Part shown: one piece after another, positions 1-64,000 of the stretch | Numbering within the stretch: position 1 is the stretch's first letter | Layout: every line of letters begins with the position of its first letter | NCBI GenBank assembly: GCA_947442505.1 | Contig: CANEVR010000007.1 | Span: 1-64,000, forward strand | Length of the DNA stretch: 64,000 nucleotides | Source of the DNA: Flavobacteriales bacterium | GTDB lineage: Bacteria; Bacteroidota; Bacteroidia; Flavobacteriales_D; Sanyastnellaceae | Direction: 5' to 3' | Translations under genes and position numbers: made by a program | The notes under the pieces: generated by a model | Database searches by the model: none | Told to the model about the DNA's origin: nothing | What the model saw: only the letters and a program-made list of their open reading frames with translations

Positions 1-110
1 GTCTCTTTTCCACTCAAGAAATCCTTGATTATCGTGAGTTTTTCTTCATCGGATAGAATCAATCGTCCGTTCACAAATTGTCCTACCTGGGGTTTACATT
101 TTTTTTCCAT
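1..110 (-). CDS. Partial N-terminus of a probable IS3-type transposase OrfA
   Basis: An ATG at 110 on the minus strand opens a frame that runs off the left edge; 36 residues are visible, including the stretch SDEEKLTIIKDFLSG. That pattern, a short basic start followed by an acidic-then-helical segment, resembles the N-terminal helix-turn-helix of the small OrfA proteins of IS3-family elements in Bacteroidota. Support comes from the sequence just upstream, which looks like an IS terminal inverted repeat (124-149). The product would bind the IS ends together with an OrfB integrase lying outside the window. With so few residues the family call is an inference; a different small DNA-binding protein is possible. 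Confidence 0.45.
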   Translation of the reverse strand, partial: MEKKCKPQVGQFVNGRLILSDEEKLTIIKDFLSGKE

Positions 111-123
111 TTGGCTTTTTTTT

Positions 124-149
124 GTGTAAACCTATTTTAGGACGAGACA
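124..149 (-). repeat. Probable IS terminal inverted repeat
   Basis: Read on the minus strand this starts TGTCTCGTCCTAAAATAGG and continues to GTTTACAC, about 15 bases before the candidate OrfA start. A terminus beginning TG with an AAAATAGGTTTACAC core is the kind of end seen on IS3-like elements of this phylum. A related sequence on the plus strand at 157-176 (GTGAAAACCCATTTCAGGAT) matches 16 of 20 positions of 124-143 and may be a degraded second end. The opposite end and any target duplication are outside the window. Confidence 0.4.
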
Positions 150-201
150 CATCGAAGTGAAAACCCATTTCAGGATTTTATATTTCAATTTGCTGTGAAT
201 A

Positions 202-334
202 GACCACCCCGGCCATCCGTCGCTATCGCTTGTCTGGCCACCCCTCCTTTCTTTTTCTACGAAAAAGTAGGAGGGGAGATCGTTGTCTTATCATGCAAAT
301 ATCTGCTTAATCAAAAAGTAGCCAAAAAATCAAG
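202..334. repeat. Dispersed hairpin repeat, copy 1 (module B then module A)
   Basis: Module B (202-276) starts GACCACCCCGGCC and ends in a long hairpin: CCCCTCCT (241-248) pairs with AGGAGGGG (269-276), and inside it CTTTTTC pairs with GAAAAAG around a TAC loop. Module A (305-334) carries CAAAAAGTAGCCAAAAAATC. Both modules recur at 1647-1772, but in the opposite order, A then B. The rest of 111-545 has no gene I can support. The hairpins could act as terminators or processing sites; they look like a family of intergenic repeats rather than coding sequence. Confidence 0.75.
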
Positions 335-545
335 TAGCATCGAAGCCGTTTTGGGAATTTCACGTCCTGCTGGGTAGTCGTTTAATGCTTAAAAACGTTG
401 AATTGGAATTGGAGATTTTTCATGTAGGGTTAGGGCCCCTACGAAACGCATGCTGTCATCCAATCGAAATTTTTCTGATCCTCACTTCCGCGGTGCGACG
501 GATGCGGAGCGATACTTTTTTTGAAATTGAAAATTGGTTGAAGTG

Positions 546-1406
546 TCAAGGGATTCGTTTTAAGACATCTTCTATCAAGTCATCCATTCTGGAAAATGCA
601 AACCAACGTTTGCCTAGATCCTTCAGTGATGCGCCGAGATGATAGAGAGAGTGATTGTCTAGGATAAGGAAGCGGTCATGCACGTTTTTTAGTAACGTGA
701 TTTGAATGGGTGGATATTGTGCGTTGTGTTTTTCTAGGTCTAGTTTTAGTTGAGGAGTTATTTTTTCAGTGTATATGGTGCACGATACTTTTGGATTTCT
801 TTTGGACAATTGAAGTAAGGTGGTTTCGTCAATGTAGTTGTCAATGAGTACAATGGATTTTTTGGCTGAGGAAATGATTTCACTGCTGAAGACATAGGCA
901 TCGAAAACTTGGTCGTTGAAGAATATTCCTTGTTGATGGGTATGTGGGTTTTCAAATTGTTTCATGAGCCAATTTATTTTTTCCTCATGTATGTTGGATT
1001 GGTGAAACAAGTGGTTGATGTTGTTAAGGATGATTTCACTATTTCTTTCCTTGGATTTCATCCGAATAAAGGCATCAATAATGCCGATACTTATTTGTGC
1101 TGCAATTTCGCTATTGACAAGTGTGGCAATCATCGCGACTCCATATTCTGTGAATGCGACCGGATTTACAGATGAATGTTTTAGGCTTTCGAACCGGTCG
1201 CAATTTGCGACCAGTTGATTTTTCTCTTCATTGGACAACCTGAAAAAATAATAGTCAGGAAAACGATTGGAGTTGCGTTTGACGATTTCATTGATTCTTT
1301 TGGTTGGGACTTGAAATAATTCGGCTATGTCCCGATCAATCATCATTGATTTGCCTTGAATATTAAAAATTCGCTTTTCGATGTTGGTGTCTTCATGGGT
1401 GGTCAT
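546..1406 (-). CDS. ORF6N-domain DNA-binding protein with PLD-like C-terminus
   Basis: The first ~100 residues fit the ORF6N domain (KilA-N/Bro relatives): IQGKSMMIDRDIAELFQVPTKRINEIVKRN, then NRFPDYYFFRLSNEE, then AFTEYGVAMIATLVNS. ORF6N proteins are common on phages and mobile islands and are thought to bind DNA. From about residue 170 the protein changes character; VFDAYVFSSEIISSAKKSIVLIDNYID and HDRFLILDNHSLYHLGASLKD resemble one half of a phospholipase D/nuclease-like fold, with HxR where HxK is usual. Nuclease activity is therefore unproven. The gene stands alone and is flanked by the two hairpin repeats, suggesting it arrived as accessory DNA. The ATG at 1406 gives the normal ORF6N N-terminus. 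Confidence 0.85.
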   Translation of the reverse strand: MTTHEDTNIEKRIFNIQGKSMMIDRDIAELFQVPTKRINEIVKRNSNRFPDYYFFRLSNEEKNQLVANCDRFESLKHSSVNPVAFTEYGVAMIATLVNSEIAAQISIGIIDAFIRMKSKERNSEIILNNINHLFHQSNIHEEKINWLMKQFENPHTHQQGIFFNDQVFDAYVFSSEIISSAKKSIVLIDNYIDETTLLQLSKRNPKVSCTIYTEKITPQLKLDLEKHNAQYPPIQITLLKNVHDRFLILDNHSLYHLGASLKDLGKRWFAFSRMDDLIEDVLKRIP

Positions 1407-1540
1407 TTTGCAAAGCTCTGTCTCTTGAATGAAATAGACAACCTATAAATTATGCGCAAAAAAGGGAATGAGGTGATGAGGAGATGAAGGGACAAGTGAA
1501 AATTCATTTTCATGCACATATTTCTGACAGCTCCGCAGTA

Positions 1541-1562
1541 GGGGCGTATTGCAATACGCCCC
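1541..1562. repeat. 22-bp perfect palindrome
   Basis: GGGGCGTATTGCAATACGCC plus CC reads identically on both strands across all 22 bases. It sits in the gene-free interval 1407-1932. It could be a protein-binding site, a recombination site, or a member of a dispersed palindromic repeat family; no second copy was noticed in this window. Confidence 0.85.
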
Positions 1563-1646
1563 AAGGTTTGTAATGGTCATGAAGATTGCCGCAATCCGTT
1601 TGAAATGGAACAGGGCTGTTTATTTTTCACATGTTGTCTTCTTATG

Positions 1647-1772
1647 CTACTTTTTGCTTGATCAAAAAGTAGCCAAAAAATCAAGTCGCACTGAAAGGAC
1701 CACCCCGGCCATACATCGCTGGCGCTCGTCTGGCCACCCCTCCTTTCTTTTTCTTCGAAAAAGTAGGAGGGG
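1647..1772. repeat. Dispersed hairpin repeat, copy 2 (module A then module B)
   Basis: Module A (1647-1685) is a fuller copy than in the first repeat: CTACTTTTTG (1647-1656) and CAAAAAGTAG (1663-1672) form a 10-bp stem around CTTGAT. Module B (1698-1772) again runs from GACCACCCCGGCC to the CCCCTCCT/AGGAGGGG hairpin (1737-1772), with a TTC loop replacing TAC: a base change that preserves the stem. Module order is reversed relative to copy 1, as expected if both are pieces of a longer alternating array. Confidence 0.75.
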
Positions 1773-1784
1773 AAAAAATCGGTG

Positions 1785-1890
1785 AGGGATGGGAGCGGCA
1801 TCCTTTTGGAAGGAGCCGATGTGGATGGCCGGAGGCGAGGGCCGAAGGCCAGTAATGAAGGCGAATGACAAAAGATACAGCGGACAGCCT
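1785..1890. other. Structured intergenic element, function unknown
   Basis: After repeat copy 2 comes a GC-rich stretch with GGGAGCGGCATCCTTTTGG near its start and ACAAAAGATACAGCGGACAG near its end, with GGCCGGAGGC and GGGCCGAAGGCC between. The two outer segments are partly complementary (CCTTTT/AAAAGA), so a long stem is possible. From memory this kind of GCGGCATCC...AGATACAGCGGACAG unit recurs between genes in Flavobacteriia, but I cannot verify that here. No protein is credible in any frame. It may be a repeat or an untranslated RNA. Confidence 0.35.
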
Positions 1891-1891
1891 G

Positions 1892-1914
1892 ACCCTCCCG
1901 AACACCGTGAGGGT
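1892..1914 (-). terminator. Possible terminator hairpin after the DUF349 gene
   Basis: ACCCTC (1892-1897) pairs with GAGGGT (1909-1914) around an 11-base loop, 18 bases past the stop of the DUF349 gene. There is no clear U-run, so termination would be weak or factor-dependent. Confidence 0.3.
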
Positions 1915-1932
1915 GGGGCACCGCATAATCAT

Positions 1933-3630
1933 CTAGTTGTTTTCTTCCGTGAGCAATTTCATCTTGGCTTTGATGTCCTCGATCTCGGTTAAATTCAATT
2001 TAATCTTCTTCTCAATTTCTTTGCGCATGGACTCGGCTCCTTTTCCGGTGAAGATGCCCATGTTGTTTTCGTATTGTTTGTTCTGTATCAACAAACGATC
2101 AATCTTGTCTTGCAAGATGGATTTCTCACGCTTCAATCCGTTTGGATTGCCTTGCGTTTTGATGCTTTGAACGCGACTCTTGTAGTGGGTGATTTCCTTT
2201 TCTTGTCGGTTGGCGTTGACTCCTCCGTACAACTTATCCAAGGCGTCGTTGTAGCGCTTGCTCACCTCGGCCATGTTGTCTTTTGGAATGTGCCCAACTC
2301 CTCTCCAACGCTCAGAAAACTCTTTCAAGAATCCCAAATCCTGGCCTTTGTTTCCAGTCAATTGGTATTGCTCAATCTCTTCCAACAAGGTTGTCTTTAA
2401 ACGCAAATTTTCTTCTTGCTGTCCAGCCATCTCACCAAAGTGCTCTTTCTTTTTGGCAAAGAATGCATCGCATGATGAACGGAAGCGTTGCCACAATTTG
2501 TTTTCCTCCTTGGGATCCGCATTGCCAATGGCTTTCCACGACTCTTGCATCTGCTTCAAAGTCTCAGTGGTTTTTTTCCAATCGGTGCTGTCTGCTAGTT
2601 CCTTGGCTTTGGTAATGATTTCTTCCTTCTTCTTTTGGTTCTCTCTTTGAATGGCTTTGCGCTCTTCGAAATAATTTTTTCTTTTCTCAAAGAAGGCATC
2701 GCACAATCCGCGGAATTCTAACCATGTATCTTCATTGTCTTTTTTGCGCGTCCATCCAATGGTTTTCCACTCATCTTGTAATTTGATGATTTCGTCTGTC
2801 CATTTGTTCCAAGCATTGGGTTGCGTAAAATCCATCGATAGGATTTCTTTTGTCTTTTCAATCAACGCTTTTTTAGCGGTCAAATGCGCGTCCGCTTCTT
2901 GTTGAATGGCGTCGTAATGCGCTTGGATTTTGTTTTGTGATTCTCTGAGGATTCCGAAGAAAGTATCTCCTGTTTCCTTGAAGGTTTCTCTTGGAGATGG
3001 ACCTACTTCAATGAATTCACGCTGTAGTTTTTTGACCAATATCTCTAAGTCCTTGATGCTCTCAACGGCTTCCAAACCTTTGGCATCTTCGATGAGTTCT
3101 TCCTTGCGGCGTTGGTTGACTTTTAGGTCATGCGCCTGAAGTTCTTTGTAGATGTTGATGTTGTAGAAAAAAGCGTGATTGAGGCTCTGCCATTTCTCTT
3201 GGATTTCAGGGTATTTGTCACCAGGGACATCGCCGATGGCATCCCATCTTTCGCGAATGCCCTTGTGCCATTCGAATGCCTTTCCTACGTTCTCTTCCTC
3301 TTGAATGAGTTTTTGAAAATCTTCGAGAACTGTTTTCTTGAGCTCGTAATTTTTTTGACGTTCGGCAGCCAATTTTTTTCCAGCTTCTTCAATGCGGTCT
3401 TCATAGACCTTGCAGAGTTCTTGGAATTTGGTTTCCAGTTCGTGGGGGATGTAGATGAACTCTACGTTCTCCTCAGGAGCGGAAGCTTTGAATGCTTCCA
3501 GTTGCAATTGGCGTTCTTTGATGGTTTCTGACTTCCATTGTTTGCGAATGCCGCTTACAGTGTCACGCACAGTCATGATTTCTTCATTCTGCAATGCAGC
3601 TGTAAGTTGTTCTATCAATTCTACTTTCAT
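1933..3630 (-). CDS. DUF349 repeat protein
   Basis: A 565-residue, highly charged, helical protein built from successive DUF349 units of about 70 residues. Each contains a W-x-x-I-G/V-G-type core followed by LW..F...CDAFF: for example ESWKAIGNADPKEENKLWQR and DEWKTIGWTRKKDNEDTW, with RSSCDAFFAKKKEH and RGLCDAFFEKRKNY after them. The last ~100 residues form a coiled coil. Proteins of this family are widespread in Bacteroidota; their role is not established. No signal peptide is present, so it is cytoplasmic. The frame opens with GTG at 3633, but ATG at 3630 is the likelier start. A -7-type box (3650-3657) lies upstream, divergent from recX. Confidence 0.85.
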   Translation of the reverse strand: MKVELIEQLTAALQNEEIMTVRDTVSGIRKQWKSETIKERQLQLEAFKASAPEENVEFIYIPHELETKFQELCKVYEDRIEEAGKKLAAERQKNYELKKTVLEDFQKLIQEEENVGKAFEWHKGIRERWDAIGDVPGDKYPEIQEKWQSLNHAFFYNINIYKELQAHDLKVNQRRKEELIEDAKGLEAVESIKDLEILVKKLQREFIEVGPSPRETFKETGDTFFGILRESQNKIQAHYDAIQQEADAHLTAKKALIEKTKEILSMDFTQPNAWNKWTDEIIKLQDEWKTIGWTRKKDNEDTWLEFRGLCDAFFEKRKNYFEERKAIQRENQKKKEEIITKAKELADSTDWKKTTETLKQMQESWKAIGNADPKEENKLWQRFRSSCDAFFAKKKEHFGEMAGQQEENLRLKTTLLEEIEQYQLTGNKGQDLGFLKEFSERWRGVGHIPKDNMAEVSKRYNDALDKLYGGVNANRQEKEITHYKSRVQSIKTQGNPNGLKREKSILQDKIDRLLIQNKQYENNMGIFTGKGAESMRKEIEKKIKLNLTEIEDIKAKMKLLTEENN

Positions 3631-3649
3631 CACTTTTTTCTAAGTTGGA

Positions 3650-3657
3650 CAAAAATA
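3650..3657 (-). promoter_or_regulatory. -7 promoter box TATTTTTG for the DUF349 gene
   Basis: On the minus strand this matches the Bacteroidota consensus TAnnTTTG and lies 19 bases before the ATG at 3630. No convincing -33 TTG is seen at the expected spacing. Confidence 0.4.
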
Positions 3658-3671
3658 GCAAAGTAGCGCCA

Positions 3672-3679
3672 TAAATTTG
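3672..3679 (+). promoter_or_regulatory. -7 promoter box TAAATTTG for recX
   Basis: An exact TAnnTTTG match 11 bases before the recX ATG; a TTG lies at 3645-3647, 24 bases upstream. Transcription would begin a few bases before the start codon, leaving an extremely short leader. Confidence 0.45.
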
Positions 3680-3690
3680 TTTTTTTTACG

Positions 3691-4176
3691 ATGACAGATA
3701 AGGTTCAAGAAAAAGGGATTTATTGGCTTAAAATAAAGGCCTATTGCGATCGTGCTGAGCGCTGTCATCAGGATGTTCAGCAGAAATTGATGCGTTGGGA
3801 AGTGCCCCATTTTTTGGCGCAAGGATGGATTTCAGAGTTGATTGCTGAGAATTTGTTGAACGAGGAACGTTATGCCCGTGCGTATGTCCATGATCACGTG
3901 GCTTTTCGGCAATGGGGAACGTCCAAAATAAAACAAGGTTTGCGGAGAAAGGGAATTTCAAAGCCATTGATTGATGCGGTTTTGAGAGATTTACCCATGG
4001 AGGATGAAACGGAGCAAGCCTTGATAGCAGGCAAGCGGAAGTGGAAACAGATTGGACACAAGGGTGTAAAAAATCAACAGCGGATGAAGTTGATGCGCCA
4101 CCTTTATTCGAAGGGGTTTGGAATGTCTATTTTGGAAAAAGTTATTCCGTTGATTGTGCAGGAAACGGATGAATAA
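3691..4176 (+). CDS. recX: RecX, regulator of RecA
   Basis: A 161-residue helical protein of normal RecX length. It has the family's three tandem three-helix repeats: an N-terminal segment RAERCHQDVQQKLMRWEV, the signature LIAENLLNEERYARAYVHDH, and WGTSKIKQGLRRKGIS. RecX binds RecA filaments and limits recombination and SOS induction; recA itself is not in this window. The gene is divergent from the DUF349 gene and converges on tilS, their 3' ends overlapping by 35 bp, so the two transcripts are mutually antisense there. The ATG follows a good -7 box. Confidence 0.92.
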   Translation: MTDKVQEKGIYWLKIKAYCDRAERCHQDVQQKLMRWEVPHFLAQGWISELIAENLLNEERYARAYVHDHVAFRQWGTSKIKQGLRRKGISKPLIDAVLRDLPMEDETEQALIAGKRKWKQIGHKGVKNQQRMKLMRHLYSKGFGMSILEKVIPLIVQETDE

Positions 4177-5461
4177 GCCAAACGCCCTGGGTGTGTTGTT
4201 CTATTCTACACCAATTGGCCACTTCAATTCCCAAAATAGCGGCGATTTTATTGTTGCTTTCTAGGACAACAATTTTGGATTTCAATGCCCCAGCAATTCC
4301 TTTTTGGTTGAGGTAATCAGAAATAAGAACGTGTCCAGACATTCCAAAGGGTTGAAACTTTTCTCCATTGCGCCATGGTCTGATGGTACATGGAAATTCA
4401 ATTTTACTTAAATCCAATTGAAGATGTGTTTTATCACCATACCATGCAGAATTGGGCAGTAGAATTTTTTTTCCTTGCCAAGAACTGAGATCCAAAAAGA
4501 AAGGGCTGTGGATTTCATAGGTTTCCGGCACATCTTGGTTGAGCAGGCTGACCTTGAAAGTATTGTTGTCTTTCCAAAGGATATGGCTTGGGCTCTCTAT
4601 TTTTTTACCATTCTCCATCCCTTCCCAATTGGAAATGGCAGTGATTTGATCTGGACTAAATCCCAATGGTGTTAGCCAATGAAACAAGGGTGTTGAAAGC
4701 GGAAGGAATGATGGTGTTTTTTTACAATCAAAGGTTTGAATGTCATTGTTATCGGTTACAACTTCATTCAGGAAAGCGTGCATCAGATAATAATTCCAAG
4801 CTTCTTTGTCTGATTTGCGTTGATTGAATGCTACAATCGCTTCATCGCTGATCCCAAATCTATGGTTGAGTTCAGGGATAATTTGATGCCTTAAATAGTT
4901 TCGGTTGTACTTATCAGACTGGTTTGACTCATCTTCTCGGAATGCCAACTTTCGTTTTATTGCCTCTTCATCAATGGTAGATTTCGGGATGTATAGCAAT
5001 GGTCTGAAGTACGGTGGAATCCACGGTAACATTCCAGAGTTTCCTTCCACCTGAAAACGCAATAGTTTGAGCCAATGGGTTTCCCATAGATCGCTGACAT
5101 GATGAGCCAGCACAATGGCCGACGCCTTTTCCTGGTGAAGAAGAATTTCAAAATAATCTCTTCTCTTTGATCTGGCCCATGATTGAATATTTTTTTCGCT
5201 TTCTGTGTATTGTACTTTGATACAATGCACAATGATTCCATTTTGCTTTCCCCATTCCTCCACAAGCTTTTGGTCCTTATCGCTCTCTTCGCCTCTGAGT
5301 TGATAATTGACATGTGCAATATGAAAAGGAATGCGTGCTTCAAGCATGAGTTGGGCCAATAACATGCTGTCTTTTCCTCCGCTAACGCCGAGAATAAAGC
5401 GGCTGCCTTCTCTGAAGAAATGATTGAAGGTGGATTTTATTTCGTGGACCAGATTCACCAT
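4142..5461 (-). CDS. tilS: tRNA(Ile)-lysidine synthase TilS
   Basis: TilS uses ATP and lysine to convert C34 of the CAU-anticodon tRNA-Ile to lysidine, making it read AUA; it is essential in most bacteria. The PP-loop ATPase motif GVSGGKDSMLLAQ is near residue 26, followed by HVNYQLRGEESD, LAHHVSDLWET and DESNQSDKYNRNYLRH, all in family order. The C-terminal region with RPWRNGEKFQPFGMSG matches the TilS substrate-binding domain. The start is ATG 5461 (439 aa), two bases after the pabB stop; a frame extending to 5500 would run into pabB. Co-transcription with pabB is likely. The DNWET-type motif is slightly altered, as often in this phylum. Confidence 0.92.
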   Translation of the reverse strand: MVNLVHEIKSTFNHFFREGSRFILGVSGGKDSMLLAQLMLEARIPFHIAHVNYQLRGEESDKDQKLVEEWGKQNGIIVHCIKVQYTESEKNIQSWARSKRRDYFEILLHQEKASAIVLAHHVSDLWETHWLKLLRFQVEGNSGMLPWIPPYFRPLLYIPKSTIDEEAIKRKLAFREDESNQSDKYNRNYLRHQIIPELNHRFGISDEAIVAFNQRKSDKEAWNYYLMHAFLNEVVTDNNDIQTFDCKKTPSFLPLSTPLFHWLTPLGFSPDQITAISNWEGMENGKKIESPSHILWKDNNTFKVSLLNQDVPETYEIHSPFFLDLSSWQGKKILLPNSAWYGDKTHLQLDLSKIEFPCTIRPWRNGEKFQPFGMSGHVLISDYLNQKGIAGALKSKIVVLESNNKIAAILGIEVANWCRIEQHTQGVWLIHPFPAQSTE

Positions 5462-5463
5462 GT

Positions 5464-6594
5464 TTAGGGATTGATTAAACTTTGGGCTTTCAACCAACAT
5501 TCTTGGTATTCTTCTTTGAAGTTAGAATGCAGGGTAATGGCTCCGCCGATGCCAATGGAGGCTTGGTGGGAATTGTTGTTCCAGTAGATGCTGCGAATGA
5601 TGACATTGAGATCGAAATCTCCATTGGGTTGGATGATGCCCAAGGTTCCGCTGTACCAACCTCGGGGTGCGGGCTCCAATTGGTGCATGGTTTCTACAGC
5701 TTTTTTCTTGGGCACTCCAGTCATAGATCCCATAGGGAACATGGCGGACATGATGGAGGTGAAGGTTGTCTCAGATTTTATTCGGCACTGAACAGTAGAA
5801 ATCAAATGATGCAATTTTGGAAACGAATGGATCTGCGCGAGCGCTGTAACTGTTACACTTCCTTTTTGAGCAATTTTGCTGAGATCATTTCGCACCAAAT
5901 CAACAATCATGGTGTTTTCTGTTTTGTCTTTGGCGGATGAAGAGAGTTGACTTTTCAACTCTTGATCTTCTGCTAAGGAAGCGCCTTTTTTAATGGTGCC
6001 TTTGATGGGTTGAGAGCTCAAGCATTCTCCTTTTTTTTGAATGAATCGTTCAGGAGAAAGGCACATCAAATGGTGCTCTTTCCATTGCACGTAGGCCGCA
6101 TGAGGAGCTGGATTGGATTGAAACAATTGCAACCAGTGTTGATAGGGGTCGAGATTGGAAATATCTGCCTTTAGCTGTGTACAGTAGTTGGTTTCATAAT
6201 AGTTTCCCCTTTCAAGATGCGTTTTAATTTTGAATAACTTCTCGTAATAGGATTCTTCGTTTTCAACGGGAATAAAATGCAGCGATTGGCGCTTGTTGTT
6301 TTCTAGGTCAATGGCGTTTTCTTCAAACCATTCCATTTTTTCTGGAACAATGAAGAGTATTGCGGGTTGAATGGGGTTGTTTTTTAATTCAACGCCCAAA
6401 TGTAAAAAACCAGCCTCGTAGGAAATCGCGGTAAATATGCATTTTCCTTTTTCTTTATTCAGCCAGGCCTGTGCTTTTTCCCATGAATCTTGTTCAATGG
6501 GAAAAGGAAGGACAAACTCCGATTGGATGCCCCAAGCTTTGCAGCCATTGCCTCTTTCTTTTGAGGCTGGTAGATGAATAAAGAAATCTTGCAT
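5464..6594 (-). CDS. pabB: Aminodeoxychorismate synthase component I (PabB)
   Basis: A chorismate-binding-family enzyme of 376 residues, in the short PabB range. It aminates chorismate to 4-amino-4-deoxychorismate, the precursor of 4-aminobenzoate for folate. Diagnostic motifs are SSQPIKGTIKKG, MIVDLVRNDLSKIA, FPMGSMTGVPKKKAVETM and YSGTLGIIQPNGDFDLNVIIR, with IGIGGAIT near the end. Anthranilate or isochorismate synthases share the fold, but length, motif details and the absence of trp neighbours favour PabB. PabA and PabC are not adjacent. It is followed by tilS with a two-base gap, and a strong terminator separates it from the Bax-inhibitor gene upstream, so it probably has its own promoter. 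Confidence 0.88.
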   Translation of the reverse strand: MQDFFIHLPASKERGNGCKAWGIQSEFVLPFPIEQDSWEKAQAWLNKEKGKCIFTAISYEAGFLHLGVELKNNPIQPAILFIVPEKMEWFEENAIDLENNKRQSLHFIPVENEESYYEKLFKIKTHLERGNYYETNYCTQLKADISNLDPYQHWLQLFQSNPAPHAAYVQWKEHHLMCLSPERFIQKKGECLSSQPIKGTIKKGASLAEDQELKSQLSSSAKDKTENTMIVDLVRNDLSKIAQKGSVTVTALAQIHSFPKLHHLISTVQCRIKSETTFTSIMSAMFPMGSMTGVPKKKAVETMHQLEPAPRGWYSGTLGIIQPNGDFDLNVIIRSIYWNNNSHQASIGIGGAITLHSNFKEEYQECWLKAQSLINP

Positions 6595-6597
6595 GAT

Positions 6598-6621
6598 AAC
6601 AAAAACCCGCCTAGTGGCGGG
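6598..6621 (-). terminator. Intrinsic terminator after the Bax-inhibitor-1 gene
   Basis: CCCGCC (6606-6611), loop TAGT, GGCGGG (6616-6621). On the minus strand the stem is followed by TTTTTG, and it lies 25 bases beyond the upstream gene's stop. Adenines on the other side give limited bidirectional potential. Confidence 0.85.
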
Positions 6622-6646
6622 CTTTTAAAAAAAGTTGTTTCATTTG

Positions 6647-7357
6647 TTAATCACGGCTATTGCCAAAAATGCGCAATAGGTAGATAAATAGGTTAATGAA
6701 ATCCAAGTACAAGCTCAAAGCTCCCATAACGGCTAGCTTAGATGCTGCTGCTGTTCCATACTCCACGCCCATTCCAATTCTTTTCAAACGTTGAACGTCA
6801 TAAGCAGTAAGACCGGTGAAAACCAAAACGCCAACGCAGCTGATGATGTAGTCCAATTGCTCACTGTGCATGAACCAATTCACCAATGAGGCGATAATCA
6901 TTCCAAACAAGGCCATCATCAAGAAGGTGCCCATTTTGGTCAAATCCGTTTGTGTGGTATAGCCCAAGATGGCCATGGTACCAAAAAGTCCTGCAGTAAT
7001 GAAGAACACTTTGGCAATGGTTCCCAACGAGTAAACCAAGAAGATGGTGGAAAGGCTCATTCCCATCACCACCGCAAAGGCTGCGAAGGTTACGGTTAGT
7101 GCCATCGGGCTAAGTTTGTTGAAACCAAAGTTCATCACCAAGATGAAAATGAATGGGGCAAACATGAGCGCGTAAATCATCATGGTGCCGCCGCTGCTGA
7201 GCATGGACAACATGGTTTCTGAAAATTGAAAAGCGGTGATGCCGGAGATGATCAATGCCAAAGACATCAGACCAAATACGCGGTTCATGAACGCTTTTAC
7301 ACTGGATGAACTTACTTCATCAATGGAGAAATCTCTTTGAAAATCGGGTGTATTCAT
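6647..7357 (-). CDS. Bax inhibitor-1 / YccA family membrane protein
   Basis: A 236-residue inner-membrane protein with seven hydrophobic segments, beginning after a ~20-residue cytoplasmic head. SVKAFMNRVFGLMSLALIIS, FFITAGLFGTMAILGYTTQTDL and GLTAYDVQRLKRIG are typical of the family, whose bacterial members include YccA (an FtsH modulator) and pH-sensitive Ca2+ leak channels. Which role applies cannot be told from sequence. Its ATG lies one base after the stop of a folE fragment, so this gene was probably once translationally coupled to an intact folE. It ends in a clear terminator. Confidence 0.9.
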   Translation of the reverse strand: MNTPDFQRDFSIDEVSSSSVKAFMNRVFGLMSLALIISGITAFQFSETMLSMLSSGGTMMIYALMFAPFIFILVMNFGFNKLSPMALTVTFAAFAVVMGMSLSTIFLVYSLGTIAKVFFITAGLFGTMAILGYTTQTDLTKMGTFLMMALFGMIIASLVNWFMHSEQLDYIISCVGVLVFTGLTAYDVQRLKRIGMGVEYGTAAASKLAVMGALSLYLDFINLFIYLLRIFGNSRD

Positions 7358-7358
7358 A

Positions 7359-7466
7359 TTACTTCAATTTATTAGCTATCAAATGTATAAATTCTTTTCG
7401 AGATTTGTCGTCATCTAGGAACGCTCCGCTGAAAGCAGAGGTGGTTGTTAACGAATTTTGTTTATT
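7359..7466 (-). pseudogene. folE: 3' remnant of folE (GTP cyclohydrolase I)
   Basis: The minus frame just after queD encodes NSLTTTSAFSGAFLDDDKSR then KEFIHLIANKLK and a stop. This matches the C-terminal end of GTP cyclohydrolase I (FolE), whose members end in T-T-S...G-x-F...R-x-E-F-x-x-L-I. Everything upstream, including the zinc and catalytic residues, is missing: the similarity starts at the queD stop codon and in a different frame. The simplest reading is a deletion that removed most of folE from an ancestral queD-folE-bax-inhibitor order. An ATG-initiated 65-codon frame to 7556 exists but overlaps queD and is not credible as a gene. Confidence 0.7.
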
Positions 7467-7887
7467 CTCCACCAAAGTACTCCACGAAATTGTTTTCTGT
7501 CTCATACAATTTAACGGAGTGCAATTGGCATCCTGCTTCTTTGATCTCTTGCTCAATTCTTTCCCAAATAACGACAGCTAGATTTTCTGTAGACGTTTTA
7601 ATTCCCGCCATCCATGGGATATCCAAGTTCAAATTTCTGTGGTCGATAACATCGGTTACCTTGGATTTAATGATGGTGCTGAGTACTTTTAGGTCCATAC
7701 AAAATCCAGTTTCTTCTTTGAGTGCACCTTTGACGGTCACAAACAATTCGTAGTTGTGTCCGTGCCAGTTGGGGTTGGAACATTTTCCAAACACCTCCAG
7801 GTTTTTTTCTGCACTCCATTCCTCATGCCACAGCTTGTGTGCTGCGTTGAATCGCTCTCTGCGGGTGACGTAAACTATTTTTGACAT
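7462..7887 (-). CDS. queD: 6-carboxytetrahydropterin synthase QueD (PTPS family)
   Basis: QueD converts dihydroneopterin triphosphate to 6-carboxy-tetrahydropterin in the queuosine/7-deazaguanine pathway. The 141-residue length is normal. Zinc-binding histidines are in RRERFNAAHKL and PNWHGHNYEL; the catalytic cysteine is in FGKCSNPNWHGH; VIDHRNLNLDIP and PTSENLA-like TSTENLAVVIWERI follow, and the C-terminus has KLYETENNFVEYFG. The domain is complete, so the folE fragment after it does not belong to this protein. It follows hldD with a one-base gap. QueD consumes the product of FolE, so a functional folE should exist elsewhere in the genome. Confidence 0.9.
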   Translation of the reverse strand: MSKIVYVTRRERFNAAHKLWHEEWSAEKNLEVFGKCSNPNWHGHNYELFVTVKGALKEETGFCMDLKVLSTIIKSKVTDVIDHRNLNLDIPWMAGIKTSTENLAVVIWERIEQEIKEAGCQLHSVKLYETENNFVEYFGGE

Positions 7888-7888
7888 A

Positions 7889-8857
7889 TCAGTAAATTTT
7901 CAAGTTTTGTAATAAATAATTTTGAACGTAATCGGTAACACCTTCTTCCAAGGTATGGAAAGGATGAGGATAGCCGGCGTCCAATAATTTACCCATATTG
8001 GCCTCAGTGAAATATTGGTATTTGTCTCTAATGTCAATGGGGGTGTCGATGAAAGAAATGTTTTCTTCTTTGCCCATGGCTTTGAAGGTGTTTTTGGTCA
8101 AGTCCAAAAAAGTTATGGCTTTTCCACTGCCAAGGTTGTAGATGCCTGATTTCTTTCGGGTCTCCATCAACCAAACACATACGTTGGCAACATCTTTCAC
8201 ATAAACAAAGTCTCTCATTTGGCCACCATCGGTGTAATTGGGGTTGTGTGAACGAAACAACTTCATCTCGCCATTGTTCAGGATTTGATTGTAACTGTGC
8301 CACACAACAGAGGCCATGCGGCCTTTGTGGTATTCATTTGGGCCGTATACATTGAAGAATTTTAATCCTGCCCAAAAAAATGGTGTTGTCTTTTGTTGCA
8401 ACGCCCAAATATCAAAGTTGTTTTTGGAATCGCCATAGGGATTCAAAGGTTTGAGCTGTGGGATGACGTTGTGGTCATCGTTGTAACCCAAACTTCCATC
8501 ACCATAGGTAGCTGCTGAGGATGCGTAAACCAAAGGAATGGCGTATTCGACGCATTTGTTCCAAATGGTTTGTGAGTATTGTTCGTTGAGCTCGTCAAAG
8601 ATGGCTTTGTTGAATTCTGTCGTGTCTGTGCGTGCGCCAAGGTGAAAGATGAAGTCTACTTGATTTTCATTGGCATCCAACCAAGCGGGGAATTCGCTGC
8701 GCTCGATCAAACAGCGGTATTTTTTTTGGCTGTAATTGACTTTACGATCTTCGCGGGAGAAGTCATCGACCAATACCAAATCAAAATACCTCAACTCGTT
8801 GAGTCTTCCCACCAAAGCGGATGCAATAAAACCTGCAGCACCTGTAATGACGATCAT
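7889..8857 (-). CDS. hldD: ADP-L-glycero-D-manno-heptose 6-epimerase
   Basis: An extended short-chain dehydrogenase of 322 residues, as in HldD/RfaD. The NAD(P)-binding GAAGFIASALVGRLN is at the N-terminus. FHLGARTDTTE, the catalytic YGDSKNNFD (Y-x-x-x-K type), FFNVYGPNEYHKGRMASVV, and GGQMRDFVYVKDV are hallmark stretches of this epimerase rather than of generic sugar epimerases. It makes the L,D-heptose donor for the lipopolysaccharide inner core. It is followed tightly by queD and preceded by mfd, 33 bases away, all on the minus strand. The other heptose genes (gmhA, hldE) are not in the window. Confidence 0.9.
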   Translation of the reverse strand: MIVITGAAGFIASALVGRLNELRYFDLVLVDDFSREDRKVNYSQKKYRCLIERSEFPAWLDANENQVDFIFHLGARTDTTEFNKAIFDELNEQYSQTIWNKCVEYAIPLVYASSAATYGDGSLGYNDDHNVIPQLKPLNPYGDSKNNFDIWALQQKTTPFFWAGLKFFNVYGPNEYHKGRMASVVWHSYNQILNNGEMKLFRSHNPNYTDGGQMRDFVYVKDVANVCVWLMETRKKSGIYNLGSGKAITFLDLTKNTFKAMGKEENISFIDTPIDIRDKYQYFTEANMGKLLDAGYPHPFHTLEEGVTDYVQNYLLQNLKIY

Positions 8858-8890
8858 CTTTTTTTTGCTAATTTACATCAAATTGGGGCA

Positions 8891-11800
8891 TCAAATGCGC
8901 TGCAACCATTGCAAGGCAATGTGCACGTTGTTGATGTTTTGAAAACTCATTCGGAGGGTATTGTCCTTCTCGTACATTTTCACCTCATGGCTGTATTTCT
9001 TCAAGAATTCTAAGATGCGCGTAAATACCTCACTTTGGTAAAATGGTGAGTCTTGTTTGGAGATGAAGTAGGCGATCATTTTTCCGGACTTCATGACCAA
9101 TTTCTCCATGCCCAGTGCATTGGCTGTCCAACGGATGCGCATGGTGTCAATCAAGGCCAAGGTGGGTTCGGGAATCGCGCCAAATCGGTCTACCAAATCC
9201 TTGATGAATTTCTCCATTTGGGATTCGTTGTCCAGATCATCCAACGCTTTGTACAGGGCAATTCGCTCCCGAATGTCACTGACGTAATCATCGGGAATGA
9301 AGAGTTCCATGTCTGTTTCCAAATTGGTTTCTTTGACAAATTTGGATTCGCGGTTGAGTTCTTCTTGATAGAGATCTTGGAAGTGTTCTTGTTTCAATTC
9401 TTCCAGTGCTTCTCCCAATATTTTCTGGTAGGTTTCTAATCCCATTTCATTGATGAAACCGCTTTGATCTCCTCCGAGTAAATCTCCCGCACCGCGGATG
9501 TCCAAGTCGCGCATGGCAATGTGCAAGCCGCTTCCCAAATCGCTGAATTGCTCAATGGCGGTCAATCTTTTTCTAGTGTCATCGGGCATGAGGTGGATGG
9601 GCGGTGAGATGAGATAGCAAAACGCTCTTTTGTTGTTGCGGCCCACACGACCGCGTAGCTGGTGGAGGTCGCTCATCCCAAACTGATGCGCATTGTTGAT
9701 GATGATGGTGTTGGCATTGGAGATGTCAATGCCACTTTCGACGATGGAAGTAGAAACCAACACATCAAATGCGCCTTCTATGAATTGGGTCATCACCTCT
9801 TCCAACTGTTCGCCTTTCATTTGACCATGGCCAATGCCGATGCGAACATCGGGACAAAGGCGTTGAATCATGCCGGCAACTTCTTGCAGGTTTTGAATTC
9901 TGTTGTTGATGAAAAATACCTGGCCCCCTCTTTGCACCTCGTAACTGATGGCATCGCGAATGGCTTCTTCGTCCATCGTGATGAGTTGGGTATGGATGGG
10001 ATGGCGATTGGGTGGTGCAGTCTGAATGATGCTCAGATCGCGGGCTCCCATGAGTGAAAACTGCAGCGTTCGTGGGATGGGAGTTGCGGTTAAAGTCAAC
10101 GCATCCACATTGGCTTTCATGGTTTTTAATTTGTCTTTTGCAGCAACGCCGAATTTTTGTTCCTCATCGATGATCATTAATCCAAGGTCTTTGAACTTGA
10201 CATCTTTGCCCACAATGGAATGCGTTCCGATGAGAATATCAACTTGTCCTTTGGCCAATTTTTCCAGCGTGATTTTTTTGTCTTTGGAAGATTTGAATCG
10301 ACTGATATGGTCTACCGTTACGGGAAAATCACGGAATCGCGCAGCAAAGCTTTTGTAGTGTTGCAACGCGAGAATGGTGGTGGGCACAAGCACGGCGACT
10401 TGTTTTCCGTCCGTCGCTGCTTTGAAAGCGGCGCGCATGGCGACTTCTGTTTTTCCAAAACCCACATCGCCACAGACCAACCGGTCCATGGGTGAAGGAG
10501 ATTCCATGTCCTGTTTGACCGCTGTGACGGCCTTGGCTTGATCTGGCGTGTCTTCGTACATGAAAGAAGCTTCCAACTCCATTTGCAAATAACTATCCGG
10601 CGGATAGGCATGGCCGATGGTGGATTTTCTTTTGGCGTAAAGTTTTATCAAATCAAAAGCAATGGTTTTGACTTTTGCTTTGGTTTTTTGTTTGAGGTTT
10701 TGCCAAGCAGGACTTCCCAGGCGATCCATGCTGGGCGCAGTGCCTTCTTTTCCGCTGTATTTGCTGATGCGATGCAAACTGTGTATGCTAACGTACAGTG
10801 TGTCACCACCTTTGTACACCAAGCGAATGGCTTCTTGCTCTTTGCCGTTGACATCAATTTTTTGTAGTCCGGCAAATTGACCGACACCGTGATCAATATG
10901 CACGACATAGTCGCCCGGCTGAAGCGATAAAATTTCTTTTAAGGTCAGTGCCTCTTTGCTTTTCTTGAAACCTTCTTTGAGTTTGAAACGGTGGTAACGT
11001 TCAAAGATTTGGTGATCCGTATAGAGGGCTATTTGTTGGTCGTTGTCTACAAAACCTTCGCTCAATTCAATGAGGTGGGGTGTGTACTGAACGATGATTT
11101 GTTTGTCTTCGAAAATTTGGTGGAGTCGTTCCAATTGCTTGGCTTGACCTGCCGTCACCACTTGATCATAACCTTCCTTGGCCTTGGTGATTAAATGCTT
11201 GCTCAGCATATCAAAGTTCTTGCTGAACGAAGGCTGCGGCGTCATGGTGTATTGAATCTCGGGGGCTTCCATGAATAGGGCAGTGGGTCCCATTTCCACC
11301 AAGCGTTTGCCTTTGAGCAAGCGCATCCAATCAGTGGCGTGTGCATAAAGCTCTTCCGGAGCTTTGTGCTTGATCATGCCGCTTACTTTTTGAAACTGAA
11401 GTTGCGCGCGATCCAGCTCTTTCTCCCAGATTTGAGGTGCGTTAGTGCATTCAATGGACCAAACCACTGCGTCCGCATCGACAAACTCCAAGAAGTTAAT
11501 GGTAGAGTCGATTTGACTTTCATCTTGGATGTTGGGAACAATGGTGGCTTTTGTCATAGAAGACAAACTCAGCTGGTCAACAGGATCGAATTTTCTAATG
11601 CTGTCAATGGTGTCTCCAAACAGTTCAATCCGGTAAGGATGGTCATAAGAAAAAGAAAAAACATCGATGATTCCACCGCGAACAGCATATTGACCGGGCT
11701 CATAGACGAAATCAACTTTGGTGAATCCATATTCTTGGAATACTTCGTCTACGATTTCGTGATTCAGTGTATTGCCCAGTTCAATTTCAAATGTTTTTTG

Positions 11801-12238
11801 TTCCAAAGAAGCGAGGCCAATCACTTTCTCTGCCAGGGCTTCAGGGTAGGTAACGATCCATTGCCCTTTTGGCTTTTTTCTCAATAGATTAAGAACCTCT
11901 GTGCGCATGGCCACATTGGCATTGTCGACGGTTTCTATTTGATAAGGAACACGCGCGCTGCGCGGGAAAAAGAGGATGGTGCGTTGGGCCAATATTTCCT
12001 TTTGGTAGTTCTCAATGTTCTCTAGGTCATTGAGAAAATAGGCCGCTTTTTCTTTGTCTTCTAATACAAACACGTGTGTGGTGTTCATGGACAAGGCAGT
12101 GGCATTGGCAATGAGTGCTTTGGCTGAACCTACAATTCCTTTGAGACGTAATTTGCTGCCCTCAGAAGATAAAATCTCCGAGATGTTTTGGGTGTGGACC
12201 GATTGTATGTATCGGTTTAAAAATGGAGCGTTCGACAC
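8891..12238 (-). CDS. mfd: Transcription-repair coupling factor Mfd
   Basis: Mfd displaces RNA polymerase stalled at lesions and recruits UvrA. About 1115 residues with the full domain order: UvrB-homologous N-terminus (GGIIDVFSFSYDHPYRIELF), the RNA-polymerase interaction domain (PGDYVVHIDHGVGQFAGL), the superfamily 2 helicase with Walker A VCGDVGFGKTEVAMRAAF, Walker B MIIDEEQKFGV, TATPIPRTLQFSL and QLRGRVGRNNKRAFCYL, then the TRCF C-terminal domain. The frame opens at TTG 12259, but that codon lies inside the promoter's -7 box; GTG 12238 is a better start and leaves VSNAPFLNRYIQSV as the N-terminus. The exact start is uncertain; the identity is not. Confidence 0.96.
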   Translation of the reverse strand: MSNAPFLNRYIQSVHTQNISEILSSEGSKLRLKGIVGSAKALIANATALSMNTTHVFVLEDKEKAAYFLNDLENIENYQKEILAQRTILFFPRSARVPYQIETVDNANVAMRTEVLNLLRKKPKGQWIVTYPEALAEKVIGLASLEQKTFEIELGNTLNHEIVDEVFQEYGFTKVDFVYEPGQYAVRGGIIDVFSFSYDHPYRIELFGDTIDSIRKFDPVDQLSLSSMTKATIVPNIQDESQIDSTINFLEFVDADAVVWSIECTNAPQIWEKELDRAQLQFQKVSGMIKHKAPEELYAHATDWMRLLKGKRLVEMGPTALFMEAPEIQYTMTPQPSFSKNFDMLSKHLITKAKEGYDQVVTAGQAKQLERLHQIFEDKQIIVQYTPHLIELSEGFVDNDQQIALYTDHQIFERYHRFKLKEGFKKSKEALTLKEILSLQPGDYVVHIDHGVGQFAGLQKIDVNGKEQEAIRLVYKGGDTLYVSIHSLHRISKYSGKEGTAPSMDRLGSPAWQNLKQKTKAKVKTIAFDLIKLYAKRKSTIGHAYPPDSYLQMELEASFMYEDTPDQAKAVTAVKQDMESPSPMDRLVCGDVGFGKTEVAMRAAFKAATDGKQVAVLVPTTILALQHYKSFAARFRDFPVTVDHISRFKSSKDKKITLEKLAKGQVDILIGTHSIVGKDVKFKDLGLMIIDEEQKFGVAAKDKLKTMKANVDALTLTATPIPRTLQFSLMGARDLSIIQTAPPNRHPIHTQLITMDEEAIRDAISYEVQRGGQVFFINNRIQNLQEVAGMIQRLCPDVRIGIGHGQMKGEQLEEVMTQFIEGAFDVLVSTSIVESGIDISNANTIIINNAHQFGMSDLHQLRGRVGRNNKRAFCYLISPPIHLMPDDTRKRLTAIEQFSDLGSGLHIAMRDLDIRGAGDLLGGDQSGFINEMGLETYQKILGEALEELKQEHFQDLYQEELNRESKFVKETNLETDMELFIPDDYVSDIRERIALYKALDDLDNESQMEKFIKDLVDRFGAIPEPTLALIDTMRIRWTANALGMEKLVMKSGKMIAYFISKQDSPFYQSEVFTRILEFLKKYSHEVKMYEKDNTLRMSFQNINNVHIALQWLQRI

Positions 12239-12256
12239 AATCTTTGAATCTGAATA

Positions 12257-12285
12257 CAAAGATAATCAATGCGCCCTTGGACAAG
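12257..12285 (-). promoter_or_regulatory. Promoter for mfd (TTG-17-TATCTTTG)
   Basis: On the minus strand CTTG (12282-12285) is separated by 17 bases from TATCTTTG (12257-12264), an exact TAnnTTTG. Transcription would start near 12250, which argues against TTG 12259 as the mfd start codon. Confidence 0.6.
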
Positions 12286-12292
12286 GTGAAAG

Positions 12293-12328
12293 AAAAAAGG
12301 CCGATCTCTTTTGGAAATCAGCCTTTTT
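12293..12328 (-). terminator. Terminator between sucA and mfd
   Basis: AAAAAAGGCCGAT pairs imperfectly with ATCAGCCTTTTT around a TCTTTTGGAA-type loop; on the minus strand the 3' arm ends in a U-rich run. It lies about 20 bases beyond the sucA stop. Confidence 0.75.
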
Positions 12329-12347
12329 ATTTGCTGTGGGTATTTTT

Positions 12348-15056
12348 TTAAGCGAACAATTGATCCATTACTTGTCTCATGCGGGCCTCATGCATTTTGC
12401 TGGAACCAGCTGCGGGTGAGGCTTGCGCGGGATAAGCCACGACATCAATGTTGGATTTGCGCATCATGCGCATGATGTAACTCCAAGCGCCCATGTTCTC
12501 TGGCTCCTCTTGCGCCCATAGTAATTGAACATTTTTACCAAAGCCTTTTAATGCTTGATCCAATGCTTTTTGAGGGAAGGGATACAGTTGCTCCAAACGA
12601 ATCAAGGCCATATCGGTGACCCCTCTCTTCTCACGCTCCTCCATCATTTCATAATACATTTTTCCGGTACAAAGCACTACTTTATTGACTTTCTTCTTGT
12701 CTACGCTGTTGTCTTCTATGACCATTTGGAAAGATCCCTTGGCCATGTCCTTGACGCTGCTGACCGCTTTGGGATGGCGCAACAATTTCTTGGGTGTGAA
12801 TACAATCAAAGGCTTGCGGAAGGGTTGTTTTACTTGCTTGCGCAACAAGTGGAAGAAGTTGGCTGGTGTGGTGACATCGCAAACTTGCATGTTGTACTCA
12901 GCACACAATTGTAAGAAACGTTCCATTCTTCCAGAGCTGTGCTCGGAACCCTGTCCTTCGTATCCATGTGGCAAGAACATTACCAGTCCATTCATACTGC
13001 CCCACTTGTCTTCAGCAGCGCTGATGAATTGGTCGATCATGATTTGTGCACCGTTGTTGAAGTCACCAAACTGTGCCTCCCAAATGGTCAAGCCATTGGG
13101 CGTTCCAAATGCATATCCATAATCAAATCCCAATACGCCGTATTCACTCAATAAAGAGTTATAGATGCTGAGTTGTGCTTGTTTTTCGGAAAGGGTATTT
13201 AACGTGATGAATTCTTTCTCGGCATCTTCATCTGTCTTTACAACAGCATGTCTGTGAGAGAAAGTTCCGCGTTCCACATCTTGTCCTGAAATACGAATAG
13301 GATGACCTTCGTTTAACAACGTGGCATAGGCCAACATTTCACCCATGGCCCAATCCAACTGATCATTTTTGATCATGTTCAATCGATCCTCAAAAACTTT
13401 TTCAGACTTTCTGAAGAATTTCTCACCAGAGGGCAAGGTGGATAATTTGTTTCCTAAGTCAACCAATTCCTTTTGGTTCACACTGGTATCTGGCGTACTG
13501 TCAAAATCTTCAGGTGTAGCAAAACGCACATCCTTCCAAGTTTCTTCTAGGAAATGTTTGACAAAGGCTTTGTTCTTGGTTTTGGCCTTCTCTAAACTTT
13601 CATCCAGGTGTTTTTCAAAATTGGTTTTTACTTCTTCCGCCTCGGCTTCAGTGATAGAGCCTTCGGCTGAAAGTTGCTTATAATACAATGCTCTTAAATC
13701 AGGGTGAGCGGCAATGTGCTTGTACAAGGTGGGTTGCGTGAACTTGGGTTCGTCTCCTTCATTGTGGCCATATTTTCTGTAGCCCAATAAATCGATGAAA
13801 ACATCCATGTTGTATTTCTCACGGTATTCCAATGCCCACTGCATCGTGGTAATGACGGCTTCTACATCATCTGCATTCACGTGGAAGATGGGACACAAAG
13901 TTGTCTTGGCCACATCGGTACAATAGATGGAAGAACGTGCATCCAAGTAATTGGTGGTGAAACCTACTTGGTTGTTGGTGACAATGTGAATGGTTCCTCC
14001 TGTGCGGTATCCATCCAACAAGGCCATTTGTATGACTTCGTAAACGATGCCTTGTCCCGCAATGGCCGCATCTCCATGCACCAAGATGGGAACAATTTTC
14101 TTCTCGTCTTTTAGATAATTATCGATTTTGGCGCGGGTTAATCCTTCTACAACAGGGTTCACGGCCTCTAAGTGAGATGGATTGGGACAAAGGGTAACGT
14201 GTACGTTGTGCCCATTGACGGTGATGTCGCGTGAATAACCCAAATGGTACTTCACGTCACCATCCATGTTGCCTTCAAATTCAACACCTTCAAATTCACG
14301 GAAGATTTCTTCTTGCGGTTTTTCCAAGATGTTGGTCAATACATTCAAACGTCCACGGTGGGCCATTCCAATGACAAACTCTTCAACACCCATCTCGGCG
14401 CCCTTTTTCACTATGTAATCCATCGCAGGGACCACCGCTTCGCATCCTTCGACGCTGAAGCGTTTTTGTCCGACAAACTTCTTGTGGATGTATTGCTCAA
14501 ACAAAGAAGCTTTGGAAGTCATTTCAAAAATCTTCTTCTTCTCTTCTTTGCTGTATTTGGGTTTGTTGACCGCTTCAATCTTGGCTCTCAACCATTCCAA
14601 ACGCTCTGGGTCTCGGATGTACATGAACTCCGAACCGATGCTTTGGCAATAGGAATTTTCCAAGTGAGCAATGATGTCTTTCAACTTGGCATCTCCTAAT
14701 CCGATGTCTGTTCCGGCATGGAAGGTTTCTTCCAAGTCTGCGGTTGTCAAACCAAAGTTTTCAAGGGCCAAGGTGGGCGAGTATTTTCTGCGCTCACGAA
14801 CTGGATTGGTTTTGGTGAACAAATGTCCACGGGTACGGTAGGCATTGATTAAGTTGATGACCTTAAACTCCTTTGAAGTAACTGCGTTTAAGCGGCTGCC
14901 ATCGGGAAGAACAGGATAGGATTCATTTTGAAACTCAAATCCTTCAAAAAATCTTCTCCATGAAATGTCAAGACTTTCAGGGTCTTGCTTGTATTGATTG
15001 TAAAGGGCGTCTATCGTTTGGATATCGGCATTGCCCAAATATTGCTCTGAACTCAT
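12348..15056 (-). CDS. sucA: 2-oxoglutarate dehydrogenase E1 component
   Basis: SucA decarboxylates 2-oxoglutarate with thiamine diphosphate and passes the succinyl group to the SucB lipoyl arm in the TCA cycle. At 902 residues it is near the family's usual length. The N-terminal E2-binding head starts SSEQYLGNADIQTIDALYNQ. The core has VIGMAHRGRLNVLTNILEKP, VHGDAAIAGQGIVYEVIQM and LLGYRKYGHNEGDEPKFTQP (thiamine and Mg2+ site). The transketolase-like C-terminal part has GTFSHRHAVV, LPHGYEGQGSEHSS, and QEEPENMGAW. No sucB adjoins it; the E2 at 31493 is of a different type or at least distant. It has its own terminator. Confidence 0.96.
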   Translation of the reverse strand: MSSEQYLGNADIQTIDALYNQYKQDPESLDISWRRFFEGFEFQNESYPVLPDGSRLNAVTSKEFKVINLINAYRTRGHLFTKTNPVRERRKYSPTLALENFGLTTADLEETFHAGTDIGLGDAKLKDIIAHLENSYCQSIGSEFMYIRDPERLEWLRAKIEAVNKPKYSKEEKKKIFEMTSKASLFEQYIHKKFVGQKRFSVEGCEAVVPAMDYIVKKGAEMGVEEFVIGMAHRGRLNVLTNILEKPQEEIFREFEGVEFEGNMDGDVKYHLGYSRDITVNGHNVHVTLCPNPSHLEAVNPVVEGLTRAKIDNYLKDEKKIVPILVHGDAAIAGQGIVYEVIQMALLDGYRTGGTIHIVTNNQVGFTTNYLDARSSIYCTDVAKTTLCPIFHVNADDVEAVITTMQWALEYREKYNMDVFIDLLGYRKYGHNEGDEPKFTQPTLYKHIAAHPDLRALYYKQLSAEGSITEAEAEEVKTNFEKHLDESLEKAKTKNKAFVKHFLEETWKDVRFATPEDFDSTPDTSVNQKELVDLGNKLSTLPSGEKFFRKSEKVFEDRLNMIKNDQLDWAMGEMLAYATLLNEGHPIRISGQDVERGTFSHRHAVVKTDEDAEKEFITLNTLSEKQAQLSIYNSLLSEYGVLGFDYGYAFGTPNGLTIWEAQFGDFNNGAQIMIDQFISAAEDKWGSMNGLVMFLPHGYEGQGSEHSSGRMERFLQLCAEYNMQVCDVTTPANFFHLLRKQVKQPFRKPLIVFTPKKLLRHPKAVSSVKDMAKGSFQMVIEDNSVDKKKVNKVVLCTGKMYYEMMEEREKRGVTDMALIRLEQLYPFPQKALDQALKGFGKNVQLLWAQEEPENMGAWSYIMRMMRKSNIDVVAYPAQASPAAGSSKMHEARMRQVMDQLFA

Positions 15057-15113
15057 TTTTCAAATGCTAGAAATTCGCGGGTAAAGATAATTGGAAATGC
15101 AGGCCGTCGTTCC

Positions 15114-16967
15114 CTATATTTTTTCAGAAAGTTCCAACCACCGCAACTCCATTGCATTCAATTCTGCTATGACCTTGGCCAATTCATCGGAAACCTGCAT
15201 CAATTGGTCGTGTTTGTCGAGAACCGTATTCAATTTTTCCGACAGTTGTTGCTTCATGGTTTCCAACTCGGGCATTCTTTTCTCGATTTGATCCCATTCA
15301 TATTTTTCCTTGAAGCTGAGCTTTTTTTGGCCGCTGACAGCTGGAATGTCAGCTTTGGTGTCTGTTTTGGATTCCGATTTCTTGCTTTCGTTGGCGCTGC
15401 TATCTTGGTCATCTCTGAATTGCTGATGGGAGCCCAAGATGTCTTTGACATTGCCTTGGCCGTCGAGTACAAAAAGGTGATCGACCAATTTGTCCAGGAA
15501 GTAGCGGTCGTGTGATACGATGACCAAACATCCTGGATAGGATTGTAAATATTCTTCCAATGCCGCCAGGGTAAAGACATCCAGGTCATTCGTTGGCTCA
15601 TCCAAGATCAAGAAATTGGGGTTCTTCATCAAGATGAGCAACAGCTGCAATCGCTTCTTTTCTCCTCCGCTGAGTGAATCCACCAGTTGAAAGTGCATGG
15701 GTTTGGGAAATAAAAATTTCTCCAACATTTGAGCGGCGGTAATGGTGCGACCTTTGGTCAAGGGAATAAACTCTGCAATGTCACGAACCACTTCAATCAA
15801 GCGTTGACCATCCTTGAGGTCTTCCATGTTCTGACGGTAATATCCCATTACGACGGTATCTCCAACAATGACCTTGCCTCCATCCGGTTCTTCATTCAAG
15901 GTCATCATTTTGAGCAGGGTGGTTTTGCCTGCGCCATTGGGACCTACCAATCCGACACGCTCTCCTGTTTTGAAAACATAGTCCCAACCATTGAGTACTT
16001 TTTTTTCTCCCCAGTGTTTTTTGACCCTGTGAAATTCCACAATTTTGCTTCCCAAGCGACTCATGTTGATTTCCGGAGCCAACTCTTGGGCCTCTGGGCT
16101 TTTCCTTACATTTTCTTTGAGTTCTTGAAAACGATCCATTCTGCTTTTGCTCTTCACTGTGCGCGCTCTAGGCATGGTGCGCGCCCAAACCAACTCTCTT
16201 CTGAAGAGATTCATCTGTTTATCGTGTGTGGCTTGTTCCAGTGTTTCTCGTTCTGCTTTTTTCTCGAGGTAGTAAGAGAAATTTCCTTTGTATTTGTACA
16301 ATTGGCCATTCTCCAACTCTAATATTTCATCGGTGATATTTTCCAAAAAATAACGGTCATGGGTGATCATGAACAAGGTCATGTGTGAGCGGGTTAGAAA
16401 GTTTTCTAACCATTCGATCATGTCCAAATCAAGGTGGTTGGTGGGCTCGTCGAGCAAAAGAAAATCGGGCTCTTCGACCAATACCTTGGCCAAGGCCACT
16501 CTGCGCTGCTGTCCTCCGCTTAACTGTCCCGCCAATTTGTTCCAATCTTGCAATTCCAAAGCGCCCAGGACTTGTTTCATTTTGGACTCATACTCCCAAG
16601 CCCCTGTGGCATCCATGCTGTTCATGGCTTTTTCCAAGTCTCCGTTGTTTTGTAAAGCAACTTCATATTCAGCTATGGCTTTGGACATGGCATTGGAAGA
16701 AGCCAATACATTTTCCAAGATGGACTTGTTTAAATGCAGTTGGGGGTTCTGTTCAAGATAGGCCACTCGAACCTCCTTGTTGTATATGACTCTTCCTTCA
16801 TCCGGTGATTCTTTTCCAAACAAGATATTCATCAAGGTGGTTTTTCCTGAACCATTGCGGGCAAGGAGGGCAACTTTTTGACCTTTTTCGATACCAAAAT
16901 TGAGGTTTTCAAAAAGTTGACGGATGCCGTAGCGTTTGGAAAGGTTTTCGACCGATAAGTAGTTCAT
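15114..16967 (-). CDS. uup: ABC-F family ATPase, Uup-like
   Basis: A 617-residue duplicated ABC ATPase with no membrane segments: the ABC-F architecture. The first domain has ARNGSGKTTLMN (Walker A), LSGGQQRRVALAKVL (signature) and LLLDEPTNHLDLDMIEWLE. A charged linker (ARTMPRARTVKSKSRMDR) precedes the second domain with GPNGAGKTTLLKMM, LSGGEKKRLQLLLIL and LILDEPTNDLDVFTL. The C-terminal ~80 residues are the coiled coil typical of Uup (FKEKYEWDQIEKRMPELE). ABC-F proteins act on the ribosome; Uup also affects transposon excision. The DNA-binding-like tail separates it from EttA. It is divergent from the acetyltransferase gene across 35 bases. Confidence 0.9.
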   Translation of the reverse strand: MNYLSVENLSKRYGIRQLFENLNFGIEKGQKVALLARNGSGKTTLMNILFGKESPDEGRVIYNKEVRVAYLEQNPQLHLNKSILENVLASSNAMSKAIAEYEVALQNNGDLEKAMNSMDATGAWEYESKMKQVLGALELQDWNKLAGQLSGGQQRRVALAKVLVEEPDFLLLDEPTNHLDLDMIEWLENFLTRSHMTLFMITHDRYFLENITDEILELENGQLYKYKGNFSYYLEKKAERETLEQATHDKQMNLFRRELVWARTMPRARTVKSKSRMDRFQELKENVRKSPEAQELAPEINMSRLGSKIVEFHRVKKHWGEKKVLNGWDYVFKTGERVGLVGPNGAGKTTLLKMMTLNEEPDGGKVIVGDTVVMGYYRQNMEDLKDGQRLIEVVRDIAEFIPLTKGRTITAAQMLEKFLFPKPMHFQLVDSLSGGEKKRLQLLLILMKNPNFLILDEPTNDLDVFTLAALEEYLQSYPGCLVIVSHDRYFLDKLVDHLFVLDGQGNVKDILGSHQQFRDDQDSSANESKKSESKTDTKADIPAVSGQKKLSFKEKYEWDQIEKRMPELETMKQQLSEKLNTVLDKHDQLMQVSDELAKVIAELNAMELRWLELSEKI

Positions 16968-17002
16968 GCGGTAAAAGTACGATGGTGCTTACCTTAGCTT
17001 TA

Positions 17003-17449
17003 ATGAAAAATTGGCGATTGCAGAAAATGTCGGAGATGACCGCTTTGGAGTGGCATCGTGTTTTGGCCTTACGGGCAGAGGTTTTTGTGGTGGAGCAAAA
17101 TTGTCCCTATCAAGATCCTGATGGAAAGGATTTGCTGAGTTATCATTTGCAGATGGAGAGTGGTGAGGCATTGGTGGCCTATGCGCGATTGGTTCCTCCA
17201 GGAGTGAGTTATCCTGAGGCCTCCATTGGTAGGGTGGTTACTTCATCATTGGTTCGTGGCAAAGGTTGGGGAAAGGAATTGATGGAGGTGGCCATTGCGC
17301 AGACCAAAAAGCAATTTGGCGTGGATGAAATTTGTATTTCAGCACAATCGTATTTATTAAAGTTTTATGGTGAATTGGGTTTTGTGGCAGAGGGAGAGGA
17401 ATATTTAGAGGATGACATCCCGCATTGGAAGATGCGGCGGAGGGGGTAG
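17003..17449 (+). CDS. GNAT N-acetyltransferase, ElaA-like
   Basis: A compact 148-residue acetyltransferase. RAEVFVVEQNCPYQDPDGKD is the recognisable ElaA motif, GRVVTSSLVRGKGWGKELME holds the acetyl-CoA pyrophosphate loop (R-G-x-G-W-G), and AQSYLLKFYGELGFVAEGEE the terminal strand. ElaA-type enzymes have no settled substrate. An upstream frame to 16982 adds seven hydrophobic residues; ATG 17003 matches the family start (KNWRLQKMSEM). It is divergent from uup and has no obvious operon partner. Confidence 0.87.
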   Translation: MKNWRLQKMSEMTALEWHRVLALRAEVFVVEQNCPYQDPDGKDLLSYHLQMESGEALVAYARLVPPGVSYPEASIGRVVTSSLVRGKGWGKELMEVAIAQTKKQFGVDEICISAQSYLLKFYGELGFVAEGEEYLEDDIPHWKMRRRG

Positions 17450-17535
17450 TAGAAAAGAACACTATGGCTTCCTTACCTTGCGCGCCCACAGGTTGAGGAC
17501 CTGGAATTGCTGTCAAGAATGTAATCAACAGATAA

Positions 17536-18840
17536 ATGAAAACACAGGTACCATTGAGAGTATTATTTACGATGTTATTGGCCATCGGAATTGGTTCAAT
17601 GCCTTTTGCTCAAACAAAAATCGAAGGAGTTTACAATTCCAAAACAAAGAAGTTTGATCCTGTAAATAAAATCTACAACATCGCTGATTTCCATGGAGCT
17701 TACGCAACTTTTCGCACCAACGACAAACGCGGAATCATTGATACCACAGGGAAAGTGATTGTGCCCATGAAATACGATGAGATTGAATCTTTCATGGATG
17801 GTGTAGCGCGTGTGGAAATTTTTGGCGACTATCCAACCCACTATGGATTCATTGATGAACAAGGAAACGAGGTGCTACCTGTCATTTACACCGATGTTGA
17901 TGATTGGTTTTATCGCAGCATGCGCTTCTCTGATTTGTTGGTGGTTGGAATCGATCAGAAATACGGATGTTTTGACAAAAAAGGAAATTGTATTCTTCCG
18001 TTGGAATACGGAAACATTGGAAACTACCACAACGGATTGGCCACCATCTACAAGGATGCAAAAATGGGATACATCAACAAGGCAGGTAAAATTGTCATCC
18101 CCATTGTTTATGAACGCGCAAGTGATTTCGGACTTGAAACGGCCATCGTAAAGAAAGAGGGCAAGTGGGGAATGATCAATCCATCAGGTGAGGTTGTCTT
18201 GCCGATTGTCTATGAAGATGAGATTCGGTTCAGCGGCGCATTGGCCTTGACCAAACTCAATGGTAAATATGGAGCCATCGACAAAAGTGGAAAGATCCTG
18301 ATTCCCTTTGAATTTGAGAGCATTGCCTATTTCCGTGATGGATTGGCGCACGCCATCCGCAATGGAAAACATGGATTCATCAATGAAAAGGGTGAAACGG
18401 TGATTCCGTTTGAATACGATTGGGCAGGGAATTTCAATGAAGGTTTTGTTATTGTAAAAAAGGACAACTTGTGGGGACACATCAACAAGGAAGGAAAGAT
18501 CACCACACCTTTTGAATATGAGTTGACAGGCGACTTCAACCGAGGACTTTCTAACGTGAAGAAAAATGGAAAATCGGGAAGGGTGAACACGGAAGGGAAG
18601 TTGGTTCTTCCCTGCAAATATGATGGCATCAATGGATCATACTCCGATGGTCGAATGATTGTGAGCATTAATTTTCCTGAAGGAAGAAAGAAAGGCTTCG
18701 TTGACGCGAATGGCAATGAAGTCATTCCTTGCAAGTATCATGATGTAAAAGCTTTTTCCGGTGGAAAGTCCCAGGTGCAGAAGGATGCGAACAGCCCTTG
18801 GATAACGATTGATGTGAATGGGAAAGAGGTGAATCCGTAA
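17536..18840 (+). CDS. Exported WG-repeat protein
   Basis: 434 residues: an N-terminal signal peptide (RVLFTMLLAIGIGSMPFAQT) and then about ten WG-type repeats with the form YGFIDEQGNEVLPVIYTDVD, MGYINKAGKIVIPIVYERAS, WGMINPSGEVVLPIVYEDE and WGHINKEGKITTPFEYE. WG repeats fold as beta-hairpins and are common in secreted Bacteroidota proteins; their function is generally unknown. No enzyme domain is present and no T9SS C-terminal signal is seen, so it may stay in the periplasm or outer membrane. The next gene is an AraC regulator 48 bases on. Confidence 0.88.
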   Translation: MKTQVPLRVLFTMLLAIGIGSMPFAQTKIEGVYNSKTKKFDPVNKIYNIADFHGAYATFRTNDKRGIIDTTGKVIVPMKYDEIESFMDGVARVEIFGDYPTHYGFIDEQGNEVLPVIYTDVDDWFYRSMRFSDLLVVGIDQKYGCFDKKGNCILPLEYGNIGNYHNGLATIYKDAKMGYINKAGKIVIPIVYERASDFGLETAIVKKEGKWGMINPSGEVVLPIVYEDEIRFSGALALTKLNGKYGAIDKSGKILIPFEFESIAYFRDGLAHAIRNGKHGFINEKGETVIPFEYDWAGNFNEGFVIVKKDNLWGHINKEGKITTPFEYELTGDFNRGLSNVKKNGKSGRVNTEGKLVLPCKYDGINGSYSDGRMIVSINFPEGRKKGFVDANGNEVIPCKYHDVKAFSGGKSQVQKDANSPWITIDVNGKEVNP

Positions 18841-18888
18841 CTTCGCAAAAAGTATTGCCTGCTTTTTTAAATCATTCATTCAGCCATA

Positions 18889-19746
18889 ATGAATCAAACC
18901 ATTTACTCCGATGAAAACGCCAACGAAATTCGATTTTCTGAAATAAAGAGAATCGAAAGTGAAGTTGCGTTCAAAGGATTAGGAATAAAATATGTGGTTT
19001 CCGGCGAGGAGACTTATTACGCCAATGGCAAAAAGTTTATGGTGCGCGAAGGTGAGTACATCATTGGCAATGACTTCACCAAGTCCATCGTTGAAATAAA
19101 TCAAGAAAAAGCAGTAGAGGGTATATGCATTGACATATCCACACAGATAGTTTCTGACGTCGCAGCATTCTACGACCTTCAACCTTCAAACCTGAAAGAA
19201 TTCTTACTGTCGGATCAATTTTTTGTTAATCGATACAATGTAAAAAATACGAGCATCGGCTATTCGCTTTCTGAAATCAATAAGAAAATTAAAAACGGAA
19301 GTTTCGCGAATAGTCTTCAGGAACAAGAACTCTTTTACAGCTTGGCGGAATCGATCATTACCGATCAACGATTCATTTTTGATCACCTGAACAATCTCGA
19401 CTTCAAGAAGAACATTACCAACGAAGAAGTGTTCAGGTTAATCCTACAGGCCAAAAATTTCATTGACGAAAACATCAAAGAGAATCTATCACTGGATGAG
19501 ATTTCAGTAACAATTGGAATTTCGAAGTACCATTTCATTCGCATGTTCAAACAGGCTTTCGGGGTTTCGCCGTACCAATATCAAAAGCGCAAACGTTTGG
19601 ATTTTGCCAAGTTGGACCTAATGAATGGTAATGACATTCTGTATACTGCTATTCGATACGGATTTCCAGACGCTCCAACTTTTTCTAAGGCGTTCAAACA
19701 ACAATTTGGGCAAACTCCGGGGGCTGTTCGAATAAGCAATATTTGA
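18889..19746 (+). CDS. AraC-family transcriptional regulator
   Basis: The C-terminal ~100 residues are an AraC/XylS double helix-turn-helix: NLSLDEISVTIGISKYHFIR, MFKQAFGVSPYQYQKRKRLD and AIRYGFPDAPTFSKAFKQQF followed by GQTPGAVR. The N-terminal ~150 residues resemble a cupin-type ligand domain (GLGIKYVVSGEETYYANGKK then FMVREGEYIIGNDF). This is the layout of small-molecule-responsive AraC regulators. The ligand cannot be inferred. It precedes the hydrolase fusion by 46 bases on the same strand and is a natural candidate to control it. Confidence 0.92.
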   Translation: MNQTIYSDENANEIRFSEIKRIESEVAFKGLGIKYVVSGEETYYANGKKFMVREGEYIIGNDFTKSIVEINQEKAVEGICIDISTQIVSDVAAFYDLQPSNLKEFLLSDQFFVNRYNVKNTSIGYSLSEINKKIKNGSFANSLQEQELFYSLAESIITDQRFIFDHLNNLDFKKNITNEEVFRLILQAKNFIDENIKENLSLDEISVTIGISKYHFIRMFKQAFGVSPYQYQKRKRLDFAKLDLMNGNDILYTAIRYGFPDAPTFSKAFKQQFGQTPGAVRISNI

Positions 19747-19792
19747 CAAGCCTGTTTTTTGATTAAAACTTTCCTTTGTCAAAAATTAGCTT

Positions 19793-22153
19793 ATGCTGCA
19801 TAAAGTGTTGTCTGCCATTCTTTGGATCTGTGTGCTAAGCGCAACAGGTCAACTACAACGCAAACCCCTATTGGGTGCGCGTGTTGAGTATGTTTCGGAA
19901 AATGGAAATTCCGGTTGCAAGGTGTTGCAAGTGGTGAGAGGTACCAGCGTTGAATTGAAGCTTCAAGAAAATGACATCATTTTAAAAATTGGTGATAAAG
20001 GATTTCAATCCTCCGAAGAATACATTCAGGAGTTTCTGAGCTACGCACCGGGACAAGAAATTCAAATCACAGTGCTTCGAGGCAAAAAGAAAGTTTTGCT
20101 AAAGGCAAAGGTTGTTGCACGTCCTTACGAAACAGATGACAATGCTACCGTGATTTACGACGAAGCAAACTACAGAGGGGGACAACTGCGCGTCATCATT
20201 AACAAGCCTTTCAAAGAGAATAAAATGCCTGCCATGCTTTTCATTCCAGGGTATACATGCAGCAGTATTGATGAGCTCACCAATGATCATCCGTATAAGC
20301 GGATTATTGATGCCTACGTCGATGCGGGATACGTTACACTTCGTATCGAAAAGAGTGGTTTGGGCGATAGCAAAAACACCCCTACCTGCGAGTCGTGTGA
20401 TCTCTTGGATGAAATTGAAAACTTTGAAGTGGGTTTGAAAAAGCTGAAGTCACTTGCATACGTTGACACAAATCAAATCATTATCGTTGGACATTCCATG
20501 GGAGGGGTTATTGCCCCAGCCATTAGCGCAAAAAACAATGTTGCAGGAGTTGTCGTGTACGGAACCACTGCAAAATCTTGGTTTGAATATCAATTGGAAA
20601 TGTATCGCGTTCAAAACGCATTAGCGGGAATGAATCCAATTGAAGTGGAGCAATCTGTAGTTGAGCAATACGATTTGAATTATCGCTATTTCGTTCAGAA
20701 GGAAAGCCTTGAAGAAATGGCGAAAGATGCAAAAGCAGACTCTGTTTTAAGAAGCGTTTGGGGGTATGATGGAAAAGGAAAAATCTATTCTAGAAATGCG
20801 GAATACTGGCGACAAATACAAGATTATCCGCACCTTGAAAACTGGAAAAACACCAAAGCCAAAGTGTTGGTTCAGTTTGGAGAATCTGATTTTCAAGCAT
20901 TCTCAAAAGCAGATCATCAGCAAATCGTTAATACGGTGAATTATTTCCATCCTGGTAATGCCACATTAATGACCTACCCTTCTACCGATCATTACTTTGC
21001 TCAATCAGGCACGATGCAAGAAGCGTACAACAAATATGTCAACGGGCAGATTCAGCAATTGTTTGATGAATACAATAGCGAAGTTGGACTATCCGCTGTG
21101 AAGTGGAGCAATGAAATTCTCTCTAAGAAAGATGAAGTCTTGGTACCTGAAAAAGGATGGAAAAAATTAAATACTGAAAGTTACCCTGGCAAGCAAGATG
21201 ACATCGCATTTATCAACGAGAAAGAAGGTTGGTATGTAAACGGATACGGAAGCATTTATCACACTAACAATGCAGGAGAAACCTGGGAAAAGCAATTGGA
21301 AAAGAAAGGGACTTTTTTCCGCTGCATTGCCTTTGTGGATAGTTTACGTGGATATGCGGGAACAGTGGGTACCGAGTATTTTCCAAACGTAACGGATACC
21401 ATTCCTCTTTACGGAACAAGCGATGGCGGTAGAACGTGGAATCCAGTTTCGTATAGCGGTCCTTATGTTAAAGGTCTTTGCGCTATGGATATTGTCAAAG
21501 AACAATTCATCAATCATGGAAAAACCGATTATAAAATTCACATCTATGCAGTTGGTCGTGTGGGCAGCCCTGCCAATATGATGGTGTCACACGATGGAGG
21601 GTTGACCTGGACATCTAATAGCATGAACAAAGACTGCAAAATGCTCTTCGATATTAAAATGTTGGATAAGAACAATGGATTTGCTTGTGCAGCGTCTGAT
21701 GAGGATTTAGAAAAATCAAATGCGGTTATCTTAAAAACCAATGACGGAGGAAAATCATGGAAAAAGGTTTATCAATCTGAGCGTCCATTTGAATGCACTT
21801 GGAAGGTCTCTTTTCCAACAAAGGAAGTTGGCTATGTAACCATCCAATCTTATAATCCAGACTCCAATGTAAAACAACAACGTATTGCGAAAACTACTGA
21901 CGGGGGAAATACATGGAATGAAATCAATTTGATTGAAGATGCCGGAGCAAGAGAATTTGGCATTGGGTTTATCGATGAAAATCATGGCTTCGTTGGTACC
22001 ATGAATAGTGGGTACGAAACCAAAGATGGTGGCTTAACATGGACACCCATCCATCTAGGAATGGCCTGCAATAAAATCAGAATTTACAAAGATGCCAATG
22101 GGAAGGTCTATGGTTATTCCATTGGTGTTGATGTGTTGAAGGGGGAGTTTTAA
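19793..22153 (+). CDS. PDZ / alpha-beta hydrolase / Ycf48-like fusion protein
   Basis: Three domains in 786 residues. A short hydrophobic N-terminus (LHKVLSAILWICVLSATGQL) suggests export. Residues ~25-105 form a PDZ-like domain (LKLQENDIILKIGDKGFQSS). Residues ~115-430 form an alpha/beta hydrolase with oxyanion region MLFIPGYTCSSIDE, nucleophile elbow IIIVGHSMGGVIAP and a late histidine in YPSTDHYFAQSG. The C-terminal third carries at least five Asp-box-like turns (TSDGGRTWNP, SHDGGLTWTS, TNDGGKSWKK, TTDGGNTWNE, TKDGGLTWTP), as in Ycf48/BNR beta-propellers. The combination suggests a peptide- or ester-hydrolase held by accessory modules; no substrate can be named. Confidence 0.85.
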   Translation: MLHKVLSAILWICVLSATGQLQRKPLLGARVEYVSENGNSGCKVLQVVRGTSVELKLQENDIILKIGDKGFQSSEEYIQEFLSYAPGQEIQITVLRGKKKVLLKAKVVARPYETDDNATVIYDEANYRGGQLRVIINKPFKENKMPAMLFIPGYTCSSIDELTNDHPYKRIIDAYVDAGYVTLRIEKSGLGDSKNTPTCESCDLLDEIENFEVGLKKLKSLAYVDTNQIIIVGHSMGGVIAPAISAKNNVAGVVVYGTTAKSWFEYQLEMYRVQNALAGMNPIEVEQSVVEQYDLNYRYFVQKESLEEMAKDAKADSVLRSVWGYDGKGKIYSRNAEYWRQIQDYPHLENWKNTKAKVLVQFGESDFQAFSKADHQQIVNTVNYFHPGNATLMTYPSTDHYFAQSGTMQEAYNKYVNGQIQQLFDEYNSEVGLSAVKWSNEILSKKDEVLVPEKGWKKLNTESYPGKQDDIAFINEKEGWYVNGYGSIYHTNNAGETWEKQLEKKGTFFRCIAFVDSLRGYAGTVGTEYFPNVTDTIPLYGTSDGGRTWNPVSYSGPYVKGLCAMDIVKEQFINHGKTDYKIHIYAVGRVGSPANMMVSHDGGLTWTSNSMNKDCKMLFDIKMLDKNNGFACAASDEDLEKSNAVILKTNDGGKSWKKVYQSERPFECTWKVSFPTKEVGYVTIQSYNPDSNVKQQRIAKTTDGGNTWNEINLIEDAGAREFGIGFIDENHGFVGTMNSGYETKDGGLTWTPIHLGMACNKIRIYKDANGKVYGYSIGVDVLKGEF

Positions 22154-22170
22154 ACTAAAAAGCAACACTA

Positions 22171-22311
22171 GTGCAAAAGTTAATTGCTGATTTCAAAACA
22201 TTGCTTTCAAACAACTGGAAAGTAATTGCACTGATTGCAATTGTGGTTTATCTCATTTTTTCTTACCCTGACATCAAGCAGGGAATAATTGATGGCTGGT
22301 TCGGTAGTTAG
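22171..22311 (+). CDS. Small single-span membrane protein, possibly interrupted
   Basis: A GTG-initiated frame of 46 codons with one membrane segment (WKVIALIAIVVYLIFSYP) followed by DIKQGIIDGWFGS and a TAG at 22309. The same frame then stays open for 41 more codons to TAA 22435-22437, and that part contains a second hydrophobic segment (FSFIVLVYMISLV). Either this is a complete 46-residue peptide with a chance open tail, or an 88-codon two-span protein with an in-frame amber mutation. No ATG is available. The remainder of 22154-22501 holds nothing else I can support. Confidence 0.4.
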   Translation: MQKLIADFKTLLSNNWKVIALIAIVVYLIFSYPDIKQGIIDGWFGS

Positions 22312-22501
22312 TACTTGGGATTATTTCCCATTGCTTCAAAACAGTTTTCCTTCATCGTTCTTGTTTATATGATCTCGTTAGTTAGTAGAAATGTGTACAA
22401 GAGGAATGATGTCATCGAGGGAAGGGCAGAACGGTAAAACGATTTTTTTTATTGGTATGTCACCTTTTTTAAAGCCAAGACACTAACTACTAAAATCCCG
22501 A

Positions 22502-23014
22502 ATGGAATTCACCAAACAAGAACGTTTTATGCAGTTATATGAACCGGTTCATGAACGGTTTGAGCGCTACTGCAAAACGCGTGCTTACGGTGAGTTTCAT
22601 TTCAAAGACATCATGCACGATACCTTGGTTGTTGCGTTTGAGAAGTTTGATGAAATCAAATCTACAGATGCATTTCTTCACTTTTTGTTTGGAACGGCTA
22701 CGCGAATATTAGCCAATCACCGAAAGAAGAAACGACCAGAATATGTTGATCAGTTGAAAGGAAAGTACGAGTGTTCTCTCAACGAAAATGATTCCATTGA
22801 ACAACAATTTGAGATCAATGATTTGTACAAATGCTTACAAGAACTGGATCAAGTGACAAGTGAGTGCATTATTCTCTTTGAAATTTCGGGGTTTTCGATT
22901 AAAGAAATAATGGGTATTCAAAACTCTAGTGAAGCTGCCGTAAAGCAACGCCTCAGCAGAGGCAGAAAACAGCTGTTGTTACTAATGAAATCACTTGAAA
23001 TAAAAACGGTGTAA
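22502..23014 (+). CDS. ECF-type RNA polymerase sigma factor
   Basis: A 170-residue sigma factor with region 2 (HFKDIMHDTLVVAFEKFDEI, then FLHFLFGTATRILANHRKKK) and region 4 (ELDQVTSECIILFEISGFSI then KEIMGIQNSSEAAVKQRLSRGR). Regions 1 and 3 are absent, as in extracytoplasmic-function sigma factors. The downstream gene begins two bases after the stop and encodes a single-span membrane protein with a cytoplasmic head, the usual arrangement for a sigma/anti-sigma pair. The activating signal is presumably envelope-related. Confidence 0.92.
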   Translation: MEFTKQERFMQLYEPVHERFERYCKTRAYGEFHFKDIMHDTLVVAFEKFDEIKSTDAFLHFLFGTATRILANHRKKKRPEYVDQLKGKYECSLNENDSIEQQFEINDLYKCLQELDQVTSECIILFEISGFSIKEIMGIQNSSEAAVKQRLSRGRKQLLLLMKSLEIKTV

Positions 23015-23015
23015 T

Positions 23016-24239
23016 ATGAATTCTGAAGAAAAATTAAACCATCTTTTTGAAGCGCTCAAAGCGGAGAAAGCCTCAACCAGCGTTGCTGATGTTACTTCAT
23101 GGATTCAAGCTTCAGCTCAGGCCACAGCTCCCAAGTCAACCAGTAAAATGATCATTCAAAAAAACTTTTTTATCATGAGTACAATTGCAATAACTGTATT
23201 AGTAGGAGGCTTGATTTTTCTTCCTGGAAACAAAGAATCTAAGGATACTCCTCAACAAAAACACACAACGAAAGAATCAACCCTAGACACTTCAACATGT
23301 GTTGTGGATCAAACCAGTCGTTTGAAAATGAATGGAAGATTGAGAGAGGCGCCATTCATTCAACCTTTGACTGATTTTGGTATTATACCTTTACCTTTTG
23401 TGGAAATAGAGAACGGACCCGCAATCATTCCAATTTATCCAATCCGTTCTACACAGCAAGCACGAATAACGAAAAACCAATCCAATGCAGGCTCCTGGTT
23501 TTCTTCCAATGACAGTTTGTTTGTCGATACATTATTTATTGGTGTAAAATCCTTGGTTTTTAAAGGGGATAAATGTGATCTCTTGGTTCGTGGAAGTGAG
23601 CGTTCAGATGTCTCCATGAAATACGAATATCAACTAAAAGCAAAGGGTGTTTTCAATAGAAAAAATCATGGAAATTGTGAATTGAGCTATGAGCGGAGGG
23701 ATTCTGTTCTCACGATTCATTTGGAAAGAGAAGAACAGAAAATCAATGGCGTTAGTGTCATCTTTGATAACAGTGTAATGGAATTTAATGTTCCGGAGAA
23801 TATAGATGTGAAAATGGATTCAGATTTAGGTGATATTGATGTCATTGGCTTAAGAACAAATACAACAAAAGTATACACAGCACTTGGAGATATTACTGCC
23901 GAAAATATATCGGGCAATATCGATTTGCACACAGACCTTGGAGACATTTCCATGAATGATTTGTCGGGAAAAATAAATTCCATTACGTCTTTAGGAGATA
24001 TCGATGGAGAATATATTTTGATCTCAGACAACAGTATATTTAATACCAGTCTTGGCGATATTGATGTTCAATTGAGCAATTCGCTCTCTGACTGCAGTCT
24101 GGATTTGAGCTCAAGCTTGGGTAGGGTAAAAATAGATCGACCAGATTTCAAGAAAAAATCAGGTAGTCAATTAGACATAGGAAATGGGAAATGGAAAGTG
24201 ATAATGGAAACTTCTTTAGGGAAGGTAATCGTCCGTTAG
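23016..24239 (+). CDS. Membrane anti-sigma candidate with DUF4097-like beta-helix
   Basis: 407 residues: a ~50-residue acidic cytoplasmic head (MNSEEKLNHLFEALKAEKAS), one membrane span (FFIMSTIAITVLVGGLIFLP), a disordered linker, then an extracytoplasmic domain. Its last ~150 residues repeat an LGD-I motif roughly every 20 residues (SDLGDIDVIG, TALGDITAEN, TDLGDISMND, TSLGDIDGEY, TSLGDIDVQL, SSLGRVKIDR), as in the DUF4097 'putative adhesin' beta-helix. Position and topology imply that the head binds the sigma factor while the helix senses an envelope cue; this is inference. No classical zinc anti-sigma motif is visible in the head. Confidence 0.75.
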   Translation: MNSEEKLNHLFEALKAEKASTSVADVTSWIQASAQATAPKSTSKMIIQKNFFIMSTIAITVLVGGLIFLPGNKESKDTPQQKHTTKESTLDTSTCVVDQTSRLKMNGRLREAPFIQPLTDFGIIPLPFVEIENGPAIIPIYPIRSTQQARITKNQSNAGSWFSSNDSLFVDTLFIGVKSLVFKGDKCDLLVRGSERSDVSMKYEYQLKAKGVFNRKNHGNCELSYERRDSVLTIHLEREEQKINGVSVIFDNSVMEFNVPENIDVKMDSDLGDIDVIGLRTNTTKVYTALGDITAENISGNIDLHTDLGDISMNDLSGKINSITSLGDIDGEYILISDNSIFNTSLGDIDVQLSNSLSDCSLDLSSSLGRVKIDRPDFKKKSGSQLDIGNGKWKVIMETSLGKVIVR

Positions 24240-24287
24240 ACTATCAGCTGGAAAACGTCATCATCAGTATTGAACACCATAGAAAAA

Positions 24288-25532
24288 ATGAAAAATATAC
24301 TAGCTCTCCTTTTCGCCTTATTCACAGGTACCTATCTATTTGCACAAAACACGCCTTCAGAAAAAATGGAAGATTTTGTGGCAAAAAAGGCTGAGAATTG
24401 GCAAGCTTCATACGAGAACAAAGACACAAAAACCTATTTGAAACTATTGACAGAGTATATCTCTCTATACAATGGACTCGATTCAATATCCAAACAGGAT
24501 TTTTTGGGAACAACTATCAGTGCCAACTATACCATGGCCTGTTTATACGCCATGGCTAACAACAAAAAAGAAGCATTCGAATTCTTAAAGTTAGCTATTG
24601 AAGCCGGTTCAGGATATTATGATTACAAAACACTCATCACCGACCCCGATATGGATAATCTCAGAAATGAACCTGAGTTTCAAAAAATACTAGCCAAAAT
24701 GAAGGAATTTGGCGACTATCTTTCTATTCTAAAAAGAGCGGGTAAATACAACTTGTCAGACAATAGAGCATTCCCCGCATTCAGCTATCAAACAAGCGAC
24801 AATCCAAACCTTGTGGCATTGCGCAAAGGATTCAAGCTCGATAGCATAGCCGGACAAGGTGCAGACGTGTTGCAAATTTTAAATCTCATGCATTGGGTCC
24901 ACGATTTAGTTCCGCATGATGGAATGAATGGAAATCCGGAGGTCAAAAATGCACGAAGTATGTTGGATGTATGCAAAAAGGAAAGCAGAGGATTGAATTG
25001 CCGTGGTTTTGCTCTTGTTTTGAATGAATGCTATTTGTCCATGGGTATTAAATCGCGAATTGTTACCTGTATTCCCAAAGACAGTCTGAAGATTGACCAG
25101 GATTGCCATGTCATCAATTCCGTTTATTCCGAATCGCTCAAAAAATGGCTTTGGATTGATCCGACTTTCGATGCCTACGTAATGAATGAAAAAGGAGAAC
25201 TATTGAGCATCGAAGAAGTACGTGAGCGCTTGATCCATGACAAAACCTTAATTCTGAATCCAGATGCCAATTGGAACAATCAGCAGACACAAACAAAAGA
25301 GGATTATCTTGAAAGTTACATGGCAAAAAATCTCTACATCCTAGAGTGTCCTGCATCAAGTGAATACAACATGGAAACAAGTTCTGGGGGGAAAACTTAC
25401 AACTACATCCGACTTCTCCCGCTTGATTATTTTGATCAAGAATCATTCAAAGAGGAAGATAAACGTGAAGAGAGCAATACGCTGTGGATTACCTATAAAA
25501 CCAATAACCCGAATGTGTTTTGGGAGCATTGA
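24288..25532 (+). CDS. Exported transglutaminase-like protein
   Basis: A signal peptide (MKNILALLFALFTGTYLFAQ) is followed by a ~90-residue helical, TPR-like region (YTMACLYAMANNKKEAFEFL; LRNEPEFQKILAKMK), and then a transglutaminase/protease-like core. The catalytic triad candidates are Cys in SRGLNCRGFALVLNECYL, His in DQDCHVINSVYSE and Asp in WLWIDPTFDAYV. Such bacterial domains are usually peptidases or structural rather than cross-linkers. ATG 24288 places the signal peptide at the start; an upstream ATG at 24270 adds six residues. It follows the anti-sigma gene by 48 bases and may belong to the same regulon. Confidence 0.83.
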   Translation: MKNILALLFALFTGTYLFAQNTPSEKMEDFVAKKAENWQASYENKDTKTYLKLLTEYISLYNGLDSISKQDFLGTTISANYTMACLYAMANNKKEAFEFLKLAIEAGSGYYDYKTLITDPDMDNLRNEPEFQKILAKMKEFGDYLSILKRAGKYNLSDNRAFPAFSYQTSDNPNLVALRKGFKLDSIAGQGADVLQILNLMHWVHDLVPHDGMNGNPEVKNARSMLDVCKKESRGLNCRGFALVLNECYLSMGIKSRIVTCIPKDSLKIDQDCHVINSVYSESLKKWLWIDPTFDAYVMNEKGELLSIEEVRERLIHDKTLILNPDANWNNQQTQTKEDYLESYMAKNLYILECPASSEYNMETSSGGKTYNYIRLLPLDYFDQESFKEEDKREESNTLWITYKTNNPNVFWEH

Positions 25533-25715
25533 GAGGAGTAGTTATCTTCAAAGTATTGGTTGCCACATAAAATAGAAATTGAGTAAAAAGATTTTTATTT
25601 TTTTGAAGCTAAAATGAGTAAGTATGTTTTTGAACTTTTAAGCAACCTTTTTGTTTAAGTGTTGTCTGTATTTAGGTTGAAAAGAAAAAACAATTGGATG
25701 TGTTAATTCTAAGTT

Positions 25716-28115
25716 ATGGGTAAAGCAAATTTGTATACTTTGATTCGATTAGAAGTTAATCCTTTTGTTTTTTCTTTCCTTTTTCTCTTTGGGGTAATCG
25801 GGATAAATGCTACTGCCCAGACCCTGGATTACTATTATACTTTCCAATCCACCGATAATTGGACAGAAATAAATAATGATGTCGTATTGTTTTCAGGCAA
25901 TTTTAATGACGAGGTCTCAGCTTCTTTGAACATCGTTCCTTTTACCATGGGCGTTCAGGGTTTTGTCAATTTTTTTGTTAGTACCAATGGTTTTATAACC
26001 TTGGGGCAAGCGCCAGCTGCCAATGACTACGATCCTCTTTCTCAAGGTATAGGTGCTCCAGTGATAGCACCTTTTGCAGCCAATTTGGAAGGCATAGATG
26101 CTACTTCAAAAATCAGTTATTCCAATGATTTTTCAGGCTTTCGTATTCAATGGAAGAATGTTAGAAGGGTGGGTTACCCGGGAGAATCATTTTCATTTCA
26201 AATCAAGTTAATCAACAATGCTATAACAGGCTTTGGTTTTGGAGCCATCTCTTTTCTATATGGCCCATTTCAGGGTGTGGTAGGACCGGCCTCACAAGTG
26301 CAAGTGGGAATTCGGGTGGGTACTGGAACAGGAATTTCGACTTTTTCTAACAGATCGGTATTGGCCGGACAGCCATGGGCGCCAGATCAGAGCGGGGCTG
26401 CTTCCAACGCTTCTTGTACCTTTCCTTCAACGAGCGGTGCTGATGGGGTTCCTGCTTTGGGAATGTTGCACCAATGGTTTTTGTTTGCGGCGCCCTACAT
26501 AGACAATCCTGATGTTAGTCCAAATTGCAATACACAGGGCAATGTGGTCATTTATTCCAACTATGATGGTGGAATTTTGACCATCAATTGTGACGAGAAT
26601 ATTCCCAATCTTAAGATTGGAATTTGTACATATGAACCGATTCAAGTCTCCTTAACAGGACCATTTGTTGGTAATGTAACACAGGTACTGTATGCTGGTT
26701 TTAATTCAGTTCAAGGCAATAACAACTGTGGGTTGGGGGATTTCCCAACTTCGATAACGGGTGTCAATCCGGGCATCGTCCAGATTCTCACGGCCCCTTC
26801 AGTGGGCGATTATGATCCGTATCACTCAAATGGTCATGGAGGATGGGGTAATATTAACAGCGGCGCGGGATTAATGGTGGGCGTTAGTGGACAGTGTGAT
26901 ACACTCTATCCCGCTGGTGGTGGCAATACGCCGGATGAGGTGGTGTATTATTTTATGACTGAGCTAGGAGGCTCACTTCAATTTCATTATACCCAGTACT
27001 CATGTTGGTTGAATGAAACGCTGGATATATCTGATGGAGGAAATTGTTGTATCAACCCATTGACACCCAGTTGGGATATCGTTGTTTCAAATGATGTTAC
27101 AGTTTGCTCGGGTGAGAATGTTTCATTGGAACTTCTAACCAATAGCAATGGTTCAGGGCCGTTTCAATATGAATGGACGTATGATGGTGTTTCTGTCGGC
27201 GGACAGCAAAGTTTGGTTTATCAGCCAAACACAGACGGTGAGGCGTGCCTTACGGTCACAAATGCATTGGGTCAAACCTTATCTGAGTGCATCAATGTTG
27301 TTGTAAACGAACCTGCAGATTTGAATGTGGTGATTCCTGATACCTCCGGTTGTTTATCCGAGGGTTTTGTTGTTTTGAATAATGTTGATCCTTCCTTGAT
27401 AAGTCTGCAGCGATGGTATGTCAATGGTGATTTGGTGGGTACTTCTCCTTCTTTGGCTTTTACCCCAACCCTTGCCGGTAATTACGACATCACATTAGAA
27501 GTTGAAGCCGTTAATGGATGTTTATCGGACACCACTGTTTTGGATGCCATACAAGTTTTTGCTGCACCCATTGCAGGATATACCACTGACCCATTGATCT
27601 TAGAGTCAGATAATCCCAGTTTTACTCTTACGGATATGTCGTCGGGTAACATTGTGGATTGGCAGTGGATGGTTACTTCTCTTGATGAAGTTTTGACAAG
27701 CAATGATGCCAATCCGCAGTTCAATTTGCCTTGGGGAGTGGCAGGTGTTTATCCCATTTCCCTTATGGTGGAGAATGACAACGGATGTACCGATGTTGTT
27801 CAGGGTGAAATTGTGGTCAACGAGGTTTTGAGTCTATTTGTACCAACCGCCTTTACCCCTAATGGAGACGGTAAGAATGATGCTTTTCAGTTGGTAGGAA
27901 CTGGCATTGAAAAGAATGGCTTTGAAATGGAGGTGTACAACCGATGGGGACAGATGGTGTTTTATTCAGAAGAGCCGGATTTGATTTGGACAGGTTCATT
28001 TATGGATGGCGCTTACTTTGTTCCTGATGGTTTGTACAATTACGTTATTCGGCTGTCTGTGGATGAAAAGGCGGAGACCAAGGAGTATCGTGGAGTGATA
28101 CATATTTATCGATAA
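25716..28115 (+). CDS. Secreted T9SS type B cargo protein with PKD-like domains
   Basis: 799 residues. A hydrophobic export segment (FVFSFLFLFGVIGINATAQT) is followed by a beta-rich region, a CUB-like or adhesive stretch, and at least two PKD/Ig-like repeats (SNDVTVCSGENVSLELLTNS; PLILESDNPSFTLTDMSSGN). The end is a type B T9SS sorting domain: FVPTAFTPNGDGKNDAFQLV, EVYNRWGQMVFYS and DGLYNYVIRLSVDEKAETKE. It should therefore cross the outer membrane through T9SS and be surface-bound or released. No catalytic domain is evident. A 183-base leader without a clear promoter match precedes it; the next gene, also T9SS cargo, starts 14 bases later. Confidence 0.88.
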   Translation: MGKANLYTLIRLEVNPFVFSFLFLFGVIGINATAQTLDYYYTFQSTDNWTEINNDVVLFSGNFNDEVSASLNIVPFTMGVQGFVNFFVSTNGFITLGQAPAANDYDPLSQGIGAPVIAPFAANLEGIDATSKISYSNDFSGFRIQWKNVRRVGYPGESFSFQIKLINNAITGFGFGAISFLYGPFQGVVGPASQVQVGIRVGTGTGISTFSNRSVLAGQPWAPDQSGAASNASCTFPSTSGADGVPALGMLHQWFLFAAPYIDNPDVSPNCNTQGNVVIYSNYDGGILTINCDENIPNLKIGICTYEPIQVSLTGPFVGNVTQVLYAGFNSVQGNNNCGLGDFPTSITGVNPGIVQILTAPSVGDYDPYHSNGHGGWGNINSGAGLMVGVSGQCDTLYPAGGGNTPDEVVYYFMTELGGSLQFHYTQYSCWLNETLDISDGGNCCINPLTPSWDIVVSNDVTVCSGENVSLELLTNSNGSGPFQYEWTYDGVSVGGQQSLVYQPNTDGEACLTVTNALGQTLSECINVVVNEPADLNVVIPDTSGCLSEGFVVLNNVDPSLISLQRWYVNGDLVGTSPSLAFTPTLAGNYDITLEVEAVNGCLSDTTVLDAIQVFAAPIAGYTTDPLILESDNPSFTLTDMSSGNIVDWQWMVTSLDEVLTSNDANPQFNLPWGVAGVYPISLMVENDNGCTDVVQGEIVVNEVLSLFVPTAFTPNGDGKNDAFQLVGTGIEKNGFEMEVYNRWGQMVFYSEEPDLIWTGSFMDGAYFVPDGLYNYVIRLSVDEKAETKEYRGVIHIYR

Positions 28116-28129
28116 TTTTTGAATCGCTT

Positions 28130-31100
28130 ATGCTTTATGAATTCAGTAACGCTTTCCAAGGGTTGAGTCAGATTTTTCGATGCTCACAGATCTTTATTGG
28201 TTTTTGTTCAATGTTATTTTTTGGCATAAATAACAATGTTGCTAGCGCCCAGAAAGAGGCCAATGTTTGGCATTTTGGTTATGGTTATGGCCTTGACTTC
28301 AATTCGGGGGAGGCTGTTCAGATAACAGGAGCAATGTCCTCGATCGAAGGATGCACTGCCTATTGTGACTCACTCGGAAATCTATTGTTCTATTCCAATG
28401 GTGGTGGTCGCACTCCAGCGAGCGGTCAAGATCCTGGTCACATTTGGAACAGAAACCATGAAGTCATGTATGACATGCAGGGGCTTGAAGGTGGTGGATT
28501 TAGCGCTGCGCAATCATCGGTCATCATTCCCGCTCCAAGCGAACCTAATTTATACTACTTATTTACTGTTGACGAAATAGAACACTACGTGGATGCTACA
28601 CCTGAGATATTGGCGTTGCAGCCCAATGGTAGAGGGTTTCGTTACTTTAAAATAGACATGAATGCAAACAGTGGACTTGGTGAAGTGGTGGAAGCCGATG
28701 TTCCCGTTCATGACTATTCTATGGAAGGTTTATGTGCCATTCGACACGCCAATGGAACAGACTATTGGATACTCATCAATCAAGACACAACAGGCATTGG
28801 TATTTATAGTGTTACCTCCGAAGGTGTTGCACTTTCTTCTGTGTTTGAAACCGATACGCCACAGTCAGGCGTCATTAAAGCCTCGCCCATTTCGGGTTAT
28901 TCGGAACCGCTATTTCTCTCTTTTTTCAGCAAAGTAGTCATCTCTAGCGGTCTGATATTGGATTTCAATTTAGAAACGGGCACATTGTCTGAACCGGAAC
29001 AATTGCCCTTCGTTGGTTCTGAAGCTTTTGAGTTTTCGCACAGCGGCCAATACCTCTACGCCACCTCCTCAGGCCTTGGAACCGGCACACAGCAATTGGT
29101 GCGTTACAATATGGCCACCGCATTTGAACAAGGAATTGGGGTTGCGGCAACTCAGGAAGTGATTGCCCCGGAAGTCACAGCATACTATATGCAAATGGCC
29201 CCTGACATGAACATCTATTACAGTTGGTTTGATTTCTCTGGTGTTACCCACATTGGAGCCATCAATTGTGCAAACACCGATTCACCAACGGTTACAACCG
29301 AAGTGTTCAGTTATAGCGACGGCTTTGAAGATTTATTTGTTTCGCTTCCCAATTTCCCTTCCTGGATTTTTTACAGCCCGTATATCGATTTCATAGAGTG
29401 GGGCCCCGACACCGTGTACCTCTGTACGGGCGACTCGATTATACTTGATGCGGGTGTGGGTGACTACTGGGAATGGGGTGGCGATTGCTTCAGTGGTCCA
29501 GAAAGTACTTGGCCAGATAATGCCACGCGGTACTTCACAGTAACACAACCGGGAACCTATGTAGCCTGCGTAAATGGCCCCTGCTCAAACGGCAGTGGAG
29601 CCGCTGGTTGCGCATCATCCGATCAAATCACTGTCTTGCCTTGCCCAATAGATCCAACGACACCGTGTGACTTGCTTTCACTTCAAGAATCTTTTAATAT
29701 CTGTATTGGTGACACCCTGCAATTGGTTGCAGATTTGAGCCAATTTGAAAGTTATAATGCCCTGCAATGGATTGGTGGAGGCACCTTTATTCCCTCTGAC
29801 ACGGTTGCACAACCTTTTTACGTTCCATCAGCGCAGGAGATTGCCACTGGATCAGCCAATTTAATTCTACAAGTTTTTGTAGAAGAGGTGAACACAGCGG
29901 GAGGAAATTTCCTAGCCTATGATCATGGTGGAGAGGATATGATATTCTACATCAGCACCGCAGATGGAAGTATAGAGACCATTCAAAGCAATACGGGTAA
30001 TGATTGGACAGCCATGGGTTTTAGCACCGCCACCAATAACTTGTATGGTATATCCAATATTGTTACCTCACCAGCATTGTCCTCTGTCAATATTGAAACC
30101 GGTGCAGTGACGCCAATTTTTGATTATCCAAATCACCAATTTTTTGCAGGTGATTTTGATAATGTCAATGATCTTTTTTTTGTCATCGGTATTCCTGAGA
30201 TCAATGCAGGAGAACCACTGACTCAAACGTTATATACTGTGGATGTGAATAACGGAGCGCTGAATTCCATTGGTGATTTGGCATTGACAGCATTGGATGG
30301 ATATTTTACCGCAGGTGGAGATGGAATCAACGGACTTGCCTATGACCCTTCTTTGGATTTGCTATTTGCTGCAACGGCCAGTGGTACTTTATTGCAAATT
30401 GATCCCACCAATGCAGAGGTTGTTACCATTGGAAGTACGATTGCAGATTTGCGGGGTTTGGCCTATGATTACAATGCCAATGAATTGTGGGGAGTCAATG
30501 CCAACGGAAATCTTTTTCACATCAATAAATTAACCGGAGCGTTGATAGAAGAAGTTGTTTGTCAAGAGAATTTGTCTTTAATTACTACTTTGACTTACGC
30601 GCTGCCTCAGAATGTCACCCCAAGTGTTTGTTCAGACAACACAACCGTATTTATTGGCAATGATGTTTCTTTGGATTTGGGACAAAGTACCAACCTCTGT
30701 GAGGGCGAAACATTGATTCTATCCGCACCTGGGTTTCAGAGTTATCAATGGCAAGACGGAAGTGTAAATGAGAATTATACCGTTAGTGATAGTGGCACAT
30801 ACAGTGTTGAAGTGACAGATGTAAATGGCTGCTCTTATATTGACTCAGTGAATATTGATTATTCAGACTTGCCCAATGTCAATTTTTCTTTCAATCCAAC
30901 AAGTTTGGTTATTCCCGATTCACTGGTCAATTTTAATGTGTTGGATCCTCAGTCGGGTAATCAGTATTCATGGTTTTTTGAGGGAGCCAATCCTTCTTTT
31001 TCAGACGTAATCAATCCTATAATTACTTTCCCTTTGATTCCGGGTATTTATCCCATTGTGTTGATTGCTGAGAACGAAGCATCCTGCGTCGATTCTCTTA

Positions 31101-31390
31101 CCGCATTTATCGAGGTGGATTACGATGGCAGTATCAACTTGCCCAACATCTTCACCCCCGACGGTGATGGTCTCAATGATGCATTTGTTCCTTTTGAGAA
31201 ATATCCTGGAGAATGGCAGTTGACCATATTTAACCGATGGGGAACAGAAATTTATAATACCAGTGATGTAACCAAAGGTTGGTCAGGTGAGGGAGCGGTG
31301 ACGGGTACTTATGTTTGGATTTTAACACCGCAAACTGGTCAAAAAGGCGAAGCCAAAACCGGAAATGTATTGCTTGTGAGATCCAAGTGA
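28130..31390 (+). CDS. Large secreted T9SS type B cargo protein
   Basis: 1086 residues. The N-terminal half begins after an export segment and reads ANVWHFGYGYGLDFNSGEAV, a start common in large beta-propeller-like T9SS proteins. A second propeller-like part around residues 590-830 has repeated strands (GNDWTAMGFSTATNNLYGIS; GINGLAYDPSLDLLFAATAS; IADLRGLAYDYNANELWGVN). Ig/PKD-like segments follow (CEGETLILSAPGFQSYQWQD), and the end is a type B sorting domain with NIFTPDGDGLNDAFVPFEK and TIFNRWGTEIYN. Function is probably adhesive or structural. It likely shares a transcript with the preceding cargo gene. Confidence 0.88.
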   Translation: MLYEFSNAFQGLSQIFRCSQIFIGFCSMLFFGINNNVASAQKEANVWHFGYGYGLDFNSGEAVQITGAMSSIEGCTAYCDSLGNLLFYSNGGGRTPASGQDPGHIWNRNHEVMYDMQGLEGGGFSAAQSSVIIPAPSEPNLYYLFTVDEIEHYVDATPEILALQPNGRGFRYFKIDMNANSGLGEVVEADVPVHDYSMEGLCAIRHANGTDYWILINQDTTGIGIYSVTSEGVALSSVFETDTPQSGVIKASPISGYSEPLFLSFFSKVVISSGLILDFNLETGTLSEPEQLPFVGSEAFEFSHSGQYLYATSSGLGTGTQQLVRYNMATAFEQGIGVAATQEVIAPEVTAYYMQMAPDMNIYYSWFDFSGVTHIGAINCANTDSPTVTTEVFSYSDGFEDLFVSLPNFPSWIFYSPYIDFIEWGPDTVYLCTGDSIILDAGVGDYWEWGGDCFSGPESTWPDNATRYFTVTQPGTYVACVNGPCSNGSGAAGCASSDQITVLPCPIDPTTPCDLLSLQESFNICIGDTLQLVADLSQFESYNALQWIGGGTFIPSDTVAQPFYVPSAQEIATGSANLILQVFVEEVNTAGGNFLAYDHGGEDMIFYISTADGSIETIQSNTGNDWTAMGFSTATNNLYGISNIVTSPALSSVNIETGAVTPIFDYPNHQFFAGDFDNVNDLFFVIGIPEINAGEPLTQTLYTVDVNNGALNSIGDLALTALDGYFTAGGDGINGLAYDPSLDLLFAATASGTLLQIDPTNAEVVTIGSTIADLRGLAYDYNANELWGVNANGNLFHINKLTGALIEEVVCQENLSLITTLTYALPQNVTPSVCSDNTTVFIGNDVSLDLGQSTNLCEGETLILSAPGFQSYQWQDGSVNENYTVSDSGTYSVEVTDVNGCSYIDSVNIDYSDLPNVNFSFNPTSLVIPDSLVNFNVLDPQSGNQYSWFFEGANPSFSDVINPIITFPLIPGIYPIVLIAENEASCVDSLTAFIEVDYDGSINLPNIFTPDGDGLNDAFVPFEKYPGEWQLTIFNRWGTEIYNTSDVTKGWSGEGAVTGTYVWILTPQTGQKGEAKTGNVLLVRSK

Positions 31391-31474
31391 GGCGTAATGT
31401 AGCATTCAAATTTCCGCATCAACTTCAGCTTGAATTATGCCCTAAATAAACACCTTTAGAGCCCCGATTTTGCT

Positions 31475-31482
31475 TACTTTTG
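31475..31482 (+). promoter_or_regulatory. -7 promoter box TACTTTTG for the E2 gene
   Basis: An exact TAnnTTTG 10 bases before the E2 ATG, with CTTTAG at 31454-31459 as a weak upstream element. It implies a leader of only a few bases. Confidence 0.5.
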
Positions 31483-31492
31483 CACCTAACTT

Positions 31493-32806
31493 ATGGCACA
31501 GATAGAATTATTACTTCCCAAGATGGGAGAGAGTGTTGCGGAAGCAACCATTATCAAGTGGGTCAAAAATGAAGGTGACGCAGTGAAAGCTGACGAGCCG
31601 ATCATTGAAATCGCAACCGATAAGGTGGACAGTGAAGTCCCCGCTCCTGAGGATGGAACCCTCATCAAATGCCTGGTCAAAGAGGGTGATGTCGTGCAAG
31701 TGGGTCAACCTATTGCCATCATCCAAACCGGCGCAGCAGAAGCTACTGTTGCTGCCGCTCCTGCCGCTCCTGCCGCTGCTCCTGTTGTGGTTGAAGAAAA
31801 GATGCCAGATATTCCTTTGGTCCCTTCACCGACAGCCCCTGCTGCAGCCATCGTTTCTGGTGATCGTTTTTATTCTCCTTTGGTCAAGAACATGGCCAAG
31901 GCAGAAGGAATCAGTCAAGCCGAGTTGGACTCAGTGTCTGGCTCAGGTCAAGGCGGAAGAGTGACCAAAGAAGATTTAAAAAATTACATTGCCAATCGCG
32001 GCAAGGTGAGTGTTGGTCCAGCTGCAACTCCCGCTGCTGACGCTCCAGCACCTGCCAAGGAAGCGCCCAAGGCCAAGCCCGCTCTTTCTGTCAATGGCAA
32101 TGATGAGATTGTTCAAATGGACCGCATGCGCAAGTTGATTGCGGACCACATGGTGATGAGCAAACAAACCTCTCCCCACGTGACCAGTTATGTAGAAGCG
32201 GATTTGACCAATGTGGTGACCTGGAGAGAAAAAGTAAAGAAGCATTTTGAGCAAAAGGAAAAAACCAAATTGACTTTTACGCCAATATTTATTGAAGCGG
32301 TTGCCAAGGCCATTAAGGATTTTCCTGGTGTAAACGCTTCAGTGGATGGAGATAAAATCATTTTGCGCGGAGACATCAACATCGGAATGGCGACGGCGTT
32401 GCCTTCAGGAAATTTGATTGTTCCCGTTATCAAGAATGCCGATCAATTGAACTTGGTGGGCATTGCTAAGAAAGTCAATGACTTGGCCGAGCGAGCAAGA
32501 GCCAACAAATTATCACCCGACGATATTCAAGGAGGAACCTACACATTGACCAATGTTGGATCATTTGGCAATGTAATGGGAACGCCCATCATCAACCAAC
32601 CACAAGTGGCTATCTTAGCTGTTGGTGCTATTCGCAAGAAGCCTGCAGTGATTGAGACTCCAGCAGGTGATTTCATCGGTATCCGTCACATGATGTTCCT
32701 TTCCCACAGTTACGACCACCGCATTGTCGATGGCGCGTTGGGTGGAATGTTTGTAAGAAGAGTGGCTGATTATTTGGAAAATTGGGATGTTAATCGCGAT
32801 ATTTGA
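31493..32806 (+). CDS. 2-oxoacid dehydrogenase E2 (dihydrolipoamide acyltransferase)
   Basis: A 437-residue E2 with one lipoyl domain (lysine 44 in EIATDKVDSEVPAPEDG), an Ala/Pro-rich linker, a peripheral subunit-binding domain (SPLVKNMAKAEGISQAELDS ending GGRVTKEDLKNYI), a second flexible linker and the acyltransferase core with SHSYDHRIVDGALGG (active-site His and Asp). It moves acyl groups from an E1 to CoA. The lipoyl-domain start LLLPKMGESVAEATI and overall form fit branched-chain or generic 2-oxoacid E2s of Bacteroidota; an oxoglutarate role cannot be excluded. No E1 or E3 is adjacent. Confidence 0.9.
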   Translation: MAQIELLLPKMGESVAEATIIKWVKNEGDAVKADEPIIEIATDKVDSEVPAPEDGTLIKCLVKEGDVVQVGQPIAIIQTGAAEATVAAAPAAPAAAPVVVEEKMPDIPLVPSPTAPAAAIVSGDRFYSPLVKNMAKAEGISQAELDSVSGSGQGGRVTKEDLKNYIANRGKVSVGPAATPAADAPAPAKEAPKAKPALSVNGNDEIVQMDRMRKLIADHMVMSKQTSPHVTSYVEADLTNVVTWREKVKKHFEQKEKTKLTFTPIFIEAVAKAIKDFPGVNASVDGDKIILRGDINIGMATALPSGNLIVPVIKNADQLNLVGIAKKVNDLAERARANKLSPDDIQGGTYTLTNVGSFGNVMGTPIINQPQVAILAVGAIRKKPAVIETPAGDFIGIRHMMFLSHSYDHRIVDGALGGMFVRRVADYLENWDVNRDI

Positions 32807-32831
32807 TTGTAAATAATTTAAATTCAGTTCT

Positions 32832-35033
32832 ATGGATTTTTTGAAAAGGTTAATCATGGGTTTGATCATCTGTCTAGGTATGATCTCACCCGTGTTTGCG
32901 CAACCTGAAACACCTGCCAATTTCAATGAGGCCAATACCCTTATCGAAGAAAAGCTATGGGACCAAGCAGTCATCGAATGGCAAAAGCTATTGGCTAAAA
33001 AACCCCTCAATGCCAATTATCATTACAAGTTGGGTATGTGCTTGTTGGAGACCAAGGACAAGAAAGATGCATTGGAGCATTTGGAAACAGCCACGGGCAG
33101 CGGGAAATTTTCCAAGAATTATGATCCGTATGATGAGAGTGAAGAACTGGCTCCTATTGAGGCATTGTCCTACTTGGCTAAGGCTCAGCATTTGAATGGT
33201 AAGCCAGATGATGCAATAGAATCCTATGAATTGTTAAAGACCAAGATTAAAAATCCAGGTCACCTTTTGTTACAAGATATGCCCAGACAATTGGAACAAT
33301 GTGAGGAGGCCAAGTTGCAAATGAAGTCACCCAAGAATCATAAAATCAATAACGTAGGTACAGCAATCAATTCTGAGTACAAAGATTTCAATGGCTTATC
33401 TCCGAAGGATTTGAGTATTTTGTATTTTAGTTCAAACCGAGAGCGTGCGGATGGTAGCAATGCCAAGTTGGTGGATCCAGAAACCATGGAGTTTGAAGAT
33501 GATTTGTACATGAGCTTCAGAGGTGCCTCTGGCAAATGGGGTCCCGCAGAATTACTCAGCATCAATTCGGACAAGGGCGACCGTGTAACAGGTATTACCG
33601 CAGATGGACATACCTTGTTCATTAGCAAAGGTCCACGAGATGATGCAGAGTTTTACATGTGCAAGTTAATCGGAGAAAGATGGACAGATCCTGTGCCTTT
33701 GGGCGCATCCGTGAATTCTCAATTCCAAGAGATGGACATGGCCATTTCTCCCGATGGTAAAACGATTTATTTCACGAGTAATCGTCCCAACGGATTGGGA
33801 GGTTTTGATATCTACCGCGCCAAGTTGGAAAAGAATGGCGAATGGGGAGAAGCGGAGAATTTGGGAGAGTTGGTGAATACAAAATACAGTGAAGTATCGC
33901 CATCCATTGGCGGAAATGGAAAGATTTTGTATTTCTCTTCTGAAGGGCACAATACAATGGGGGGATTTGATTTGTTCTCATCTAAAATTGACGCCAAAGG
34001 AAACATAGGGAATACAGTTAATGTGGGTTACCCATTGTCTACAACGGACGATGATTATTATTTCCAAGCAGTTCCCATTTCACGCAAAGGTTTTATTACT
34101 TCTTCAAAGATTGGTGGCTCTGGACTTCAGGATATTTATGAGGTTACATTGGCCCGCGACCCAAATGAAGCTCCAGTTGTTTTAAAAGGCAATTTGATTT
34201 CTTTGTCAAAATCAATTCCAACAGGATTGAAATTGTTGGCCAAGGCCAAGGATGAAGACCTAAAGGTTGAAGCCTCAGTAGATGCTGCTTCAGGAATGTA
34301 TGAATTGAAGTTGCCTCCTTGCGCAGAATACAAAGTGCAAGTGATGTTGGAGAAAATTGTCCTCAATGAGTATCAAGTAGAGGCTGTCTGCGATGAGTCG
34401 GTAATGACCATTGAGCACGAAACATATGTCCTACCTATAGTCAAGCGTCCTCCTCCTCCCAAAGTGGATTTGACCGCAGAAAAGTCTAAGAAAGAAGCCA
34501 AGGCGGAGAAGAAGGCTGAAAAAGAGAAAGAGAAGACCGATAAGGAAAAGGCCAAAGCTGATGAGTTAGCAGCCAAAGAGAAGGAAGAATTGGCCAATAT
34601 GAAATTTGGCGGTAAAAAAGCCAAACCTGTGAAAGAGAAGCCAGCAGGTGAAACAGAGAAAATCAGCCCTACAAAATATTATTTTACCTATGGAGTTTTC
34701 CGAGTGAAATTGGAAGACATGGGATTGTTTGTTGAAGAGGTGGCGGTATTAATTGAAAAACGCGGTATTACTGAGATTGATGTCTATGCGAGCTCCTCTA
34801 AAGTTCCACGCTCCAACAAAAAATCAAATGATGAGTTGTCCAAGCAAAGAGCAGATGACGCAATGATTGTGATTCGCAAAGAGTTGCAGCGCATGGGTTA
34901 TGAGGAAGGAGTTCATTACAAGTTTAGAAAAATCGACTCTGGCGTAAACGGAAAGGAATATGAGAATGACGCCAAAGAGAACAAAGATGTTTATGAGCGC
35001 TATCAGTATGTTGAGCTTTCAGCAGAAGGATAA
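32832..35033 (+). CDS. PorE-like TPR / beta-propeller / OmpA-like envelope protein
   Basis: 733 residues: a signal peptide (IMGLIICLGMISPVFAQ), TPR repeats (~25-160; ANYHYKLGMCLLETKDKKDA), a PD40/TolB-like propeller (SPDGKTIYFTSNRPNGLGGF; GNGKILYFSSEGHNTMGGFD), a carboxypeptidase-regulatory-like beta domain (~450-540), a Lys/Glu/Ala-rich linker, and a C-terminal OmpA-like part with RADDAMIVIRKELQRMGYEE. This order is that of PorE, the T9SS component that contacts peptidoglycan. The OmpA-like domain is degenerate, so it could be a PorE paralogue rather than PorE itself. It follows the E2 gene by 25 bases and ends in a strong terminator. Confidence 0.8.
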   Translation: MDFLKRLIMGLIICLGMISPVFAQPETPANFNEANTLIEEKLWDQAVIEWQKLLAKKPLNANYHYKLGMCLLETKDKKDALEHLETATGSGKFSKNYDPYDESEELAPIEALSYLAKAQHLNGKPDDAIESYELLKTKIKNPGHLLLQDMPRQLEQCEEAKLQMKSPKNHKINNVGTAINSEYKDFNGLSPKDLSILYFSSNRERADGSNAKLVDPETMEFEDDLYMSFRGASGKWGPAELLSINSDKGDRVTGITADGHTLFISKGPRDDAEFYMCKLIGERWTDPVPLGASVNSQFQEMDMAISPDGKTIYFTSNRPNGLGGFDIYRAKLEKNGEWGEAENLGELVNTKYSEVSPSIGGNGKILYFSSEGHNTMGGFDLFSSKIDAKGNIGNTVNVGYPLSTTDDDYYFQAVPISRKGFITSSKIGGSGLQDIYEVTLARDPNEAPVVLKGNLISLSKSIPTGLKLLAKAKDEDLKVEASVDAASGMYELKLPPCAEYKVQVMLEKIVLNEYQVEAVCDESVMTIEHETYVLPIVKRPPPPKVDLTAEKSKKEAKAEKKAEKEKEKTDKEKAKADELAAKEKEELANMKFGGKKAKPVKEKPAGETEKISPTKYYFTYGVFRVKLEDMGLFVEEVAVLIEKRGITEIDVYASSSKVPRSNKKSNDELSKQRADDAMIVIRKELQRMGYEEGVHYKFRKIDSGVNGKEYENDAKENKDVYERYQYVELSAEG

Positions 35034-35054
35034 TTAAAATAAAAACCAATACTG

Positions 35055-35081
35055 CAACCCCCGAGTAGGGGGTTGTTTTTT
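35055..35081 (+). terminator. Strong intrinsic terminator abutting the exonuclease start
   Basis: CAACCCCC (35055-35062), loop GAGTA, GGGGGTTG (35068-35075), then six T. The exonuclease ATG is at 35085, three bases past the T-run, so the leader region of the next gene is the terminator itself. Confidence 0.9.
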
Positions 35082-35084
35082 AAT

Positions 35085-35903
35085 ATGAAGTATCAATTTA
35101 ATTTGAAGAAGCCATTGGCTTTTTTCGATCTGGAGACCACGGGTGTTGATGTAGGAAAAGACAGGATTGTTGAAATTGCTGTTGTTAAGATTATGCCCAA
35201 CGGTCAAGTGCACCATCTCCCTGCAGAAGGCAAAGGAAGGTTGTTGTTCAACCCAGAAATGCCCATCCCATTGGAGTCTTCTATCATTCATGGGATTTAT
35301 GATGGTGATGTTGTTGATGCTCCCACATTTACTGATTATTCATCCAAGTTGTTTCAGTTTCTCATGGATTGCGATTTGGCGGGTTTCAACTCCAATAAGT
35401 TTGATTTGCCATTGTTGGCAGAAGAGTTTTTACGTGCCGGAGTAGAGTTTAGTGTAGAGGGTAGAAATTTGGTCGATGTGCAAGTGCTGTTTCACATGAT
35501 GGAGCCAAGGAACTTGTCTGCCGCTTTGCGTTTTTATTGCAATAGAGAATTGGAAGATGCGCACGAAGCCATGCCTGATGTTATTGCCACCGCAGATGTG
35601 TTGAATGCCATGATAGGAAAGTATCAAAACGTTCCAGTTCCTGGAGGAGATCCAAACGCTTTTCCCGTTCAGAATGATATGGAATTGCTCCATAAAATGA
35701 GTGAAAGAAGGCGCAAGGCTGATCTTGTTGGACATGTGGTCTACAACGAAGATGATATGCCCGTGTTCAATTTCGGCAAGCACAAAGGCGTTTTGGTGAC
35801 CCAGGTTTTTCTTCAAGAACCGGGCTATTATGGTTGGTTGATGAATGCTGATTTCCCTCGATATACAAAGCAAGTATTCAAAAAGATCAAAGAATCGATG
35901 TGA
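35085..35903 (+). CDS. DnaQ-like 3'-5' exonuclease with ExoX-type C-terminus
   Basis: A DEDD exonuclease: ExoI motif FFDLETTGVDVGKDRIVEIA, ExoII DLAGFNSNKFDLPLLAEEF, and ExoIII ELEDAHEAMPDVIATADVL (H-x4-D, the DEDDh type). The ~70-residue C-terminal extension has VFNFGKHKGVLVTQVFLQEP then YYGWLMNADFP, the F-G-K-x-K-G pattern of the small domain found on ExoX-like nucleases. It probably trims DNA 3' ends in repair or proofreading. The first start, TTG 35073, lies inside the terminator stem; ATG 35085 is chosen. Its stop overlaps the GTG start of the next gene. Confidence 0.88.
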   Translation: MKYQFNLKKPLAFFDLETTGVDVGKDRIVEIAVVKIMPNGQVHHLPAEGKGRLLFNPEMPIPLESSIIHGIYDGDVVDAPTFTDYSSKLFQFLMDCDLAGFNSNKFDLPLLAEEFLRAGVEFSVEGRNLVDVQVLFHMMEPRNLSAALRFYCNRELEDAHEAMPDVIATADVLNAMIGKYQNVPVPGGDPNAFPVQNDMELLHKMSERRRKADLVGHVVYNEDDMPVFNFGKHKGVLVTQVFLQEPGYYGWLMNADFPRYTKQVFKKIKESM

Positions 35904-36997
35904 AGAAAATAGTGGTCTTGGTCAGTAATGATTTGAGCTACGATCAACGGGTAGCCAAGACTTGCACATGGTGGCATGAGCGTGGAACTGAGGTTATTTT
36001 GATTGGCTTTGAGAAGAAAGGTAGCCTTCCAATTTCTTTTCCCTACCGTACTTTGAGATTTTCAAATCCTTTTCAGCGAGGGGTTTTGTTCTACGCTTGG
36101 ATTCAATTCCGTCTGTTTTTTTATCTTTTGTTGCACCGTGCTGACGCAGTTTGGTGCAATGATTTGGATACCCTTTGTCCAGCTGTAAGTTTGAAGTTTT
36201 GGAAGAAATGGAAGATCATGTATGATGCCCATGAATGCTTCACGGAATCAGTTGGTTTGATGGATAATCCCATTAAACGAAAGGTTTGGTTGACGGTCGA
36301 ACGCATCTGCATGCCCAAATTGGATTATTGCTTTACAGTTTCAAATGGGATACGGGAATTCTATCAGAACAAGTACAATAGGTCTTTTCAGGTCATGCGC
36401 AATTTACCGGACTTGTCTATTTCTCCTGTTACTGCTGAAAAACCAATGTCATGGGAAGGCAAACAAGTACTTTTTTATCATGGTGTATTCAATGCCCATC
36501 GGGGTTTGGATGAACTCATCGATGCAATGCCGTTGCTGCAAGAAATCATTTTGGTATTGGTTGGTTATGGCGAACATGAAGTGGTGTTAAAAGACAAAGT
36601 GAAATTGCTGCATTTGGAAGAAAAGGTCTTCTTTTTAGGACCCATGAATTACCCAAATATTTTGGGAATGCTTCAACATGCAGATTTGGGTATCGCGCTG
36701 GAAAAGCCTGTTAGTGAGAGTTTCAAGTGGGCATTGCCCAATAAGATATTTGATTATGCCCGAATGGGTTTGCCCTTTGTTACCCTGGGAAACCCTGAGG
36801 TTAGTTCTATTTTAGACAAATATCCCATGGGGTGGGTAACTCAATCTTTGAAGCCCCGAGATTTATCATCTTTTATCCTCCAATGCCTCAAGGATATTCC
36901 AAATCAAACCTCAACATTGCATGCTGCCCAAAAAGCATTTCTGGTTAATAATAATGCGGAGATGGAATGGAAGATTTTGGAGTCTATTGTTGAATAG
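35900..36997 (+). CDS. Glycosyltransferase, GT4-like
   Basis: 365 residues with a GT-B layout: N-terminal domain VLVSNDLSYDQRVAKTCTWW, and a C-terminal nucleotide-sugar domain with LFYHGVFNAHRGLDELIDAM, VFFLGPMNYPNILGMLQHAD and LPNKIFDYARMGLPFVTLGN. It presumably transfers a sugar onto a surface glycan or lipid; donor and acceptor are unknown. It begins with GTG overlapping the exonuclease stop (GTGA), so the two are probably translationally coupled despite unrelated roles. Its 3' end overlaps the convergent GT2 gene by 14 bp. Confidence 0.87.
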   Translation: MKKIVVLVSNDLSYDQRVAKTCTWWHERGTEVILIGFEKKGSLPISFPYRTLRFSNPFQRGVLFYAWIQFRLFFYLLLHRADAVWCNDLDTLCPAVSLKFWKKWKIMYDAHECFTESVGLMDNPIKRKVWLTVERICMPKLDYCFTVSNGIREFYQNKYNRSFQVMRNLPDLSISPVTAEKPMSWEGKQVLFYHGVFNAHRGLDELIDAMPLLQEIILVLVGYGEHEVVLKDKVKLLHLEEKVFFLGPMNYPNILGMLQHADLGIALEKPVSESFKWALPNKIFDYARMGLPFVTLGNPEVSSILDKYPMGWVTQSLKPRDLSSFILQCLKDIPNQTSTLHAAQKAFLVNNNAEMEWKILESIVE

Positions 36998-37730
36998 CTC
37001 GCGGAATCAAACGCTTTAAACAGAATTTGGCCATTGATAAACCGGCGAATAGTGTATTTAGCGGAAACGAAAGCAAGTTCATTTTTATTCTCATTTCTTC
37101 CTTGTACAATGGCCAGGTGAATTTTTTGGATAAACCATCTGCTTTGCATACAGCAAAGGTCAATGCTGTCCCTAGGGCCTTGCATTTTGAAAGATACAAC
37201 TGCAGATGAAGATGATAGTCTCCTAAGATTTTATAATCTGCACTGAAAGGGTGTTTGGTAAAAACATCCTTGCGGTACAGACAACCTTGCTGGTGTAGGG
37301 TATTTCTCCAATACATCTTCCAATTCAAACGATTATCAAAAGTTTTTGGAATCCAGTGGCTGACGGAATGGGTGTTTTCTACTTTGCCCAGCATGATATC
37401 ATAAGAGGGCAGGAAACCATATTGCATCAGTCGTTCGATGATGTTTTCACTGGCCAACTGATCATCTGCGCCCATCAGATAAATCCAATCTCCTTTGCTT
37501 TTTTCAATTCCTTTTTGGAATGCGTCAAAAATCCCGTTGTCTTTTTCTACAACTATCAAACATTGATCTTTGAACGCTTCAAGAATAGAAACGGTTGCTT
37601 GATCTGTGCTTTCCGCATCTTGAATGATGAGTTCTATTTTTGGATAGGATTGATGAAGGACAGAAAGGATGGCCTTTTTGAGGTCTTCACCAGCATTGAA
37701 ACAAGGAATGACAACACTTACCCAAGTCAT
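36984..37730 (-). CDS. Glycosyltransferase family 2
   Basis: 248 residues of a GT-A fold: SVVIPCFNAGEDLKKAILSV at the N-terminus, IQDAESTDQATVSIL with the first donor-site acidic residue, and DWIYLMGADDQLASENI holding the metal-binding DxD-type motif (ADD). The late segment HQQGCLYRKDVF is typical of the acceptor side. It is cytoplasmic or membrane-associated through its basic C-terminus. Its ATG overlaps the ftsE stop (ATGA), so it is transcribed after ftsE. Confidence 0.9.
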   Translation of the reverse strand: MTWVSVVIPCFNAGEDLKKAILSVLHQSYPKIELIIQDAESTDQATVSILEAFKDQCLIVVEKDNGIFDAFQKGIEKSKGDWIYLMGADDQLASENIIERLMQYGFLPSYDIMLGKVENTHSVSHWIPKTFDNRLNWKMYWRNTLHQQGCLYRKDVFTKHPFSADYKILGDYHLHLQLYLSKCKALGTALTFAVCKADGLSKKFTWPLYKEEMRIKMNLLSFPLNTLFAGLSMAKFCLKRLIPRAIQQ

Positions 37731-38413
37731 GCCTGTGGTGATGCCGTTTGTATTTTTCCTTCTTCACAAACCCATACTTTTCCTTTGAATTGTTGCATGG
37801 CAACGTAGTCATGGGATGCCATCAGCACAGCGGTTCCAGAAAGAGAAATTTGGTAGAGCAGCTCAGTGATTTCTAAGCTCATTTGCGGATCCAAATTTCC
37901 AGTGGGCTCATCGGCAATGATGAGCATGGGTGTATTGAGCAGTGCGCGGGCAATGGCCACACGTTGTCTTTCTCCACCGCTCAATTGATGTGGTTTTTGC
38001 AAGCCTTTGTTGTTGAGGCCAACACTGTCCAATGAAGATTCTATGCGGCTTCTAATGGCATTGGCATCTTTCCATCCTGTTGCCTGTAAAACAAATTCAA
38101 GATTTTCATTGACTGTTCTGTCATGCAATAACTCAAACTCTTGAAAGACAATTCCGATTTTTCTTCGCAGAAATGGAACCTCTTTTTGTTTGATGGTTTT
38201 TAAATTGTATCCGCAGCAATCCGCTTCGTCAGCCTGAATGTCGTGGTCTGCATACAACGTTTTCATAAAACTACTTTTGCCACTTCCACTTTTTCCAATC
38301 AAATACACAAATTCACCTGGGTGCATTTGAAAATTCAATTGGGACAACACAGGAATTTTATCGTGGAAAACGCTACCATTGACAATTTGAACCAAAGCTT
38401 GACTTGTACTCAT
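37727..38413 (-). CDS. ftsE: FtsE-like ABC ATPase
   Basis: 228 residues from ATG 38413 (a frame extending to 38473 would run through a terminator). Walker A LIGKSGSGKSSFMKTLYA, Q-loop region RRKIGIVFQEFELLHDRTVN, signature HQLSGGERQRVAIARALLN, Walker B MLIIADEPTGNLDPQMS and HDYV complete a full ATPase. FVYLIGKSGSGKSSF and FQEFELL are close to FtsE, which with FtsX regulates septal peptidoglycan hydrolysis. No ftsX is adjacent, so a LolD-like transporter ATPase remains possible. It is followed by, and overlaps, the GT2 gene. Confidence 0.82.
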   Translation of the reverse strand: MSTSQALVQIVNGSVFHDKIPVLSQLNFQMHPGEFVYLIGKSGSGKSSFMKTLYADHDIQADEADCCGYNLKTIKQKEVPFLRRKIGIVFQEFELLHDRTVNENLEFVLQATGWKDANAIRSRIESSLDSVGLNNKGLQKPHQLSGGERQRVAIARALLNTPMLIIADEPTGNLDPQMSLEITELLYQISLSGTAVLMASHDYVAMQQFKGKVWVCEEGKIQTASPQA

Positions 38414-38430
38414 GATGTGAAGGTAAAACG

Positions 38431-38460
38431 AAAAAAAAGGTCGGAGATACACTCCGACCT
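38431..38460 (-). terminator. Intrinsic terminator after the M16 peptidase operon
   Basis: AGGTCGGAG (38438-38446) and CTCCGACCT (38452-38460) form a 9-bp stem around ATACA. On the minus strand a run of T follows. The ftsE ATG is only 17 bases farther on. Confidence 0.9.
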
Positions 38461-38489
38461 TTTTTATTGACACCCCGATTGGGAATACC

Positions 38490-40565
38490 TTAAATCTTGA
38501 AATCTTTCTTCTTCACTTTTGGGTTCAAATTGAACTCACTTATGGTGATTTCTACCATTTGTCCACCAGCATTTTGTTTCACCACGCTGGGGTACTTTAT
38601 GCCATCTTTGGTTTCTCCGTAAGAAACGATAGTCGTTTCAGAGGTTTGAGCAGTTTCACCTACTTTCTGCACGGTGATGGTCTTCATGCGCAATCCAGTT
38701 TTAACATCAAAGTAATCGGTGGATACCAATCCGTTCGCGTAAATGTTTTCGATAACATACATATCTGCACCATTCACTACTTCAATTCCTTTTAATTGAG
38801 ACTGAATGCCAAAGTCAGCGTAGTGCAATTCAGCCAATAAGTCGCTTTGGATTTTGGCTTGAAGGATTTCAGCTTCTCCAGCTTCCATGCTCTGTCCCAT
38901 TTGAGAAATTTGCATTTTGGTACCATCCCAAGTTTGTGTCATCATGGCGTTTCCGTTCATGGATACCACCATGCGCAAGGCTGTATTGGCGATGCAAACG
39001 CTTTGCATGTCCAATTTGGCCATGCCAACATCAAATTTCCCTTTTTGCTCAAAGGATTTGATCTTGGCAATTTTATCTTTTCCACCAACTGCTTGGATGT
39101 AGTTATTGAATACAACTTGTGTTGTAACGTCTGCAGGAGCTGGGCGCATGTCAACGAATACGCTACCATCTGGGTTGAACTTTAAGATTTTTCCGTCTGC
39201 ATCAAAAGCAGTGATTTTACTTTCAATCTCTTTGTTTCCGACGACTGTGATGTAAGCGTTGTTAGGCAATAATACTCGCTTGGCCAATGTCAAGATATCC
39301 ATTGACGTTACTGCATTCAATCTTTCCAAGTAGGTTTCATAGAAGTTCTTGGGCAATCCGTATTTGTCAATGTTCTTGGCAAATCGTGCAACGGTTTGAG
39401 GTCTTTCCAAAGAGCGGGCAAACTGTCCCGTCATGATGTTCTTGACAATTTGTAATGTTTTGTCATCAACTGCTTCGGTAGTCAGTTTAGAAATTTCAAA
39501 CATGATTTGGGTAATGGAACTATCTGTCACTTCATTTCTTACACTGGCACCCGCGCTGAAGTTTCCAACATAATCATCTGCGGCTATATCAGAGTAGGCT
39601 CCGTAGGTGTAGGCTTTGTCTTCTCTTAGGTTTTGCATCAAACGTGTTTGAAATCCGCTTCCACCTAAGATGTTGTTCAATACAGAGGCTACCAAAGCAT
39701 CTTGTGTGGTAGGAATCAAATCAATGGGGTAGGTGATGTTGATAACGGATTGCACCGCACCTGGCATGGGAACAAAAACCACTTCGTTTCCGCCTGGTAA
39801 CTTGGGTGCGCGGAATTTCATTTTGGGCACATCACCTCTTGTCCAAGATGCAAAATATTTATTGGCTTGTGCTTTGGCCGTTTCCATGGTGATATCACCA
39901 ACAATGATCAAATACGCTATATTGGGCTTGAAGTAATTGTTGTAATAATTGACAATGTCTTCACGGGTAATGTTCTTTACGGTTTCTTCGGTCATTTGCT
40001 CTCCATAGGGATGGTTTTTACCATAAGTAACCATGTTGCCAATTTTAGAAGAGATAGAATTGGGATCAGTTTTTTCTGAAATCAAACCACTGATGGTTTT
40101 TTTCTTGGCTTTCTCCAATTCAGTTTCAGGGAAAGAAGGTTGAAGCAATACATCAGAAAATATCTCCAACATTTTCTCGCTGTGTTTGGTCAAACAAGCA
40201 CCGAAAATACCATCAGAACCACTGGAAAATTGCGCGCCGATAAAGTCAATCGAAGAGGTGATTTCGTCTTTTGAACGTGTTGTTGTGCCCTTAGACATCA
40301 TGTCTCCAGCGAAAGAAACATACCCAGCTTTTTCTCCCTCTTTGATGGGATCTATTTCCAATTGCAAAGAGTAAGATACATTGGGCAATTTGTGGTTTTC
40401 AACAACAATGACCTTTAAGCCGTTGTCCATGGTGAAATTTTGGTAAGACCCAATTTGAATTTTGGGCGCTGGCCCAGCCGCAGGCGCTTTGCTGCGGTCA
40501 ACTTTTTGTGCCATTCCCGCCACGGCAATCATCAGGGCGCAAATGGATGAAATATATTTTTTCAT
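38490..40565 (-). CDS. M16-family protein, non-catalytic subunit, with lipoprotein-sorting-like tail
   Basis: 691 residues with a signal peptide (SSICALMIAVAGMAQKVDRS). Residues ~40-450 are an M16 peptidase fold: QNFTMDNGLKVIVVENHKLP at the start and VIVGDITMETAKAQANKYF at the domain junction. The zinc motif HxxEH is lost (AGDMMSKGT where HFLEHMLFKGT is expected), marking it as the non-catalytic partner. Residues ~480-691 form an extra beta-rich domain resembling outer-membrane lipoprotein-sorting proteins (AVGGKDKIAKIKSFEQKGKF; YFDVKTGLRMKTITVQKVGE). It pairs with the catalytic gene 18 bases upstream, likely as a heterodimer in the periplasm. Confidence 0.88.
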   Translation of the reverse strand: MKKYISSICALMIAVAGMAQKVDRSKAPAAGPAPKIQIGSYQNFTMDNGLKVIVVENHKLPNVSYSLQLEIDPIKEGEKAGYVSFAGDMMSKGTTTRSKDEITSSIDFIGAQFSSGSDGIFGACLTKHSEKMLEIFSDVLLQPSFPETELEKAKKKTISGLISEKTDPNSISSKIGNMVTYGKNHPYGEQMTEETVKNITREDIVNYYNNYFKPNIAYLIIVGDITMETAKAQANKYFASWTRGDVPKMKFRAPKLPGGNEVVFVPMPGAVQSVINITYPIDLIPTTQDALVASVLNNILGGSGFQTRLMQNLREDKAYTYGAYSDIAADDYVGNFSAGASVRNEVTDSSITQIMFEISKLTTEAVDDKTLQIVKNIMTGQFARSLERPQTVARFAKNIDKYGLPKNFYETYLERLNAVTSMDILTLAKRVLLPNNAYITVVGNKEIESKITAFDADGKILKFNPDGSVFVDMRPAPADVTTQVVFNNYIQAVGGKDKIAKIKSFEQKGKFDVGMAKLDMQSVCIANTALRMVVSMNGNAMMTQTWDGTKMQISQMGQSMEAGEAEILQAKIQSDLLAELHYADFGIQSQLKGIEVVNGADMYVIENIYANGLVSTDYFDVKTGLRMKTITVQKVGETAQTSETTIVSYGETKDGIKYPSVVKQNAGGQMVEITISEFNLNPKVKKKDFKI

Positions 40566-40583
40566 GATAGAATAGACTTGGGA

Positions 40584-41903
40584 TTATTGTTTTAAAAGAC
40601 TAGGATCGTGCTCAAAGTAAATGGTAACTCTGTTTTCAGGCGTGTAATACGTCTTAGCCGCCTTCATCATGTCTTCCTTGGTTACTTTCATGTAGCGATC
40701 AATTTCAGTGTTGATCAAATTGGTTTCGCCATAGTAAGTGTAATAATTGGCCAAGCTTTCAGCAATGCCGGCCATGCTCGAGTTTCTAGAGATAAAATCA
40801 CTTTCGATTTGGTTGCGCAATTTTTGGTATTCACCATCAGTGATGGGCGTGGTTTTTAATTTCTCCACTTCAGCATTGATAGCTGTTTCTAGGTTATTGG
40901 TTTCAACGCCCATGTTGGCCATGGCAAAAGCCAATGTCAATCCTGGATCTTCAAGGTTGAAAGTAAAAGCTCCGCAATACATGGCCAACTCTTGCTCGTC
41001 AACGATGCTTTTGTTCAATCTAGAACTTTCACCGTTGGAAAGCAAAGTGTTGAGCATGTCTACTGCATAAAATTCATTGGTGCCCTGCGCAGGAATGCGG
41101 TAGGCTTGAACCAATAAAGGCAATTGATCTTTTACTTTGATGACATCACGAACCTCACCTTTGGGCTCCTCTTTAAAAGTAGGACGCACGATGTCTTTGC
41201 CTCTTGGAATTTCTCCAAAATAGCTGTCGATTAATTTCTTGATTTGATCAGGATTAAAGTCGCCTGCGATGCTCAATACGGCATTGTTGGGAACGTAGTA
41301 CGTGTGATAGAAATCCACAAAGTCCTGATCCTTGGCGGCATTCAAATCATCTAAACTTCCGATGGGTGCCCATGCGTAGGTGTTGTTTTTGTATGCGCGC
41401 TTCAACGTTTCGGGAAATAGATTTCCGTAAGGTTGATTGTCATAACGCTGGCGCTTTTCTTCTTTTACAACCTCACGTTGGGTTTCTATACCTTCTTTCT
41501 CCACTTTGGCGTGCATCATGCGCTCACTTTCCAACCACAAACCCAATTCCAATTGGTTGCTGGGCAATAAGTCATAATAAAACGTTCTGTCTTGAGAAGT
41601 ATTGGCGTTCAAGCCTCCACCTGCATTCTCTACATATTTGGCGTATTCACCGCGACCGATATTGTCTGAGCCTTCAAAAAGCAAATGCTCAAAAAAGTGC
41701 GCCATGCCGGTGCGACCAACCTGCTCATTTTTGGAGCCAACGTGATACAAAACAGTGACGGCTACAATAGGTGTGCTGTGGTCTTCATGCAAGATCACAT
41801 GCAGACCATTTTTCAGATTGTATTCTGAAAATTTAATCTGTTGTGCCATCCCCAATTGACCGATGAAAGCAGCGGTCAAGAAAAGCAAAATTCTTTTTTT
41901 CAT
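40584..41903 (-). CDS. M16-family zinc metallopeptidase, catalytic subunit
   Basis: 439 residues: a signal peptide (ILLFLTAAFIGQLGMAQ), the inverted zinc motif HFFEH at residues 69-73 within GMAHFFEHLLFEGSDN, and the downstream glutamate-containing segment LGLWLESERMMHAKVEKEG. The second half begins VLSIAGDFNPDQIKKLIDSY. This is the active chain of a two-gene M16 peptidase as in many Bacteroidota; it likely degrades small peptides in the periplasm. A good promoter lies upstream. Confidence 0.92.
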   Translation of the reverse strand: MKKRILLFLTAAFIGQLGMAQQIKFSEYNLKNGLHVILHEDHSTPIVAVTVLYHVGSKNEQVGRTGMAHFFEHLLFEGSDNIGRGEYAKYVENAGGGLNANTSQDRTFYYDLLPSNQLELGLWLESERMMHAKVEKEGIETQREVVKEEKRQRYDNQPYGNLFPETLKRAYKNNTYAWAPIGSLDDLNAAKDQDFVDFYHTYYVPNNAVLSIAGDFNPDQIKKLIDSYFGEIPRGKDIVRPTFKEEPKGEVRDVIKVKDQLPLLVQAYRIPAQGTNEFYAVDMLNTLLSNGESSRLNKSIVDEQELAMYCGAFTFNLEDPGLTLAFAMANMGVETNNLETAINAEVEKLKTTPITDGEYQKLRNQIESDFISRNSSMAGIAESLANYYTYYGETNLINTEIDRYMKVTKEDMMKAAKTYYTPENRVTIYFEHDPSLLKQ

Positions 41904-41921
41904 TGTTTAAGGATTATGCGC

Positions 41922-41952
41922 CAAAAATAGGGCATACCCAATACCAAACAAT
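41922..41952 (-). promoter_or_regulatory. Promoter for the M16 operon
   Basis: TATTTTTG on the minus strand (41922-41929) matches TAnnTTTG; a TTG lies about 19 bases upstream of it. The M16 ATG is 18 bases downstream. Confidence 0.55.
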
Positions 41953-42007
41953 GTCTAAAATTGCTAAATCCTATTGTCTTGAGGGAGGCTTTTGCAGTAT
42001 TTAACGC

Positions 42008-43576
42008 TTAATGCCCACCGCCCTCAACCGCCGTCAATACGACACCTTGTTTTTTGAGGATTTGAGCCACTTTAAACCCGTAGAAAGCAAGGTAAGCAAA
42101 ACAGGCTACACCAACCCAGTAAGAAGCTTGAATGCCAATGGCTGGCATCTCTGCCAAAGCACCCTGGGTAACGCTGATGAATCCTCCACCCATGATCATC
42201 ATAATCAAGTAGCCTGAACCTTGGTTGGTCTGATGTCCCAATCCTGAAATGGCAAGCGTATAAATGCACGGCCAAAGTGTGCTGCAGAATAAACCAACAC
42301 TAATGAAAGCATAAGCACTGACCATACCTGTTCCGTAAATACCAATCAACAATGATCCAATACCCAATAATGAGTAAATCAACAATTGGCGTGATGGGTT
42401 TCCTTGGCTAAGAAAATCACCCACGATTAAAATAAGGATGATGCCTGCATATGGATAGAAAATGGTCAGTTCATGACCGGCGATGGCATTCACCAAAAGA
42501 AAAATACCAAATGCAGCGTATGGAAGCCCAATGCGGAACAACATTTTTTGCATATTGTCTTTGGCAAATACTAGTCCGGCAGAGGTCCATCGTCCTATCA
42601 TCAAGCTGGCCCAGAACAATGAGACATAAGGAGCGATGTGCTCCTCACTGATTTGCAATTTTTGTTTCATGAATTCGGGAAGGTTGGAAGCGGTGGAAAC
42701 TTCTACTCCAACGTAGACAAAGATGGCAATCATTCCCAGCCACAATTGCGGAAAACGAAAAACGCTCTTGTTATCTTTTATGTCAACTTCTTTTTGTTCA
42801 AGCTGATCTGGTATAGAACTTTTCAAGAAGAAGTAAGCGGCCAATAAAAAGGCCAAACCGAGAACCAAATAGGGAAATTTCACAGCGTTGACATCCATGG
42901 CTGTTTGGCTACCTACTTTACCAAAAATCGCAAATGCGACAATGAGTGGGCCAATGGTAGTTCCAATGTTGTTAATCCCACCTGCCAAGCTGAGTCGTTG
43001 ACTGCCTTGATCGGGATTGCCCAGGATAATGGCCAGGGGATTGGCAACAGTCTGTTGCAATGAAAAGCCCAAACCAACAATGAACAGTCCTGTAATGAAT
43101 ATGGCAAAAGTGACATTTTTATCGGATTTGAATTCCGCTTTAGCAAGGTCTTCTGTCATGGCGTTAGCCTCTGCATATTCTGCAGTGAGTTGACCTTGCG
43201 CCATCATGTTCATGCGGAAGTAATAGTCTGTTAATTTGGCTTGGTATTCCTGCTCTGCTTTTACATAATACTCTGCCGCAGGATAGAACAATCCCGTTCC
43301 CAGCGCACTGATGGCCAATCCCAAGGCCAATCCTTTGCGGTAGCCAATGGATTCCAGAATGTCTTTTTTTCTTAACTTGGAAATGACAATGTAAGCAATA
43401 GATCCTATGGTATAGGCCACATAGAAAGCGAATGATACCATTTGGGATTGAATTTGATCCAAGTCCAATACCTTTTTAAATACCGGTATCAAAATGTCAT
43501 TTCCTGCAGCTACAAAGCCCCAAAAGAAAAATACCAAAATCAATGCTGAGAACGCCTTTTTTTGTTGTGAATTCAT
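42008..43576 (-). CDS. FucP-like sugar:H+ symporter (MFS)
   Basis: 522 residues from ATG 43576, with 12 predicted membrane spans. ALILVFFFWGFVAAGNDIL and SLQQTVANPLAIILGNPDQG are characteristic of the FucP/glucose-galactose MFS group. Between spans 3-4 and the next is a charged ~50-residue insertion (EYYVKAEQEYQAKLTDYYFR and on to AMTEDLAKAEFKSDKNV), unusual for the family. A frame extending to 43642 would overlap the divergent repeat gene and is rejected. The sugar cannot be named. There are only 26 bases between this ATG and that of the divergent gene. Confidence 0.88.
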   Translation of the reverse strand: MNSQQKKAFSALILVFFFWGFVAAGNDILIPVFKKVLDLDQIQSQMVSFAFYVAYTIGSIAYIVISKLRKKDILESIGYRKGLALGLAISALGTGLFYPAAEYYVKAEQEYQAKLTDYYFRMNMMAQGQLTAEYAEANAMTEDLAKAEFKSDKNVTFAIFITGLFIVGLGFSLQQTVANPLAIILGNPDQGSQRLSLAGGINNIGTTIGPLIVAFAIFGKVGSQTAMDVNAVKFPYLVLGLAFLLAAYFFLKSSIPDQLEQKEVDIKDNKSVFRFPQLWLGMIAIFVYVGVEVSTASNLPEFMKQKLQISEEHIAPYVSLFWASLMIGRWTSAGLVFAKDNMQKMLFRIGLPYAAFGIFLLVNAIAGHELTIFYPYAGIILILIVGDFLSQGNPSRQLLIYSLLGIGSLLIGIYGTGMVSAYAFISVGLFCSTLWPCIYTLAISGLGHQTNQGSGYLIMMIMGGGFISVTQGALAEMPAIGIQASYWVGVACFAYLAFYGFKVAQILKKQGVVLTAVEGGGH

Positions 43577-43602
43577 TACCTTGCTTGTTAATCGGTTAAG
43601 TG

Positions 43603-44034
43603 ATGCAATATAGAATTTTTTTTCAGATTTTTCTCTTTTCACTTTTACTTATTGTAAAAAGTGCAATTTCTCAAACAGTGAAGACAAAGGACCGTTGGGG
43701 TCAGGACGTTGTGTTTGTGGATGGTGCAGTTTTAAGGATGAAGGACAAGTGGGGCCAACCCCTTTATTATTGGGATGGAGTTACCATCAAGACCAAGGAC
43801 AAATGGAGCGAAGCCCGTTTTTATTTTGATGGATTAATAGTGAGGCAGAAGGACAAGTGGGGCGATGCCTTGTATTATTTTGATGGTCAGACCATCAAAC
43901 AGAAGGACAAATGGGGACAAGCACTCTATTTCATCGATGGTCAAACGTTAAAGGTCAAGGACAAGTGGGGTGAACCCGTATATTATTTCGAATCGATTCC
44001 AGAAAAATGGGTCATCATCTGTCTGATTCAATGA
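43603..44034 (+). CDS. Exported KDKWG-repeat protein
   Basis: 143 residues: a signal peptide (FFQIFLFSLLLIVKSAISQ), then six tandem 18-residue repeats from residue 29 with the consensus K-D-K-W-G-x-x-x-Y-Y-x-D-G-x-x-I-K-x. Examples are KDKWGDALYYFDGQTIKQ and KDKWGQALYFIDGQTLKV. Each unit probably forms a beta-hairpin, the set a small solenoid. I do not recognise the family; it is distinct from WG repeats, which are longer and carry a D/N-x-x-G-K turn. GTG 43600 precedes ATG 43603. The stop overlaps the start of the DUF6265 lipoprotein (ATGA), suggesting a coupled pair. Confidence 0.8.
   Translation: MQYRIFFQIFLFSLLLIVKSAISQTVKTKDRWGQDVVFVDGAVLRMKDKWGQPLYYWDGVTIKTKDKWSEARFYFDGLIVRQKDKWGDALYYFDGQTIKQKDKWGQALYFIDGQTLKVKDKWGEPVYYFESIPEKWVIICLIQ
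43687..44010 (+). repeat. Six tandem 54-bp coding repeats
   Basis: Units begin at 43687, 43741, 43795, 43849, 43903 and 43957, each starting with AAGGAC(A/C)(A/G). The nucleotide sequences are clearly related but not identical, so the array is not a recent slippage product. Confidence 0.85.
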
Positions 44035-44477
44035 AAAAAGGACTTTTTTTCTTTTCTGTTTTGTTGTGTTCTTGCACAACACCTGTTTCATTTATGAAGC
44101 AATTGGAAGGTACTTGGTGTGGCCCATCTTCTGGAGAAGGTGAGATTTGTGAAACATGGAAACCTACAGAACAGGGATGGGAAGGAATGGGGGAGTGGTT
44201 GGAAGATGGTCAAAGATCCACCACTGAGCATTTGTCTATTTTAGAAACCGATAGTGGATGGTACTATGTGGCTCATCCTATCCAAGCAAAGAACCCCACG
44301 TTTTTCAAGTTGAAAGAAGTTACAAAAACCACATTGATGGTATCCAATCCGCGCCACGATTTTCCACAAACCATAATGTACCGCTTATCCGGCGATACCT
44401 TGTTTGTTCATTTAGAAGGTGAGGACATGAATGAGGAACCCATCGAGGAAGATTATTACCTCCTCAAAAGTCATTAG
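44031..44477 (+). CDS. DUF6265-like lipoprotein
   Basis: 148 residues with a lipobox (FFFSVLLCSCTTPV; acylated Cys probably 13 or 15). The mature part has LEGTWCGPSSGEGEICETWK, EHLSILETDSGWYYVA and NPRHDFPQTIMYRLSGDTLF, matching the DUF6265 pattern (an L-x-G-x-W start and NP-x-HDFP motif), a lipocalin-like beta fold of unknown role. ATG 44031 overlaps the stop of the repeat protein by four bases. Its stop overlaps the convergent gldC end by four bases. Confidence 0.85.
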   Translation: MKKGLFFFSVLLCSCTTPVSFMKQLEGTWCGPSSGEGEICETWKPTEQGWEGMGEWLEDGQRSTTEHLSILETDSGWYYVAHPIQAKNPTFFKLKEVTKTTLMVSNPRHDFPQTIMYRLSGDTLFVHLEGEDMNEEPIEEDYYLLKSH

Positions 44478-44803
44478 ACTCCCGGATTCAAATTCATTTT
44501 CTCTGCGTAGTATTCGCAGAAATCTTTCATGGTGGAGGCCATGCGTGTGTCACCGGTTGACCTTTCAAAACTATCAGACAACGTCAATAGCGTTTGGTGC
44601 ACAAAGAATTTCATTTCATCAACGGTCATTTCCTTGGTCCATAGGTCAATGCGCATGGTGTTCTTTTCATGCTTATCCCAGAAACCTAAAATCATGGCTT
44701 TGGCTTCGCGTTGTTCTCCGGCATCAGTGGCTTCCCATTGGATTTTCTCTGCTACCTTGTTGTTATCTAATTCAATTTGTATGTTGATGGATGATTGACT
44801 CAT
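44474..44803 (-). CDS. gldC: Gliding motility protein GldC
   Basis: 109 residues, the usual GldC length. NTMRIDLWTKEMTVDEMKFF, VHQTLLTLSDSFERSTGD and MASTMKDFCEYYAEKMNL are characteristic. GldC is a soluble protein that supports gliding in Flavobacterium, although its molecular role is not settled. It follows gldB by five bases, the conserved order. Confidence 0.93.
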   Translation of the reverse strand: MSQSSINIQIELDNNKVAEKIQWEATDAGEQREAKAMILGFWDKHEKNTMRIDLWTKEMTVDEMKFFVHQTLLTLSDSFERSTGDTRMASTMKDFCEYYAEKMNLNPGV

Positions 44804-44808
44804 TTTGT

Positions 44809-45873
44809 TTAAAGTTCAGGTTTATAAGCGCTGAGTATTTTTTGATTGTTTCTTTCTTTCCACAATTGCTCCAAAGTTACATTGGGATTTTTGATCATGT
44901 AGGCAGAAACTATTTTCCATCCCATCCATAGACCCAATTGAGGACTGGCTCCAGCAGGTAGATTCCCAGCATTGGTGAAGGGAGCTTCATTGAACCACTT
45001 GGCAATTTCTTCTTTTTGCGTTCCAAAAAGAACGTCTTGTCGCGCAATTTCTTTCCAGATGTTGAGTTCATTCTCATTGGCCCAATCCCATTCTTTTTTG
45101 CTCCACATGAGGTGCGTTGAATCAGCTGTTTCTGGTTGAACAATCCCCAATGCATACATGATTTTTCCGGAGTAAATCATTGAGCTCAGGAAGTCGTTTT
45201 TTTCAGGAGGAATGGAGTCGTAGTGGTCATATCTAAACGACAACCAATTGAATAGGGCATTGGAACACAAATAGCGCGCATCCATGTTGAATCGCTTATA
45301 ATTCGGGAATCGTTCAGGAGGGAACTCCTTTACCAACGGATGTGGGTAGATGTAGTAGTCCAATCCTATGAATAAGTTGTTGTTTATGGCAAAAGAAGCT
45401 GCTGCCAATCCAGCATTCATCCAAATGAGGTTGGGGTTTTCTTCTTTGGGTAAAAGGACTTTTAATCGGGCAAAGGATTCAGCCAGTTGTTTTTCATAGT
45501 CCTTTATTTTTTCTGGACCATGGGTTTCTATGGATGCTTGCTGAAGGTCGCGCATGTCCTTGAACTGCGCAAACCGCTGAAGCGTTTGCCAAGTGCTGGA
45601 GTCAGAGGCTTTGCCCATTCCCATGATTTGTTCCAAGTAGGCAGTGAAAACTACTTCAGGCAATTGTTCAATTTGTTTTCTGAAATCTTTTTTATCGGCA
45701 TTATTAAAAACCAATTCATCCAATCGATATGATTGGAGAGGAGTGACGATAAGTTGATGCTCAATTTGCTCTTGGCGCGGATCCTTGGATTGACGATTAC
45801 ACCCACCACATCCCGAAAGTAGGAGCAATAAGCTTGTGTATAAAAAACATTGGTGAATCAGAAATTTCATCAT
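44809..45873 (-). CDS. gldB: Gliding motility lipoprotein GldB
   Basis: 354 residues with a lipoprotein signal (YTSLLLLLSGCGGCNRQ, lipobox LSGC). The body contains ANLIWMNAGLAAASFAINNN-like NPNLIWMNAGLAAASFA, FIGLDYYIYPHPLVKEFPPE and SGKIMYALGIVQPETADS with PQLGLWMGWKIVSAYM near the end, all recognised GldB segments. GldB is required for gliding and is also kept in many non-gliding T9SS-bearing species. Two adjacent ATGs (45873, 45870) could start it. The gldB-gldC-nadE grouping is a conserved Flavobacteriia neighbourhood. Confidence 0.93.
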   Translation of the reverse strand: MMKFLIHQCFLYTSLLLLLSGCGGCNRQSKDPRQEQIEHQLIVTPLQSYRLDELVFNNADKKDFRKQIEQLPEVVFTAYLEQIMGMGKASDSSTWQTLQRFAQFKDMRDLQQASIETHGPEKIKDYEKQLAESFARLKVLLPKEENPNLIWMNAGLAAASFAINNNLFIGLDYYIYPHPLVKEFPPERFPNYKRFNMDARYLCSNALFNWLSFRYDHYDSIPPEKNDFLSSMIYSGKIMYALGIVQPETADSTHLMWSKKEWDWANENELNIWKEIARQDVLFGTQKEEIAKWFNEAPFTNAGNLPAGASPQLGLWMGWKIVSAYMIKNPNVTLEQLWKERNNQKILSAYKPEL

Positions 45874-45917
45874 TAGATTTGAGCGAATAACAGTGCAAGA
45901 TTAACTAAAATACATTG

Positions 45918-46709
45918 ATGATGAAAAAAATCGTTTTCTTGGTAATGGGCTTGGTGGTGATGAACATGGTTTCTGCCCAGGACAAATCATTTAAAATAGG
46001 AATCAAATTGTCACCTGCCGTTGGGTTTATGAAAACCGATGTTGGGGACATTGCCACCAATGGTCGTCCTGTTCGTTTTGGTTACGGATTAATCTTTGAC
46101 CGTATGTTTTCAGAAAACTATGCTTTGGGTTTTGGTCTGAACATGTTAGAATTTGGTGGACACGCTGAATACACGCGCTTGTATTCAGAATCAGGATCGA
46201 CACCGACTGTTCAATATGTGAAGCGCAATTACAGCAAAGTAAAATATGTTGAGATGCCACTGACCTTGAAATTGCGCACTGCCATGATTGGTAAGATGAT
46301 TTATTGGGGGCAATTTGGTGTTGGATTGGGTTATTTGTTTTCAGGATATGCGGATGAGGAAACGACTGATTTGTATGAGCAGTTGGATGCAGCCAATGGC
46401 GGACCTTTTACATATGCTAGTGGCAAAGTGAGTGAGGATGATAAATTAGATATTAAGTCAAATCTGAATCCCATTCGCGCAAGCATGATTATCGCGGCTG
46501 GCGCTGAGTATCCTATTTCCGGTTCAACGTTTTTGTCCTACGGAATCACATACAATGGAGGATTGTTGAGTATGTATGAGACGGGTGATGAAGTAGTAAA
46601 ATACAGAGACGGCGCTGTGGCTTTCAATAATGACAACAAGTCACCAGTATTTGTTGACAAGAAGATTTTATTGAATCAGGTTCAATTGAACGTCGGGATT
46701 ATCTTTTAA
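45918..46709 (+). CDS. PorT-like outer-membrane beta-barrel
   Basis: About 263 residues: a signal peptide (IVFLVMGLVVMNMVSAQ) and alternating-hydrophobicity strands ending in aromatic or aliphatic residues (FGYGLIFDRMFSENYALGFG; YVEMPLTLKLRT; FGVGLGYLFSGYAD; VQLNVGIIF at the C-terminus, the F-terminal barrel signature). It belongs to the broad 'outer membrane beta-barrel' group that includes PorT. TTG 45915 is replaced by ATG 45918 or 45921. Its stop codon overlaps the nadE ATG, so the two are translationally coupled. Confidence 0.85.
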   Translation: MMKKIVFLVMGLVVMNMVSAQDKSFKIGIKLSPAVGFMKTDVGDIATNGRPVRFGYGLIFDRMFSENYALGFGLNMLEFGGHAEYTRLYSESGSTPTVQYVKRNYSKVKYVEMPLTLKLRTAMIGKMIYWGQFGVGLGYLFSGYADEETTDLYEQLDAANGGPFTYASGKVSEDDKLDIKSNLNPIRASMIIAAGAEYPISGSTFLSYGITYNGGLLSMYETGDEVVKYRDGAVAFNNDNKSPVFVDKKILLNQVQLNVGIIF

Positions 46710-47536
46710 TGCAACACGATAACATTATCCGACACATCGTTGAGTGGCTTCAGGGCTACTTGAAGTCATCTGGCCAAAGTGGTTTTGTAGTGGGCGTAAG
46801 CGGCGGTATAGATTCAGCATTAACCTCAACACTTTGCGCCATGACGGGAGCTCCTACTTTGTGTTTGGAGTTGCCCATTCATCAGCCTGCCAATCAAGTC
46901 TCTCGCGCATTGAATCACATGGCCCAATTGCAATCCCGTTTTCAGAATTGCAAGGGAATGACAGTTCCGCTGACGGAGTCCTTTGAAACTTTGACAGGCT
47001 CTTGGTCCAAAATAGAAGACGGACAATTGCAGCACTTGGCTTTGGCCAATACCAGAGCCCGTTTGCGGATGACTACTTTGTATTACTATGCAGGCATTCA
47101 CCGTTCATTGGTGGCGGGAACTGGAAATAAGGTAGAAGATTTTGGCGTTGGTTTCTATACCAAATACGGAGATGGCGGTGTGGATGTGTCGCCAATAGCG
47201 GGATTGAAGAAAACGGAGGTGTATGAACTGGCAAGGCATGTAGGCGTCGAAGAAGATATTTTGATAGCGCCACCAACAGATGGTCTTTGGCAGGATGACC
47301 GATCCGATGAAGACCAAATGGGTGCCACCTATCCTGAGTTGGAATGGGCCATGGATTGGTTGTCCAACCATGGATTAAAGAATGACAATAAATGGATAAA
47401 GCCGGAGTATTTTCTTTGGAATGCTCTTTTGCAAAGACAACAAGAGGTATTGACCATTTATATGCGTTTGCACAACAACAATCAACACAAAATGACCCCC
47501 ATCCCGGTGTGTGAGATCCCACAAGATTGGTTGTAA
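46709..47536 (+). CDS. nadE: NAD synthase, ammonia-dependent
   Basis: 275 residues. The PP-loop FVVGVSGGIDSALTSTLCAM adenylates nicotinate adenine dinucleotide; NTRARLRMTTLYYYAG, VAGTGNKVEDFGVGFYTKYG and GGVDVSPIAGLKKTEVYELA follow, as in NadE. No glutamine-amidase domain is present, so ammonia is the nitrogen source. It makes NAD in the cytoplasm. Its ATG overlaps the barrel gene's TAA; the convergent PP2C gene begins immediately after its stop. Confidence 0.94.
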   Translation: MQHDNIIRHIVEWLQGYLKSSGQSGFVVGVSGGIDSALTSTLCAMTGAPTLCLELPIHQPANQVSRALNHMAQLQSRFQNCKGMTVPLTESFETLTGSWSKIEDGQLQHLALANTRARLRMTTLYYYAGIHRSLVAGTGNKVEDFGVGFYTKYGDGGVDVSPIAGLKKTEVYELARHVGVEEDILIAPPTDGLWQDDRSDEDQMGATYPELEWAMDWLSNHGLKNDNKWIKPEYFLWNALLQRQQEVLTIYMRLHNNNQHKMTPIPVCEIPQDWL

Positions 47537-49318
47537 TCAAATGCGAATTCCAATGACTAGGATGTCATCGGTTTGCTCATGATCTCCTTTCCATTGATTG
47601 AAGGCATTAAGCAGTTTTTCTCTTTGCTGTAGATGCCCTTCTGTTGCTATAGAAGTCAATAATTCTTTCAAGGATTTTCGCATGAATTTCTTTTCCAAGG
47701 CTCCTCCAAACTGATCAGCATATCCATCGCTGAAAACAAATACCATATCATTTTTTTGAATGTCATTGCTGTGTGTTGTGAAGACATTGTGGGTATTGGC
47801 ATCATTGCCGATGCTCTTTTTATCGCCTTTAATTTCTATCAGTTGGCCATCTCTTATGATGATAACATTGTTTTGCGCACCTGAAAATTCCAGGACCATA
47901 TTGTCATAATCCACAGAGCACAGCGCAATGTCCATCCCATCTTTGATTTGGTTTTCATTGTTTGTGTTGAATGCCGCAGCGGCTATCCTGTTTACTTGAT
48001 TTAGAATTTGCCCAGGCTTGGTGTAAACCTTGGTCACGTGGTTCAATGCATTGTGCGCAATGAGACTCATGAAGGCTCCAGGAACGCCGTGACCAGTGCA
48101 ATCAGCCGCGGCAAAAAGTTTTTTGTTTCCTTGTTGTTGGAACCAATAAAAATCACCAGAGACAACGTCTTTGGGCAGATAGAGAATAAAGTGTTCAGGG
48201 AATATTTTTTGAATGGATGCCGTATCGGGAAGAATAGAATCTTGTAGTCGTTTTGCGTAAGAGATACTCGATTTTAAATCGGCATACAAGGATTGAATCT
48301 GTTCCTTTTGTTCTTCTGCAGTGTTTTTTTGTCGTGTGATTTCTTGTGTTTGTTCCGCTACTTTTTCCTCCATGCGGTGGCGATAGAAAGAGAGGTCATC
48401 TTTCATTCGGAGCAAAGCTTTTCCCATCTCATCCTCATTGGATAGGGGCTCAAATGAAGCTTCAAGGTTTCCGCGTCCAATTTCAGTTGCAAAGTTTTTG
48501 GTTCGTTCAAAGTTTTGCATCAATTTGTCCATGGCAATGCTCATGTCACCAATCTCATCATTGAATTTGGGCAGTTCCTCTTGGCTATATATTCCAAATG
48601 ATAATTTCTTTAAACTTTTTCTTATTGTTCTGACGCGTGAAGTAATGGATTGACTCGTGAAATAGGCAATTGTAATACCCATTAGTATGATGATGACGCC
48701 AAAAAGAGACAACAGATAATAGAGGTCATCAAATGATTGATCCATGGACTCTCTCTCTTGCGAGATGGATTCTTTGAATTGATTGAGGAGATCTTTGAGT
48801 ATGAATTGGGTTCTTTCCACTTCAAATGGAATTTCTGTTCCTTGAAGAAAAAGGTCTTCTGACAACATGATGTTCATCGGGTCATTGTAGCTGTCAAAGC
48901 AGCATAGGGTCTCTCTCAGTTTGGAATATTTCTCATTGAGCAGTTTCCAGTGACCAATGACAAGTGCCCACTCTTCTTTTTGTTTTTCTGACCAAAGGTG
49001 ATGCAACTTTTGAATGGCTGAAATTTGATTTGGAATGATTGAATCACATAGTGCAATGAAAGTTCTTCTCTCAATGTGGTCCTCATTTCTTTGAACATAT
49101 GCCCATTGTTTTGCAAGATCAAAAGATTGTTCTATGCTCAATAATAGATTTCTATTCAAAGTCAATGCTGGCAAATGAACGTTGTTCATTTGGTGGTTGA
49201 TTTTCTCTGCCTTGCTCAGTGTGGTTTGCACAAAGAACAATGCAACCATGAGCACCGCAATGAATATTCCAAATCCAAGCGACAATCTCAATGGTATGGT
49301 AAATCGCCATTTGCGCAT
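47537..49318 (-). CDS. Membrane HAMP / PP2C (SpoIIE-type) phosphatase
   Basis: 593 residues. Span 1 (LGFGIFIAVLMVALFFV) is followed by a ~170-residue periplasmic four-helix-type sensor, span 2 (LLSLFGVIIILMGITIAYF), HAMP (~220-290; SRVRTIRKSLKKLSFGIYSQ), a coiled coil, and a C-terminal PP2C-like phosphatase with LPKDVVSGDFYWF, AAADCTGHGVPGAFMSLIAH and VFVFSDGYADQFGG, which hold the metal-binding aspartates. It probably dephosphorylates a serine/threonine-phosphorylated partner such as an anti-sigma antagonist. Its ATG overlaps the TPR gene's stop (TAATG), the last gene of a three-gene operon. Confidence 0.9.
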   Translation of the reverse strand: MRKWRFTIPLRLSLGFGIFIAVLMVALFFVQTTLSKAEKINHQMNNVHLPALTLNRNLLLSIEQSFDLAKQWAYVQRNEDHIERRTFIALCDSIIPNQISAIQKLHHLWSEKQKEEWALVIGHWKLLNEKYSKLRETLCCFDSYNDPMNIMLSEDLFLQGTEIPFEVERTQFILKDLLNQFKESISQERESMDQSFDDLYYLLSLFGVIIILMGITIAYFTSQSITSRVRTIRKSLKKLSFGIYSQEELPKFNDEIGDMSIAMDKLMQNFERTKNFATEIGRGNLEASFEPLSNEDEMGKALLRMKDDLSFYRHRMEEKVAEQTQEITRQKNTAEEQKEQIQSLYADLKSSISYAKRLQDSILPDTASIQKIFPEHFILYLPKDVVSGDFYWFQQQGNKKLFAAADCTGHGVPGAFMSLIAHNALNHVTKVYTKPGQILNQVNRIAAAAFNTNNENQIKDGMDIALCSVDYDNMVLEFSGAQNNVIIIRDGQLIEIKGDKKSIGNDANTHNVFTTHSNDIQKNDMVFVFSDGYADQFGGALEKKFMRKSLKELLTSIATEGHLQQREKLLNAFNQWKGDHEQTDDILVIGIRI

Positions 49319-50223
49319 TATTCTTGAGGGAATTTGGTTTTGAATTCTTGTTGAAGTTGATTGAATTGCTCATCATTGCCAATGGCACGGTAGATAAACA
49401 TCAATGCTTTGTATTGCGTGGCGCTTTTGGGGCAATCGTTGAAAGTGGCTTGCGCGTAAGGGAGTGCTTGATGAAAAAGAGCCAGGGCATCATCCTGAAT
49501 TTTCATCAAGGCATCAAATTCAATTTTTGCATCAATCTGTTTGATTTTAAATACACCAATGTTGTAATAAATGATGGCGATGTTGTTCATGGCCTCACAA
49601 TCTGTGGGGTCCTCTTTCAATATTTTCTCATAGAGCTGAATGCACCTGTTGAGCCACTCCAAAGCATCGACATCTGCTTCCCAGAACTCGTAGTATCGTT
49701 CAGATTTTCTTTTTTCAAATTCAATTCTTAGTGCGCGTGAAGATTGTGGTGTGATGCTTTTGTTGTTCCAAGATTCAAAATAGTCATAGGCAGCATCAGC
49801 GCTGTTTTCATTGCCCTGTTGAAATTGTTTGGCCTTCAGCAGTGCATCGTTGTATAGGGTGCTGATGATATACTTCTGGGCCTTATTGATGTTTTCTATC
49901 AATAGCTGATCTTGATTAAAATTTAGTTTCAAAGCTTCATCAAAAGCCAATAATGCATTTTCACGGAATTGTTTACTGGGTTCCAATTCAGGTGTCAATT
50001 TGTAATTTTCTTTCAGAAAAAAGCCCAGTGTATAGTGCGCATAGGACTCATTGTTTTCTTGTTCAATGACCTTGTACATTTTTTGTAAAGCGGCACTGGC
50101 GTTTTTATTTTTTTCATAATCAACCACCACAGCATCAGTCAAGGCGTGTTGTCCCCAACCATGAGAGAGCAGCAATCCAATGATTACTGTGAGAACTGTA
50201 TTTTTTATTGATTGACGCGCCAT
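49318..50223 (-). CDS. Exported TPR protein
   Basis: 301 residues with a signal peptide (IKNTVLTVIIGLLLSHGWGQ) and several tetratricopeptide-like units: QKMYKVIEQENNESYAHYTL, ALLAFDEALKLNFNQDQLLI, LNRCIQLYEKILKEDPTDCE, AMNNIAIIYYNIGVFKIKQ and KSATQYKALMFIYRAIGNDE. TPR domains bind proteins; here the likely partners are the products of the genes on either side. ATG 50223 overlaps the yfiR-like gene by 19 bp, and its stop overlaps the PP2C gene, so all three are translationally linked. Confidence 0.85.
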   Translation of the reverse strand: MARQSIKNTVLTVIIGLLLSHGWGQHALTDAVVVDYEKNKNASAALQKMYKVIEQENNESYAHYTLGFFLKENYKLTPELEPSKQFRENALLAFDEALKLNFNQDQLLIENINKAQKYIISTLYNDALLKAKQFQQGNENSADAAYDYFESWNNKSITPQSSRALRIEFEKRKSERYYEFWEADVDALEWLNRCIQLYEKILKEDPTDCEAMNNIAIIYYNIGVFKIKQIDAKIEFDALMKIQDDALALFHQALPYAQATFNDCPKSATQYKALMFIYRAIGNDEQFNQLQQEFKTKFPQE

Positions 50224-50741
50224 TGCATGATTTTTATTCCTGGTTGTATTTGGTCCTCATTCATTGCTACTTCATTCAATTCATAACGGACACTGCCATT
50301 GACAGATTTGAAGTTGATGTGTGCGCCGCTCGATAGCGCCCCTTCCCAATTGCTGACCATCAAGGTTGATTTTTCTTTCAGCAATTTTTGAATTTGACTC
50401 CAATCGCTTTTTTTGGTTTTGTCCACATATACCAAATGGGTGTTGACGGGAATGCTTTGCGCATTGTTGGTTTGCACAACCTCTATGGGCTGAAGTCCGA
50501 TGGTTTGGTTTTTGTATTTTGAAACAAAATGATTATAGACGGCTTCGTTTCCAACAATGACAATTTTGAAGTTTCCTTTTTTCATTGAACTTGGCCATTG
50601 ATTGTTATTGGCAAATTGATAGAGAAAGTTGGCCTCCATCATCGAGCGTGTATCGCTTTCATCAATTTTTTGCGCTAATAGTCCAAAGGAGATGAACATC
50701 CCCAGCAATACCAATGATACTTTCAGAATGGTCTTGGACAT
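50205..50741 (-). CDS. YfiR-like (DUF4154) periplasmic protein
   Basis: 178 residues from ATG 50741: a signal peptide (ILKVSLVLLGMFISFGLLAQ), then the YfiR/DUF4154 pattern ANFLYQFANNNQWPSS, FKIVIVGNEAVYNHFVSKYK, THLVYVDKTKKSDWSQI and GSVRYELNEVAMNEDQIQPG. In Pseudomonas, YfiR is a periplasmic repressor of the membrane cyclase YfiN. Here there is no cyclase; a HAMP-phosphatase is encoded two genes on. A frame to 50777 would read through a hairpin, so the start at 50741 is preferred. Confidence 0.85.
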   Translation of the reverse strand: MSKTILKVSLVLLGMFISFGLLAQKIDESDTRSMMEANFLYQFANNNQWPSSMKKGNFKIVIVGNEAVYNHFVSKYKNQTIGLQPIEVVQTNNAQSIPVNTHLVYVDKTKKSDWSQIQKLLKEKSTLMVSNWEGALSSGAHINFKSVNGSVRYELNEVAMNEDQIQPGIKIMQWRVNQ

Positions 50742-50751
50742 ATTACGAAAA

Positions 50752-50769
50752 TAGGGGCCTAAGCCCCTA
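50752..50769 (-). terminator. Hairpin between ferritin and the yfiR-like gene
   Basis: TAGGGGC (50752-50758) pairs with GCCCCTA (50763-50769) around CTAA. On the minus strand the stem is followed by TTTTCG, a short U-run. It can end the ferritin transcript; the yfiR-like ATG lies ten bases beyond it. Confidence 0.55.
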
Positions 50770-50818
50770 AATTTCAATGCTGAAGAGCCATTCCATACAC
50801 GATGGAATGTTAATTCAA

Positions 50819-51328
50819 TTACTTGCCATTGCCTTCATTCACCGCAACGGTTTCCAAATCGCGGTCGAATAAATAAAGGCTGCTTTTTTCGTCTCCCAAA
50901 AGGTGCAAACGGTCTAGAATATTGCGTGCCAGTGTTTCCTCTTCAATCTGTTCTGAGACGTACCACTGCATAAAGTTGTGTGTGGTATAGTCTTTTTCTT
51001 TGAGACACACATCTACCACTTTATGAATTTCCATGGTTACTTTTTGTTCATGGTTGAGCAAAGCGGTAAACACATCTTTCAAATTTTTGTAAGGCAATGC
51101 AGGTTTGCCGATGGCGGGAATGATGGAATTGCCTCCGCGGTCGTTGACAAATTTGACCAGCTTTAACATGTGCATTCTTTCTTCATCGCTATGGGCATAT
51201 AAGAATGCCGCAGTTCCTGGGAATCCTTGGCGCTCGGCCCAAGTGGCCATGGCCAAATAGGTATGGCTGCTCTCTGCTTCAACCAAAATTTGGTCATTGA
51301 GTGCTTTTTCTACTTTTTTATTGATCAT
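50819..51328 (-). CDS. Ferritin
   Basis: 169 residues, a bacterial non-haem ferritin that stores iron as a 24-subunit cage. Ferroxidase ligands are in ILVEAESSHTYLAMATWAER and AHSDEERMHMLKLVKFV (E-x-x-H type), and NFMQWYVSEQIEEETLARNI holds the third group. No haem-binding methionine of bacterioferritin is evident. A -7 box at 51340-51347 precedes it. Confidence 0.93.
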   Translation of the reverse strand: MINKKVEKALNDQILVEAESSHTYLAMATWAERQGFPGTAAFLYAHSDEERMHMLKLVKFVNDRGGNSIIPAIGKPALPYKNLKDVFTALLNHEQKVTMEIHKVVDVCLKEKDYTTHNFMQWYVSEQIEEETLARNILDRLHLLGDEKSSLYLFDRDLETVAVNEGNGK

Positions 51329-51339
51329 GTTTTTTTTTG

Positions 51340-51347
51340 CAAAGTTA
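51340..51347 (-). promoter_or_regulatory. -7 promoter box TAACTTTG for ferritin
   Basis: An exact TAnnTTTG on the minus strand, 12 bases before the ferritin ATG; a TTG lies about 24 bases upstream. No clear Fur-like site was recognised. Confidence 0.45.
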
Positions 51348-51380
51348 CGGTTGAGGATATATTTGATCGCTCAACAAAGG

Positions 51381-52418
51381 TTAATTCTTATTGATATAAA
51401 ATCTTTGGATGGAAAATGCCTTGGGTATTTCAGCTCCCTTTGTCAAATGCTCAATGAGGTAATGCGCCATGAGTGGTGCTTGTAAAACCCCTTTGGTGCC
51501 TAAGCCATTGAACAGTCCAAATTGCGGTTGATCGGGCAATGCTCCAATGATGGGGTTTCTGTCTATGACAGTAGGGCGCAATCCTACTTGTACACTTTCA
51601 ACATGGAATGCAATGGGCATATATTCCTTCAACTTCCTTGTCAGTTCATCCACAATGTTATCGTCCACGGTGGTGTCGGATTTCTCCCATTCATAGCTGG
51701 ATCCAACGCGAAGTCTATGGTGATCTACAGGAATGGCAAAGTTGCCATAATGTACAATGTTTCGGGGAATGGCTTGATCTGTTTTTATTGACAATACATG
51801 TCCTTTGTTAGGAATGATTCGGATATTTTGAAACACTTCAGGCAGTGCGGCCAATCCGGTGCAAAAAATGATGTGGCTATAGATTTTCTTCGTTTCTTGA
51901 TCTGCTATCCGCTCTGCAATTTCATTTTTACCCAGATTCAAATATTGTTTGCTTTTTTGAAAATGTTTTCGTGTGTTTTCCAAAAATTCGGGAACATTCA
52001 GCCAGCCTGATGTTAACACACTACCGCTTTGAAAAGTCTGTTGCCAGAGCGGTAGTTTTTCGTCGGGTACCCCTAGTAAATTTTCGTATTTGGTTAAGAT
52101 GGATTTCATGTCCCAGTCCCGTCCATATTGTGCATCAGGGAAAATTCGGTGAATGCAGGAGTGGTGAAAACAGTTTGTGTCAAGCAGCACATTGCATCTT
52201 TCAAAAAAAGTTGTGCAATGATGCAACAAATCATGGATGTGTTCCGGTGCGGTTATCCGCTTGAACGAAACGGGATTCCACAAACCCGCCGCGTATTTCG
52301 ATGAGCAGTATTGCGTCTCATCATTCCAAATTTCAAAGTCTATTCCCTGGTGTTGGCATTGGAGGGCCAGCACACTTCCGGCCAAGCCCTGTCCAATGAT
52401 CAACCATTTTTCGTTCAT
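51381..52418 (-). CDS. FAD-dependent oxidoreductase (DAO family)
   Basis: 345 residues. The FAD-binding GxGxxG is at the N-terminus (WLIIGQGLAGSVLALQCQHQ), the substrate region includes HRLRVGSSYEWEKSD and VGLRPTVIDRNPIIGALP, and NGLGTKGVLQAPLMAHYL completes the flavin site. This is the glycine/D-amino-acid oxidase fold. Its ATG overlaps the kbl stop (ATGA). Given that kbl acts on glycine, a glycine or related amine substrate is plausible but unproven. Confidence 0.82.
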   Translation of the reverse strand: MNEKWLIIGQGLAGSVLALQCQHQGIDFEIWNDETQYCSSKYAAGLWNPVSFKRITAPEHIHDLLHHCTTFFERCNVLLDTNCFHHSCIHRIFPDAQYGRDWDMKSILTKYENLLGVPDEKLPLWQQTFQSGSVLTSGWLNVPEFLENTRKHFQKSKQYLNLGKNEIAERIADQETKKIYSHIIFCTGLAALPEVFQNIRIIPNKGHVLSIKTDQAIPRNIVHYGNFAIPVDHHRLRVGSSYEWEKSDTTVDDNIVDELTRKLKEYMPIAFHVESVQVGLRPTVIDRNPIIGALPDQPQFGLFNGLGTKGVLQAPLMAHYLIEHLTKGAEIPKAFSIQRFYINKN

Positions 52419-53605
52419 TGGATTACGTTGAGACGTCTTCCAATTTTAGTAAAAGCAGAAACGGCACGATCGATATGCTCTGGTTCGTGAGCTGCAGACA
52501 ATTGAACCCTTATACGCGCTTGTCCTTTGGCTACAACTGGATAGAAGAATCCAATAACATATATTCCTTCTTTCAACAAGGCGTCTGCAAAATCTTGTGC
52601 CAATTTTGCATCGTATAGCATCACGGGAACAATAGCGGATTCTCCATCTTTGATGTCAAATCCGGCGGCCTTGATTCCTGCTTTGAAACGTTGAATATTG
52701 TTTTCCAATTTGTCGCGCAAAGTTGTGGTAGAAGACAATAAGTCAAATACCGCAATGGATGCCCCAACGATGCTTGGCGCCAAACTGTTGGAGAAAAGAT
52801 ACGGACGACTTCTTTGACGAAGCATTTCGATAATCTCTTTTTTGCCAGTGGTAAAACCACCCATCGCTCCACCCAATGCCTTTCCTAAAGTTCCAGTGAT
52901 GATGTCCACTCGGCCCAATACATTGCGCAATTCAACGGATCCTCTTCCAGTGGCTCCAATGAATCCAGTAGCATGACATTCATCTACCATAACCATCGCG
53001 CCGTATTGTTGTGCCAAGTCACAAACTTTATCCAACTGAGCAACAGATCCGTCCATGGAGAATACGCCATCGGTAACAATCAACTTGAAACGGGCATTGG
53101 AAGCTGCTTTGAGTTGCGCCTCCAAATCTTCCATGTTGTTGTTTTTGTATCTGAAACGCTGTGCCTTGCAAAGTCTAACACCATCAATGATTGAGGCGTG
53201 GTTCAACTCGTCACTAATGATGGCATCTTCATCGCCCAATAGCGGTTCAAAAACGCCTCCATTGGCATCAAATGCCGCAGCGTAAAGGATGGTGTCCTCT
53301 GTATGTAAGAATTCAGCTATTTTGCTTTCTAGTGTTTTGTGAATGTCTTGGGTTCCGCATATGAAACGAACACTGGACATGCCGTATCCATGAGTATCTA
53401 TTGCATCCTTAGCCGCTTGAACCACCATGGGATGACTGGATAAGCCAAGATAATTATTGGCGCAAAAATTCAAAACCTCATGACCTTCAGTGGTATTGAT
53501 GACAGCATCTTGAGGTGTTGTGATGATGCGCTCGCGCTTGAAAAGCCCAGCCTCTTGAATGGCCAATAATTCTTTGGCCAAGTATTCTTGCATTGGATAA
53601 CTCAT
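52415..53605 (-). CDS. kbl: Glycine C-acetyltransferase (2-amino-3-ketobutyrate CoA ligase)
   Basis: 396 residues of the PLP-dependent alpha-oxoamine synthase family. NFCANNYLGLSSHPMVVQAA, SVRFICGTQDIHKTLESKIA, VMVDECHATGFIGATGRGS and the PLP lysine region DIITGTLGKALGGAMGGFTT fit Kbl, which interconverts 2-amino-3-oxobutyrate and glycine + acetyl-CoA in threonine breakdown. No threonine dehydrogenase is adjacent. A -7 box sits only five bases before ATG 53605, so the in-frame ATG at 53593 is an equally plausible start. Confidence 0.92.
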   Translation of the reverse strand: MSYPMQEYLAKELLAIQEAGLFKRERIITTPQDAVINTTEGHEVLNFCANNYLGLSSHPMVVQAAKDAIDTHGYGMSSVRFICGTQDIHKTLESKIAEFLHTEDTILYAAAFDANGGVFEPLLGDEDAIISDELNHASIIDGVRLCKAQRFRYKNNNMEDLEAQLKAASNARFKLIVTDGVFSMDGSVAQLDKVCDLAQQYGAMVMVDECHATGFIGATGRGSVELRNVLGRVDIITGTLGKALGGAMGGFTTGKKEIIEMLRQRSRPYLFSNSLAPSIVGASIAVFDLLSSTTTLRDKLENNIQRFKAGIKAAGFDIKDGESAIVPVMLYDAKLAQDFADALLKEGIYVIGFFYPVVAKGQARIRVQLSAAHEPEHIDRAVSAFTKIGRRLNVIQ

Positions 53606-53609
53606 GACA

Positions 53610-53617
53610 CAAAAATA
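53610..53617 (-). promoter_or_regulatory. -7 promoter box TATTTTTG for kbl
   Basis: An exact TAnnTTTG on the minus strand. Transcription would begin at about the first ATG, implying either a leaderless message or use of ATG 53593. Confidence 0.45.
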
Positions 53618-53662
53618 AGTAAATTAAGGTTGAAAAAAGGTTTGAAAAAGACCTTTGCTCGA

Positions 53663-54376
53663 TTAAATCATCAATGATTCGCAGGCTTGCTTTGCCGCAA
53701 CTTGTTCAGCTGCTTTTTTTGAATTTCCTGCTCCTACACCCAAAGAAACTTGATCAATTTTTACAGCAATGGTATACAAACTTGCACCACTGTTTTGTTG
53801 ATGAGAAAGGACATCAAATGTCAGCGTCTTCTTGTTTTTCTGACACCATTCATGCAATCTGCTTTTGGCGTCTACTTCATCATGGATGGTTTCTGTTAAT
53901 CCGTATTGAATGAGGAATTTTAGAATGATGCTTCGGGTGTCATTGTAGCCTTTATCCAGATAAATGGCGCCCACCAAGGCTTCCAGCGCATTGCCGAGCA
54001 TACTCTCATGAATTTCTTGGTTTCCCAATTCAACCTCGAGCATGGATCTGATGCCGATTTTCTCACCAATTCGATTGAGATTTTCCCTGCGGACAACCTT
54101 GCTTTTCATTTTGGTGAGTTCACCTTCTGTTTGGGTTTTGTAGGTGTCAAATAGATAGTGGGCTAGGATTGAATCAAGAATGGTGTCTCCTAAAAATTCA
54201 AGGCGTTCGTTGCTCTGTTTTGTTTTTTTATTGAGTTCATTGAGTGATGAACTGTGGCGGAGCGCTTCACGGTACAACGCAGGTTGACGTGTAGAAATAT
54301 GAAAGGCGCTTCTCAAGAAATTTTGAAGCGCCTTATCTGTTTTTTTAAAAAGTAGAATATCGACTATCCTTCCCAT
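53663..54376 (-). CDS. rnc: Ribonuclease III
   Basis: 237 residues: an endonuclease domain with the signature QSNERLEFLGDTILDSILAH and the second acidic cluster LGNALEALVGAIYLDKGYND, and a C-terminal double-stranded-RNA-binding domain (SRLHEWCQKNKKTLTFDVLS; GAGNSKKAAEQVAAKQACES). It matures rRNA and cleaves structured RNA. It overlaps the fabF 3' end by 13 bp, part of an acpP-fabF-rnc operon usual in Bacteroidota. Confidence 0.95.
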   Translation of the reverse strand: MGRIVDILLFKKTDKALQNFLRSAFHISTRQPALYREALRHSSSLNELNKKTKQSNERLEFLGDTILDSILAHYLFDTYKTQTEGELTKMKSKVVRRENLNRIGEKIGIRSMLEVELGNQEIHESMLGNALEALVGAIYLDKGYNDTRSIILKFLIQYGLTETIHDEVDAKSRLHEWCQKNKKTLTFDVLSHQQNSGASLYTIAVKIDQVSLGVGAGNSKKAAEQVAAKQACESLMI

Positions 54377-55617
54377 TTTTTGAATACTGCGGACGTATTG
54401 TGTCCACCAAATCCAAAGGTATTGCTCATGGCCACGCGAACTTCTCGGGCTTGGGCTTTATTGAAAGTGAAATTCAATTTGGGATCTAACTCAGGATCGG
54501 GATTGGTAAAATTGATGGTGGGAGGAACAATGTTGTTCTTCACAGCCATGATTGTAGCAATGGCTTCAATGGCACCGGCAGCTCCCAACAAATGTCCCGT
54601 CATGGATTTTGTACTAGAGATGTTCAGTTGATAAGCATGTTCACCAAATACATGTTGAATGGCTTTGGCTTCTTGCACATCACCCAATGGCGTAGAAGTT
54701 CCATGAACATTGATGTAATCAATATCTTCAGGTTTGATTTCGGCATCTTCCAATGCAGCGCGCATCACGTTCAATGCGCCCAATCCTTCTGGATGAGGAG
54801 CTGTGATGTGATAAGCGTCTGCGCTCATGCCTCCGCCGATAACCTCAGCGTAAATATTTGCACCTCTTGCCAAAGCATGATCCAATGATTCCAAAATCAA
54901 ACAACCACCTCCTTCACCCAACACAAATCCATCTCTGGTTTGGTCAAATGGTCGAGACGCAGTGCTGAAATTTTCATTGTTTTCAGACAATGCTTTGAGT
55001 GCATTGAATCCACCAACACCGGCCTCTGTAATGGCCGCCTCAGAACCCCCGGTAACAAAAATATCCGCCTTTCCCAGACGAATGTAATTGTAGGAGTCAA
55101 TGATGGCGTTGTTGGACGAAGCACATGCCGAAACAGTGGTGTAATTGGGACCTCTGAACCCATATTGAATGGAGATAAAGCCAGAAGCTATATCTGCAAT
55201 CATTTTGGGAATGAAGAAAGGATTGAAACGGGGTGTTCCATCACCGTGGGCAAAATTGAAACACTCCTGTTGGAATGTATAGAGCCCACCGATGCCTGAA
55301 CCCCAGATAACACCTATTCTGTCTTTGTTTACTTTTTCAAGATCAATACCGCTATCCTCTACAGCTTGCTTGGCCACAACCATGGCATAGTGCGTATAGG
55401 GATCCATTTTTCTAGCTTCCTTTCTTTCAATGTGATCCTCGATGTTAAAACCTTTCAGTTCACAAGCGAAGCGTGTCTTGAATTTTGAAGCGTCAAATCT
55501 TGTAATAAGATTTGCCCCGCTTGTTCCAGCAAGCAGGGCATTCCAATACTCGGGTACTGAATTTCCTAGAGGCGTAAGCGCTCCTAATCCAGTAACAACG
55601 ACCCTTTTTAGTTCCAT
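54364..55617 (-). CDS. fabF: 3-oxoacyl-ACP synthase II (FabF)
   Basis: 417 residues of a condensing enzyme. The catalytic Cys is in YTTVSACASSNNAIIDSYNY (about residue 165); the two histidines are in INVHGTSTPLGDVQEAKAI and SSTKSMTGHLLGAAGAIEAI; FGFGGHNTSAVFKKW closes the fold. It elongates acyl-ACP with malonyl-ACP in fatty acid synthesis. It follows acpP by 25 bases. Confidence 0.96.
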   Translation of the reverse strand: MELKRVVVTGLGALTPLGNSVPEYWNALLAGTSGANLITRFDASKFKTRFACELKGFNIEDHIERKEARKMDPYTHYAMVVAKQAVEDSGIDLEKVNKDRIGVIWGSGIGGLYTFQQECFNFAHGDGTPRFNPFFIPKMIADIASGFISIQYGFRGPNYTTVSACASSNNAIIDSYNYIRLGKADIFVTGGSEAAITEAGVGGFNALKALSENNENFSTASRPFDQTRDGFVLGEGGGCLILESLDHALARGANIYAEVIGGGMSADAYHITAPHPEGLGALNVMRAALEDAEIKPEDIDYINVHGTSTPLGDVQEAKAIQHVFGEHAYQLNISSTKSMTGHLLGAAGAIEAIATIMAVKNNIVPPTINFTNPDPELDPKLNFTFNKAQAREVRVAMSNTFGFGGHNTSAVFKKWEG

Positions 55618-55642
55618 AAGGAAAGGGTAATAATGTTTTTAA

Positions 55643-55876
55643 TTACTTGTTGCTTTCGATGTAATCGATGGCTTGACCAACGGTTACGATTTTCTCAGCT
55701 TGGTCATCTGGAATAGCAATGCTAAATTCCTTTTCGAATTCCATGATCAATTCCACGGTGTCCAAAGAGTCTGCACCCAAATCATTGGTGAAGCTTGCTT
55801 CACGCTTCACATCTGCTTCATCCACACCGAGTTTGTCAACGATGATGGCTGTAACTTTCTTTGCAATTTCTGACAT
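55643..55876 (-). CDS. acpP: Acyl carrier protein
   Basis: 77 residues. The phosphopantetheine attachment serine is Ser37 in [18 protein letters not shown]. It carries growing acyl chains between fatty acid synthase enzymes. It is the first gene of the acpP-fabF-rnc operon and has a promoter box at 55908-55915. Confidence 0.96.
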
Positions 55877-55907
55877 ATCTGTCGATTTTTAATTGGTTAA
55901 ACGCGAC

Positions 55908-55915
55908 CAAAAGTA
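55908..55915 (-). promoter_or_regulatory. -7 promoter box TACTTTTG for acpP-fabF-rnc
   Basis: An exact TAnnTTTG on the minus strand, 31 bases before the acpP ATG, with TTTC 17 bases farther upstream as a weak -33 element in an AT-rich stretch. Confidence 0.5.
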
Positions 55916-55980
55916 ATATTTTTTATTGAATTGAAAATTTTTTTTTTCGATTCGGTCATTTTTCTTGAAATATTTGCTCT

Positions 55981-56709
55981 GTGGAAAACGATGCAAGGTT
56001 CAGTAGACAGAGGAATATCCCTTTTTTAGATGCCGCTCAGCAACAGCAATGGAGTAAAAAGAAAATTTTGATTTTGGGTTGTGGTGGCCTTGGTAATGGT
56101 GTTTTAATGAGTTTGGCCAGAATGGGGTTTGAGGATTTTGTATTGATTGACGGCGACAAGGTGGAGTTATCCAATCTTCACCGTCAGTGGATGTTTTCAG
56201 AGGATCAGTTGGGTATTTCCAAAGTAAAGGCAGCTGAAGCTTGGTTGAAATGTTTTGCCCCAAAAGCCCAATGCCTGATCATTGATCAATTTGTTTCGAC
56301 TCATTTTGACGAATCATCCATTCCGGATGATATCGATGTTGTTTTGGACTGCACGGATCAAGTCTCAGCCAAATATTGGACCGAGGGATATTGTAAAAGA
56401 AAAAATATACCCTGGGTAATGGGTTCAGTGGAGCAGTGGGAAGGTCAGGTAAGCGTTTTTGAATATCCAGATGAAAATGGAGTGAAATGGTCCTACTCTC
56501 AGTGGGTCGGTGCTGGATTGAAGGACTATATGGTGGGTTCTTGTGAGCAGCGCGGTGTGTTTCCCCCCGTTGTCCAATGGATTGCTCAAATGCAGGTTTT
56601 GGAAACATGTCGCATATGCAATTCCCTGCCTGTTGCATTCTCCGGGAAAATAGGCTACTGGAATATGTGGACCAATACACACCTGAGTGTTCAATTCAAT
56701 GGTGTCTAA
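55981..56709 (+). CDS. ThiF/HesA-family adenylyltransferase
   Basis: 242 residues of the E1-like family: ILILGCGGLGNGVLMSLARM (nucleotide site), LIDGDKVELSNLHRQWMFSE (D-x-D-x-V-x-x-S-N-L-x-R-Q), VVLDCTDQVSAKYWTEGYCK, and GSCEQRGVFPPVVQWIAQMQ with the candidate catalytic Cys, then TCRICNSL. ThiF-like enzymes adenylate the C-terminal Gly-Gly of a ThiS/MoaD-type sulphur carrier; none is encoded nearby. It starts with GTG at 55981; no ATG precedes the conserved domain. It lies 48 bases before the polysaccharide cluster. Confidence 0.85.
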   Translation: MENDARFSRQRNIPFLDAAQQQQWSKKKILILGCGGLGNGVLMSLARMGFEDFVLIDGDKVELSNLHRQWMFSEDQLGISKVKAAEAWLKCFAPKAQCLIIDQFVSTHFDESSIPDDIDVVLDCTDQVSAKYWTEGYCKRKNIPWVMGSVEQWEGQVSVFEYPDENGVKWSYSQWVGAGLKDYMVGSCEQRGVFPPVVQWIAQMQVLETCRICNSLPVAFSGKIGYWNMWTNTHLSVQFNGV

Positions 56710-56757
56710 AATCCAATTGAAGTTTTTAAGTTTCATGGATTGTCTTTATCATTGTGC

Positions 56758-57933
56758 ATGCGTTGGTTGATTTTGACAGATGGAATAAGTCCCTTTGAAA
56801 TAGGGGGAATGCAAAAGCACAGCTACAATCTTACCAAGCAATTGTTGCTCAATGGAGAAACGGTGACCCTGTTTCATTGTGTGACCCGTTCCAAGAAATT
56901 GCCAACAGCGGACGAAGTTTTTTCAGCCTTGGGATGTGATGAATCGGCGTTGAAATTTTTAACGGTAAAGGCCTTCCCATTTCCAAGCTTGGGAAATATG
57001 CCCGGACATTACATCAGAGAATCTTATTTGTTGAGTTGTCATTATTACCAATCTATTCAAGAAACACTGAGTGAGTTTGACGTTGTGTTTGCGCAAGGAT
57101 TCACTGGATGGAAATTTATAGAGGAAAAAAGAAAAGCAAAGGGCAAAGCTGTGCCTATTATCAATCACTTTCATGGCTTGGAAATGTTTCAAAAAACTTA
57201 TGGTTGGCGCAGTGCCATTCAGAAGTGGATGCTGCATGGTGTAGCCAAATGGAATGTGTGCAATGCTGATGCAACGATTTCTTTGGGTGGAAAAATTACG
57301 GATATCTTATTGCAATTGGGAATACCCGATAACAGGATTTTAACCATTTCAAGCGGAGTAGATGAGAATTGGTTTGTCCAGCAACCTGCTCCCAAAGGAA
57401 GTGTTCCAAAAATTTTATTTGTCGGTAGATATGAGCGAAGGAAAGGGTTGAAGGAGTTGATACGGGCATACAAGTTGGTGCTGAAAAACAAGAAGGAAGT
57501 TCAATTGTCCATCGTGGGCCCCATACCTAATCACCTGAAAGACCATCAATCAGGACTGGAATATTTTGGAGAAGTGAAAGATGAACTTCAGATGAAACGA
57601 ATCATGGATGAGCATCACATATTGATTGTGCCGTCTATCTCAGAGGGCATGCCAACCGTTATTTTGGAAGCCATGTCCAGAGGGCTTGCCATCATTTGCA
57701 CAGATGTCGGTGCCAACAGAGTTATGGTGAACGAAGAGAATGGATGGCTCATTGATCATGTTTCTATTTCGGAGATTTCGCAGCGGTTGCAGAATGTGTT
57801 AGATTTGGATCAGCGCAAACTGAATCAAATGGGATCGACATCATTGGAAAAGGTCAAACAGAATTGGGGTTGGTCAAAAGTTGGATTAAATCATATTAAC
57901 GCCATAGGTGGATTTTTACAGTCGAAAAAATGA
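56758..57933 (+). CDS. Glycosyltransferase, GT4
   Basis: 391 residues. RWLILTDGISPFEIGGMQKH is a typical GT4 N-terminus. The C-terminal donor domain has ILFVGRYERRKGLKELIRAY, LSIVGPIPNHLKDH and ILIVPSISEGMPTVILEAMS (E-x7-E motif, S-E-G-M-P form). It begins the surface-polysaccharide cluster. TTG 56740 opens the frame earlier, but ATG 56758 suits the domain start. Its stop overlaps the next ATG by four bases. Confidence 0.9.
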   Translation: MRWLILTDGISPFEIGGMQKHSYNLTKQLLLNGETVTLFHCVTRSKKLPTADEVFSALGCDESALKFLTVKAFPFPSLGNMPGHYIRESYLLSCHYYQSIQETLSEFDVVFAQGFTGWKFIEEKRKAKGKAVPIINHFHGLEMFQKTYGWRSAIQKWMLHGVAKWNVCNADATISLGGKITDILLQLGIPDNRILTISSGVDENWFVQQPAPKGSVPKILFVGRYERRKGLKELIRAYKLVLKNKKEVQLSIVGPIPNHLKDHQSGLEYFGEVKDELQMKRIMDEHHILIVPSISEGMPTVILEAMSRGLAIICTDVGANRVMVNEENGWLIDHVSISEISQRLQNVLDLDQRKLNQMGSTSLEKVKQNWGWSKVGLNHINAIGGFLQSKK

Positions 57934-59195
57934 AGAATCTTTTCAAGTTTTTTGTTTTTCTCCATATTTTTTTTAGCGCCTTGGTATTGTTTAAAACCCC
58001 GGTTGAGTTTTACCCTGGTTATATTTCTTATGTTTTCTTGCCTTTGTTTTTTGCCAAATATGGTCCCCCGGTTATTCCCCTGATTATCTTTTTGTTCTTT
58101 TATATAGTTGGATTGTTTTTTATACCATCAGAGCTTAATACACTTCAGCAACTCAATAAGGTGTCTTTGGGTTTCTTTTTTTCATTGTCCTTTTTTGATT
58201 ACGTGATGCGTGGTTTTGATTTTGATGTGAAGGAAATTTTTAAGTTTTATGTGAAGTGCGCCATGGTGGTTAGCGTGATTGCGTTGGTTCAATACGTGAC
58301 TTATCAGGTTGGATTTGCACCCGGATACAACTACCGTTGGTTGTTTAATAAATGGGGTGTTATCGTTGGGGAAGGCGGTATCAGAATCAATTCGCTTTTT
58401 TCTGAACCTGCTTATTATGCTTCATCCATGGCGCCTGCTTTTTTTGTAGCGGTTTACAATGTTTTAAACCGCAAATCGCCGGTATTCATAACTGTTTTTC
58501 AGAGTGTGTTGATCATCATGGCTTATCCGTTGACCCGAAGCAGTGTGGGAATGTTTGGTATTGTACTTACATTGATTTTATTGGTGATCAATTCTGGATT
58601 TATTCGTTATGGTTTGATTGCAGCGCCAGTGTTGTTTTTTGGATTTAATTATGCCTATACCAACGTTGTCGATTTCAGAGATCGCGTTGATGGAACCTTT
58701 GAGATTTACAATACAGGTAACGTTTACAGTTATGATATCCACGGAAGTAGTTTTGTATTGTACAATCACACGCACATCGCAACGGAGAATTTTAATGCTC
58801 ATCCCTTGTTTGGAACGGGACTGGGTTCTCACGAAACGGCTTTCAATAATTACTCGCTCACCAATATGCAAGGTGTTGTGGATATTGAGTTCAACAAGGC
58901 GGATGCCAACTCAATGGCGTTGCGACTAATGTCTGAGACAGGACTTGCCGGATTGATGCTCTTTGGTTTGTTTTTTCTTTTGAATTGGCTCATTAAACCT
59001 TTTGCTGTTGATGAAGAATATTGGATCATTAACAATGCTTGTTTCTTGATTATTTCACTTCAGCTGCTGCGTCAAGGCAATTACTATTATTGTGGGTTCC
59101 CTCTTTTTATTTGGTTGTATTATTATTCAAAGAAAAGGAATAAAGAAGAAAAGATTCCTGAGGTGAAAGAATTCAAATTCAAGGCCAATGTCTAG
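57930..59195 (+). CDS. Wzy-like O-antigen polymerase/ligase
   Basis: 421 residues with about ten membrane spans and a large outer loop. NAHPLFGTGLGSHETAFN matches the H/N-P-x-x-G-x-G-x-x motif of O-antigen polymerase/ligase proteins, and REDAN-like NKADANSMALRLMSETGLAG lies at the end of the loop. It probably polymerises glycan repeat units at the periplasmic face. It overlaps the flanking genes by four and eight bases. Confidence 0.85.
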   Translation: MKNLFKFFVFLHIFFSALVLFKTPVEFYPGYISYVFLPLFFAKYGPPVIPLIIFLFFYIVGLFFIPSELNTLQQLNKVSLGFFFSLSFFDYVMRGFDFDVKEIFKFYVKCAMVVSVIALVQYVTYQVGFAPGYNYRWLFNKWGVIVGEGGIRINSLFSEPAYYASSMAPAFFVAVYNVLNRKSPVFITVFQSVLIIMAYPLTRSSVGMFGIVLTLILLVINSGFIRYGLIAAPVLFFGFNYAYTNVVDFRDRVDGTFEIYNTGNVYSYDIHGSSFVLYNHTHIATENFNAHPLFGTGLGSHETAFNNYSLTNMQGVVDIEFNKADANSMALRLMSETGLAGLMLFGLFFLLNWLIKPFAVDEEYWIINNACFLIISLQLLRQGNYYYCGFPLFIWLYYYSKKRNKEEKIPEVKEFKFKANV

Positions 59196-60249
59196 TAAAG
59201 TGGTTTTTCTCATGCGCGAATTGTCGGGTTATTTTGTATCCTGCATTCAGCATTGGAAGGGAACTTTTGAGGGAGAAGTATATGTGGTCTACTGGCCCAT
59301 TCATCAGGACGCGCCATTTCAGTGGCAAATGGATTCCAGTATCCACTGGATGGAGAAATCAGCGTTTTTACAATCACACAATCAAGATGTATTTTGGCAA
59401 AAAACACAACACCTCTTTGTGGCGGGATGGGGAGATGGTGATTACAATGCAATAGTGAAAGGGAATCCAGGTATTTCTAAAACCATTTTGTTTGATACCC
59501 AATGGACGCCTTCGTTGAAAATGCACTTGGGTCGATTTTGGTTGTATTTTAAAATCATTCGACACTTTGAATCAGCATGGGTTCCGGGGAAAAGACAACG
59601 TGATTTGGCAACCAATTTGTTTTTCAAATCGAATCAAATTTTCAGTCATTTTTACGTAGGTGATCAAATGCTTTTCGATCAGCCAAAGATCCATGGTTTT
59701 GAAAGTAAAAATGAGCTGAATATAGTTTTTGCAGGAAGGTTGATTCACGAAAAGGGAATACTTCCTTTGATTCAACAGTTCATAGAAACAATGAATGATG
59801 CGCCCTTGTTGAATTGGCATCTTCACATTTGCGGTACGGGGCCGTTATCCCAGGAATGCCCTTCTCACCCTAGGGTGACCTATCACGGTTTTGTTCAGCC
59901 CAAGGATTTGGCTTTTCTTTTTCAACGAATGGACATTTTTGTTTTGCCTTCATTGTACGAACCATGGGGAGTTGTGGTTCATGAGGCTGCTTTTTCAGGA
60001 TTGCCTTTGATCGTGTCAGATTCGGTTGGTGCTGCAGATGATTTTGTCGCTGATGGGATCAATGGCTGGGTGTTTTCTAGCGGTGATGTGAAAGCAGTGA
60101 TGGATCGTATACGCAAGTTTGATCAGTTATCTTCAGAAGAAAAGCTTGCAATGTCGCAGAAAAGCCGAACATTGGCCAGAAGCATTGTAATGGAAAATTG
60201 GACTACATCAGCCAATCAAATCTTAAATGAAATGCCATGTGCGGAATAG
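59188..60249 (+). CDS. Glycosyltransferase, GT4
   Basis: 353 residues. The donor domain has LNIVFAGRLIHEKGILPLIQ, HLHICGTGPLSQECPSH and IFVLPSLYEPWGVVVHEAAF (E-x7-E), then PLIVSDSVGAADDFVADGIN. The N-terminal domain has a short SSKVVFLMRELSGYFVS start. It acts in the cytoplasm on the same glycan as its neighbours. It overlaps the asnB start by 13 bp. Confidence 0.9.
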   Translation: MSSKVVFLMRELSGYFVSCIQHWKGTFEGEVYVVYWPIHQDAPFQWQMDSSIHWMEKSAFLQSHNQDVFWQKTQHLFVAGWGDGDYNAIVKGNPGISKTILFDTQWTPSLKMHLGRFWLYFKIIRHFESAWVPGKRQRDLATNLFFKSNQIFSHFYVGDQMLFDQPKIHGFESKNELNIVFAGRLIHEKGILPLIQQFIETMNDAPLLNWHLHICGTGPLSQECPSHPRVTYHGFVQPKDLAFLFQRMDIFVLPSLYEPWGVVVHEAAFSGLPLIVSDSVGAADDFVADGINGWVFSSGDVKAVMDRIRKFDQLSSEEKLAMSQKSRTLARSIVMENWTTSANQILNEMPCAE

Positions 60250-62063
60250 CGGGAATCTTTGATCGCCATGCAAAAACAGAAGAGCGTTCATCTTCTCTGC
60301 AAGCCATGATGTCTGCCATGCTGCATCGCGGAAATGATGACAGTGGTATATTTCAAGATGATGCCGTTTCATTGGGCCATCAGCGCTTGTCCATCATTGA
60401 TACCTCGATGGATGGCCATCAGCCCATGTTGTCCGTGGATGAAAATGTTGTCGTGGTTTTTAATGGTGAGATATACAATTACATTGAATTAAAAGAGGAG
60501 CTTTCCTCCAACTATACTTTTAAAACGCAATCGGATACGGAGGTCATCTTGGCAGCCTATCGGCGGGATGGTTTGAACTTTGTGCACCTGTTGAATGGCA
60601 TGTTTGCCATTGCCATTTGGGACAAGGTGAAAGAGAAACTTTTTTTGTTTCGTGATCGATTGGGCGAGAAGCCGTTGTACTATAGTACTATTGAGCATGG
60701 ATTGCTTTTTGCTTCTGAGATTCGGTCCATATTGGCTTCTGGTCAAGTAAAGCGCAAATTGAATCATGAAGCATTGAACACCTATCGGGTGTATCAGACA
60801 GTTTGGAATCCGGATACCATCATTCAAGGTATTCAAGCATTACCACCTGGACATCGGTTTGAAGTGAATGCGGATGGAAAAGTGGCCATTGAATGCTATT
60901 GGAGCTTGAATCAGATTCAACCCGTGAATGAAACATCTCATGCAGAGGCAAAGAAGATGGTTCGTCAGGAATTGGAGCGCAGTGTCTCCTGGCGCATGCG
61001 GGCGGATGTTGATTTTGGTGCTTTTTTATCCGGTGGCTTGGATTCCTCTATCGTGGTGGCCCTCATGGCCAAGCAATCGGAACGCCCCATAAAAACCTTC
61101 TCCATTGCTTTTGAAGAAGAAGAGTTTGATGAAAGTGAATATTCCAATCTCATTGCTTTAAAGTACAAAACAGATCATACCCGTTTGTTGCTTTCACCCA
61201 ATGATTTCTTGAAAAATATTGAACCCGCCTTGAAGGCAATGGACCATCCCTCTTTGGATGGAATCAACAGTTATGTGGTTTCCAAAGTGACCCGTGAAAA
61301 GGGTGTCAAGATGGCCCTTTCGGGTTTGGGTGGCGATGAGTTGTTTGGTGGTTATCCCATTTTTGAAAGGCTTTGCCGATCGGCCTCTTGGAGGAAATTT
61401 TTACCGCAATTGAAAAACATTCCTGGATTTTCCTTCATCAAAAACCGTTGGAACATCATTCAGCAAGAAAAGATTCAAACCATGGTCTCCAAGGGGAAAT
61501 GGGAAAGTTCGTTTTTGTATGCCTTGGATCGAAGCGTATTACCTGCTCAATTTCCTTTGCCTTTCGATAATAACTTTTGGTCAGATTCTCCCAAGACACA
61601 TTTGATGCGCAGTCTTTCCATTGCCGAAATGAAGTCGTATATGCAACATGTTTTGCTTCGCGATGCCGATCAAATGAGCATGGCCAGCACGTTGGAAGTG
61701 CGTGTCCCATTGATTGATCACCAATTGGTGGAGAAAGTAATTGCCCTCCCAGATGCATTGAAGCGAGGAAAGTACCCTAAGCAGTTGCTTATCGATTCAT
61801 GTAAGGATCTTATTCCTGAAAGTATTTATAACCGAAAGAAAAAAGGTTTTGCCTTTCCTTGGAAAGCATGGATGCGCGGGCCATTGCGCGATTTTTGTGG
61901 TCAACACTTACAACGCATTGCGGGTCAAGAGGAAATAATTGATTTGTCTTTAATGACAAAGTGGGAAGGGTTTGTGAATGGCTCGGATGCTTATCCTTGG
62001 AATTATTTCTGGCATTGGATTGTCTTATCTTATTGGATGGAGGAGAACAACATTGAGTGGTAG
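60237..62063 (+). CDS. asnB: Asparagine synthetase B, glutamine-hydrolysing
   Basis: 608 residues. Cys2 in MCGIAGIFDRHAK is the glutaminase nucleophile; VVVFNGEIYNYIELKEEL and FLFRDRLGEKPLYY follow. The synthetase PP-loop is AFLSGGLDSSIVVALMA, and MALSGLGGDELFGGYP is the second loop. It may make free asparagine or, given the cluster, amidate a sugar carboxylate; Bacteroidota glycan loci often carry such an AsnB. It is embedded between overlapping glycosyltransferases. Confidence 0.93.
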   Translation: MCGIAGIFDRHAKTEERSSSLQAMMSAMLHRGNDDSGIFQDDAVSLGHQRLSIIDTSMDGHQPMLSVDENVVVVFNGEIYNYIELKEELSSNYTFKTQSDTEVILAAYRRDGLNFVHLLNGMFAIAIWDKVKEKLFLFRDRLGEKPLYYSTIEHGLLFASEIRSILASGQVKRKLNHEALNTYRVYQTVWNPDTIIQGIQALPPGHRFEVNADGKVAIECYWSLNQIQPVNETSHAEAKKMVRQELERSVSWRMRADVDFGAFLSGGLDSSIVVALMAKQSERPIKTFSIAFEEEEFDESEYSNLIALKYKTDHTRLLLSPNDFLKNIEPALKAMDHPSLDGINSYVVSKVTREKGVKMALSGLGGDELFGGYPIFERLCRSASWRKFLPQLKNIPGFSFIKNRWNIIQQEKIQTMVSKGKWESSFLYALDRSVLPAQFPLPFDNNFWSDSPKTHLMRSLSIAEMKSYMQHVLLRDADQMSMASTLEVRVPLIDHQLVEKVIALPDALKRGKYPKQLLIDSCKDLIPESIYNRKKKGFAFPWKAWMRGPLRDFCGQHLQRIAGQEEIIDLSLMTKWEGFVNGSDAYPWNYFWHWIVLSYWMEENNIEW

Positions 62064-63207
62064 AATTTTTATCATAACAGAATGGTTCAGCCCCGGCTAC
62101 AAAGCTGGAGGCCCAATCCGCTCTATCCAGAACATGGTTGAGGCGCTTCCCTTTGAATTTTATATTTTAACCACCAATCGGGATTGGGGAAGTGATGCTC
62201 CTTATGCTGATGTGCCCTGCGGTCAATGGCAGCAGCACAACGATCATACACGTGTTTGGTACCATGGTGAACAACAGCTGAATGCCAATCTCATCAAGGA
62301 GTTAATGGAGGAAGTCCAACCCTCGGTGTTGTATTTGAATTCTATGTTTTCGTGGTCTTTTACCTGGCGACCCATTTTGACCGCCAAGAAAATGAATTTT
62401 TCTGGAAAGATCATTCTCGCGCCTCGCGGCATGCTGCATCCCAATGCCATGATGATCAAAAGCCTGAAAAAAAAGTTGTTTTTAAAGTGTATTCAATTTT
62501 TGGATTGGAGCAAAAATCTCCACTGGCAAGCGACGAGTGAGGAAGAGGCGAAATACATACAAGCACATTTTGGCCAAAAGGTTTCTTTGTCCATCACAGA
62601 GAATTTGCCCACTTTTTCACTGTTCAAGTCCCCATCTGAGCAAGTCAAAAACCGTTGGCTCATGGTCAATCGACTCAGCCCAGAGAAAGGAGTATTGGAA
62701 GGATTGCAATGGTGGGTGAGTCATCCCATATCAAAAGTGGCGAGCTTAACCATCATTGGACCAGCGTCAAATGCAAGCTATCAAGCACAGGTCGAAAAAA
62801 TCATTCAAGATCATCCTGAAAGAAAGATGGTGTGGTTGGGTGATTTGCCGCCAGCAAGGGTTACAGAGTGGATGCAGCAAAGCGATTTTTTCTACGCACC
62901 AACACGAGGAGAGAATTATGGTCACGCTATCGCTGAGGCTTTGTTCATGGGATTGCCCGCTGTTGTGGCCAATGGAACACCATGGCAAAAATTGAATGAG
63001 AAAAAATGGGGATGGAACTTCGCACACCATGAATCTGCCTTGCACAAGGTGCTGGACGAAGTGATGTCCTTGCCATCTAATCAATACCAAGAAATGCAGA
63101 GTGCCTTGCAAGTGGCGCGGGAGGAGGAGACAAAAAAAATCCACAACAGTCAGTCGTGGATTTTGTTATTCGGTACAAAATATTTTATGACGCCAAGCAA
63201 GCTTTGA
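62053..63207 (+). CDS. Glycosyltransferase, GT4
   Basis: 384 residues from TTG 62053: IFIITEWFSPGYKAGGPIRS at the start, GKIILAPRGMLHPNAMMIKS in the middle, NRWLMVNRLSPEKGVLEGLQ and FFYAPTRGENYGHAIAEALF (E-x7-E, G-E-N-Y-G-H form) in the donor domain. An ATG at 61978 exists but lies 86 bp inside asnB and adds an unrelated N-terminus, so TTG is preferred though not certain. The last ~15 codons lie over a terminator hairpin serving the convergent yqeY. Confidence 0.87.
   Translation: MSGRIFIITEWFSPGYKAGGPIRSIQNMVEALPFEFYILTTNRDWGSDAPYADVPCGQWQQHNDHTRVWYHGEQQLNANLIKELMEEVQPSVLYLNSMFSWSFTWRPILTAKKMNFSGKIILAPRGMLHPNAMMIKSLKKKLFLKCIQFLDWSKNLHWQATSEEEAKYIQAHFGQKVSLSITENLPTFSLFKSPSEQVKNRWLMVNRLSPEKGVLEGLQWWVSHPISKVASLTIIGPASNASYQAQVEKIIQDHPERKMVWLGDLPPARVTEWMQQSDFFYAPTRGENYGHAIAEALFMGLPAVVANGTPWQKLNEKKWGWNFAHHESALHKVLDEVMSLPSNQYQEMQSALQVAREEETKKIHNSQSWILLFGTKYFMTPSKL
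63132..63164 (-). terminator. Terminator for yqeY inside the GT4 coding end
   Basis: AAAATCCAC (63136-63144) pairs with GTGGATTTT (63156-63164). On the minus strand a T-run follows. It begins 21 bases beyond the yqeY stop but lies within the coding region of the convergent glycosyltransferase. Confidence 0.7.
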
Positions 63208-63634
63208 CCATCTCGCTAATGGCTTTACCATCTGCTTTTCCGTTCAAAGATTTGGAAGCGACACCCATTACCTTACCCATGTCACCAGGGCCAGCAGCAC
63301 CTACTTGCGCAATGATTTCTTTCACAGCTTTTTCCAAATCCTCAGTACTCATGGGTTGAGGAAGATAAGCTTGAATCACGGCTGCTTGTTTTTGTTCTTC
63401 TTCCACCAAATCCTCTCGACCTTGGGTTTTGAAAATCTCAATGCTCTCCATGCGTTGCTTGTTGAGCTTGGTCAAGATGGACATGACTTTATCGTCTGTG
63501 ACTTCTGATGAACCATCTTTGGTGGCTTCCAATAATATCTTGGATTTGATATCGCGCAAGGCCATTAGTTTTTCCTTGTCACCGCCTTTCATGGCTGTTT
63601 TGATATCCTCGTTGATTTGATCTGCTAAATTCAT
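63185..63634 (-). CDS. yqeY: GatB/YqeY domain protein
   Basis: 149 residues. NEDIKTAMKGGDKEKLMALR, DKVMSILTKLNKQRMESIEI, AAVIQAYLPQPMSTEDLEKA and GPGDMGKVMGVASKSLNGKA form the YqeY pattern, related to the tail domain of the GatB amidotransferase subunit. It may bind tRNA; the role is unsettled. It converges on the glycosyltransferase with a 23-bp overlap and follows lhgO by 11 bases. Confidence 0.93.
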   Translation of the reverse strand: MNLADQINEDIKTAMKGGDKEKLMALRDIKSKILLEATKDGSSEVTDDKVMSILTKLNKQRMESIEIFKTQGREDLVEEEQKQAAVIQAYLPQPMSTEDLEKAVKEIIAQVGAAGPGDMGKVMGVASKSLNGKADGKAISEMVKACLAS

Positions 63635-63645
63635 ATTGTTGTGTT

Positions 63646-64000
63646 TTATATCAATCCAAAATGTTTCACGGCCATTTCTACAATATTGTCTCCAATGGCC
63701 AAAGAAGCTGTTGCCGCTGGCGAAGGAGCGTTCAATACGTGGATGCTGTGATCGGTGTATTCAATTCTGAAATCATCGCGGGTATCTCCATCCTCGCGTA
63801 ACAACAACGCACGCACTCCTGCACGACCAGGGACGATGTCCTCCATGGCCAAATCAGGAATCAAGCGCTGCAAGGTTTTCAAGAACAGTCTTTTTGAGAA
63901 GGCTCTTCTGTATTCGTCCAATCCATATTTCATGTTGCCCATGAACAAGCGCCATGTTCCAATGTATGACAATGCGTCAATGGTATCGCGCAAGCTGAAA
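63646..64000 (-). CDS. lhgO: L-2-hydroxyglutarate oxidase, C-terminal part
   Basis: Only the last ~118 residues are inside the window; the gene continues past the right edge. FSLRDTIDALSYIGTW, YGLDEYRRAFSKRLFLKTLQ, GRAGVRALLLREDGDTRDDF and HVLNAPSPAATASLAIGD are typical of the LhgO flavoprotein, which oxidises L-2-hydroxyglutarate to 2-oxoglutarate. FAD-binding residues are outside the window. Its position 11 bases before yqeY suggests a shared transcript. Confidence 0.88.
   Translation of the reverse strand, partial: FSLRDTIDALSYIGTWRLFMGNMKYGLDEYRRAFSKRLFLKTLQRLIPDLAMEDIVPGRAGVRALLLREDGDTRDDFRIEYTDHSIHVLNAPSPAATASLAIGDNIVEMAVKHFGLI

Follow-up and report, generated by a model that had tools for sequence, protein, structure and literature searches.

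In the YfiBNR system of Pseudomonas aeruginosa and Escherichia coli, the gene for the periplasmic DUF4154 protein YfiR lies beside that for an inner-membrane HAMP-linked enzyme, YfiN, which senses through a PAS/CHASE8 domain and has a GGDEF output. Combinations of the Yfi core with swapped outputs have been described, and those named in the available text are histidine kinases, GGDEF-EAL, HPT and MCP, but not a phosphatase (PMC3375315). The SiaABCD system of P. aeruginosa includes a membrane HAMP-PP2C phosphatase (SiaA), a kinase (SiaB), its phosphorylated partner SiaC and a cyclase (SiaD). In the TorT-TorS and XylFII-LytS pairs, a partner protein docks from outside on a helical-bundle sensor. 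Finally, in some loci of Bacteroidota a YfiR-like DUF4154 gene adjoins a HAMP receptor, in this case a CHASE8-HAMP-histidine kinase, often together with a TonB receptor.

Here we describe a three-gene locus, Y-T-P, found in a window of 64,000 nucleotides from a Flavobacteriales bacterium. It resembles YfiBNR in that a periplasmic DUF4154 gene (Y) is found beside the gene of a HAMP-linked inner-membrane enzyme (P), but differs in the lack of YfiB, the extra exported TPR protein (T), a predicted four-helix receptor in place of PAS/CHASE8 and a PP2C output in place of GGDEF, in a family with no detected GGDEF domain. T and PP2C are absent from the CHASE8-kinase loci of Bacteroidota, and the TorT-TorS and XylFII-LytS systems differ by their histidine kinase output and by partners that are periplasmic binding proteins rather than YfiR or TPR proteins. 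The literature searched for YfiR with SpoIIE, also with Bacteroidetes, yielded no publication. The original prediction of a new Yfi variant is upheld in part: a phosphatase is not among the swaps described in the available text of PMC3375315, but output swapping as such was already known.

Organization of the Y-T-P locus

All three genes are on the minus strand. Y (50205..50741) encodes an exported YfiR/HmsC-like (DUF4154) protein of 178 aa (PF13689, 2.2e-23), T (49318..50223) an exported TPR protein of 301 aa with an all-helical solenoid fold (Pfam TPR_17, 1.9e-8), and P (47537..49318) a membrane phosphatase of 593 aa (Pfam SpoIIE, 1.7e-18). These identities, as well as the chaining of the genes by overlaps of 19 bp and about 1 bp, had been predicted; the former are supported by Pfam matches, signal sequences and transmembrane helices, and the latter were confirmed as 19 bp between Y and T (50205..50223) and 1 bp between T and P (position 49318, TAATG). 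The N-termini of Y and T, read by eye, display Sec-type signal sequences without a lipobox cysteine. The ferritin gene on one side and that of NAD synthase on the other enclose only Y, T and P, with no gene for a YfiB-type PAL/OmpA lipoprotein in the operon. Because a terminator-like hairpin followed by a thymine-rich tail (50752..50769, minus strand) separates the ferritin gene from Y, within a 91-nt spacer region with a folding z of -4.5, we suggest that the three genes are transcribed mainly on their own. Sigma-70-like promoter matches were no more frequent than expected by chance (10 versus 10.4), and PADLOC searches for a defence role returned no matches for Y, T or P at E<=0.001.

Conservation of the trio in the family

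The host family comprises aquatic Flavobacteriales-type bacteria. Y-T-P is complete and on one strand in 99 of its 114 genomes, namely that of the window, 81 others with a Y match and 17 of genus g20. A lack of conserved linkage in other genomes had been named beforehand as evidence against the prediction; the linkage held, with ordered, same-strand trios in 81 of the 86 other genomes with a Y match (the remaining five run off the contig) and in 17/17 genomes of g20, whose diverged Y falls outside the first set of 86 matches and was counted separately. As for the genomes without a complete trio, in nine the locus is truncated by a contig end or compatible with such truncation, G100 carries a fused remnant, and Y, T and P are all absent from five (G002, G003, G103, G105 and G106). 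The distance between the start and stop codons of Y and T is -25 to +1 nt in 81 of the 82 loci in which both were called, most commonly -19 nt (29 loci) or -4 nt (21 loci). The surroundings vary: among testable loci from the 86 genomes, a ferritin gene precedes the trio on the same strand in 47/83, and NAD synthase is downstream in 3/71. Given these figures, the trio is retained as a unit while its neighbours are not, and the linkage is more than a matter of chance.

Y and T could nevertheless serve some other envelope function and be merely co-transcribed with P, a reading in favour of which their fast evolution may be cited. Mirror-tree analysis of the 38 genomes with all genes present was uninformative and leaves room for such an operon of convenience: trio correlations, raw and KBL-corrected, did not exceed those with neighbouring genes (partial correlations of 0.32-0.73 within the trio versus 0.23-0.67 with the ferritin and DAO neighbours). 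Yet the trio is co-retained while its flanks change, a lone Y is not seen in the family except at contig ends, and no CHASE8 partner for Y was detected in any of the 114 genomes (profile search, E. coli control positive), so that we regard mere co-transcription as improbable.

T is present in every complete locus and tandemly duplicated in three (L110, L114 and L115), and in G078 contig C32 bears a further T-P pair for which no Y was detected, which may count against a strict unit of three. The AlphaFold model of T (mean pLDDT 92.2) has as its best VIA match a TPR protein of Bacteroides fragilis (4i17; Z 12.9, rmsd 5.3, 209 aligned).

The YfiR-like protein within and outside the family

Y is well above the PF13689 cut-off (83 versus 24.9 bits) but below those of the NCBIfam TOL_0243 YfiR-like model (72 versus 125) and the YfiR equivalog NF053586 (20 versus 85), and P. 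aeruginosa YfiR in the PDB is beyond the reach of the Y profile (0 matches at E<=0.01). The available text on YfiR reports two conserved cysteine pairs, one of them essential for stability (PMC4655355). These pairs are absent from Y: the protein of the window contains no cysteine at all, and 51 of 103 family sequences have none after residue 30. Furthermore, compared with 36 Y ORFs outside the family, family Y is altered near the C-terminus (reference positions 153, 168, 171 and 174), a region which the accessible descriptions implicate in YfiN/YfiB binding in P. aeruginosa, the comparison with YfiR being one of regions taken from those descriptions.

Y matches were obtained in 29 of 395 genomes of the phylum, two of them family members, the window included; 34 loci were taken from the remaining, non-family genomes. 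None matched the T profile, and only one, L211 (positions 4544-7081, genome G258), strongly matched the P profile (7e-54), through the sensor half and not the phosphatase. There, Y directly precedes, without T, the gene of a receptor that has a GAF-PAS output and shares homology with residues 2-350 of P (181 bits). Elsewhere in the phylum, YfiR genes adjoin CHASE8-HAMP histidine kinases or TonB receptors. Since Y of L211 lacks the Gly168 and Trp174 of the family, these residues might serve T (n=1).

The L211 pair bears on whether T is required at all. Under classical Yfi logic, Y alone would bind and repress the periplasmic domain of P, as YfiR does with YfiN, and T would be a passenger or chaperone; that Y is a true DUF4154 protein and in L211 is paired with a P-like receptor without T agrees with this. 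We consider it unlikely, given that the receptor of P is not of the PAS/CHASE8 type, that family Y is changed in the very region implicated in YfiN/YfiB binding and that T accompanies Y and P in every complete locus, at times in duplicate.

A predicted four-helix receptor coupled to a SiaA-type phosphatase

P has two transmembrane helices and is arranged as TM1, periplasmic sensor, TM2, HAMP(s), coiled coil and SpoIIE-type PP2C domain. The sensor (48710..49225, minus strand; about residues 32-203) is predicted by AlphaFold to be a four-helix bundle, the model of residues 1-275 from an 86-row alignment being all-helical (mean pLDDT 86.4). Solely at the level of fold, it resembles MCP2201 (Z 16.5, 130 aligned, 2.0 A), NarQ (Z 13.1, 221 aligned, 5.9 A), LytS (Z 14.9, 122 aligned, 1.9 A) and TorS (Z 13.7, 131 aligned, 3.5 A), bearing in mind that helical bundles score high by default. 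P yielded neither a Pfam 4HB match nor a CHASE8 match at E<=1. The receptor is not a YfiN-type PAS/CHASE8 domain and may be an antiparallel four-helix bundle of the MCP/NarQ type between the two transmembrane helices. Consequently, the proposal that the locus follows the same sensor logic as Yfi stands for the exported DUF4154 protein joined to a phosphatase output, but not for the receptor, PAS/CHASE8 being absent from P and CHASE8 from the 114 genomes.

The first HAMP domain (48509..48658, minus strand; residues 221-270) matches Pfam HAMP at 7.4e-4 and 20.2 bits, under the 25-bit cut-off, and is conserved across the alignment apart from L094 and L105. A second HAMP-like segment (48389..48508, minus strand; about residues 271-310) is suggested by a conserved pattern in alignment A2, GxGNFxxxYxPLSxxDELGxALLxMRDDL. 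Because P is about 105 aa shorter in eight genomes, with both HAMPs missing in the two that were aligned, HAMP appears not to be essential to the design and to be dispensable in one genus.

The output is a phosphatase and not a cyclase, as originally proposed: the SpoIIE/PP2C domain (47543..48118, minus strand; residues 401-592; Pfam) has the complete set of acidic motifs (GDF, DCTGHG, DGMD, SDG and QTDD), and D389, D406, H410, D460, D463, D531, D584 and D585 are invariant in 29 aligned rows. Residues 315-592 match 6k4e at 4.9e-33, which is SiaA-PP2C according to the available text of PMC7647112. Against the NCBIfam SiaA model NF038263, P scores 201 bits, under the equivalog cut-off of 700, and hence is of the SiaA class, not an equivalog; the match, beginning at P residue 267, covers model positions 335-657 only, leaving the sensor half unmatched, in which P differs from SiaA. 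The other four SpoIIE proteins of the genome score 168, 166, 47 and none (all <700), including two further SiaA-class phosphatases (contigs C43 and C19). Judged by sequence, the catalytic half of P is nearest to SiaA, and P is far closer to SiaA than to SpoIIE.

SiaB and SiaC without a detected cyclase

SiaC (PF09345) was found in 101 and SiaB-like DUF6272 proteins in 110 of the 114 family genomes. In the window genome, SiaB exceeds the NF038262 cut-off (86.5 versus 85 bits), SiaC falls under that of NF038265 (92 versus 150), and P, SiaC and SiaB-like are on different contigs (C7, C47 and C67), not in one operon as in SiaABCD, from which the family system also differs by the addition of Y and T as periplasmic partners. 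The experimental SiaC phosphopeptide LLYLNTSSIK, given in the available text of PMC7647112, corresponds to LEYFNTSSSK in the copy of the window genome. The phospho-threonine (T68) motif reads NTSS in 17 of 21 genes, NSSS in three and NTAS in one (23 loci were read, NTSS in 19, with two genes counted twice). GGDEF, and hence a SiaD cyclase, was detected in 0/114 family genomes, while 8/14 controls matched.

In genus g17, each of the 22 genomes has one P-class match at E <= 1e-20, and 21 encode exactly two SpoIIE proteins, the exception, a genome 63% complete, having P alone. Because the second proteins, of about 410 aa, match SiaA poorly (37 and 55 bits in the two scanned versus 224 for g17 P), we infer that P is the only SiaA-class phosphatase in g17 and would be the natural SiaC phosphatase there. 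The classical substrates of SpoIIE phosphatases are STAS proteins, and such proteins are encoded in 21/22 g17 genomes. P might accordingly act on an RsbV/STAS anti-sigma antagonist instead of SiaC, with Y and T tuning the general stress response; in all g17 genomes but one, however, the second and more classical SpoIIE protein would be at hand, leaving SiaC to P, which is itself much nearer SiaA, and a STAS substrate seems to us rather unlikely.

Of the 108 genomes that carry the trio, be it whole or split, 100 have SiaC, versus one of the six that lack an intact one (Fisher p 5e-5, ancestry not corrected for). This co-absence stems largely from one genus of small, partly incomplete genomes (9/10 versus 0/4 in g21) and possibly reflects one event. 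Against a link between P and SiaC, we note that SiaB and SiaC lie off the operon, that the window genome encodes two other SiaA-class phosphatases, so that P may not be its sole SiaC phosphatase, and that G002 has SiaC without the trio.

Discussion

We favour, with moderate confidence, the reading of Y-T-P as one transmembrane module, in which exported Y and T control P, and P dephosphorylates a SiaC that acts on a non-cyclase target. Y, T or a Y-T complex would dock on the periplasmic bundle of P, much as TorT does on TorS and XylFII on LytS, and the conformational signal would pass via TM2, the HAMPs and a coiled-coil switch helix and so reach the PP2C domain. P would then strip from the SiaC-like protein the phosphate added by SiaB-like kinases, and free SiaC would engage a target other than a diguanylate cyclase. 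By analogy, Y or Y-T may inhibit P until an envelope signal lifts the inhibition. On the best reading, Y-T-P senses the envelope and feeds a partner switch of SiaB and SiaC that works without c-di-GMP.

More tentatively, with chances somewhat short of even, P and the L211 receptor may represent a second class of YfiR-controlled receptors, a four-helix-bundle, double-HAMP sensor without PAS/CHASE8, joined to TPR and a SiaA-type phosphatase in one family and to GAF-PAS in another lineage, and relaying envelope signals through SiaB/SiaC where no c-di-GMP synthase is found. Its proposed signature lies around P50, W72, Q76 and F141-x-S-Y-x-D-P147.

YfiR and SiaABC are both known from c-di-GMP biofilm control, and here both occur in a family in which no GGDEF was found. 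If the module reading is true, periplasmic control by YfiR and the SiaC switch are separable from c-di-GMP, and it becomes testable what SiaC targets without a cyclase and what YfiR recognises without a PAS receptor. Y-T-P would then probably provide the orphan SiaB/SiaC cassettes in these bacteria with a sensor.

Conservation of the operon within the family

In the window, three genes overlap on the minus strand: Y (50741-50205), which encodes an exported DUF4154 protein of the YfiR/HmsC-like type (E 2.2e-23), overlaps by 19 bp with T (50223-49318), encoding an exported TPR protein, which in turn shares 1 bp with P (49318-47537), encoding a SpoIIE/PP2C membrane phosphatase. Searching all 114 genomes of the family Sanyastnellaceae for Y yielded 87 matches including the window, and flanks were fetched for the other 86. 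The complete Y-T-P trio, in the same order and on the same strand, is present in 81 of these loci; in the remaining five, the contig stops after Y or inside the operon. The first search gave no Y match in the 17 genomes of genus g20, though T and P were found, and a profile search then placed a diverged Y upstream of T/P in every one of them (E values of 7e-12 to 3e-8 or better). Thus, the trio is complete in 99 of 114 genomes (81, the 17 of g20 and the window). T and/or P is present and Y was not detected in G004, G020, G033 and G071; the contig ends before Y could be complete in G020 and G004, and truncated matches suggest the same for G033 and G071. Five genomes (G002, G003, G103, G105 and G106) yielded no orthologue of Y, T or P, only weaker paralogue matches or none. 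One genome, G078, carries the complete trio and a second T-P pair, for which Y was not detected.

Neighboring genes served as controls. The ferritin gene, upstream of the trio on the same strand in the window, keeps this position and orientation in 47 of the 83 loci where this could be tested; it is inverted in 6 and lies elsewhere or is missing in 30. The NAD synthase gene, downstream and convergent in the window, is downstream of the trio in 3 of 71. Y-T-P spacing is translationally tight across family loci and looser in g20. The ferritin-Y spacer contains two strong hairpins (50752-50809; folding z -4.5), one of them terminator-like and 10 nt ahead of the Y start codon, which could constitute an attenuator.

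Variant arrangements were also observed. In three loci (L110, L114, L115), T occurs in two tandem copies between Y and P. In G100 (L175:1650-2810), a single frame joins the signal sequence of Y, followed by about 18 residues, straight to the HAMP-PP2C half of P, with neither T nor the four-helix sensor; SiaC was not found in this 61% complete genome.

Distribution outside the family

Among 395 genomes sampled across the phylum, 29 contain a Y match, 2 from the family and 27 from outside it. Of 34 loci fetched from these 27 genomes, none matched the T profile and one strongly matched the P profile. Pfam scanning of a selection of 24 proteins near outside-family Y identified CHASE8-HAMP histidine kinases, TonB receptors, a DUF4154-kinase fusion, periplasmic binding proteins and unrelated enzymes, with no SpoIIE domain in any of the 24. 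Accordingly, Y-T-P is restricted to one family within this sample. The fusion of DUF4154 to a histidine kinase is one protein, at L231:5097-7244. Named records from a scan of close relatives are mostly environmental MAGs labelled Flavobacteriales (22 loci, with one outlier at 22% identity), the labels being the depositors' own and some ("Chryseobacterium gleum") apparently wrong.

Our literature search found no paper combining YfiR and SpoIIE. YfiR-YfiN[PAS] has already been proposed to form a modular system whose outputs are kinase, GGDEF-EAL, HPT and MCP (PMC3375315). In Y-T-P, advanced in the original prediction as a new Yfi variant, the output is a phosphatase, the receptor is not of the PAS type and the third gene encodes a TPR protein; the available excerpts of that account describe none of these.

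Receptor and TPR protein

Residues 1-275 of P were modelled from 86 alignment rows (pLDDT 86.4), giving helices at 8-74, 82-104, 111-137 and 163-240. The predicted sensor is a four-helix bundle into which TM1 and TM2 run continuously. NarQ ranked first in Foldseek (6.8e-4), and VIA-align matched the sensor to MCP2201 (Z 16.5, 130 aligned, 2.0 A), to LytS as complexed with XylFII (Z 14.9, 122 aligned, 1.9 A) and to TorS as complexed with TorT (Z 13.7, 131 aligned, 3.5 A); because helical bundles score high by default, these matches show likeness of fold only. The modelled sensor does not have a PAS fold, and CHASE8 was found in none of the 114 family genomes. The HAMP match of P (20.2 bits) is under the Pfam cut-off of 25 bits; the segment is kept across the alignment rows, two excepted. 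P is shortened in eight genomes, as judged by length and trimming, and the two of these that were aligned are without either HAMP, which suggests that TM2-coil-PP2C coupling is possible without HAMP. T is confidently modelled as a TPR solenoid (pLDDT 92.2), structurally nearest to a Bacteroides TPR protein.

A second lineage, G258, of the same class and a different family, has no T: Y is directly followed by a 671-aa protein (L211:4544-7081), a P-like sensor with HAMPs, whose residues 18-374 match positions 2-350 of the P profile (181.5 bits). Its output comprises GAF and PAS in place of PP2C and ends without a kinase. This single case suggests that Y and the four-helix receptor form an exchangeable core, to which T and PP2C are additions.

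A SiaA-type output

The catalytic half of P matches 6k4e, the PP2C domain of SiaA (PMC7647112). Six full-length P proteins score 201-233 bits and one shortened P 166 bits against NCBIfam SiaA, all far under the equivalog cut-off of 700. SiaC is encoded in 101 and DUF6272/SiaB in 110 of the 114 family genomes; GGDEF was found in none, the same search being positive in 8 of 14 control genomes. The SiaC phosphosite motif is kept as NTSS in 19 of 23 loci read, NSSS in 3 and NTAS in 1, with two genes counted twice. SiaC occurs in 100 of 108 genomes bearing the trio, whole or split, versus 1 of the 6 that lack an intact one, a comparison that ignores ancestry and in which several of the six are incomplete.

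The window's genome encodes five SpoIIE proteins. Genus g17 has one P-class match per genome (22/22) and exactly one further SpoIIE protein in 21 of 22, mostly of about 410 aa; the two of the latter that were scanned score 37 and 55 bits to SiaA. SiaC is present in 20, SiaB in all 22 and STAS proteins also in 21 of these genomes. SiaB-SiaC cassettes (L131:7224-7691, L149:7030-7958) occupy one conserved site, between a methyltransferase-like gene and an ABC-transporter-like gene of roughly 1000 aa; the window's own genome has no SiaC-adjacent SiaB.

Proposed signal path

The C-terminal region of YfiR binds YfiB and probably YfiN too (PMC4887326, PMC4655355). Family Y proteins differ from those outside the family at positions 153, 168, 171 and 174, close to the C-terminus; these sequence differences are compatible with a changed partner and do not prove one. 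In g20 (L158-L174), Y is strongly diverged and has invariant cysteines at aligned positions 152 and 176 (17/17), a possible disulfide that is not in the consensus of other Y proteins. We propose that an envelope signal would reach Y and T, which would act on the four-helix bundle of P; the bundle would signal through the HAMPs and coiled coil to PP2C, whose target would be SiaC.
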